From: Chlorobaculum sp.
GTDB lineage: Bacteria > Bacteroidota > Chlorobiia > Chlorobiales > Chlorobiaceae
Assembly (NCBI GenBank): GCA_013334655.1
Contig: JAAXXD010000020.1
Location: 1-33,493, forward strand
Length of the DNA: 33,493 bases
Direction: 5' to 3'
Shown here: positions 1 to 33,493 of the stretch, piece by piece
How the letters are laid out: every line of letters begins with the position of its first letter
Position numbering within the stretch: the stretch's first letter is position 1
Position numbers and translations under genes: made by a program
Notes under the pieces: generated by a model
Seen by the model: only the letters and a program-made list of their open reading frames with translations
Told to the model about the DNA's origin: nothing
Database searches by the model: none

Positions 1-108
1 ATCATTACCATATAAGAATCAATCCGCAAGGCAGATTAACTCAATTTCATACGGTATAGAGAAGTATTATCAGCGTCTCAATATCCAACTTCATTTACTC
101 ATCAACAA

Positions 109-350
109 TCATTTTTTTCTCATCCACTTCCGCAGAAACAGCGCAACATCGGATTTTTCAGGTTCACTTCGAGCCACGCCGTAAATCATTTCGACAAGAT
201 CATCTTCCGGCGCTTCGAAATCGTAGCCGTTCAAGGCGAGGAAAACAATTGCTGATGCGGCTCTCTGGGAGCGCCCAAAGAGAACCGCACGGGATTGCCC
301 GCTCCTTCATGCAACTCATATGCGCTGGCAAGCGTTGATGACATCTGGCT
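109..350 (-). pseudogene. Remnant of a Doc/Fic-type toxin
   Basis: Read on the minus strand, the end of this stretch gives AIVFLALNGYDFEAPEDDLV, then a tail ending at a TGA at 109-111. This is the conserved C-terminal part of Doc (death-on-curing) toxins, where a hydrophobic helix is followed by LNG and an acidic E-A-P-E motif. The upstream part (roughly 250-350) still resembles the A-Y-x-x-H segment before the Fic HPFxDGNKR motif, but it is in another frame and the catalytic motif itself cannot be read. I therefore call it a frameshifted, 5'-decayed copy. No Phd antitoxin is visible next to it. Positions 1-108 show nothing recognisable. Confidence 0.55.
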
Positions 351-400
351 GGCACCAGAAAGCGCAGGGTTGAATTCAGCGTTAAAATTCGGAGTGAAAA

Positions 401-652
401 ATGAGTCTTCAACAGATTACCATTGAAGTTCCAGACAAGATTCTTCTTGCCGAAAAGACTGATGCGGAATCTTTCGGGCGTGAGCTTCGCATGGTGGCGG
501 CGGTCAAGTTATTTGAAATGGGCAGGTTATCTTCCGGCTGTGCCGCTGAACTCGCGGGCATGTCGAGGGTAGAATTTTTGCTAAGCCTGAATCGCTACAA
601 GGTTTTCCCATTAGCGGCGGAACTCGATGACCTCGAAAAAGCTCATGCCTGA
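401..652 (+). CDS. UPF0175 family protein (putative antitoxin)
   Basis: An 83-residue protein with the UPF0175 pattern: a short beta-like N terminus (QITIEVPD), then a helical segment around residues 24-58 (REL..AAVKLFEMGRLSSG) and a helix-turn-helix-like stretch with AAELAGMSRVEFL. Family members usually precede a DUF3368/PIN-like nuclease gene and are thought to act as its antitoxin and DNA-binding regulator. Here the next reading frame overlaps the stop by 8 bases and is the start of exactly such a partner, but broken. The function is inferred from family context only. Confidence 0.75.
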   Translation: MSLQQITIEVPDKILLAEKTDAESFGRELRMVAAVKLFEMGRLSSGCAAELAGMSRVEFLLSLNRYKVFPLAAELDDLEKAHA

Positions 653-782
653 AGCCATCAGCAATACTTCGCCGCTTCTCTACCTCTATCGCATCGACAG
701 ACGCCCCCACAAATCCCCCAGCTCACAAAGTCCGAATAACCTTTCTGCTTTTCGTTTCCGTTGGATGAAGCTATCGCTTTGA
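645..782 (+). pseudogene. Truncated DUF3368 (PIN-like toxin) gene
   Basis: The ATG at 645 overlaps the end of the UPF0175 gene and encodes MPEAISNTSPLLYLYRID. Its SNTSPLLYL segment is the conserved N terminus, with the first acidic/polar active-site position, of DUF3368 PIN-like nucleases. After about 18 residues the similarity stops, and the frame runs into unrelated sequence and ends at 782. A full family member has about 150-160 residues, so over 85% is missing. The toxin of this module is presumably dead, leaving the UPF0175 protein without its partner. Confidence 0.6.
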
Positions 783-839
783 TTCCTTATAAAGTTTCAA
801 CGGCATTGAAGCTTTCCAGTCCATCCTCAAAAGGAATTT

Positions 840-893
840 GCATTGACCGGAAAGTGCTGATTTTGTCATGCATCTTATTCCGGTCAATCAATG
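840..893. repeat. Inverted repeat beyond the ppc 3' end
   Basis: TTGACCGGAA at 843-852 is the exact reverse complement of TTCCGGTCAA at 878-887, with a 25-base spacer. Outside it GCA and TGC also pair if a small bulge is allowed. It lies just past the stop of the minus-strand ppc fragment. It may be a weak terminator or a degraded mobile-element end, and I see no T-run. The rest of 783-902 holds no gene I recognise. Confidence 0.4.
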
Positions 894-902
894 CGCTCAT
901 TT

Positions 903-1634
903 TTACCCCGTCGTTCTCAATCCTCCCGAAATAGCGTTGACCGTGAGCAGCAGCTCGGGAAGCAGGGCATCGGCTTGTTGTTCGTCGCCGGAGGCTTTGG
1001 CGGTTCGCCAGCTTTTGAGCAGGTCGATCTGCAAGCGGTGGAGTTTGCCGAGGCCCTCCTGGCGGGTTTCGATGAATCGGGCGACGTTGAAGTGCTTCTC
1101 CCTGAGCGGGCCGCCGTAGAGCAGGTCGAGCAGTCGCATCGTGCGCAGGTATTCCGCCTGGATCATGCCGAGGAGGTTTTCGCGGATGATTCGATCCTCC
1201 ACCAGCGAGGCGTATTGCTCCATGATCCAGGGATCGACCGACAAAATGCTCGTGGCGATGTTGTTAATAATATAGTGGAAGGGCGCCCAGGAGAAGTCGC
1301 TTTGGCGCATCACCTCGAAGGTGCCGGGGTCGGTGACGCGCAGCTCTTCGAGCGCCGTGCCCGCGCCGTACCATCCGGAGATGGCGAAGCGGGCCTGGTT
1401 CCAACTGAAAACCCACGGAATGGCGCGGAGGTCTTCGAGGCTCTGGCGGCCCGTGCGGCGCGACGGGCGGGAGCCGATGCGGCTCGATTCGATGATGTCG
1501 ATCGGCGTGGCCTGGCGGAAGAAGTCGAGCAGGCCATCGGTTTCGATGAGCTGCCGGTAGGCTTTGTTGCTGCTGCGGGCGAGCAGATCCATCGCCTGCT
1601 CGTTCGGGTGGCGACGGTAGCCCTCCTTGCGGTG
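903..1634 (-). pseudogene. ppc: PEP carboxylase, 3' fragment
   Basis: The C-terminal quarter of phosphoenolpyruvate carboxylase, which adds bicarbonate to PEP to give oxaloacetate. Recognisable blocks in order are RIGSRPSRR (the GSRP arginine motif), [12 protein letters not shown] and WYGAG, then the end [12 protein letters not shown], matching the family C terminus ending in R-x-T-G. A full enzyme has about 880-930 residues; only about 243 remain. An internal ATG at 1592 could start translation, but family-like residues ([14 protein letters not shown]) continue upstream to about 1634, where similarity ends abruptly against cysT on the other strand. Catalytic residues of the N-terminal barrel half are gone, so this piece cannot be active alone. 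The cause may be a real deletion or an assembly join. Confidence 0.85.
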
Positions 1635-1637
1635 GTC

Positions 1638-2081
1638 GAGCCGCGTTTCGGCATCGAGCTGGCGAACACCCCCTCAGGCATCGTCGTGGCGCTGATCTTC
1701 ATCGGCTTCCCGTTCGTTGTCCGCACCGTGCAGCCGGTCATCGCCGAACTTGAATCGGAGATCGAGGAGGCTGCGCAAAGCCTCGGCGCGAACCGCTGGC
1801 AGACTTTCCGGAAAATTCTGTTTCCGCATCTCTTTCCGGCGCTCCTGACCGGCGTCACGCTCGCCTTCGCGCGGTCGATCGGCGAATACGGCTCGGTGAT
1901 CTTCATCGCGGGCAATCTGCCCTTCAAAACCGAGATCGCGCCGCTGATGATCATGAGCAAACTCGACCAGTTCGACTACGACGGCGCGTCGGCAGTGGCC
2001 TTCGTGCTGCTGCTCATCTCCTTCATCATGCTGCTCGTGCTCAACGGCGTGCAGCGCTGGCAACAGAAAGCTTACCGCTAA
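1638..2081 (+). pseudogene. cysT: Sulfate ABC transporter permease CysT, 3' fragment
   Basis: The last 148 codons of a CysT/CysU sulfate/thiosulfate permease. The first family-like residues are [16 protein letters not shown], aligned with the middle of the protein. They are followed by the EAA cytoplasmic loop ([15 protein letters not shown]), which couples to the CysA ATPase, and the [13 protein letters not shown] segment and last membrane helices. A whole CysT has about 275 residues, so the N-terminal half with the first three or so helices is missing. The codons read upstream to 891 in this frame are only the antisense of ppc. cysW follows 16 bases after the stop, so this was the first permease gene of a cysTWA operon. 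Without it the transporter should not work unless an intact copy exists elsewhere. Confidence 0.85.
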
Positions 2082-2097
2082 CCACCGAACCCGTTTC

Positions 2098-2967
2098 ATG
2101 CAACAGAGACAAAACCATACAGCCTCGCCCAGCCGCACGCCTGCGAAAAACGATCCTCCGGCTGTGCAGGCGGTTCTCATCGGCCTGACGCTGCTCTTTT
2201 TTGCCGGATTCATCTTCATGCCTCTCGCGCTTGTCTTTTCGCAGGCGCTCAGCAAAGGGTGGCAGCTCTATCTCGACGCCATCCGCGAGCCGGTCGCGCT
2301 TGAAGCTGTCAAGCTCACGCTGCTCACCGCCGCGATTGTCGTGCCGATCAACGCCGTGTTTGGCGTGACGGCGGCATGGGCCATCTCGAAGTTCACCTTC
2401 AAAGGCAAAACGCTGCTGGTCAGCCTGCTCGACCTGCCCTTCGCCGTCTCGCCGGTCATCGCCGGACTCATCTTCGTCTTGCTTCTCGGCAGCCGCACGC
2501 CCTTCGGATCATGGCTCGGCGAGCACGGCATCAAGATCATCTTCGCCACGCCGGGCATCGTCATCGCCACGCTCTTCGTCACCTTTCCTTTCGTCGCCAG
2601 AGAGCTGATTCCGCTCATGGAGTCGCAGGGGCGCGAGGAGGAGGAGGCCGCGATCACGCTCGGAGCCGGAGGATGGCGGCTTTTCAGGATGGTGACGCTG
2701 CCCAATATCGGCTGGGGGCTGATGTACGGCATGGTGCTCTGCACGGCCCGCTCCATCGGCGAGTTCGGCGCGGTGTCGGTGGTCTCCGGCCATATCCGTG
2801 GCATGACCAACACCATTCCGCTGCATGTGGAGATTCTCTACAGCGAGTACAACTACACGGCATCATTCGCCGTCGCCTCGATCCTCGTCTTTCTCGCCCT
2901 GTTGACCATCGGCGTGAAAACAACGCTTGAAAAACGGCTCGAAGGCAGTCACAACACCAGACACTGA
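2098..2967 (+). CDS. cysW: Sulfate ABC transporter permease CysW
   Basis: An inner-membrane permease of 289 residues, the usual CysW length. A hydrophobic N-terminal segment (about residues 23-48) is followed by several further membrane helices. The EAA loop [17 protein letters not shown] (about residues 180-196) and the following [14 protein letters not shown] block are typical of CysW. It forms a heterodimeric channel with CysT and is driven by CysA, taking up sulfate or thiosulfate delivered by a periplasmic binding protein. No binding-protein gene (sbp/cysP) is in view. It sits between the cysT fragment and cysA, 5 bases before the latter, and is clearly co-transcribed. It appears intact, but its partner cysT is truncated. 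Confidence 0.93.
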
Positions 2968-2972
2968 ACATC

Positions 2973-4043
2973 ATGAGCATTGAACTACGCAACATCACCA
3001 AACGCTTCCCCGGCTATACGGCTCTCGACAATATCAGCCTCAAGGTCGCCACGGGCGAACTTGTCGCCCTGCTTGGCCCCTCCGGGTGCGGCAAGACGAC
3101 CCTCCTGAGAATCATCGCAGGCCTCGAAACCGCCGACACCGGCAGCATCATCCTTGAAAACCGGGACACAACCAACCTGCCTGCCCGGTCGAAAAACGTC
3201 GGCTTCGTCTTCCAGCACTACGCCCTTTTCAGGCGGCTGAACGTGTTCGACAACGTCGCCTTCGGCCTCAGCGTCAAGCCCGCTGCCGAGCGGCCATCGA
3301 AGCAGGAGATTGCCGACAGGGTCATGCACCTCCTGAAGCTCGTGCAGATGGATTGGGCCGCGAAGCGTTACCCCTCGCAGCTCTCCGGCGGCCAGCGACA
3401 GCGCATCGCCCTTGCCCGGGCGCTAGCCGTGAATCCGAAAGTGCTGCTGCTCGACGAACCCTTCTCCGCGCTCGACGCCAAGGTTCGCCTGGAGCTGCGG
3501 CGCTGGCTGCGCAAGCTGCACGATGAAATTCACGTCACGAGTATCTTCGTCACGCACGACCAGGAGGAGGCGCTGGAGCTGGCCGACCGGATCGTGGTGA
3601 TCAACAAGGGAAAAATCGAACAAGAGGGCACGCCGCAGGAGGTCTACGACCATCCGGCAAACTCGTTTGTCTACAATTTCCTCGGCAACGTCAACGTTTT
3701 CCACGGACGAGTCAGGAACGGCAAGGTGGTGCTCGGCCAGCGCCTGCCCGACGAACATCGCGAACTGAACGGCCATGAGGTGAAAACGGGTCAGGCCTTC
3801 ATCCGCCCGCACGACATCGGCATCAGCAGAATCAGGAACGGCAACAACCATCCGGGCGTCATTCGGGACATCCGCCTCACCGGCAGCCAGATCACGCTCG
3901 AACTCGAAAGCGCCGGATTCGATCGTCCCATCGAAGCCGAAATCTCCCGCGAAAGCTGGCGCAACCTCGAACTCACCAAAGGCGATGAAGTATTCATCAC
4001 CCTCGACAAGGTCAGGGTATTCACCGGGGACTTTGAGATATGA
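2973..4043 (+). CDS. cysA: Sulfate ABC transporter ATP-binding protein CysA
   Basis: A 356-residue ABC ATPase. Visible motifs are Walker [10 protein letters not shown] (about residues 34-42), the Q-loop in VFQHYALF, signature LSGGQRQR, Walker B VLLLDEP, D-loop SALDAK and switch His in THDQEEA. The residues after about 240 form the TOBE-like regulatory domain common to CysA/PotA/MalK proteins. The NVFHGRV and [11 protein letters not shown] segments are specific to CysA. It energises sulfate/thiosulfate import with CysT and CysW. It follows cysW by 5 bases and ends the operon. The 167 bases after it up to the next gene hold no recognised feature. Confidence 0.93.
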
Positions 4044-4210
4044 GAATGGGCAATTTGCAGGGCCGCTTTCGCCGCAGGCGTGATGTCAGGAAATGACAAT
4101 TATCGTGATCTTGCAAAACAAGGTTAGATTAACGTGCTATGCTTGGGAGTAGGAAAATCAGAGGGAGAATTGGGCGGGTTGGAGATGGAGGTTTGGAATA
4201 GAACGAAGGA

Positions 4211-4435
4211 TTATGGCGCAATGACGGGATGGTCAAGCTTCTGGCTGGCATATTTGAGAGCGACCAGAACGGCCTCTTTTTCAAGATCGGGCAACTCTTC
4301 GATGATTTCATCCTGATTCAAACCAGATGCAAGTAGGTCGATAATATCAGTCACCCTGATTCGCAATCCCCGAATACAAGGCCGTCCACCGAACTTCTCG
4401 GGATCGATGGTAATCCTTTTCTGCCACTCGATCAT
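4211..4435 (-). CDS. DUF433 domain protein (putative antitoxin)
   Basis: A 74-residue DUF433 protein, starting MIEWQKRITIDPEKFGGRPCIRG, of which IxxDPxxxGGxPCIRGxRI is the family hallmark. It continues with a helix-turn-helix-like segment, VTDIIDLLASGLNQDEIIEELPDL. An ATG 75 bases upstream is in frame, but the family begins at the chosen start. DUF433 proteins are generally encoded beside a DUF5615 PIN-like toxin and are regarded as its antitoxin (VapB45-like). No such partner is seen on either side, so it looks orphaned. The gene lies 34 bases downstream of a Phd-like antitoxin gene on the same strand. Confidence 0.8.
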   Translation of the reverse strand: MIEWQKRITIDPEKFGGRPCIRGLRIRVTDIIDLLASGLNQDEIIEELPDLEKEAVLVALKYASQKLDHPVIAP

Positions 4436-4469
4436 GGTAGCCTCGCATGTTTTCAGTTTCCTGAAAATT

Positions 4470-4691
4470 TCATCTATTACCCGTCCAGAATGCGTCCGGC
4501 AACGTTTCATCGAAATCGGAACTGCTCCTTATCGCTCCTGCGTGCAAGCCTGCCGCACCCACAGATACAGGCACAAACCGCGCTACGGGCTTCATTTTGT
4601 CCGTGAGAACCCACTCTACCCCTGAAGTGATTTGTGACAGCATCTCTTGCAGTCGCCTTTGGACGTCCTTTACATCAATGTGTCTGGTCAA
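4470..4691 (-). CDS. Phd/YefM-like antitoxin, orphan
   Basis: A 73-residue protein resembling type II prevent-host-death antitoxins usually paired with VapC-type PIN toxins. It has an N-terminal DNA-binding part with a conserved VQRRLQEMLSQITSG segment, then a K-P-V-A-R-F strand, then a flexible tail LHAGAIRSSSDFDETLPDAFW that in this family wraps the toxin. The expected toxin gene directly downstream is absent and replaced by the DUF433 gene. A strong palindrome lies 63-96 bases upstream (4754-4787) and could be its operator. Confidence 0.75.
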   Translation of the reverse strand: MTRHIDVKDVQRRLQEMLSQITSGVEWVLTDKMKPVARFVPVSVGAAGLHAGAIRSSSDFDETLPDAFWTGNR

Positions 4692-4753
4692 AATAAAAAA
4701 CTACTTCTCGGTTAAATAGCTCTTGCTATCTACATAATCTGCAAAAGGACAGA

Positions 4754-4787
4754 ATGATTAAAATACACTAAAGTGTGTTTTAATCAT
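4754..4787. promoter_or_regulatory. 34-bp palindrome between antitoxin and CHAT gene
   Basis: ATGATTAAAATACACT (4754-4769) is followed by AA and then AGTGTGTTTTAATCAT (4772-4787). The arms are reverse complements at 15 of 16 positions. It lies upstream of the Phd-like antitoxin gene and downstream of the CHAT gene, both on the minus strand. It could be an autoregulatory operator for the antitoxin or a terminator for the CHAT gene. It lacks a clear T-run on either strand, which slightly favours an operator. Confidence 0.5.
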
Positions 4788-4844
4788 AATTATAGGCCAA
4801 TATTTACATGGCTAAAATAACCGAAATATCATTTACTCTTACAT

Positions 4845-6113
4845 TTATTTTTCTCTAATCTTTTCAAGATAAATTTTTTGCAACTCTGGAACGCCAGATA
4901 ATAAGATTTCAGCTTCACTCATATCAAGAATATAAATTTTCCCGCGTCTATTATGCAAAGTTAAAAATTTCATACCTATACTTTTACAAAGAGCTTCTCC
5001 CTCAGGCGTAAATGCATTTGCACATATATTCTTAACATAAACTCCACTTTCAGCCAACTCTGTTATTCGTTTTATAAAACCATCATACAGCATGCGATTG
5101 ACCTTATAGCCACGATATCCTTTTAGGACTGCAACAATAATAAAATAGATATCATAAATACCAGGTATACCTAAAAATCTCATATTCTCGACAGTAATTT
5201 CTTCATCTTCAATCTCGCCACTCTTTACTCGCTTGAAAAAATAATCTTGGAGAGCAACAAAATGCCAATAACCTATAATTTTTAGTGTATCATCAACGAC
5301 AAAAACAAAACCATCTGGATTGTTTTCTACTACGGGTTTCCACTGGTTTAAATTTCCGGCAGCAGTATCATCCAAACCTGTTATCGTATCATAATCCATC
5401 ATTAAGAGTTCTGTTATAATATCATCAATTGTTCTACCTCTACTCTCTAAATCCCGTAAAGAAACCACAAAAAGACTATCTCCTCGTATTTTCCCTGGCA
5501 ATAATTTTTGTAGGGGTTTTTGAGTAGATAAAATTATCTGTTCAACTTCTGATTTTTTCAACAATACAGGAATCTGATGCCCTTTTATCCCAGCCATTTG
5601 AATAGCACTTGTTCCAAATCTATAAGCTACCTCTATCGTTTTTCCTGCAAAAAGTGCGTCATAAAATCCAACAGCAAACTCAATTGCGGCCCTATCTCCA
5701 ATTGATCTACTCATACCAATAACATATTCAATATGGGTCACAATAGATTTTGCCTGAATTTCTGAATAACATGCATTTAACAGAACACATTTGACCTTAT
5801 CAGAAAACAGTTCAAAAAGTCCAGATAGTGCCTCAGTTGACACCAAGCGCATACTTCCATTATCATCTTCTAAAGCTAATCCCTCATCACCGACTCCATG
5901 CCCACAAAAATGCACAATATCAGGGGAATGGTCTAGTATTGCTCTTCTCACATCACGCGGCCTTACTGCCCACTGTTGAAGCAATTCATATTGGGTACGA
6001 TTTTTTCCCCTACGAAGACCTTCATCAATTTCTCTTACTTCCTCATCTAAGTTCAATGGAACAGTGCCTTTAGGGTTTGCTGCAAGAACTAAAATACGAG
6101 TGCGTTTTGACAT
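4845..6113 (-). CDS. CHAT-domain protease-like protein with GNAT-like C terminus
   Basis: A 422-residue two-part protein. Residues 1-190 form a CHAT (caspase-like) domain, starting RILVLAANPKG. The predicted catalytic His is in HFCGHG (His72) and the Cys in LLNAC (Cys115), with the usual later block AIEFAVGFYDALFAGK. Residues about 210-400 look like a GNAT acyltransferase fold: a central strand and turn FIIVAVLKGYRGYKVNRML at the acetyl-CoA-binding position, then NAFTPEGEALCKSIGMKFL, typical of the last GNAT helix and strand. The second Gly of the R-G-x-G loop is Lys here (YRGYKV), so cofactor binding is uncertain. The gene is strikingly AT-rich against its GC-rich flanks and lies among orphan antitoxins, suggesting acquisition by transfer. 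A role in conflict or signalling is inference from CHAT proteins in general. The protease call is strong by motif and the GNAT call moderate. Confidence 0.8.
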   Translation of the reverse strand: MSKRTRILVLAANPKGTVPLNLDEEVREIDEGLRRGKNRTQYELLQQWAVRPRDVRRAILDHSPDIVHFCGHGVGDEGLALEDDNGSMRLVSTEALSGLFELFSDKVKCVLLNACYSEIQAKSIVTHIEYVIGMSRSIGDRAAIEFAVGFYDALFAGKTIEVAYRFGTSAIQMAGIKGHQIPVLLKKSEVEQIILSTQKPLQKLLPGKIRGDSLFVVSLRDLESRGRTIDDIITELLMMDYDTITGLDDTAAGNLNQWKPVVENNPDGFVFVVDDTLKIIGYWHFVALQDYFFKRVKSGEIEDEEITVENMRFLGIPGIYDIYFIIVAVLKGYRGYKVNRMLYDGFIKRITELAESGVYVKNICANAFTPEGEALCKSIGMKFLTLHNRRGKIYILDMSEAEILLSGVPELQKIYLEKIREK

Positions 6114-6585
6114 AATTATAATAAATAAAAACTATAAAAATTTAATGCAAACATCAAAAAACCGGCGTCCATATTTAGCCATCAGTACACTTATGCTCAA
6201 AATCTTGAATTGAGAACAAGGCTTAAGCTTCTTACTCGCAATGTACTAACTGCTCCGCAAAAGGCCATCGCCAAACGTTGAGGCGTTGCCGGGTGAATGG
6301 GATTAAGCGGATGTCCGGAATTGCCTGGAGTGCACCCGTAAGTCTCAGTCAGTCTCGCCAGGGCTGAAAACGATATCTACGTCAATAATCCTTGATATAA
6401 CGATAATTATTATTACATTACAATTGCTTTTATTTACGGCTCCTTCGTTGTAGTGATTCGAGATCAGGCCCCTTCCTTTTCTTGAATCTTCGGGGGAGCT
6501 TCTTTTTTCCCCGCAGTTTTAACCTCCCGCTTTGTCCAGAAAAGTTGCGTTTTTCATGATATGACAAACAAGGCTGTGCCTTGTA
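6114..6585. other. Intergenic stretch without recognised gene
   Basis: About 470 bases between the CHAT gene and the TetR gene. I see no convincing coding frame. The left 100 bases are AT-rich and must contain the CHAT promoter on the minus strand. A short perfect hairpin, ACAAGGC-TGT-GCCTTGT, ends immediately beside the tetR stop (about 6568-6584) and may be a weak terminator for it. Confidence 0.5.
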
Positions 6586-7266
6586 CTATCGACCTGCGCA
6601 GCAGAGGGGATCGATGAATAGCCTGTAGAAACCTTCCGCAGTGTTGTTCACGGCTTCCGAATTATCAGCGACAGGCGTACCAAGCGCCGCTTCTATAGAG
6701 GGGCGCGTCAGGGTGCGGAACATCGCTTCCATCTTTTCCGGCGGGTACGGCATGTTGTGGTCAAGCCACCAGGTCATCAGGGAAAGCAGCGTGCCGACCA
6801 GATAATTAGCCGTCACCTCGACAGGCACCGGAACGTCGCGACGCCGCTTCGTCAGCTCTTCAAAAACCGGCAGCAACAACCCGTTCAAATAACGATGCAG
6901 GTACTTCAGAATCATCTCGCCGCTCTGCCGTCCCGCGACAGCCTTGTAGAGCTTGTGATGCTCTGCGGTGTGCCGGAACAGGTCGAGCACGATGTTGGCG
7001 TCGGGCGTGCTCCCGGTGCTTCGCGAGGTCAAGAGCGCCTCTTTCTGCTGCTCGAACAGTGAACGCAGATGCTCGAACCATGAGAGGAGCAGCTCGTCCT
7101 TGTCACGAAAATGGGCATAGAAGGTCGAGCGCCCGACGTCGGCGCGGTCGAGAATATCCTGCACGGTTATGTTTTCGTACCCCCGCTCTTCGATGAGCGC
7201 CATCAGTGCTTCAAGCATCAACCGCCGCGTCCGGCTGACACGCCGGTCTGTTTTGATCTCTCCCAT
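6586..7266 (-). CDS. TetR/AcrR family transcriptional regulator
   Basis: A 226-residue regulator. The start at 7266 (MGEIKTDRRVSRTRR) is chosen because AAGGAG stands 9 bases before it; a longer frame to 7335 has no such site. Residues about 10-60 form the TetR DNA-binding domain with TVQDILDRADVGRSTFYAHF, the canonical helix-turn-helix. The rest is a helical ligand-binding domain of unknown specificity. It is divergent from the arsenite methyltransferase gene. The intervening region holds palindromes overlapping the expected transcription start of that gene, so it probably represses it. The inducer cannot be read; arsenical, methylated product or an unrelated drug are all possible. TetR rather than ArsR control of an arsM-like gene is less common. 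Confidence 0.88.
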   Translation of the reverse strand: MGEIKTDRRVSRTRRLMLEALMALIEERGYENITVQDILDRADVGRSTFYAHFRDKDELLLSWFEHLRSLFEQQKEALLTSRSTGSTPDANIVLDLFRHTAEHHKLYKAVAGRQSGEMILKYLHRYLNGLLLPVFEELTKRRRDVPVPVEVTANYLVGTLLSLMTWWLDHNMPYPPEKMEAMFRTLTRPSIEAALGTPVADNSEAVNNTAEGFYRLFIDPLCCAGR

Positions 7267-7341
7267 GAAAAATTTCTCCTTTTTGCCCGGACAAACAGGC
7301 AGCTTCTGTTCGGAAACGGACATTCCAGCAGACATTGGTTG

Positions 7342-7370
7342 TTGACTCCGCCTGAGAATCCCTCTATTTT
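7342..7370 (+). promoter_or_regulatory. Predicted promoter of the arsM gene
   Basis: TTGACT at 7342-7347 and TATTTT at 7365-7370 are separated by exactly 17 bases, a good sigma-70 fit. Transcription would start near 7377, within the palindromic operator-like region, giving a leader of about 55 bases. Confidence 0.55.
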
Positions 7371-7371
7371 A

Positions 7372-7413
7372 TTATCGAACACTATGTTCATTATCTAACA
7401 TTTTATTCGATAA
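7372..7413. promoter_or_regulatory. Operator-like inverted repeats between tetR and arsM
   Basis: Two nested dyads are present. TTATCGAA (7372-7379) pairs with TTCGATAA (7406-7413), and GAACA-CTA-TGTTC occupies 7377-7389. They sit just downstream of the predicted -10, the usual place for a TetR-type repressor site. Binding by the adjacent TetR protein is inference. Confidence 0.55.
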
Positions 7414-7433
7414 AACAAAAACCGGACATCAAC

Positions 7434-8261
7434 ATGAAAACAAAAGAGAACAACGGGATTCTTGACGCGATCAAAACCATGTACGCATCGGTCGTCACGC
7501 ACAATTCGCCGTGCGGCTGCACATCGCCGGTCTCGAACCGGGAGATGAGCGGCCTGTATGGCTATACGGAACGTGAGCTCGACAGCATCCCGCAAGAGGC
7601 CAACCTCGGACTCGGCTGCGGCAATCCGCTGGCGTATGCCGGAATAAAGCCGGGCGATACCGTGCTCGACCTCGGTTCGGGGGCGGGCATGGACGCCTTC
7701 ATCGCGTCGCCGCTGGTGGGTGAAACCGGGCTGGTGATCGGGGTGGACATGACGCCGGAGATGATCGAACGGGCGAGGCTGAACGCCACCCGGAACGGGT
7801 ACGGCAACGTCGATTTCCGGCTCGGCAGGATCGAGGAGCTGCCGGTCGATGACGCGAGCGTCGATCTGGTCACCTCGAACTGCGTCATCAACCTCTCGAC
7901 CGACAAACCGCAGGTCTTCCGCGAAGCCTTCCGCGTCCTGAAGCCAGGTGGCCGCCTGATGGTGTCGGATATCGTCCTGCTCGGTAAAATCCCGGAAAAG
8001 ATGCTCGCGTCGATTGACGCTTATGTCCGCTGCCTGTCGGGAGCGATCCAGAAAGATGAGTATGTGGCGGCGATACAAAAGGCGGGGTTCGAGGAGATTA
8101 CCATTCTCGGGGAAACCATCTTTCCGGTCGAGATGGCGCTGAATCATCCGGGCCTGAAGGAGGCCGCCGAACAGATGAACATCCCGATGGAGGAACTTGA
8201 AAAAATGGCCGGTTCCGTAGCGAGCATCAAAGTATCCGCGAAAAAACCGGAGAAGCGCTGA
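7434..8261 (+). CDS. arsM: Arsenite S-adenosylmethionine methyltransferase (ArsM-like)
   Basis: A 275-residue cytoplasmic methyltransferase. SAM-binding motif I is DLGSGAGMDAFIA (about residues 79-91), followed by GVDMTPEMIERAR, and NCVINLSTDKPQVFREAFRVLKPGG, a stretch highly conserved in ArsM. Thiol residues fit arsenite binding: a Cys pair in CGC near residue 27, Cys in GLGCGNP, the Cys of NCVINL and Cys in VRCLSGA. ArsM turns As(III) into methylated, partly volatile arsenicals, a detoxification step. The gene is monocistronic, with a TetR regulator divergent to it. Some related proteins annotated ArsM may have other substrates, so the arsenic role is by family. Confidence 0.85.
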   Translation: MKTKENNGILDAIKTMYASVVTHNSPCGCTSPVSNREMSGLYGYTERELDSIPQEANLGLGCGNPLAYAGIKPGDTVLDLGSGAGMDAFIASPLVGETGLVIGVDMTPEMIERARLNATRNGYGNVDFRLGRIEELPVDDASVDLVTSNCVINLSTDKPQVFREAFRVLKPGGRLMVSDIVLLGKIPEKMLASIDAYVRCLSGAIQKDEYVAAIQKAGFEEITILGETIFPVEMALNHPGLKEAAEQMNIPMEELEKMAGSVASIKVSAKKPEKR

Positions 8262-8350
8262 GCACCGGATCATTTTTTGATGGATCACTGAAAACAAGAG
8301 ACTGCCTCAAAAGCCGGTTACGAATTGGTTGTCAGAAATCAGTGTTTTTT

Positions 8351-8480
8351 GTCATTCTGTCCCGACCACTATCGGGAGAAGAATCCATTTTTGGGGATAT
8401 TGCCATAAGTGAATAATTCACAATATCTTGCGAAGATTTTCTGGATTCTTCGCCCGTCTGCGTCGGACTCAGAATGACAG
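8351..8480. repeat. Palindromic intergenic repeat, type 1, copy A
   Basis: It begins GTCATTCTG and ends CAGAATGAC. Inside, GAAGAATCCA near the left end pairs with TGGATTCTTC near the right, and the middle (about 50 bases) is variable. The same architecture occurs at 10465-10586 and 24051-24175. It lies between two converging genes (arsM and cysNC) and fills most of the 300-base gap. It would fold into a long imperfect hairpin as RNA. Confidence 0.8.
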
Positions 8481-8562
8481 ACAAAGCAGATGCTACAGCA
8501 CAAAAAACGACCTCTTCTTTGCTTTTGAGACAGCCTCTTGTTTATGAACACAGCTTGCCTGA

Positions 8563-10386
8563 TCAAATCTGGTAATCCACGATGATCTCCCGCAAGGTCA
8601 GAAGGTCGGCGATCTGTTCGATGGCTTCCACGAGGTCTGAAATCTCTTCGAGATGCAGATCGGGTTCGGCATTTTGCAAGTCGTTTCGGCTAACGGTGAC
8701 GACAAGAATTTCATGAGGATCATTCAGCAGCTTGAGCGTCGCGATGTCGTAATCGTCTGCGTCGTCGATAGCCGTGATGAAGATCATGCCAGCATCGGTC
8801 ATGATGCGCGCAAGCTCTCCGAGGCGGCGCAACCGCTCCTCGACGTTTTTCTCGTTCACCCGCAGATCGGAATCGATCCCGTGCTCCATCGTGGCCATGC
8901 CGAGGTAATAGGTGCTGCACCCGTTTCTGAACAGCATGTTTTCAAGCTCCCGTGAAAGCGCGCGCTTTCCTGTGCCGGGCGGGCCGGTGATGACGATGAA
9001 CTTCGAGCGGTGACGATTCACGCGCTCCCGGTCGGATGTCGGCACGGAGCCGGTCTCCCAGTGGCGCTCGCGCTCGCGGATATGGCGCTCCAGCAGAGTT
9101 TCGCCGCCGGAGAGGTTTTCGAGCACGATGCCGCCACCGGCGATTTCATAGTTGTCCACGATGACGAACCGGCCCGTCGTTTCGTTGCGCGAGGCGAGGT
9201 CGAAGGCGATGGGGCGCGTCGTTTCGAATATGCACTCGCCCACGTCACGGCAATCGAGCTGCTGTTTGCCCCGGCTGAGATTCAGCTCGGCAGCGTCGAG
9301 CGTATTGACGATCTCGGCCAGCCTGACCGTCGCCCTCGCGGTGCCGAGCTTCAGCTTGTACTCCTTCTCCTTCGACATCGGCACGCGCCCCACCCAGAAG
9401 ATATTCGCCCGGAAGCGCGTGCCGACTTCCGGCTGCGGATCGCCGGGGCGCACCATGATTTCGCCGGGTCGGATATAAATCTGCGTCGAGAGCGTGAAGC
9501 CGGTCGGCTCCCCAGCCGAAACTGACTCCTTGCGCGGAGTGTTGAAGGACTCGATTGACGCGATATGCGACCGCTTTCCGGAGGGCAGAAACAGCACCTC
9601 CTCGCCGTTGCGGATAGTGCCCGCCTCGATGGTTCCGGCCACGATCCGGCGGTCGTCCCCGGAGCTGGTGAACTTGTAGATGTCCTGCACGGGAAGCCGG
9701 AACGGCTTTTCATGCAGCTCCCGGCCAGTCGTGAAAAGGTCGAGCTGACCCAGCACGGTCGGGCCGTCATGCCACGGCATCAGTTCGGAACTCTCCGCGA
9801 TGTTGTCCCCCTCGCGGGCGCTGACGGGGATAAAGCTGACCGGTTCTACGTCAATCTGCCGGAGGTACGCGGTGTATTCCGCCTTCAGCTTCTCGAACGC
9901 CTCCTCGCTGTATCCGACGAGATCCATCTTGTTGACCAGCACCGTCACCTGCCGCACGCCGAGCATCGCGACCATGTGGCCGTGCCGCTTCGAGTTCTCC
10001 CGGATGCCCTCGTTGGCGTCGATCACGAGCAGCGCGGCTTCGGCCCGCGACGCGCCGCTGATCATGTTCTTGAGAAACTCGATGTGGCCCGGCGCGTCGA
10101 TGATGATGTAGTCGCGCGAGGCGGTCTTGAAAAAGCAGCGAGCCGTGTCGATGGTGATTCCCTGCGCCTGCTCGTCCTTGAGCGCGTCGAGCAGGAAGGC
10201 GTATTCGAAAGGCCGCGAGTTGCGCAGGCACGACTCCCGCACCGCTTCGAGACGCCCTTCGGGCAGCGACCCCGTATCGGCGAGCAGTCGCCCGATCACC
10301 GTGCTCTTGCCATGATCGACATGGCCGACGATGACGATGTTCATTCTGGATCGTGACAATACCCTGTCAATGGTTTCCGTACTCAT
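8563..10386 (-). CDS. cysNC: Sulfate adenylyltransferase GTPase subunit CysN fused to a degenerate APS kinase (CysC) domain
   Basis: A 607-residue fusion. Residues 1-450 are CysN, the GTPase that with CysD makes APS from ATP and sulfate: P-loop GHVDHGKST (21-29), DAPGH (97-101) and NKMD (152-155), followed by beta-barrel domains. Residues about 460-607 align with APS kinase, but key sites have changed. The P-loop is GPPGTGKR (468-475) instead of the usual GLSGxGKS/T. The DGD motif after the second strand is replaced by LGMATM (495-500), although the nearby HG and DL residues and the [13 protein letters not shown] helix persist. I infer that the kinase half is inactive. This fits a pathway using APS reductase (next genes upstream), where PAPS is not needed. 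It is last in the operon, 247 bases after cysD, with a repeat in the gap. Confidence 0.9.
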
Positions 10387-10464
10387 CTGGTGTGGTTAAT
10401 CGTCAATAGTTCATGATGTTATGCTCCGGGAAGTAAAAGACACAATGAAATACCGGAGAATAGT

Positions 10465-10586
10465 CTGTCATTCTGAATGAAGCGTAGCGTAATGAAGAAT
10501 CCAGTTTCCCGAGATCGCCTTTAAGTGGATAATAAATTAGACGATACGAGAGTTTTCTGGATTCTTCGCTTCGCTCAGAATGACAG
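10465..10586. repeat. Palindromic intergenic repeat, type 1, copy B
   Basis: CTGTCATTCTG at the left end (10465-10475) is matched by CAGAATGACAG at the right (10576-10586), with inner GAAGAATCCA and TGGATTCTTC arms. This copy sits inside the sulfate-assimilation operon, between cysD and cysNC. It would therefore be in the transcript and could fold there, possibly affecting expression of cysNC relative to cysD. Confidence 0.8.
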
Positions 10587-10633
10587 AACAATTACAGCTT
10601 CAATTTTCGGGCTGATAAAAAAACCGCGCCCAC

Positions 10634-11512
10634 TCACATATAGCCGTCGCGGCGCAGTGTCTCCAGGCCGCCATCCTCCTTGTCCTGCGCCCTGCCGGAG
10701 CGCTCGGCGACGTTGGTGAGCAATCCGCTTTCCAGCTCCTCGATGATCTCGCGCACGGTGCGTGACGGCGACTCTATCGGGTTGGTGCAGGGGGCGCAGC
10801 CGAGGGAGCGGTAGCGCGTGCCGTCGCCCTGGTTGAAGTAGAGCGAGACGATGGGAATCTGCTCACGCTCGATGTACTCCCAGATGTTCAGCTCCGTCCA
10901 GTCGAGTAGCGGATGAATGCGCACGTGCGTGCCCGGCGCGAAGTCGGTCTTGAACTGGTTCCAGAACTCGGGCGGCTGGTCGCCGACATCCCACGAGTTC
11001 GCGCTGTCACGCGGCGAGAAATAGCGCTCCTTCGAGCGGCTCCCCTCCTCGTCCGCGCGAACGCCGACAATGACGCCCGTGAACGGCTCGCGCTTGTCGT
11101 CCGGCACGTAGCGCTTCAGCTCGTGATCCATCCGGTAGCGCGGCCACTCGCCGGAAAGCGTGCGCTTCAGCGCCTCGCTCTTCAGGTGGCGGCAGCAGAC
11201 GAGCCGGTCAGTATTGCCGTCGGGAAAGGTCTGCCGCCCGTCGAGCGCCGCCCGGTTCTCGCCGTAAATCATGTTCAGATTCCACTCAAGCGCCACCCGG
11301 TCGCGATAGGTGATCATCTCCGGAATCTTGTAGTGCGTGTCGATGTGCACGAGCGGAATCGGCACATGGCCGAAAAACGCCTTCCGGGCGAGCCAGAGCA
11401 GCACTGTGCTGTCCTTGCCAATCGACCACAACATGCAGAGATTCTTGAACTCCCGGTACGCCTCCCTCAATATGTAAACGCTTTGTGCTTCGAGTTTGTC
11501 GAGATGGTTCAT
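10634..11512 (-). CDS. cysD: Sulfate adenylyltransferase catalytic subunit CysD
   Basis: A 292-residue PP-loop ATP pyrophosphatase that activates sulfate to adenosine 5'-phosphosulfate together with CysN. The start is the ATG at 11512 ([20 protein letters not shown]), the conserved CysD N terminus and 11 bases after the cysH stop; a longer frame upstream is only cysH antiframe. Motifs are [12 protein letters not shown] (PP-loop, about residues 32-43), [12 protein letters not shown] and the C-terminal [15 protein letters not shown] with the signature RSLGC just before. Length matches the family (about 300). It lies third of the protein genes in the sir-cysH-cysD-cysNC operon. Confidence 0.95.
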
Positions 11513-11523
11513 ACATGAATTCC

Positions 11524-12246
11524 TTATCGTTGATGAGCGTGAGCGCTGTGCAGGCCGCATTCCTTGAGTTCCGGCTGTTCCCACCACCAGCGCCCGGCCC
11601 GGATATCCTCGCCCGGCTCGATGGCTCTCGTGCACGGCGCGCAACCGATGCTCGGATAGCCCTTGTCGTGCAACTCGTTGTACGGCACATCGTTGTCCCT
11701 GATGTACTCCCAAATCCACTCTTCGCTCGCAAGCACCAGCGGATTGAGCTTGAAGAGGCCGAAGGTTTCGTCCCACTCGACCAGTTGAAGTTCATGCCGC
11801 GTGACCGACTGGCTCCGGCGCAGGCCGCAAATCCACGCCGAGAGGGTCGAGAGCTTGCGCGACAGGGGTTCGACCTTGCGAGCGCGGCAGCACAACCGCC
11901 GGTTCTCGATGCTTTCGTAGAAAAGGTTCGGCCCGTGCTCGCTCTGCATCTTCTGCACCGTTTCGGCCTCCGGGAAGAGCACTTCGATAGCGAGACCGTA
12001 GCGCTTCCGCGTCTCTTCGAGCAGGCGGTAGGTCTCTTCGGGCAAGCGTCCCGTGTCGAGGGTGAAGACGGGTGCCGGGAGGTTGTTGCGCCAGAGGATG
12101 TCCGTGATGACCTGATCTTCCGCGCCGAGGCTCGTTGAAAAGGCAATTCGCTCCGCGCCGAAGTAGTCGAGGGCGAGGCTGATCGCTTCGGCGGGTGACG
12201 CCCCGGCCCAGGCGGCGTTCAAAGTGTTTGCTGTTTCTATGCTCAT
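11524..12246 (-). CDS. cysH: Assimilatory APS reductase (CysH family)
   Basis: A 240-residue reductase that uses thioredoxin or glutathione-type reductant to turn APS into sulfite. The PP-loop-like [14 protein letters not shown] starts at about residue 37, and the substrate-binding [12 protein letters not shown] at 62-73. Two cysteine motifs, CC at 119-120 and CxxC at 202-205, supply ligands for a [4Fe-4S] cluster; this marks APS-type rather than PAPS-type enzymes. The catalytic ECGLH lies at 229-233. Use of APS directly explains why the CysC domain of the neighbour could degenerate. It follows the sulfite reductase gene by 73 bases and precedes cysD by 11. Confidence 0.93.
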
Positions 12247-12319
12247 GGTAGTATTGCTGTTATGGTTGCTGAACTACGCTGCTGTATTTTTCGACGTAAT
12301 TGAGCGCCGCATGGTCGAG

Positions 12320-13237
12320 TCAATCCTTTTCGACGCGCTGCAACGCGCCCTCAAGAATCTCCTCCTTGACCTCGTCGAGACCGATCCGGTCGATCATGTG
12401 GCCGAAACGCTCTTTTTTCCGTCCGTGCTTGCAGTAATAGTCTATCGCGCTGTCAACGAGGGCCAGCGCCTCGGCTTCCGTTTCGGCAAAGCGCTTGAGC
12501 ACCGAAGCGAAGCGCGGAATTTTGCCCATCGTGCCGCCGATCAGCACCGTGTAACCACTCCGGCCTGCAACCCAGGAACCCGTCGGGCACATCGAGGTGC
12601 AGACGCTGCAATTGATGCACTGCTCCTCGTCCACCTCGTACCGGAATCCCGCTTCCGCCGCCTGTTCGTCATCCCGGCGCTCGATCACATTCACCGGGCA
12701 GAACGAGAGGCAGTGGCCGCAATCGGTACAGGCTTCGGCATCCCAGCGCGGCTCAATCGCGCCACGAATGCCGATGTCGTTCTCGTTGGCCTTTGTGCAG
12801 TTATGGGCGCACCCGGTGACGGAGATCTTGAACTTCGATGGCGTCTCGCGCTTGAAGTAGCGTTCGTCGAGTTCGCGGGCAAGCTGTTTGGTATCGATGA
12901 CGCCCCACTTGCAGGTCTCCGCGCCGGGACAGGCAAGGATGCCCCGAACGCGCGGCCCGCAAGCGCCCATCTCCACGCCCGCTTCGTGCAGCGCGAGTTT
13001 GGCGTCTTCGAGATCGTCCTTGTGAACATGGTGGATTTCAACCCCCTGACGGGTGGAGAGGTGCACGACCCCTTTGCCGTACCGCTCGGCAACCTCGGCT
13101 ATCGCGGCAAGCTGAAAGGAGGAGAGATCACCCGCAAGCGCTTTGAGGCGCATCACATATAGCTCCGGCTGCGTCTGCTTCATCATCCCGATCCGGTCGG
13201 GCGCAGGCTGCTTCACGTTGTTGGCTTGTTCTGACAT
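12320..13237 (-). CDS. Small siroheme sulfite reductase with ferredoxin domain
   Basis: A 305-residue enzyme predicted to reduce sulfite to sulfide. The start at 13237 (MSEQANNVKQPAPD) has a purine-rich AAAAGAGAG about 7 bases upstream; longer frames would run into the tRNA. The siroheme/[4Fe-4S] ligands are CPGAETC (C103, C109) and CAHNC (C143, C147). Two ferredoxin-type clusters follow: C170, C173, C176, C180 and C207, C210, C213, C217. This is much smaller than CysI (about 570) and lacks the duplicated sulfite reductase repeat. It resembles the low-molecular-weight or AsrC-like sulfite/nitrite reductase group with an inserted 2[4Fe-4S] module. The operon with cysH, cysD and cysN supports an assimilatory role. 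Dissimilatory DsrAB function is unlikely given size and context. Confidence 0.88.
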   Translation of the reverse strand: MSEQANNVKQPAPDRIGMMKQTQPELYVMRLKALAGDLSSFQLAAIAEVAERYGKGVVHLSTRQGVEIHHVHKDDLEDAKLALHEAGVEMGACGPRVRGILACPGAETCKWGVIDTKQLARELDERYFKRETPSKFKISVTGCAHNCTKANENDIGIRGAIEPRWDAEACTDCGHCLSFCPVNVIERRDDEQAAEAGFRYEVDEEQCINCSVCTSMCPTGSWVAGRSGYTVLIGGTMGKIPRFASVLKRFAETEAEALALVDSAIDYYCKHGRKKERFGHMIDRIGLDEVKEEILEGALQRVEKD

Positions 13238-13293
13238 GGCATTGCTCTCTTTTCGATTCTGTGATTCCCGTTTCATCAGCGTATTTCTCATCG

Positions 13294-13369
13294 CGGCGAC
13301 GGCAAGATTCGAACTTGCAACAATCAAAGGTTTTGCAGACCCCGGTTTCAACCCCTCACCCACGTCGCC
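13294..13369 (-). tRNA. tRNA-Cys (anticodon GCA), divergent structure
   Basis: The minus strand folds as a tRNA. The acceptor GGCGACG pairs with CGTCGCC in full. The anticodon arm is GGGGT-CTGCAAA-ACCTT, with anticodon GCA (Cys) and two G-T wobbles at the stem base. The T arm is GCAAG-TTCGAAT-CTTGC, five perfect pairs. Oddities: only three clean D-stem pairs (GGT/ACC), no spare base at position 26, a variable region of eight bases (TGATTGTT) where bacterial tRNA-Cys has four or five, and G at the discriminator position instead of the expected T. No CCA is encoded. It ends 56 bases before the sulfite reductase start on the same strand, so it probably heads that operon. Confidence 0.85.
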
Positions 13370-13415
13370 CTGTCGTGCGTTATCAACGACGATCAACGCG
13401 CCCAATAAAACACGA

Positions 13416-13437
13416 AAACCGCTGCAAAGAGCGGTTT
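13416..13437. other. Hairpin upstream of the tRNA-Cys operon
   Basis: AAACCGCT (13416-13423) and AGCGGTTT (13430-13437) form a perfect 8-bp stem with a 6-base loop. On the minus strand it is followed by TTTTCGTGTTTTATT. It may terminate transcripts from the pentapeptide-repeat gene upstream, or lie in the leader of the tRNA-Cys operon. The remaining 13438-13741 shows no gene I can support. Confidence 0.5.
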
Positions 13438-13741
13438 CTACCATACAAATACCGTAAAGATGGTAGTGGGGGGAGGAGGGGAATGTTTTGGTTGGAGATT
13501 ATAGGGGAGGAGCGCGGAAGGGAAAGACGACTTATCGACGCTGCTCTACAAGTTCGAGAACAAACACGTCGAGATATGAAACACTGCCTGAAGTATATTG
13601 TTTTCAAGGTAGCCTTTCTGCTATTTTGACATAAAGCCACTCAGATATAATTTATAATCAAACAAAGAGAATAGCAATACGCAGAAGAGTTATAAATTTG
13701 ATATTTAAATATTGAAAATATGCAGGAAATTAAATGGCAAT

Positions 13742-14821
13742 CTACTCCCCACACGCCAACTTCCCGTTTTCAATGAGATTCAATTCAATTACCGCTTTTT
13801 GAGGGTTTCTCAATAAAGCGGGATCGCTATCAAGTTTGATCATCATTTCTGGAGAAATCGTTTCAATAAACAACTTTTTTGTACCGCTTACCGAAGTTTT
13901 GATGATGAGTATTGAACCCAACCGAATCGCAACTTCATCCAATTCATGATCATTATTTATTTGAGCCAATAGTTTAGCAGCAGCATCAGCAAGCGCGGCT
14001 GTAGTTTCAGCAGATGGCTTCCTTATATATGCAGCCTCAAGAGCCGTCTTTCCTTTACCATATATATCCCCCAATTCCTTACTTGTTTTATCTCCTTTTA
14101 AAACATACTTTAATCGCTCAAAAAAACTTCCAATAATCGGCTCTTCCTCAGCCTCATACTCAAATCCACAGGCACCCAAGAAATCATCAACAGCAGTAAG
14201 CAATCGCTCAATTGTCATCTGCTCAATATCAGATTGTGGAATATTTATCTCGACAACTGCATTTCGATTGTGACGCTGCCTCCAGTACCTTGTCGGCACT
14301 TCAGTTAATCGTTCAACATCCTTCAGATTGGCTCCCACCAGAATGGCTTTCTCCAAATTGGCTCCCACCAGATTGGCTTTCTCCAAATTGGCTTCTTTTA
14401 GATCAGCTTTCTCCAGATTGGCTCCTACCAAATTGGCTTCTTTCAGATTGGCTCTCTCCAGAATGGCATAATACAGATTGGCTTCCCCCAGATTGGCACT
14501 CTCCAGATCGGCATAATACAGATTGGCTTTCCCCAGATTGGCTCCCATCAGATTGGCTCCTTTCAGATTGGCTCCTTTCAGATTGGCTTTCTCCAGATTG
14601 GCTCCTACCAGATTGGCATAATGCAGAGTAACTCTATCCAGATTGGCTTTCGCCAAATTTGCTCCCTCCAGATACGTATCATTCAGATTAGCTTTCGCCA
14701 GATTAGCCATCGGCAAATTAGCCTCACTCAAATCGGGCTTAATATCAGGATTCTTATACCTCCACTCGTTCCAAGCCATAATACCCTGCTTAAGAATCTC
14801 CAGATGCTCAGAGTTTGCCAT
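13742..14821 (-). CDS. Pentapeptide-repeat protein with uncharacterised C-terminal domain
   Basis: A 359-residue protein. A short N-terminal helix ends with [19 protein letters not shown], a common entry into pentapeptide repeats. Residues 30-167 hold about 27 consecutive A(N/D)LxxANL-type repeats, predicted to fold as a right-handed quadrilateral beta-helix. The C-terminal 180 residues are not repetitive and not recognised: an acidic linker (EAEEEP), a helical part (about 225-290, including [20 protein letters not shown]) and a mixed alpha/beta end. There is no signal peptide or membrane helix, so it is likely cytoplasmic. The gene is more AT-rich than its neighbours and stands alone. Pentapeptide proteins include gyrase protectors and effector-linked proteins, but nothing here assigns a role. 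Confidence 0.85.
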
Positions 14822-15054
14822 AGCAGTTTATGGTTGGGTGAATGAATCTACCGGTACAGGCCGGGTTTGGAAAATGCGTGCCATATCCGAGAAGTCTGAG
14901 GTTGTGAAACAGCTCGGGTATTGATTGAGGGACTATGGAGAAGATACGGAAATAGTGCGCATTCAGCAAAGGACGCATCCGATGAAAGGTTCAAAGCTTT
15001 CACCGATGAAATCCGGCAAAAATCCTCAAACAGCGTTCACCACTCAGTACCAAT

Positions 15055-15381
15055 TCAGGCGTCGGCGGATTTGCGCTTTGGCTCCAGCTTGATCACCAGA
15101 TCACAGCCGACGGCTTCGGCATATTTTCTCAGCGTGGCGATGGAGGGCGAGTGCTGGCTGCCGCCTTCGAGTCTGGAGATCGCGCTTTTGGTCGTGCCGA
15201 TCTTGCTGGCAACCGCTTCCTGCGTCATGCCAGACTTCTTTCGCGCTTCAAGCAGCTCCCTGATCAGCGCGTACTTGGGTTCAAGCGCTTCATATTCCCT
15301 GCGGAACTCCTCATCCTCAAGATCCTTCTGGATCTCTGCCTTAACATCATATCGTACCGGCTGATATTTCAAATCTTCCAT
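15055..15381 (-). CDS. higA: HigA-like XRE antitoxin
   Basis: A 108-residue DNA-binding protein with an Xre/Cro helix-turn-helix at about residues 44-96 (GMTQEAVASKIGTTKSAISR then LEGG). It ends with a positively charged tail. It starts on the TAATG overlap with the toxin gene upstream, the toxin-first order typical of higBA modules. It should bind and neutralise the toxin and repress the operon. The N-terminal 35 residues are acidic (DLEDEEFRREYEAL) and probably contact the toxin. Confidence 0.85.
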   Translation of the reverse strand: MEDLKYQPVRYDVKAEIQKDLEDEEFRREYEALEPKYALIRELLEARKKSGMTQEAVASKIGTTKSAISRLEGGSQHSPSIATLRKYAEAVGCDLVIKLEPKRKSADA

Positions 15382-15701
15382 TATTGAACCTCCTGCAATC
15401 TTTTTCGGGCAAGCTGCAACTCTTTTTGTGGTGTTTTCTGCGTCTTTTTGATGAAGCTATGCAAAATGATGATCTTTTTGCCTTTCACATAGCAATAAAA
15501 TACTCTGCCGATACCATCCCGGCCTTGCGGCCTCATCTCGAACAATCCGTCGCCCATAGCTTTGGTATGCGGCATCCGTACTTGCGGGCCATACTCCACC
15601 AACAACAGCGAAATTTTTCTGAAATCCGCCTTGATGCTCTTCGGCCAGCCGTTTATATCCGCCTTAATACTCGGATGAAAATATTCGATTTCATAATTCA
15701 T
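15381..15701 (-). CDS. higB: HigB-like RelE/ParE-superfamily toxin
   Basis: A 106-residue phage-derived Gp49-like/HigB toxin. The start at 15701 (MNYEIEYFHPSIKADI) fits the family; an earlier ATG adds a non-family extension. Conserved features are MPHTKAMGDGLFEMRPQG (the L-x-G-LfElR block) and FYCYVKGKKIIILHSFIKKTQKTP (the core strand and the K-K-T-x-K-T-P basic end). Such proteins are usually ribosome-dependent mRNA interferases that cut translated mRNA. It overlaps the antitoxin start by one base (TAATG). The module appears intact. Confidence 0.87.
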   Translation of the reverse strand: MNYEIEYFHPSIKADINGWPKSIKADFRKISLLLVEYGPQVRMPHTKAMGDGLFEMRPQGRDGIGRVFYCYVKGKKIIILHSFIKKTQKTPQKELQLARKRLQEVQ

Positions 15702-15858
15702 GGCAAAAGTTAGCGAATATGCGAACCAACTAAAAGCGAGTGTCGAAGAAAAATGCGGAAAATCCCGCCGGTAAATCCAACCCAAACCATACTCGATCCT
15801 CACCTACCACAGAAATACCGGAAACACGGTACGCGGGAGACGTGAATTCTGCTTACCT

Positions 15859-15882
15859 TGTCGTAAATCCGCTAACACGACA
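15859..15882. promoter_or_regulatory. Dyad upstream of the mccB/metB gene
   Basis: TGTCGT (15859-15864) and ACGACA (15877-15882) form a 6-bp inverted repeat with a 12-base spacer, ending 14 bases before the ATG. A second small dyad, TACCG-6-CGGTA, lies about 45 bases further upstream. It could be an operator, but no regulator is adjacent and the arms are short. Confidence 0.3.
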
Positions 15883-15896
15883 GAGCAATACAGCCT

Positions 15897-17039
15897 ATGC
15901 ACTTTGAAACGCTTGCCATCCATGACGGTAATACGCCGGAAGGGTGCGCCGGATCGGTGACTCCGCCGGTTTACCAGACTTCGACCTTCGCGCGGCCCAG
16001 CCTCGACGAGCGGGGGGAGTTCTTCTATTCGCGCATTGGCAACCCGACGCGCTCGGCGCTCGAAACGACTCTCGCCTTGCTTGAAAACGGCAAACACGCC
16101 ACGACCTTCGCCTCGGGCGTGGCGGCGATGATGGCGGCGATGCAGGTGCTCAGGCCGGGCGATCATGTCGTCTCCAGCCTCGACGTTTACGGCGGCAGTT
16201 ACCGCATTTTCGAGCAGCTCATGCGCCCGTGGGGTGTCGAGACCTCCTACGCGGCGAGCGAAGCGACGGAAAGCTATGTGGCGTGCATCCGCCCCGAAAC
16301 CCGCATGATCTGGGTCGAAACGCCATCCAATCCGCTTTTACAGATTTGCGACCTTCGCGCCCTTGCCGCAATCGCCAACGAGCGCGGCATCGTGCTCGCC
16401 GTGGACAACACCTTCGCCAGCCCCTACTTCCAGAGGCCGCTCGACCTAGGCGCCCACCTCGTTGTGCACAGCACCACCAAGTACCTCGGCGGCCACAGCG
16501 ATGTCATCGGCGGCGCGGTCATCGCCTCGGACGACAAGCTGCACCACGCCGTCCGCAACTATCAGGGGGCGGCGGGAGCGATTCCCGGCCCGTGGGATTG
16601 CTGGCTCGTCTCTCGCGGCATCAAGACGCTGAAAATCCGCATGGAGGAGCACCAGAAAAACGCGCTGCATCTGGCCCGCGCGCTCGAAAAGCATCCGGCG
16701 GTGAGCCGCGTCATCTACCCCGGACTGGCGTCGCACCCGCAGCACGAACTGGCAAAATCGCAGATGAGCGGCTTCGGCGGGATGCTCACCATCGCGCTCG
16801 GCGGCGGCCTTCCGGCGGTTCGCAAGATGCTCGGCGCTCTGAAGCTCTTCGTCATTGCCGACAGCCTCGGCGGCGTGGAGTCGCTCGTCGCCTCGCCCGC
16901 GCTGATGACCCTCGGCCCATTGAGCAGGGAGGAAAAGCATCGCCGCGCCTGCACCGACGACCTTGTGCGGCTCTCGATTGGCCTCGAAAACGCGGAGGAT
17001 CTCGAAGCGGACCTCCTTCAGGCACTTGCAACCATCTGA
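15897..17039 (+). CDS. Cystathionine gamma-synthase/lyase family enzyme
   Basis: A 380-residue PLP enzyme of the Cys/Met metabolism family. [12 protein letters not shown] (45-56) is the family block that binds phosphate across the dimer. The TFASG...AA glycine region is at 70-77, [10 protein letters not shown] at 168-177, and the PLP lysine is K195 in [10 protein letters not shown]. Members either make cystathionine from O-acyl-homoserine and cysteine (MetB) or cleave it to cysteine (MccB/CTH), and sequence alone does not settle which. The directly following cysteine synthase gene (12 bases) resembles mccA-mccB pairs of reverse transsulfuration, which favours the lyase role slightly. The length is typical. 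Confidence 0.88.
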
Positions 17040-17051
17040 ATCAGAAACCAC

Positions 17052-17984
17052 ATGGCCATCATCGCAAACATCACGAGCACCATCGGACGCACGCCGCTGG
17101 TGCGGCTCAACAAGCTCTCGGCGGGCCTCGAAGCCGATATTCTGCTCAAGCTCGAATTCTTCAACCCGCTCGGCAGCGTGAAGGATCGCATCGGACGTGC
17201 CATGATCGAGGCCGCCGAAGCCGAGGGGAAAATCGACGCCCGGACGCTCATCGTCGAGCCGACCAGCGGCAACACTGGAATCGCGCTCGCCTTCGTCTGC
17301 GCCGAGCGCGGCTACCGGTTGCTGCTCACGATGCCAGAAACGATGAGCCTCGAACGGCGCAAGCTGCTGCGCTACCTCGGCGCGGAGCTGGTGCTCACCC
17401 CCGGCTCGAAAGGGATGAAGGGGGCCATTGAGGAGGCGGCGCGGATCGTCGAGGCTGAAAAGAACAGCTTCAATCCCGGCCAGTTCAGCAACCCGGCCAA
17501 TCCACGGATTCACCAGGCGACCACCGGCCCCGAAATCTGGAACGACTCCGAGGGTAAGGTGGACATCCTCGTATCGGGCGTCGGCACGGGCGGCACCATC
17601 ACCGGCGCGTCGCGCTTCATCAAGGCGCTCAAGCCCGGCTTCAGAAGCATCGCCGTCGAACCGGCAGCCTCGCCGGTGCTCTCGGGCGGCCAGCCGGGGC
17701 CGCACAAAATCCAGGGCATCGGCGCGGGCTTCGTGCCCGACGTGCTCGACGTGTCGCTGATCGACGAGGTGGTGACGGTGAGCAACGAGGACGCCATCGC
17801 GACAGCCCGGGCGCTCGCCGCGCAGGAGGGCATCCTCTGCGGCATCTCATCGGGCGCGGCAGTTCACGCGGCCATCGAAGTAGCGAAACGCTCCTCGTCA
17901 GCAGGCAAAACCATCGTCGCCATCATCCCAAGCACCGGCGAACGCTACCTCAGCACCGACCTGTTCGCGGGCATCGAGGGGTAA
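17052..17984 (+). CDS. cysK: Cysteine synthase (O-acetylserine sulfhydrylase)
   Basis: A 310-residue PLP enzyme joining sulfide to O-acetylserine to give cysteine. The PLP lysine is K44 in GSVKDRIG, the substrate loop is TSGNTG (71-76), and the phosphate-binding GVGTGGT lies at about 177-183. GISSGAAV near residue 270 is the conserved late serine region. It starts [19 protein letters not shown], typical of CysK. It is co-transcribed with the upstream cystathionine enzyme gene. An O-acetylserine-dependent cystathionine beta-synthase (MccA) role is possible, because those enzymes are close relatives. It would capture sulfide made by the sulfite reductase encoded nearby. Confidence 0.92.
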
Positions 17985-18014
17985 TAATGGACAATTGATA
18001 ATTGAATACTGTAG

Positions 18015-18035
18015 GGACGGGTCTTGTGCCCGTCC
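18015..18035. terminator. Hairpin after cysK
   Basis: GGACGGG-TCTTGTG-CCCGTCC is a perfect 7-bp GC-rich stem 30 bases past the cysK stop, followed by a pyrimidine stretch and TTTTT at 18046-18050. It may terminate the transcript. The motif also resembles a short dispersed repeat found between genes in several bacteria. Confidence 0.5.
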
Positions 18036-18084
18036 TCTTCTCCCTTTTTGAAGTCGCCTTGTCGGGCTTGATGCTGTCTTCTCT

Positions 18085-18161
18085 GTCATTGCGAGGAGCG
18101 AAGCGACGTGGCAATCCAGCGTTCTTATGCCTTTGGATTGCTTTGCGATGCTCGCAATGAC
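18085..18161. repeat. Palindromic intergenic repeat, type 2
   Basis: GTCATTGCGAG (18085-18095) is the reverse complement of CTCGCAATGAC (18151-18161). The inner arms GCGAAGC and GCTTTGC, and GGCAATCCA and TGGATTGC, also pair. The result is a compact hairpin element of a kind widely scattered in Chlorobi and Bacteroidetes intergenic DNA (from recall). It lies between cysK and thiS. Confidence 0.75.
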
Positions 18162-18282
18162 GATGGCTGGATGTCGGAGAAGATTGTTATCTGTAAGGCC
18201 GAGAGGCAATCACAATTCGTTTTGAGGCCAATGCGGAACGTGTATATTTGTCGTCAGTCACAAAACCAGAGGTTTCATTCCC

Positions 18283-18492
18283 ATGTCCACAATTAGCATA
18301 ATCCTGAACGGCGAGCGCAAGGAGGTTCCGGCGGGCGCGTCGGTGGCCGACCTGCTGAACAGCGTGGGCGCGGAATCGCAAAATGTGGCCGTCGTCGTCA
18401 ATGAGCACATCGTGCGCCCGGATGCGCGTGCATCGGTATTGTTGCAGGAAAACGACCAGGTTGAAATCCTCGTTTTCGCTGGAGGCGGCTGA
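18283..18492 (+). CDS. thiS: Sulfur carrier protein ThiS
   Basis: A 69-residue ubiquitin-fold protein. The start ISIILNGERKEVPAGASVADL and the end ILVFAGGG, with the required C-terminal Gly-Gly, are typical. ThiF adenylates that glycine and it is then converted to a thiocarboxylate, the sulfur donor for the thiazole ring built by ThiG. It is first in the thiS-G-H-F group, but separated from thiG by 147 bases containing a hairpin repeat. Confidence 0.95.
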   Translation: MSTISIILNGERKEVPAGASVADLLNSVGAESQNVAVVVNEHIVRPDARASVLLQENDQVEILVFAGGG

Positions 18493-18524
18493 AATAAAAC
18501 ACACTTTAAAAAGCGTCATGAGCG

Positions 18525-18615
18525 AGTCGAGTGCAAGGCGGACGGAGCGGAAAAACCGGAGTGTACACGCAGTACATGAGGATTTTGAGCACCGCCCAAC
18601 GCAGCAATCGGCTCG
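18525..18615. repeat. Structured hairpin repeat, type 3, copy 1
   Basis: A core palindrome, GTGTAC-ACGCA-GTACAT (18561-18577), is flanked by AAAAACCGGA and GAGGATTTT and by outer GC-rich arms (GGCGGACGG, CACCGCCC, then AATCGGCTCGC). A related element in the opposite orientation lies after thiF (21222-21312). It fills the gap between thiS and thiG and would be transcribed. Confidence 0.55.
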
Positions 18616-18639
18616 CGCAATAGGTTTTTATCTAACTCC

Positions 18640-19419
18640 ATGAATTCACTTCGTTTAGGCTCATATACCTTCTCATCCCGCCTGATTCTCGGCACCGGCA
18701 AATTCAGCAGCGCTTCGGCGATGATCGAGGCCGTCCGCGCTTCGGGCACGCAGCTCGTGACGGTCGCCCTGCGGCGCTTCAACCGCGAACAGTTGGAGGA
18801 CGATCTCTTCGGGCCGCTGTCGGAAATCGAGGGGCTGACGCTGATGCCCAACACCTCCGGCGCGGCCACGGCGCGTGAAGCCGTCAAGGCGGCTCGCATC
18901 TCGCGCGAACTTTCCGGCAGCCCGTTCATCAAGGTGGAGATTCATCCGAACCCGCACCACCTGATGCCCGACCCCATCGAGACCTGGGAGGCGTGCAAAA
19001 TTCTCGCCGCCGAAGGGTTCATCGTCATGCCCTACATTCCGGCGGATCCGGTGCTCGCCAAGCGGCTCGAAGAGGTCGGTTGCAGCTCGGTAATGCCACT
19101 CGGCTCGGCCATCGGCAGCGGACAGGGGCTTTCGACCGCCGAAATGGTGAAGCTCATCATCCGCGAAAGCAATATTCCAGTGATTGTGGACGCCGGATTG
19201 CGCTCGCCCTCCGAGGCGTGCGCGGCGATGGAGATGGGGTGCGAGGCGGTGCTCGTGAACAGCGCCGTGGCGGTGGCCCGCGATCCGGCGGCGATGGCAA
19301 GCGCTTTCGCCAAAGCGGTCGAGGCGGGATTCGAGGCTCGCAACGCAGGCTTGATGCCGCGTTCGGGCGCGGCGGTCGCCACCAGCCTGCTCACCTCGTT
19401 CCTCGGAGCGGCCTCATGA
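18640..19419 (+). CDS. thiG: Thiazole synthase ThiG
   Basis: A 259-residue TIM-barrel enzyme that forms the thiazole phosphate of thiamine from deoxyxylulose phosphate, dehydroglycine and ThiS thiocarboxylate. The start [15 protein letters not shown] is typical. The Schiff-base lysine is K98 in FIKVEIHPN. Phosphate-binding segments are [12 protein letters not shown] and [13 protein letters not shown], and the late [13 protein letters not shown] block is conserved. It overlaps thiH by the ATGA motif. Dehydroglycine in this organism would come from ThiH (tyrosine lyase), an anaerobic route. Confidence 0.95.
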
Positions 19420-20483
19420 GCTCGCTGCCCGCATGGCTGACGGACGAGCGGCTCTCGGCGGACATCGAGCCGCTGCTCCGGCAAATGGACGACGAGTCGC
19501 TCGAACGCCTCGCCGCCGAAGCGCAGGCGGTGACGCTGCGCCGTTTCGGGCGCATCATCTCGCTCTACGCGCCGCTCTACCTCTCCAACTTCTGTTCGAG
19601 CGGCTGCGTCTATTGCGGCTTCGCATCGGACAGAACGTCGCCGCGCCGCAAGCTCGATGTGGGCGAAATCGAAAAGGAGCTGATGGCGATGAAAGCGCTT
19701 GGAATCGGCGACGTGCTGCTGCTCACCGGCGAGCGCACTGCGGCGGTGGGATTCGACTATCTGCGCCGCGCCGTGGAGATCGCCGCGCGACACATGCCGC
19801 GCGTGGTCGTCGAGGCGTTTCCGATGAGCGTCGCCGAGTATCGCGGCCTCGCCGAGTGCGGCTGCACCGGCATCACGATCTACCAGGAGACCTACGACCC
19901 GGAAAATTATCGCGAGCTGCACCGCTGGGGGCCGAAACAGGATTTCCTCGAACGGCTCGAAACGCCGGAACGCGCCATCACCGGCGGCATCCGAAGCGTC
20001 GGCATCGGTGCCTTGCTCGGTCTGTCGGAGCCGGTCGGCGAAGCGCTCGCCGTGCTTCGTCACGCGCGGCATCTGTGCCGGACGTACTGGAAGGCGGGCG
20101 TCTCGGTCTCCTTCCCGCGCATCCGCCCGCAGGAGGGCGGCTTCCAGCCCAACTTCACGGTGTCGGATCGCTTCCTCGCGAGGATGATCTTCGCCTTCCG
20201 CGTCGGAATGGCGGATGTCGATCTGGTGCTTTCGACCCGCGAAAGTTCGACCTTTCGGGACGGCATGGCGGGCCTCGGCATCACCCGCATGAGCATCGCC
20301 AGCCGCACCACCGTTGGCGGCTACGTCGAGGCGGACGCCACGAGCGCGAGCCAGTTCGAGGTGTGCGACGACCGGAGCGCCGAGGCGTTCTGCGCCGCCT
20401 TGCGAGCCAAAAATTTCGACCCGGTTTTCAAGAACTGGGACGCGGCCTACAACAACCCGCTCGCCGCCGAGGAGTCGGCATGA
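19416..20483 (+). CDS. thiH: 2-Iminoacetate synthase ThiH (radical SAM)
   Basis: A 355-residue radical SAM enzyme that cleaves tyrosine to dehydroglycine and p-cresol, the oxygen-sensitive alternative to ThiO. The cluster motif CxxxCxxC is C60, C64, C67 in [12 protein letters not shown]. Other family blocks are [16 protein letters not shown] and [14 protein letters not shown], and [13 protein letters not shown]. The start ATG (19416) overlaps the thiG stop by four bases (ATGA), indicating translational coupling. It ends in an ATGA overlap with thiF. Confidence 0.95.
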
Positions 20484-21217
20484 GCCTCTGCGACGAGCAG
20501 CGCCAGCGCTACGCCCGCCACCTCGCGCTGCCGGAGATCGGCGAAGAGAGACAGGAGAAGCTGCTCCGCTCGAAGGTGCTGGTGATCGGCGCAGGCGGTC
20601 TCGGCTCCCCGGCGGCCTTCTACCTCGCGGCGGCAGGCATCGGCACGATTGGCCTCATGGACGGCGACTCGGTTGATCTCTCCAACCTTCAGCGCCAGAT
20701 TCTGCACACCACCGCTTCCGTCGGCGCGAACAAAACCGCCTCCGCGCGAGAGCGTCTCGAAGCGCTCGATCCCGCAATCCACATCGAGCCATACCCGTTT
20801 CGCCTGAGCGCCGAAAACGCGCCGGAGATTCTCGCCGGATACGACTTCGTCATCGACGCCACGGACAACTTCGACTCGAAATTCCTCATCGCCCGCGCCT
20901 GCCACGAAGCGAAAAAACCCTGGTCACACGCCGGAATCCGCAACTTCCACGGCCAGACCATGACCGTCATTCCGGGCGAGACCGCCTGCTACCGCTGCAT
21001 CTTCCACGAAGAGGGCGCACCGAAAAACGCCATCCCGCAAGGCCCCATAGGCGCACTGCCGGGCATCATCGGCTCGATCCAAGCTATCGAAGCGATCAAA
21101 TATTTGCTCGGCATCGGTACGCTTTTGACGGACGCGCTGCTGACATTCGACGCGCTGGCGATGAACTTCCGCAAGGTGACGGTGCACCGCGATGCTGGGT
21201 GTGCGTTGTGCGGGTGA
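20480..21217 (+). CDS. thiF: ThiS adenylyltransferase ThiF (MoeB/HesA family)
   Basis: A 245-residue E1-like enzyme. It has RYARHLALPEIGEERQEKLL at the start, the nucleotide-binding GAGGLGSPAA (37-46), the DxDxVDLSNLQRQI-type block and DATDNFDSK. Zinc-binding pairs are CYRC (about 169-172) and CALC at the very C terminus. It activates the ThiS C terminus with ATP. The same family serves molybdopterin (MoeB), but the operon with thiSGH argues for ThiF. It starts inside the end of thiH (ATGA) and closes the operon. Confidence 0.93.
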   Translation: MSLCDEQRQRYARHLALPEIGEERQEKLLRSKVLVIGAGGLGSPAAFYLAAAGIGTIGLMDGDSVDLSNLQRQILHTTASVGANKTASARERLEALDPAIHIEPYPFRLSAENAPEILAGYDFVIDATDNFDSKFLIARACHEAKKPWSHAGIRNFHGQTMTVIPGETACYRCIFHEEGAPKNAIPQGPIGALPGIIGSIQAIEAIKYLLGIGTLLTDALLTFDALAMNFRKVTVHRDAGCALCG

Positions 21218-21221
21218 GAAG

Positions 21222-21312
21222 CGATTGACGCGAGAGGATTTCTTTGAAAATCAGGCGTACGCTTCGTACACAGAGCTTTAAGCCTCCCCTGCGGCTTGTG
21301 CACTTCTCACCG
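21222..21312. repeat. Structured hairpin repeat, type 3, copy 2 (inverted)
   Basis: On the minus strand a core GTGTAC-GAAGC-GTACGC with a following GATTTT, and a distal tail ending CAATCGC, mirrors the layout of the element at 18525-18615 (GTGTAC-ACGCA-GTACAT, GATTTT, AATCGGC). It follows the thiF stop directly. The arms differ in sequence but keep the fold, as in dispersed structured repeats. Confidence 0.4.
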
Positions 21313-21412
21313 ATCAACATTATTGATCCTGTACCCAATGACTGACTATAGTGGTCCCCGATTTTCGGACAGCGGATTATGGTGGTAACTTGCCTGAAAA
21401 CAGTGTCAAGTT

Positions 21413-21737
21413 ATGAGCGAGAAGAAACGCAACAAGTTCACGGCACCGTTCAAAGCCAAGGTCGCGCTGGAGGCGATCCGGGGCGACAAAAACATTGAAC
21501 GAAATCGGCAAGGAATTCGGTGTACACCCGTCCCAGGTCGGGCTGTGGAAACGAGAACTGCTCGAGAACGCTCCCGGAATTTTCGATGCGCAGCGAGGGC
21601 CGAAACCAGTCGATCCGTCATCGGATACTGAAAAGCTCTACACCGAAATCGGTCGGCTCAAGGTTCAACTGGATTGGCTTAAAAAAAAGTCGGGCCTTAC
21701 CTGTGAAGCTGCGGAAAAGCTGGATCAGCGGCGATGA
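21413..21737 (+). pseudogene. IS3-family orfA, frameshifted
   Basis: The N terminus MSEKKRNKFTAPFKAKVAL and the part LNEIGKEFGVHPSQVGLWKR form an IS3 OrfA helix-turn-helix, but in different frames. One extra A in the five-A run at about 21488-21492 separates them: four As would restore GDK-TLNEIGK. The protein continues to [17 protein letters not shown], a leucine-zipper-like oligomerisation region. The break may be a real mutation or a homopolymer sequencing error. Confidence 0.75.
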
Positions 21738-22584
21738 GCCGTTGCCGGTCTCGACGCAATGCCAACTGGTCGAGGTCAGTCGCGCGAGTTATTACGTCAA
21801 GCCAGAGCCGTATTCGCCCAGTGACAATGACCTGCTGCTGATGCGTCTGATCGACGAGGAGTACACGCTCCATCCATTTTACGGCAGCCGACGGATGCGT
21901 CAGATTCTGCTGAAAAAAGGGTATGTTGTCAACCGGAAACGGGTGCAGCGTTTGATGCGGCAGTTGGGGCTGGCGGGGATGGCTCCGGGGCCAAACACCA
22001 GCAAGCCGCATCCTGAGCATAAGGTCTATCCTTATCTCTTGCGGGGAGTTAGCGTCACCAGGCCGAATCAGGTCTGGTCAACGGATATCACGTATTGTCG
22101 GCTGCCACAGGGGTTCATGTACCTCGTGGCGATCATCGACTGGTACTCAAGCAAGGCGCTGGCGTGGCGGCTGTCGAACTCGATAGAGAGCATTTTTTGC
22201 GTGGAATGTCTTGAAGAGGCGATCCGAAAGTATGGCGTACCGGAAATCTTCAACAGCGATCAGGGCGCGCAATTCACCAGTGACGTATTTATCCGGGCGC
22301 TCATGAAGTATCCGACGATTCGCATCAGCATGGACGGTCGCGGCAGGGCGCTGGACAACATTTTTGTCGAACGGCTCTGGAGGAGCGTCAAGCATGAAGA
22401 CCTCTCCCTGAAAGGCTACGGGACAGTGGTTGAATTGAAGCCGGGGTTAGCGGAGTACTTCCGTCTGTACAACACGGAGCGGCCGCATCAGTCGCTGGGG
22501 TACAGAACCCCGGACGAGGTGTACGCAAGCGGTACTGGTGGCGGTGCTCACATCGTTGACAAAGTCTCAAAAGCAACCCTCTGA
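21682..22584 (+). CDS. IS3-family transposase OrfB (DDE integrase)
   Basis: A roughly 300-codon catalytic part. HTH_21-type segment [24 protein letters not shown] precedes the RNase H-like core. Its first Asp is in WSTDITYC, the second in [11 protein letters not shown], and the Glu in [15 protein letters not shown], followed by [15 protein letters not shown]. There is no start codon near the beginning. In IS3 elements OrfB is made by frameshifting from OrfA, and an A8G run (21681-21689) lies at the overlap. However, the step needed here is +1 rather than the usual -1, since orfA residues SGL and orfB residues PVKL join if one base near 21698-21702 is skipped. A second small mutation is therefore possible. 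Confidence 0.8.
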
Positions 22585-22864
22585 TGGGTCGTCAGAGGTT
22601 ACAGCGCAGCATCAATCAGCTGCATGAACAACAGCGAGTTACCAGCTTAAACTCGACCCGATTTTGTCTGACGGCAGGGGTCCACTTCACTTGCGCCTTG
22701 CTTCCAAACAGATTTCGACAACAGCAGACACCATCAACCAGCTAACTCGGCAAACCCGATTCTCCACTTCCATCTGAGTCAAAACACCGTAACTCACACT
22801 GCCCAACTCTCTCGCGATTTTCGTAATTTATATCATGGATTGTTGAAGTAATTCGTTACAGATT

Positions 22865-24031
22865 ATGAAAATCGGAATCTCCTGTCATCATACCTACGGC
22901 GGAAGCGGGGCGGTGGCTACCGAGTTGGGGAAGGCGCTGGCCATGAAGGGGCATACGGTGCACTTTTTCAGCCAGGCGGCTCCGTTTCGGCTTGGGCTCT
23001 ACTCGAAGAACATCCACTGCCACGAGATCGAGGCTATGAACTATCCGCTGTTCGAGACGCCGTACCACTCGCTGGCCTTGGCGTCGAAAATCGCCGAGGT
23101 GGCGTATTACGAAAAGCTCGACGTCGTGCATGCGCATTACGCCATTCCGCACGCCATCAGCGCCATGCTGGCCCGGCAGATGCTCGAAGAGAAGTGTCCC
23201 GCATCGGATTGCTTCCGCATCGTCACGACGCTGCACGGCACCGACATTACCATCGTCGGGGCGGACAAGAGCATGAAGGATGCCGTGCGGCTCGCTATCA
23301 ACAAGTCGGACGGCGTGACGGCGGTGTCGGGCTACCTCCGGGACGAGACCATCCGCATGTTTGCGCCGCGCAAGCCGATTGAAGTAATTTACAACTTCGT
23401 CGATACCAGCGTATTCAGGCGAATGCCCGGGCGCCGGGAGCTGCTCGGGATCGATGAGGGCAAGGTGGTGATTCATATCTCGAACTTCCGGCCCGTCAAG
23501 CGCATTATGGATGTGCTGGCGGTGTTCGAGCGCATCCAGCGCGAGATTCCTGCCACGCTCTTGCTCGTGGGTGACGGGCCGGATCGCGGCGAGGCGGAGA
23601 CCTGGGTCAGAAACAACGGGCTTGGTGGCCGCGTGCGCTTTCTCGGCAAGCTGAACGACATCGTGCCGCTGCTCTCCATCGCCGACCTGATGCTCATGCC
23701 GAGCAACGTCGAGTCGTTCGGTCTCGCGGCGCTCGAAGCGATGGCGTGCGGCGTGCCGGTCGTCGTGACCGATGCAGGCGGCTTTCCGGAGTTCGTGCGG
23801 CAGGGGGTGGACGGATTCCGCCATCCGCATGGTGACATCGAGGGGATGAGCCGGAGCGCACTCTCGATTCTCAAGAATGAGGCTGTCTGGCGGCGCTTTT
23901 CGGAGGCCGCAGTAAACCAGGCAGGGCAGTTCGAGACCGCCCTGAAGGTTGAAGAGTATGAAGCGTTTTACCGCAGGCTCATCGACGAAGCCCGCGAGCG
24001 GAATACGTCAGAAAACGATAAAAACAGATAA
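22865..24031 (+). CDS. bshA: N-acetyl-alpha-glucosaminyl L-malate synthase BshA
   Basis: A 388-residue GT4-family glycosyltransferase, the first step of bacillithiol synthesis (UDP-GlcNAc plus malate). BshA-specific features are the start MKIGISCHHTYGGSGAVATE, with the GGSG UDP-binding loop, and TTLHGTDITIVG (about residues 120-131). The C-terminal Rossmann half has HISNFRPVKR and the nucleotide-sugar motif PSNVESFGLAALEAMACGVPVV. Green sulfur bacteria make N-methyl-bacillithiol, so the assignment fits. A generic glycosyltransferase of the same family is the alternative. It follows the IS element by about 175 bases and appears monocistronic. Confidence 0.88.
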   Translation: MKIGISCHHTYGGSGAVATELGKALAMKGHTVHFFSQAAPFRLGLYSKNIHCHEIEAMNYPLFETPYHSLALASKIAEVAYYEKLDVVHAHYAIPHAISAMLARQMLEEKCPASDCFRIVTTLHGTDITIVGADKSMKDAVRLAINKSDGVTAVSGYLRDETIRMFAPRKPIEVIYNFVDTSVFRRMPGRRELLGIDEGKVVIHISNFRPVKRIMDVLAVFERIQREIPATLLLVGDGPDRGEAETWVRNNGLGGRVRFLGKLNDIVPLLSIADLMLMPSNVESFGLAALEAMACGVPVVVTDAGGFPEFVRQGVDGFRHPHGDIEGMSRSALSILKNEAVWRRFSEAAVNQAGQFETALKVEEYEAFYRRLIDEARERNTSENDKNR

Positions 24032-24050
24032 TCCGAGCTTGCTGTCAATT

Positions 24051-24175
24051 GTCATTCTGAACGAAGTGAAGAATCCAGTTTTGGCGCAATGTCACGATAG
24101 TTGATTAATCTGCAATACATTACGAAAATCCTATGGATTCTTCGCCCCGACTGAAGTCGGGACTCAGAATGACAG
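24051..24175. repeat. Palindromic intergenic repeat, type 1, copy C
   Basis: GTCATTCTGA at 24051 is matched by CAGAATGACAG ending at 24175, with inner GAAGAATCCA and TGGATTCTTC. It lies in the convergent gap between bshA and mreB. The right arm carries an extra small hairpin, CCCGACTGAAGTCGGG, absent in copy B but paralleled on the left arm of copy A (CCCGACCACTATCGGG). Confidence 0.8.
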
Positions 24176-24216
24176 AAAAAGAAGGCTTATCATCCCGCCA
24201 ATAAGATCATTTCTTC

Positions 24217-25245
24217 TCAATAACGCTTGGTCGAGATCAGAACCGAGCGGTACTTCTCCAGATCTTCGAGCACCGCGCCGGTGCCGCGGGCGACGGCGGT
24301 CAGCGGATCTTCGCTGATGTGTACCATCAGTTTGGTTTCTTCGTTGATCTTTTTGTCGAGTCCTTTGATCAATGCGCCGCCGCCGGCGAGGAAGAGGCCG
24401 CGGTCGAGGATGTCCGCCGAAAGCTCCGGCTTGGTCACTTCGAGGCTCTTCTTGACCGAGGTGATAATCTGGCTGATCGGGGTGGCAATCGCCTCGCGGA
24501 TGGTTGCCGAGTTGATTTCGCGCTCCTCAGGCAGGGCGGTGACAAGGTTGCGGCCACGGACGTTCATGGTCAGCTCCTTGTCGAGCTTGTAGGCCGAGGC
24601 GATCCTGATCTTGACCTCTTCGGCGGTACGTTCGCCGATGGCGAGGTTGTAGGCTTTGCGGAAGTGGCGGATGATGGCGCTCGTGATGTCGGTGCCCGCG
24701 ACGCGCAGCGATTCGCCCGAAGCGATGCCGCCAAGCGAGATTACCGCGATTTCGGTGGTGCCGCCGCCGATATCAACGATCATGTTGCCCATCGGCTCCT
24801 TGACGTCGATGCCGATGCCGATCGCGGCGGCCATCGGTTCAGCCACGAGGTAGACCTCCTTCGCCCCGACGTGCTCCGCCGAGTCGCGCACGGCGCGTTT
24901 TTCGACCTCGGTGATGCCGGACGGAATGCCGATCACCATGCGGCGGATGCCGAGCGAGAACTGTTTCTTTGTTTTATTGATGAGGCCGCGGATCAGCTCT
25001 TCGGTCGCCTCATAGTCGGCGATGACGCCGTTGGCCAGAGGTTTGATGGTGACGATGCCGGGGTGCGTCTTCTCGTGCATCAGAAGCGCATCGTGGCCTA
25101 TGGCAACGACTTTGCCGGTGTTGCGGTCACGGGCGACGATGGATGGTTCGTTGAGGACTACGCCTTTGTTGCGAATGAAAATGAGAGTATTGGCCGTTCC
25201 GAGATCGATAGCGATATCTCTGAACAGGTTACCGAAAAAGCTCAT
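24217..25245 (-). CDS. mreB: Rod shape-determining protein MreB
   Basis: A 342-residue bacterial actin that polymerises under the membrane and guides lateral cell-wall synthesis. The start MSFFGNLFRDIAIDLGTANT contains the N-terminal amphipathic segment and phosphate-1 loop DLGTANT. Phosphate 2 is in MIVDIGGGTTEIAVISLGG, the adenosine motif in FLAGGGALIKGL, and the connect regions are intact. Its length is typical (about 345). mreC/mreD are not downstream, since bshA converges on its end. No clear Shine-Dalgarno precedes the ATG, as for several genes here. Confidence 0.96.
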   Translation of the reverse strand: MSFFGNLFRDIAIDLGTANTLIFIRNKGVVLNEPSIVARDRNTGKVVAIGHDALLMHEKTHPGIVTIKPLANGVIADYEATEELIRGLINKTKKQFSLGIRRMVIGIPSGITEVEKRAVRDSAEHVGAKEVYLVAEPMAAAIGIGIDVKEPMGNMIVDIGGGTTEIAVISLGGIASGESLRVAGTDITSAIIRHFRKAYNLAIGERTAEEVKIRIASAYKLDKELTMNVRGRNLVTALPEEREINSATIREAIATPISQIITSVKKSLEVTKPELSADILDRGLFLAGGGALIKGLDKKINEETKLMVHISEDPLTAVARGTGAVLEDLEKYRSVLISTKRY

Positions 25246-25513
25246 GATGCGTAAGTATCTTGGTATGGTACATAGTGGCTTGGAAGGAGCAAAATCAGGC
25301 CGGATTCCAAGGTTTTAAATGAAAGCTAAAGGTACTTAATGGAACCTTTTTTTCAAATGAAATCGTGGGCCGGGAAAGGCCAATTTTGCGCTCTCCGGCA
25401 CCCCTTCTTCAACCCGGTGGGGTTTCGTTTCAAGGCGCCAATGATTACATTACGCAACGACAACAACGCGCCCCGCTCGCCGAGGCCATCATCATCCAAA
25501 ATCAAGAAGCGCC

Positions 25514-26800
25514 GTGCTCACGATCTACCATTTCCCCCAGGACGAAGCAGCCCTCAAAGAACAGCTCAACCGGACGGTGTCGTTCGACCCCGACGCGCAG
25601 AGGACGGTCGATGAAATCCTGCATCGCGTCAGGACGGAGGGTGATGCCGCCGTGCTCGACTACACCGAGCGCTTCCAGGGCGTGCGGCTCGACGACATGC
25701 GGGTGCCGCAGGAGGAGATCGAGGCGGCATATGCGGAGTCCGATCCCGGGTTCATCGCCATTCTCGAAGAAGCGTTCGCCAACATCACCGCGTTCCACCG
25801 CAACGAGGCGGAGAAGAGCTTTTTTTACGAACAGAAAGGTGGCGTGATTCTCGGCCAGCGCGTCACGCCGATGGAGAAGGCGCTGCTCTACGTGCCCGGC
25901 GGCAAGGCGGCCTATCCGTCGTCGGTGCTGATGAACGCCGCTCCCGCGCAGGTGGCGGGCGTGGATGAAATCTACATGACCACGCCGTGCGACGCCGAGG
26001 GAAAAGTCAATCCGCACATTCTCGCGGCGGCTCGTGTGGCGGGCGTGAAGAGCGTATACCGCCTCGGTGGAGCGCAGGCCGTGGCGGCGTTCGCGTTCGG
26101 CACGGCGTCGATTCCGAAGGTGGACATCGTCACCGGCCCCGGTAATAAATATGTCGCGCTGGCCAAGAAGCAGGTATTCGGCCACGTTGCCATCGACAGC
26201 ATCGCCGGACCCTCCGAGGTGGTGGTGATCGCCGACGCGGGCGCGGAGCCGGAGTTCATCGTGATGGACATGTTCGCGCAGGCCGAGCACGATCCCGATG
26301 CCTCGGCGGTGCTCATCACGCCATCCGCCGAGCTTGCCGCCGCCGTGCAGGAGGCCGCCGCGCGGCTCGCGGGCACGATGTTGCGTGGCGAGGTGATCAC
26401 CAAAGCGCTGACGGACAACGGCGCGATTGTCGTGACCGGCTCGATGCAGGAGGCGTGCAAGGTGTCTGACATGATCGCTCCCGAGCACCTCGAACTGCAC
26501 GTTGACAATCCGTGGGAGATTCTGCCCGACCTGCGCCACGCGGGAGCGATCTTCATGGGGCCGTGGTCGTGCGAGACGGTCGGCGACTACTTCGCCGGGC
26601 CGAACCACACGCTGCCGACCAACGGCACGGCGCGATTCTTCTCGCCGCTCTCGGTGCGCGACTTCGTCAAGCACACCTCGATCATCGCCTGGTCGAAGAG
26701 CGAGCTGGGCCGCGCAGGTGAAATGATCGCCCGATTCGCCGACCACGAAGGGCTTCAGGCCCACGCCGAGGCGGTTCGCGTCAGACTGAAGAAGCTGTGA
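25514..26800 (+). CDS. hisD: Histidinol dehydrogenase HisD
   Basis: A 428-residue enzyme, the usual HisD length, performing the last two oxidations of histidine synthesis (histidinol to histidine with two NAD+). It begins with GTG at 25514 (read [14 protein letters not shown]), with AAGAAG a few bases upstream. Conserved blocks are [33 protein letters not shown] and [12 protein letters not shown], the Asp/His zinc region [11 protein letters not shown], the catalytic Glu-His in IAPEHLEL, and GPNHTLPT with a late zinc ligand. It is translationally adjacent to queA. No other his genes are beside it. Confidence 0.96.
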
Positions 26801-26802
26801 CG

Positions 26803-27825
26803 ATGAAGGTCAGCGATTTCGACTACACCCTTCCCGAAGAGCGCATCGCCACCTACCCGCCCGAAGAGCGCGGCTCGACGCGGCTCATCGTGCTCGACCG
26901 GGCGGCGCAGTCGATCACCCATTCGGCCTACGCCGCGCAGCACGAACAGCTCCGGCCCGGCGATTTGCTGGTGCTCAACAACAGCAAGGTGATCCGCGCT
27001 CGCCTCATCGCCCACAAGCCGACCGGCGCTCGCATCGAGCTGATGCTGCTCGAAAAGCACGAAGGGGTGCAGAACCTCGCGCTCTATCGCGGACGGCTCC
27101 GCGCGGGCGACCGCCTCTTGGCGCATGGCGCGGAACTTGTGGTCGAAGCATTGCCCAGCGACGGAATCGCCCGACTCTCCTGCGCCACCGCGAGTCTCGC
27201 CGCGCTTTTCGAGGCGCACGGCTCAGTGCCGATTCCGCCCTACCTCAAACGTGACGCGGAGGAACTCGACCGCGAGCGTTACCAGACCGTCTTCGCCGAA
27301 CTCCCCGGCTCGGTGGCCGCGCCGACCGCGTCGCTGAATCTGACGGACGAGCTGCTCGACAAGATTCGCGCCAAGGGCGTCGAAATCGCCCACGTCACGC
27401 TGCACGTCGGCCTCGGCACTTTTTTGCCGATCCGCGCCGAGAGCTTCGAGGAGCACGTCATGCACCGCGAGTTCTACAACATTCCGGCCTCGACCGCCCG
27501 CAAGATCGGCGCGGTCAAAGCCACCGGCGGGCGCGTGGTCGCTGTCGGCACCACCGTCACGCGAGCGCTCGAACACGCCGCGCCCCGCCTGCTCGACAGC
27601 GACTTTACGCAGGAGGTGAGCGGCGAGGCGGACATCTTCATCTATCCAGGCTATACATTCAAGATCATCGACGCCCTCCTCACCAACTTTCACGCCCCCC
27701 GCTCCACCGTGCTGATGCTCACTGCCGCCTTCGCCGGAACCGAGCTGCTCAAACGCGCTTACCAGCAAGCCCTCGACAACAACTACAAATTCCTCAGCTA
27801 CGGCGACAGCATGTTTATCAGTTGA
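26803..27825 (+). CDS. queA: S-adenosylmethionine:tRNA ribosyltransferase-isomerase QueA
   Basis: A 340-residue enzyme that moves the ribosyl part of SAM onto preQ1 in tRNA, giving epoxyqueuosine at the wobble position of GUN anticodons. I use ATG 26803 because family members begin [16 protein letters not shown]. A GTG at 26797 overlapping the hisD stop would add two residues. Conserved blocks are [67 protein letters not shown] and [17 protein letters not shown], ending [10 protein letters not shown]. The coupling to hisD suggests a shared transcript and no functional link. Confidence 0.96.
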
Positions 27826-28393
27826 CAGCAGTCAAAGATCGTAGTTTTTCTGATCGGCGAGGAGTTGTTTTTGACAGAAACAGAAAGCAACCTACTTTTT
27901 CGTACCCCATTGAAAATTTCTCTGAATAGAAAATCGTCATCATACCGTTGACTCATTTTTCCGATCGCTTATAACTCGTGATGAGCGTAAGTTCGTTTTG
28001 ATGGGATATATTATTTGCGTTACTCAAATTACTTCATTCCCTGTATGCAGGGTAGTGGCTTTGAGAGTAATAATAATATAGAAGAACATTTTCGTCTCAG
28101 AGCCGAGACATTTTCTCAGAAATATATCAGTATAGCATGAAGAGCTTTTTATCTATTTTCCTATAAATGATTTATCGCTGCAACCCCATCAGGCTTGCAA
28201 TAGGCGAAAGTAGTTGTAGCGTATGAATTTAATTACTCGAAGATATTACAAAAAAATATGTTATGGGAAAATTGCAAAAATAACCGTTCATTCAAGATAG
28301 GGGTAAAAAAAGATGATGAGCATTTTTTTTATTACTTCATCAGGCTTTTTTCTTAGACAGTAATTCCTTTTCATATTGTTAAAAGGATTGGCT
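27826..28393. other. AT-rich intergenic region before the PEP-CTERM gene
   Basis: About 570 bases with no coding frame I support, and clearly more AT-rich than the preceding genes. It contains a small dyad GTCTC-6-GAGAC (28094-28109) and presumably the promoter of the following secreted-protein gene. I looked for a sigma-54 -24/-12 pair, known for some PEP-CTERM genes, and found none with correct spacing. Confidence 0.5.
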
Positions 28394-29173
28394 ATGAAAA
28401 ATCTTTTGAGCGGAGCGCTGGCTTCGATAATTATCTTCACTTGCGCTACAGCAGAAGCGAGTGTGGGAGATCTGATCAATATTCAGTTTGGCTTGACCAA
28501 TACGACTCCCTCTTATACAGGAGAGGCAATGTATGGAAGCGCCGTACAGACATGGAATCTGTACGATGCCAATGATAGTGTTCCGCCTCTTGGCTTGACC
28601 TTGTCTACCGGGATCGCTTCTTCAGCATCCGTTACCGTCAATTTCGATACCATAGGGGTTATCAACAAGAGTTATGACCGTTTTTCTGGAACGGCTGACG
28701 ATCCGTTAATGAGGTATTACGCGCTCACCTATGAAACGTCGGCGGTCGATTTCATCAATCTCGATCCTGACGCAACGTATACGCTGTACGTGTATTCACA
28801 GCAGGCTACAAACGCAAGAAATCCCCAAACGATTGTCAGCGCTGGCGGGACAACGGTGACTCTCTCCAATCCATCGACAGGCTCCCCTCTGTTTGTCAAC
28901 GGAATGAACTACATGGCAATCAGCGGCGTGCGCTCTGATGCCGACGGAAACCTGAGCATCAGCTACTCGCCGGGGAGTAGCTCCCAGATTGGAGTGCTCA
29001 ACGGAATCCAGTTGCTGCAAACCAGCGAAACTGCTACAGATATTGGTGCTGAAGGTGGGAGTGAGGGGCCTGTGCCCGAACCCTCGATAACTGCATTGCT
29101 GGGCATCGGCGCATTTTTCCTCACTCGATACCAGTTGTTCCGGAAAAAAGAGGACTCATTTCTCTCTCTGTAA
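28394..29173 (+). CDS. Secreted protein with PEP-CTERM sorting signal
   Basis: A 259-residue exported protein. The start at 28394 has AAAGGA 7 bases upstream, and an ATG 18 bases earlier is less likely. Residues 1-23 are a signal peptide (MKNLLSGALASIIIFTCATA then EAS cut region). The middle, about 200 residues, is rich in Ser, Thr, Asn and beta-strand patterns, with no recognised catalytic motif. The C terminus is a PEP-CTERM tripartite signal: PVPEPS, a hydrophobic helix TALLGIGAFFLTRYQLF, then basic RKK. Such proteins are processed by an exosortase (EpsH/XrtA type) and linked to extracellular polysaccharide. Unusually, eight residues follow the RKK. No exosortase gene is in this window. 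The specific function is unknown. Confidence 0.85.
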   Translation: MKNLLSGALASIIIFTCATAEASVGDLINIQFGLTNTTPSYTGEAMYGSAVQTWNLYDANDSVPPLGLTLSTGIASSASVTVNFDTIGVINKSYDRFSGTADDPLMRYYALTYETSAVDFINLDPDATYTLYVYSQQATNARNPQTIVSAGGTTVTLSNPSTGSPLFVNGMNYMAISGVRSDADGNLSISYSPGSSSQIGVLNGIQLLQTSETATDIGAEGGSEGPVPEPSITALLGIGAFFLTRYQLFRKKEDSFLSL

Positions 29174-29205
29174 CGAGGCTCGTTGCGGCATCATCATGGA
29201 ATACG

Positions 29206-29229
29206 AAAACCCCGGTAACTCGGGGTTTT
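29206..29229. terminator. Bidirectional-looking terminator after the PEP-CTERM gene
   Basis: AAAACCCCG-GTAACT-CGGGGTTTT is a perfect 9-bp stem, ending in T4 on the plus strand and also giving T4 on the minus. It lies 33 bases past the gene's stop. From here to the acnB start (29230-29622, about 390 bases) I see no supported gene; short frames there cross the terminator and have no family features. Confidence 0.85.
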
Positions 29230-29622
29230 CCCGATTTACGAGCACCTGCGACATTCAGTGTTCGGTTAGAGTGCCCGAGGCGGTTCATGATGGTGAGGCA
29301 TGGCCAGCCTGGTACGATCTGCCTGATCCGATTTATCGAAACGAGAATCATTCGATCGATTTTCCGCCATCGCTCATTATTATATGATGAGTTGCGAGCC
29401 GGAATTTTGTGAGGGTTCTGAATTTCTAAGCTCCTGTTTGTCGTCAACCTGAAAAAGTACGGATTCGAGCCTCTGCGTCGCTCTCGCGGTTTTGCATTTC
29501 ACTTGCCTCCGACTTATTTTGATGCTTTGCTTTTTTCGGGGCAAAAAACCATTCCGGCTTATACCGTTCGCCGTAATTACCATTGCATCATCACTTATAA
29601 TCATTACCCTGGAGATCATTAT

Positions 29623-32187
29623 ATGAGTCTCATCAGCCAGTATCGCGCCCACACAGAGGAACGCGCTCAACTCGGTATTCCGCCGCTTCCGCTGACCGCC
29701 GTACAGGCCGTCGAGCTGATCGCGCTTCTCAAGGAGAATCCGGTTCAGGAACAGGAGTATCTGCTCGATCTGTTCGTGAACCACATCAGCCCCGGCGTGG
29801 ACGATGCCGCGCTCGAAAAAGCCGCCTTCCTCGACGCCATCATTCGCGGCGAATTTGCTTGCGCGGTGATCACGCCGGTCGAGGCGGTCAGGATTCTCGG
29901 CACGATGCTTGGCGGCTACAACGTCAAGCCGCTCATCGACGCGCTCTCCAGCGCCGACAGCGCTGTTGCCGAAGCTGCGGTGCTTGCGCTGAAGAAGACC
30001 CTGCTCGTCTACGATTCGTTCGATACCGTGGTCGAGCTGTCCAAAACCAACAGCTACGCTAAAGAGGTGCTCGAATCGTGGGCAAACGGCGAGTGGTTCA
30101 CCTCGCAGCCGACCGTGCCCGAAAAGATCACCGTGACGGTCTTCAAGGTGCCGGGCGAGACCAACACCGACGACCTTTCGCCCGCCGGTGAAGCCTTCAC
30201 CCGCAGCGACATTCCGATGCACGCGCTCAGCATGCTCCGCTCCAAGATGGACAACCCGATCGCGACCATCGCTGAACTCAAGAAGAAGGGCCATCCGCTC
30301 GCCTACGTCGGCGACGTGGTCGGCACCGGCTCCAGCCGCAAGTCGGGCATCAACTCGGTGCAGTGGCACCTCGGCGAGGATATTCCCGCCGTGCCGAACA
30401 AGCGCACCGCTGGCGTGGTGATTGGCGGCATCGTGGCTCCGATCTTCTTCAACACCGCCGAAGATTCCGGCGCGCTGCCGATCCAGGCTGACGTAAATTC
30501 GATGGAGATGGGCGAAGTGATCGACCTCTACCCGTTCGCCGGAAAGATCGAAAAGAATGGCGAAGTGATCTCCACCTTCTCGCTCGAACCGAATACGCTT
30601 GCCGACGAAGTTCGCGCCGGTGGACGCATCACGCTCATCATCGGTCGTAACCTCACCCGCAAGGCCCGCAAGGTGCTCGGCCTCGGCGAAGAGAACATCT
30701 TCAGCCGCCCGGAGCAGCCCGCCGATACCGGCAAAGGCTACACGCTTGCGCAGAAGATGGTTGGCAAGGCGTGCGGCCTGCCTGGCGTGCGTCCTGGCAT
30801 GTACGTCGAAGCCGAGACGCTCACCGTCGGCTCGCAGGACACCACCGGTCCGATGACTCGCGACGAGATCAAGGAGCTTGCCGCGCTGAGCTTCAGCTCC
30901 GACCTCTTCATGCAGAGCTTCTGCCACACGGCGGCCTACCCGAAGCCGTCCGACGTGCAGATGCACCGTAGTCTGCCATATTTTATTATGAGTCGCGGCG
31001 GCGTGGCGCTCAAGCCGGGCGACGGCGTCATCCACACCTGGCTGAATCGCATGGTGCTGCCCGACACGCTCGGCACAGGCGGCGACTCGCACACCCGCTT
31101 CCCGATCGGCTGCTCCTTCCCGGCGGGTTCCGGCCTCGTGGCCTTCGCAGGCGTGACCGGCACCATGCCGCTCAACATGCCCGAATCGGTGCTCGTGCGC
31201 TTCAAGGGTGAACTCCAGCCGGGAATCACGCTCCGCGACCTGGTCAACGCCATTCCGTATGTCGCCATCAAGAAAGGGTTGCTCACCGTCGAAAAGAAGG
31301 GTAAGAAAAATATCTTCGCCGGAACGGTGCTTGAAATCGAAGGTCTGCCGCAGCTCAAGGTCGAGCAGGCGTTCGAGCTTTCCGACGCCTCCGCCGAGCG
31401 TAGTGCCGCCGCCTGCACGGTGCGCCTCGACAAGGAGCCGGTGATCGAGTATCTCCAGTCCAACGTCAAGCTGCTTGGCCAGATGATCGAAGAGGGCTAT
31501 GGCGACGCCGAGACCATCCGCCGCCGTATCGGCAAGATGGAGGAGTGGCTTGCCAATCCGCAGCTTCTCGAACCGGATGCCGACGCCGAGTACGCGGCAG
31601 TGATCGAGATCAACATGAGCGAAATCACCGAGCCGATCCTCGCTTGCCCGAACGATCCCGACGACGTGGCTACGCTCAGCGAGATTCTCGCCGACGAGAA
31701 ACGTCCGAAGCACATTGACGAGGTCTTTGTCGGAAGCTGCATGACCAACATCGGCCACTTCCGCGCGCTTGGCGAAGTGCTGCGCGGCAAAGGCCAGGCC
31801 AAAGCCAAGCTCTGGGTCGTGCCGCCGACCAAGATGGATCTGAAAAAGCTTGCCGAGGAGGGGTACTACTCGATTTTCGGTGCGGCTGGAGCGAGGGCGG
31901 AAATCCCTGGATGCTCTCTTTGCATGGGCAACCAGGCTCGCGTGGCCGACAACGCCGTGGTCTTCTCGACCAGCACGCGCAACTTCGACGACCGCATGGG
32001 TAAAGGCGCGAAGGTCTACCTCGGCTCCGCCGAACTTGCCGCCGTCTGCGCGCTTATCGGCGAGTTGCCCAGCAAGGAGCAGTATATGGAGATTGTCGGC
32101 TCGCTCTCGAAAAACAGTGACCAAGTCTACCGCTACCTCAACTTCCACGAGGTGACGGCTGAACAGCTTCAACTGCTTTTGGATTAA
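29623..32187 (+). CDS. acnB: Aconitate hydratase B
   Basis: An 854-residue enzyme interconverting citrate and isocitrate, here in the reductive TCA cycle. The start at 29623 ([24 protein letters not shown]) has CTGGAG 8 bases upstream and matches the AcnB N terminus; in-frame codons further upstream are unsupported. Domain order is that of AcnB: N-terminal HEAT-like helices (1-160), the swivel domain next (about 165-380, with [18 protein letters not shown]), then the catalytic domains. The [4Fe-4S] ligands are C706 ([11 protein letters not shown]), C764 and C767 (GCSLCMGNQ). Substrate-binding [11 protein letters not shown] is intact. Length is close to E. coli AcnB (865). It appears monocistronic. 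Confidence 0.97.
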
Positions 32188-32339
32188 GAGGTTATGGATG
32201 CGTCGCTCCTCTTTGCGCCAAGGCTGAAGAGGCGGTGGCGGCGCTGTCGATTCCGCGCCCTTTTGAGGCCGGTCGGACGATGGCTCAACATTAGTGAAAT
32301 TCAACGATTAAAAACTTACTTCATGTTGAGTGTGATTTT

Positions 32340-32367
32340 TTGAAAAATCGGTGATTTTCATTATTAT
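32340..32367 (+). promoter_or_regulatory. Predicted promoter of the small lipoprotein gene
   Basis: TTGAAA (32340-32345) and TATTAT (32362-32367) with a 16-base spacer. Transcription would begin near 32374, leaving a leader of about 50 bases before the ATG at 32424. The preceding 32188-32339 shows no gene. Confidence 0.45.
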
Positions 32368-32423
32368 TCGAGAGCTGAACAAGCTGTAACTTTTTTCTAT
32401 GTGAACTAAACTGCATTCGAATC

Positions 32424-32648
32424 ATGAAAAAACTTTTCGCTTTCCTGTTCCTCTTGAGCTCGGTCTCTTTCGTTGGTTGCGCACAGAAGGCTCCTGAAGC
32501 TCCTGCTGAGGCTCCTGCCGCTGCTCCTGCCGCTGAGGCTCCTGCTGCTGCTCCTGCTGCTGCTCCTGCTGCTGAGGCTCCTGCTGCTGCTCCTGCCGCC
32601 GACCAGGCTGCTCCTGCTGCTGCTCCTGCCGCTGAGGAGAAAAAGTAA
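32424..32648 (+). CDS. Small Ala/Pro/Glu-rich lipoprotein
   Basis: A 74-residue protein. MKKLFAFLFLLSSVSFVGC is a lipoprotein signal with the acceptor Cys at residue 19 (lipobox FVGC, somewhat atypical at -3). The mature 56 residues are almost entirely Ala, Pro and Glu in repeats such as PAEAPAAAPAAEAP, ending EEKK. Its DNA is a near-tandem array of GCTCCTGCTGCT units, prone to slippage. It would be an extended, membrane-tethered, possibly periplasm-spanning tail; no family function is known to me. It has its own promoter and a very strong terminator, suggesting high independent expression. Confidence 0.8.
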   Translation: MKKLFAFLFLLSSVSFVGCAQKAPEAPAEAPAAAPAAEAPAAAPAAAPAAEAPAAAPAADQAAPAAAPAAEEKK

Positions 32649-32673
32649 GCTCCTGAACAAGGAAGTTTCTTTG

Positions 32674-32707
32674 AAAGAGACAGAGGAAACTCTGTCTCTT
32701 TTTTTTT
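32674..32707 (+). terminator. Rho-independent terminator of the lipoprotein gene
   Basis: AAAGAGACAGAG-GAAA-CTCTGTCTCTTT is a perfect 12-bp stem with a GNRA-type tetraloop, followed without a gap by a run of Ts to 32707. This is one of the clearest terminators in the window. Confidence 0.93.
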
Positions 32708-32708
32708 G

Positions 32709-33029
32709 TGCGCCCGCCTCAAAGGCCGCGTCGTGGTTCCCGAAGCGCCGGAAGGATACACCTCCTGCCGGGCGCAATACTCGGTACTCGCCAACTCGAC
32801 CGACGACCGCGCCAGGCTCATGGCCGCGCTGAAGGACGCAAGCATTCCCTCAGCGATCTACTACCCGATCCCGCTGTACCTCCAGAAAGCCTGCGAAAAC
32901 CTCGGCTACAAACCGGGCGATTTTCCGATCACGGAAGATTTCAGCACAAGGGTCTTCGCCCTGCCGATGCATCCGTACCTGAAGGAAGAGGAGATCGAGC
33001 AGACTTGCGGGGTGATTGTGGGGGCGTGA
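32709..33029 (+). pseudogene. DegT/DnrJ/EryC1 aminotransferase, 3' fragment
   Basis: About 107 codons matching the C-terminal end of sugar aminotransferases of the DegT/DnrJ/EryC1/StrS family (nucleotide-sugar 3- or 4-amino transfer, PLP). Family-like blocks are LKGRVVVPEAPEGYTS, AQYSVLAN, IPSAIYYPIPLYLQKAC, GDFPITEDFSTRVFALPMHPYL and EEEIEQTCGVI. A full enzyme has about 370 residues; the N-terminal 70%, including the PLP lysine, is absent. The fragment begins directly at the end of the preceding terminator, so it has no promoter or start. It is a remnant of a deletion or insertion event. Confidence 0.85.
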
Positions 33030-33036
33030 AAAGTTA

Positions 33037-33120
33037 CCGGGAGCGTCTCTGGGAGCGCCATGCTCCTGCTTGGCAACTTCTATTCTCCGTTTTGCCATCC
33101 TGAAAATATCAGGATGGCAA
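33037..33120. repeat. Dispersed repeat fragment and perfect 12-bp hairpin
   Basis: Bases 33037-33081 read GGGAGCGTCTCTGGGAGCGC then CATGCTCCTGCTTGGCAAC, in which GGAGC and GCTCC pair. The segment resembles a widely dispersed intergenic repeat known from recall. It is followed by TTGCCATCCTGA-AAATA-TCAGGATGGCAA (33092-33120), a perfect 12-bp stem. The latter could terminate transcripts from the left or act as a repeat. No coding potential is seen. Confidence 0.5.
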
Positions 33121-33124
33121 TAAC

Positions 33125-33155
33125 AAAAGCCGCCGGTATTTCCGAGGCGGCTTTT
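33125..33155. terminator. Terminator between the DegT fragment and katG
   Basis: AAAAGCCGCC (33125-33134) and GGCGGCTTTT (33146-33155) form a perfect 10-bp GC-rich stem with T-runs on both strands. It sits 25 bases beyond the katG stop on the minus strand and most likely terminates katG. Confidence 0.85.
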
Positions 33156-33179
33156 GTTTTACAAATATGCGCGTTGGCC

Positions 33180-33493
<314 letters not shown>

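Follow-up and report, generated by a model that had tools for sequence, protein, structure and literature searches.

A CHAT protease domain joined to a divergent GNAT-like domain in an AT-rich insert of a Chlorobaculum genome

We found that a gene in an AT-rich insert of a Chlorobaculum sp. genome encodes a 422-residue protein, P0001, that combines an N-terminal CHAT domain, predicted to be a caspase-like protease, with a C-terminal half that appears to belong to a small and divergent family of GNAT-like domains. The gene lies in a 33,493-nucleotide stretch of DNA that was analysed as a whole and is here called the window (Table 1). Our tentative reading, to which we give a nearly even chance, is that P0001 is a conflict effector encoded by one gene and gained by horizontal transfer, with its CHAT protease gated by the GNAT-like domain; the conflict role would probably be anti-phage or cell suicide.

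Table 1 Features of the CHAT and GNAT-like gene and of its neighbours in the insert (window positions).
Feature	Position	Strand	Evidence
Gene for the 422-aa CHAT and GNAT-like fusion protein P0001	4845..6113	-	ORF call, ATG start
CHAT protease domain (predicted), residues 5-187	5553..6101	-	Pfam, PADLOC, 8tl0 match, structure model
Codon of predicted catalytic His72 (HFCGHG)	5898..5900	-	Aligned with HFIGHG of 8tl0; invariant in relatives' alignment A6
Codon of predicted catalytic Cys115 (LLNACYS)	5769..5771	-	Aligned with LNACC of 8tl0; invariant in alignment A6
Linker between the CHAT and GNAT-like domains, residues 188-205, boundary approximate	5499..5552	-	Low model confidence from residue 194 on
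GNAT-like domain, residues 206-422	4848..5498	-	Bdellovibrio relative, family profile, Pfam-positive members, PDB profile search, hhalign
Degenerate CoA loop RGYKVN, residues 334-339 (canonical R/Q-x-x-G-x-G/A)	5097..5114	-	Alignment A4, hhalign, 29 local GNATs
DUF433 antitoxin-like gene without visible toxin partner	4211..4510	-	Pfam E 2.6e-22
73-aa ORF, Phd/YefM-like by eye only	4470..4691	-	No Pfam match

The open reading frame is a real gene, and it was the sole CHAT gene detected in the 2.4-Mb genome, which is 84.5% complete. Its GC content is 0.359 and its GC3 0.232, versus a GC of 0.57-0.61 in the flanking genes and a GC3 of 0.71-0.81 in cysA, tetR and the genes next to them. This foreign composition, which agrees with an earlier note made from the same DNA, is best read as horizontal acquisition. 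The insert is located in a slot between cysA and tetR whose content varied in relatives. The slot of one relative (G012) contained a transposase-like gene and a gene for a Sel1-type repeat protein, both family names being assigned by eye, and in another (G017) about 157 bp separated the tetR side from the final match to the end of cysA, cysA being a 3' remnant only with other genes upstream of it. Given these contents, the slot is variable and offered no clean empty site.

DUF433 was the only recognised neighbour inside the AT-rich insert, and no ORF of at least 70 aa that might serve as a toxin partner was apparent in the window beside the antitoxin-like genes. The earlier description of adjoining orphan antitoxins was therefore retained for the DUF433 gene, and for the 73-aa ORF it depends on a resemblance seen by eye; that no dedicated partner gene is visible was borne out in the window. 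The neighbourhood in the window is not a defence island, as the gene is surrounded by sulfate assimilation genes, tetR and DUF433. No cas10, cmr or csm gene was recognised among the neighbouring ORFs, and no CRISPR RNA family matched in the window. Elsewhere in the window, the opposite end of the sulfate-transport cluster carried a UPF0175 antitoxin-like gene (401-652, + strand), and a second AT-rich stretch contained a gene for a pentapeptide-repeat protein (13742-14821, - strand), with a tRNA-Cys gene (13293-13369) beside the stretch and a Gp49-like (DUF891) gene (15381-15803) after the pentapeptide-repeat gene.

The CHAT domain spans residues 5-187; it is of the caspase-like protease type, has an intact dyad and is predicted to be proteolytic. 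Pfam PF12770 (CHAT) matched P0001 with 45.9 bits (cut-off 24, E 6.7e-12), the PADLOC "chat" profile matched with an E of 5.9e-19, and the CHAT half matched the sequence of the SAVED-CHAT protein 8tl0 with an E of 3.8e-13. Both His72 and Cys115 were invariant in the 11-row alignment A6 of CHAT relatives, so that the CHAT domain and intact His and Cys proposed in the earlier note are confirmed by Pfam, PADLOC and the 8tl0 alignment. AlphaFold2 prediction of the full protein alone was unusable (mean pLDDT 35.6), and prediction with ten CHAT relatives gave a confident CHAT half (pLDDT 71-94). The modelled half aligned to 8tl0 with a Z of 23.6 over 188 residues, far above all other structures, and the next-best folds were gingipain, C11 proteases, DdvA and caspases (Z 12-14), which places it in the caspase-like fold of CHAT peptidases. 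From the sequence we infer that this half is proteolytically active. In a further CHAT relative, a CHAT-TIR-AAA-type protein of Brasilonema sp. CT11 (L005:8001-10124), the catalytic Cys is replaced by Ser (LMNASYS).

The assignment of the C-terminal half rests on its family, because the half alone gave no significant match to GNAT profiles. Residues 196-422 alone had no match in Pfam, NCBIfam or PHROGs, and this half of P0001 compared singly with a GNAT profile was not significant (hhalign probability 6.8). A tblastn search of the half against 72,556 plasmids returned one relative (E 8e-8), BFD64970.1 on plasmid pBdHM1 of Bdellovibrio sp. HM001, which weakly matches Acetyltransf_1 (E 0.0013). 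A two-row profile (A1) run against 394 genomes of the phylum added four more credible members, L079, L080, L081 and L086; L082 and the weaker matches to this profile were left out of the family. The GNAT-like domain follows an alpha/beta hydrolase in L079 (188-1312, G008:C27), which looks 5'-truncated and whose hydrolase assignment has a Pfam E of only 0.012 and tblastn relatives that include an annotated alpha/beta hydrolase, and it follows a radical-SAM/SPASM protein in L080 (382-1965, G367:C160). The members L081 (1477-2034) and L086 (1336-1878) are stand-alone proteins of 185 and 180 aa, and with 28.1 and 25.0 bits they exceed the Pfam GNAT cut-off of 20.7.

We built a six-row profile (A4) of the domains of P0001, BFD64970.1, L079, L080, L081 and L086. 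Its matches among PDB sequences were mostly GNATs, with GNAT enzymes at the top (best E 0.0014), and its hhalign comparison with 29 GNATs from related genomes gave a score of 43.0 and a probability of 84%, versus at most 15.9 in 40 column shuffles. The core GNAT elements that were aligned in the C-terminal half are beta4 (IYFIIVAV), alpha3 and beta5-alpha4 (GMKF), and the family has in common some 25-30 additional residues inserted between beta3 and beta4. In the AlphaFold2 prediction with CHAT relatives, the pLDDT of this half was mostly below 50, giving no confident model. These results support that the region from about residue 206 to 422 is part of a divergent GNAT family with few members and would adopt a GNAT fold. 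The GNAT features named in the earlier note thus stand by way of the family members and not by the domain alone, and a non-GNAT half, which had been set beforehand as one of two refuting outcomes, is opposed by a sequence that points to GNAT relatedness.

Two further candidates, L024 (from a cyanobacterium, E 5e-4) and L017, were judged spurious on the basis of the overlapping ORFs, and searches of phage and viral contigs returned no match. Stand-alone members were observed in overlapping two-gene units in two genomes of the genus (L089:7767-8967 and L086:885-1878); the gene upstream of the stand-alone member encodes about 150-217 aa, its L081/L089 copy has no Pfam match, and both units (L089 and L086) adjoin the same third gene (281/296 aa).

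The CoA loop of the family is degenerate. At the position of RGYKVN in P0001 the relatives carry QGLAAF, RGLSYT, RGRHYT or more divergent sequences, so that the glycine loop is lost in all six family members, and the motif is kept by most of the 29 local GNATs. Since this loss is family-wide, ordinary acetyl-CoA use, and with it ordinary acetyltransferase activity of the GNAT-like half, appears doubtful. A degenerate loop is no proof that acyl-CoA binding is lost. Of the two options in the earlier note, an acyltransferase or a metabolite-sensing fold, the former was weakened by the degenerate CoA-pyrophosphate loop of the whole small family; the latter seems to fit better, because in members of the same CHAT subfamily this position is occupied by sensors, SAVED among them.

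Comparisons with relatives showed that both domains are swapped. CHAT halves about 51-64% identical to that of P0001 occur in cyanobacteria, where related CHAT proteins with a single fused partner are common; the partners, which follow CHAT in the chain, include TIR with AAA_35, SAVED beside cmr genes (Nostoc) and FGE-sulfatase, and in one cyanobacterial relative a STAND-like NTPase region precedes CHAT. The SAVED case is on a plasmid of Nostoc sp. TCL26-01 (L035:3992-5326), where CHAT comes before SAVED, the order opposite to that of 8tl0, and the gene is located directly after type III-B cmr genes; the FGE-sulfatase (formylglycine-generating-enzyme-like) case is on a plasmid of Calothrix sp. 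NIES-4105 (L033:3989-5515). A genome of the same taxonomic family (G082) encodes a CHAT protein with 44% identity over the CHAT half and an unrelated C-terminal half. Its surroundings (L026:561-14171, G082:C26) are defence-island-like, with an AbiL-like pair, HTH/IrrE-like and PIN genes, the CHAT gene, an unknown 317-aa gene and a type I restriction-modification (RM) system. Some relatives of the CHAT half thus occur in multigene contexts, namely CHAT-SAVED by cmr genes and the G082 protein between AbiL-like genes and type I RM. The second refuting outcome of the earlier note, homologues that always lie in a multigene operon, was thus examined for relatives of the CHAT half, as the search gave no homologue with the full architecture. 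No second CHAT and GNAT protein was found in 86 family, 98 class, 394 phylum and 386 cyanobacterial genomes, sampled at one genome per species, or among the plasmids, and no paper on such a protein was found in the literature searched. Each half occurs with other partners in relatives, and the two are therefore swappable modules.

In the proposed mechanism, the CHAT domain would be the effector, a caspase-like cysteine protease, and the GNAT-like domain without a CoA loop would most likely do the sensing or regulation. When it bound a ligand or protein, or when the oligomer changed, the CHAT active site would be repositioned and might then cleave P0001 itself or a small number of host proteins. 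That the GNAT-like domain is the switch is likely by analogy with SAVED-CHAT and Csx29, in which non-catalytic parts switch CHAT; the domain can probably also function without a protease, since the stand-alone L081 and L086 have the same loop change. We counted the G082 relative, with its AbiL-like and type I restriction neighbours, in favour of defence, and the non-defence neighbourhood, the lack of a second example of the fusion, the low pLDDT of the GNAT-like half and the stand-alone family members against a gated effector. A broader suggestion, which we regard as possible and still rather doubtful, is that this GNAT-derived family lacking the CoA loop, hitherto undescribed, serves as a mobile sensor or adaptor attached behind effector enzymes that are not related to one another, here a CHAT protease, an alpha/beta hydrolase and a radical-SAM protein, in a manner comparable to SAVED/CARF in CRISPR and CBASS effectors.

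The GNAT-like half could instead be an active acyltransferase and itself the effector, perhaps resembling a GNAT toxin, which the CHAT domain processes or releases, as the earlier note proposed. The core elements are present and align to GNATs, and the stand-alone members pass the Pfam GNAT cut-off, but with the glycine loop missing in all members, DUF433 as the only antitoxin recognised alongside rather than one of the GNAT-toxin type, and no sign of a processing site, we consider this quite unlikely. Orphaned or decaying cargo, that is, a gene transferred without its activator or partner genes and retaining little function, would explain why the full architecture appears once only among 86 family genomes, and it agrees with the lack of a partner in the window, the adjoining antitoxin-like gene without a toxin and the mobile-element genes in the variable slot of a relative. 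The 422-aa frame and the dyad are nevertheless intact, and one-partner CHAT fusions are common in cyanobacteria, which makes decay an unlikely account.

A regulatory or maturation protease outside immunity, for example one controlled by stress or metabolites, with the GNAT-like domain binding an acyl metabolite, appears improbable. CHAT can cut a single regulatory protein, as in Csx29/Csx30 (PMC10028731), and GNAT-like domains are also joined to metabolic-type enzymes (radical SAM), but the foreign composition and patchy presence of the gene argue against a core regulatory role.

In bacteria, CHAT proteases are the counterpart of the caspase-type control of cell death, and what they respond to is set by their input domains. 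If the gated-effector reading is true, a CHAT protease with an acetyltransferase-like partner lacking the CoA loop would be an input type absent from the literature searched, and the trigger would more likely be a metabolite or protein than a cyclic nucleotide. The GNAT-like family with its swapped N-terminal enzymes would also provide a concrete set of proteins for testing the sensor idea.

Among known systems, P0001 shares with SAVED-CHAT (PDB 8tl0) the dyad context HFxGHG and LNAC. SAVED is a cyclic-oligonucleotide sensor. In 8tl0, CHAT is located towards the C-terminus (residues 286-467 of 496), whereas in P0001 the GNAT-like domain comes after CHAT; a SAVED or CARF sensor is absent from P0001, as CHAT was the sole Pfam match over the cut-off and the PADLOC SAVED_CHAT match spans only the CHAT part. 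8tl0 belongs to type III CRISPR, whereas the window of P0001 showed no CRISPR genes. The 8tl0 structure is an activated SAVED-CHAT filament, and its CHAT active site is turned on by a region of the protein that is itself non-catalytic (PMC11417357). In Csx29 (TPR-CHAT, type III-E CRISPR), control of CHAT likewise comes from a non-catalytic region of the protein; this regulatory region is far from the dyad and shifts its position, and the protease cuts a single regulatory protein, the sigma-factor inhibitor Csx30, rather than killing (PMC10028731). Csx29 differs in its TPR regulator and Cas7-11 partner, and the structural match is weak (8eey_B, E 1.2e-3). The short CHAT proteins of cyanobacteria are alike in the CHAT half and in having fused partners, but those partners have another fold, and none with a GNAT-like domain was found.

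GNAT acetyltransferases (PF00583) have fold elements in common with the C-terminal half, whereas the family described here lacks the loop glycines and carries the beta3-beta4 insert. BFD64970.1 shares 26% identity with the GNAT-like half across 140 residues but is a stand-alone protein of 213 aa without CHAT. Kaur et al. 2020 (PMC7159879) mention a GNAT effector domain among NTP-dependent conflict systems; P0001 has no Pfam match to an adaptor or NTPase, a comparison that covers P0001 and its window neighbours in the incomplete genome. CHAT proteases with varied partners are thus known, and what is new is the GNAT-like partner, most of the originality lying in the GNAT-like family.

Follow-up and report, generated by a model that had tools for sequence, protein, structure and literature searches.

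Why should a gene for a cysteine tRNA stand at the head of an operon that makes cysteine from sulfate? The question is raised by a stretch of 33,493 nucleotides of Chlorobaculum sp. (hereafter the window), in which a tRNA gene with a GCA anticodon, tRNA-Cys2, lies 56 nt upstream of sir on the same strand, followed by cysH, cysD and cysNC (Table 1). This arrangement had been noticed in a sequence-only reading, and ARAGORN, Rfam and the gene models agree on it. With slightly better than even confidence, we regard tRNA-Cys2 as a family-specific paralog of tRNA-Cys that forms part of the sulfur-assimilation regulon of the Chlorobiaceae, would be co-transcribed with it and would act in trans.

Table 1. 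Features around tRNA-Cys2 in the window (positions count from the first nucleotide of the window).
Feature	Position	Strand	Evidence or remark
cysNC, sulfate adenylyltransferase large subunit with partial APS-kinase domain	8563..10386	-	TIGR02034, Pfam APS_kinase
cysD, sulfate adenylyltransferase small subunit	10634..11512	-	NF003587 above cut-off; start codon by inspection
cysH, APS/PAPS reductase	11524..12246	-	NF002537 and TIGR02055 above cut-off
sir, sulfite reductase-like siroheme/4Fe-4S protein, 305 aa, 14 Cys	12320..13237	-	Pfam NIR_SIR, NIR_SIR_ferr
tRNA-Cys2 (GCA anticodon, G73, no CCA encoded)	13294..13369	-	ARAGORN; Rfam RF00005, 46.6 bits; covariation
terminator-like hairpin between operator-like element and tRNA-Cys2	13415..13438	-	1 found, 0.5 expected
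operator-like element TACCATCTTTACGGTATTTGTATGGTA	13439..13465	-	69 nt before tRNA-Cys2; 0 expected in shuffles
weaker second operator-like copy	15805..15831	-	65 nt before metB; 2 mismatches, 0 expected
metB-like PLP enzyme, divergent from the tRNA-sir unit	15897..17039	+	best models, below their equivalog cut-offs
cysK, cysteine synthase	17052..17984	+	TIGR01139, 457.6 bits, cut-off 350.95

The operon and its control region

One of the enzymes encoded downstream of the tRNA shows a peculiarity. CysNC passes the cut-off of the CysN model only (337.3 bits for TIGR02034, cut-off 336.1), and its APS_kinase match is partial (positions 2-81 of the 152 of the Pfam model). Since the kinase match is partial and CysH passes the cut-off of an APS-reductase model, the APS-kinase step may be unused. 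The tRNA-sir unit and metB-cysK are separated in the window (13742-15803) by a gene for a pentapeptide-repeat protein and by a small HTH gene whose neighbour may encode a RelE-like toxin; several other g1 genomes have the two units adjacent and divergent.

The sequence-only reading had proposed that transcription of the tRNA may be tied to the supply of cysteine, and the arrangement of the putative control elements is in line with this. The roles that it had further suggested, a sensor of charging, a source of tRNA for Cys-rich proteins or a non-translational function, are hypothetical. In the g1 genomes the operator-like element (consensus approximately TACC-N7-ACGGTATTTNTATGGTA) starts some 95-140 nt ahead of the tRNA, and none was found there between the tRNA and sir. 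In g2 genomes that have sir and lack a tRNA in front of it, the element is located some 100-200 nt ahead of sir itself, and in several genomes it is also found ahead of a porin-like gene and of cysK. A 20-nt version of the operator has only two sites at up to 3 mismatches in the genome to which the window belongs (a 2.43 Mb assembly, 84.5% complete), one of them at this operon, and the reversed control gave 0. No terminator-like site was found between tRNA-Cys2 and sir (13294 to 13237), no common fold was seen in this interval among the aligned genomes, and no sigma-70-like promoter hexamers were recognised. The terminator-like hairpin on the other side of the tRNA recurs among the aligned genomes in G017. 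With an operator-like element ahead of the tRNA and none between the tRNA and sir, tRNA-Cys2 seems to be situated within a sulfur-regulon transcription unit, and its expression appears to be coupled to that of the pathway from sulfate to cysteine. That the element would respond to sulfur is deduced from the genes downstream of it, and it constitutes a clear candidate for a sulfur-limitation operator in green sulfur bacteria. A second conserved palindrome (approximately TTAAC-N4-GTTAA) is found near sir, some tens of nt downstream of the element, in g2 loci such as L153, L154 and L151.

On the reading that we favour, a shortage of reduced sulfur would lead the operator-controlled promoter to yield a single transcript. 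tRNA-Cys2 would be excised from it by RNase P and 3' processing and then receive its CCA, whereas the leftover mRNA would direct the synthesis of the enzymes that convert sulfate to cysteine. The tRNA would work in trans in translation, providing extra cysteine-acceptor capacity when cysteine derives from sulfate. In this way shared transcription would tie the supply of a tRNA to the making of the amino acid that it should carry, despite the presence of a canonical tRNA-Cys in the group.

The co-transcription of tRNA genes with protein genes is familiar from the metY-nusA-infB and thrU-tufB units of Escherichia coli. These have in common with the present locus that a tRNA precedes protein genes in one transcription unit, here as judged from the control region upstream and the lack of a terminator between tRNA-Cys2 and sir. 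However, the units of E. coli encode translation factors, whereas the genes considered here encode enzymes that make the presumed amino acid of the tRNA, and a pathway-specific operator-like element is found in front of them. T-box riboswitches likewise couple tRNAs to amino-acid operons, but they sense a tRNA made elsewhere, whereas here the tRNA gene itself is inside the operon; no T-box RNA was matched in the genome assembly (84.5% complete), while control genomes were positive.

Sequence, fold and charging of tRNA-Cys2

ARAGORN predicts a tRNA-Cys(gca) at 13293-13369 on the minus strand, and the Rfam score lies well above the gathering score of 29. The acceptor stem (GGCGACG/CGTCGCC) and the T stem (GCAAG/CTTGC) are fully paired, as had been claimed. 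The claimed departures were also read in the sequence: a variable region of 8 nt (UGAUUGUU), two wobble pairs in the anticodon stem (G27-U43 and G28-U42, followed by G-C, G-C and U-A) and a G at discriminator position 73. After G73 the gene encodes C74 and no complete CCA; C74 is encoded in every copy of the G73 type, as in the other tRNA genes of the genome. The anticodon loop is a 7-nt CUGCAAA. The bare strand has a minimum-energy fold of -24.6 kcal/mol that is not a cloverleaf, the cloverleaf reaching -22.4 kcal/mol. Nevertheless, covariation across relatives supports the cloverleaf: in an alignment that took in canonical tRNA-Cys too, 97.9% of the cells were paired, 8 pairs had changed on both sides and 0 of 500 shuffles scored as high.

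A canonical tRNA-Cys was found by the Rfam tRNA model and ARAGORN at G000:C24:13039-13109 of the same genome, with U73, an encoded CCA and a variable region of 4 nt. tRNA-Cys2 is thus the second tRNA-Cys of the genome, as had been suspected, and not its only one. The two share the cloverleaf, the CUGCAAA loop, the pair G2-C71 and a D stem of three pairs with a G13-A22 mismatch. By inspection the D stem reads likewise in both, and its weakness, which had been listed among the oddities of tRNA-Cys2, is therefore no departure at all. tRNA-Cys2 differs by having G73 instead of U73, by being one base shorter ahead of the anticodon stem, by a variable region that is highly variable in length and sequence, and by being embedded in sulfur operons. 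The absence of base 26, also put forward as a peculiarity, holds for the G73 type and not for its U73 relatives, which have one extra base there. Among the relatives, 23 distinct sequences of the G73 type have G73 throughout and vary almost only in the D loop, the outer anticodon stem and the variable region, and the CUGCAAA loop is invariant among all intact copies. Sequence comparison thus shows the fold and the anticodon loop of tRNA-Cys2 to be under purifying selection.

Charging is the least certain part of our explanation. The GCA anticodon and the acceptor pairs G2-C71 and C3-G70 fit cysteine identity, but U73 is a major cysteine determinant (PMC9976931), and the window copy and all its G73-type relatives have G in its place, which counts against our reading. 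As G73 is conserved, a poor CysRS substrate is to be expected, and tRNA-Cys2 may consequently be a weakly charged, late-filling acceptor. A rather improbable extension of this thought makes the tRNA a gauge of cysteine, kept empty by G73 until cysteine is plentiful and signalling in trans or via its processing in order to tune the pathway; the tRNA would then be a feedback regulator of the very operon that encodes it. It is somewhat easier to envisage, though still unlikely, that tRNA-Cys2 is chiefly a regulatory tRNA-like RNA in which decoding is secondary or absent, either a sensor or decoy held poorly charged by G73, or a leader whose acceptor and T half serves as a processing signal. The constancy of G73 in all 23 sequences, the poor conservation of the outer pairs of the anticodon stem in the covariation alignment and the position of the gene as an operon leader agree with such a role, but the unchanging CUGCAAA loop of every intact copy does not.

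The G73 is also a serine feature, and the pattern of the 5' acceptor strand and D arm retrieved tRNA-Ser in 75 of the 80 loci checked, which could suggest a derivative of tRNA-Ser that places serine at cysteine codons. We consider this highly improbable, as tRNA-Cys2 does not have the long variable arm that is a major requirement of SerRS (PMC9976931), its acceptor carries both cysteine pairs, and the U73 relatives (the form of G035 and G039 and type B, see below) align best with canonical tRNA-Cys. Nor did alignment to the tRNAs of the genome itself reveal a serine-tRNA chimera: the G73 form had no obvious parent among them, and the U73 forms were best matched by tRNA-Cys.

The selC*-type minor tRNAs of bacteria (Mukai et al. 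2017) are likewise tRNAs-Cys that accompany a normal one. They are long-armed, with U73 and an 8/4 acceptor/T structure, and in Desulfobacterales a dedicated CysRS* serves them (reviewed in PMC7609411). In contrast, tRNA-Cys2 has a 7/5 structure and G73, and no second CysRS to go with it was found. The genome carries one full CysRS, as was found in nearly every genome of the family, and a second full-length CysRS that would make a dedicated pair was not found in it; an apparent second one turned up in G003 alone, whose assembly is 9% contaminated. G73 in a tRNA-Cys has been described for Methanospirillum and Methanoregula, where it is accompanied by changes in CysRS; these are archaeal tRNAs, for which the relevant passage describes no link to an operon (PMC8762117). 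The persistence of G73 here allows one to ask, as in a natural experiment, whether a tRNA-Cys can change its discriminator base and maintain the change across two genera.

The linkage of a tRNA-Cys gene to sulfur metabolism genes is shared with SepCysS loci (PMC5424206). It could accordingly be argued that a precursor is converted to cysteine on the tRNA, as in the SepRS/SepCysS route. This is the least credible of the explanations considered: SepRS was above the cut-off in 0 of 86 genomes (best matches 17-19 bits; two control genomes above the cut-off), nearly every genome has a full CysRS, and the pathway encoded here is a direct one with a free cysteine synthase. We found no earlier paper linking tRNA-Cys to sulfate assimilation in Chlorobi and no prior description of a second tRNA-Cys in a bacterial regulon of direct cysteine synthesis, in a literature search that covered few subscription papers.

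Distribution, loss and retention in the Chlorobiaceae

The locus was compared across 86 genomes of Chlorobiaceae and 12 from other families of the class, many of them draft or metagenome assemblies. Genes related to tRNA-Cys2 are present in most of the 86 (the query matched 65, including weak partial matches that were taken to be canonical tRNA-Cys), and sir was found in 51; the 12 other genomes yielded 0 matches to either. Among the genomes at least 90% complete, 37 have both sir and an intact tRNA, 5 only sir, 5 only the tRNA and 18 neither. The presence of the tRNA thus tracks that of sir (37/42 versus 5/23, Fisher p=1.3e-7, a statistic that ignores phylogeny), and a CysRS tree of 40 genomes requires several independent changes in the presence of sir. 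An in-frame TGA noted in the sir genes of G037 and G080 proved to be simply the normal stop.

Two main types of the tRNA can be distinguished. Type A copies are mostly 84-100% identical and usually have G73. They lie directly upstream of sir in 10 of the 11 sir-bearing g1 genomes and in the g2 genomes G040 and G047, whereas the sir-adjacent copy of G035 and G039 resembles type A but has U73. In 13 genomes of g2 an intact copy with G73 is found elsewhere, between metY and a gene for a DUF4395 protein, the stop of which is often 14 nt away. In the longer of these loci, metY is succeeded by a LuxR-type gene, cysK and a serine-acetyltransferase-like gene (cysE). Type B copies are about 78% identical, have U73 with one exception and lie downstream of the porin-like gene (a label given by inspection, as there was no Pfam match), often just upstream of sir. 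The occurrence of U73 at the orthologous place, in G035, G039 and type B, counts against the reading as a regulatory RNA.

As tRNA genes are common integration sites, tRNA-Cys2 might also be an ordinary spare tRNA-Cys gene that came to lie near cysteine genes by historical accident, through integration or chance synteny, and has no regulatory meaning. That the tRNA is dispensable, as follows from the five good genomes that have sir and no intact copy (G013, G024, G030, G043, G065), and that it is often lost would be in keeping with this; the dispensability also counts against the reading that we favour. However, the tRNA is present in two different cysteine operons, it is preceded by the operator-like element in g1, its presence follows that of sir across the family, and no att-like duplication of its 3' end exists in the window; we therefore think an accident improbable. 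Searches for a plasmid origin gave no match, and those for a phage origin gave four viral matches that are unrelated tRNA-Cys genes.

The genomes in which the association has been broken are informative. G004 and G015 yielded no sir but have kept the operator and the tRNA; their tRNAs are identical in 76 of 76 positions as against 114 of 130 in the upstream flank, and in G015 a strong terminator-like hairpin follows the tRNA. In G019 the operator and a similar terminator remain and the tRNA is lost. The retention of the operator and tRNA after the loss of sir argues for a tRNA product that works in trans, and implies that there is no cis role on sir in those two genomes, which weakens the case for a regulatory leader. 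The history of retention and loss is in keeping with a product that acts in trans and benefits chiefly those organisms that assimilate sulfate. A regulatory role might be read from three copies at the same genomic place that have perfect acceptor ends and no anticodon or anticodon arm, and that count to this extent against the reading that we favour, but these may equally be plain pseudogenes. The copy of G033 has lost the anticodon; those of G065 (L148) and G013 (L150) show two independent internal deletions from the D loop to the T arm that removed the anticodon arm.

Two further features of the type B loci were observed. In L131, L132, L139 and L134 the tRNA sits between two long terminator-like hairpins (arms CATCCGGG/CCCGGATG) and starts a few nt from the first T-run, so that its expression would require a hidden promoter or transcription that continues through from the porin-like gene. 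Tandem copies are present in L134, L137, L138, L143, L144 and L147; of these the upstream one has kept its T arm intact but carries changes in the anticodon loop (CTA, AAA or four-base calls).
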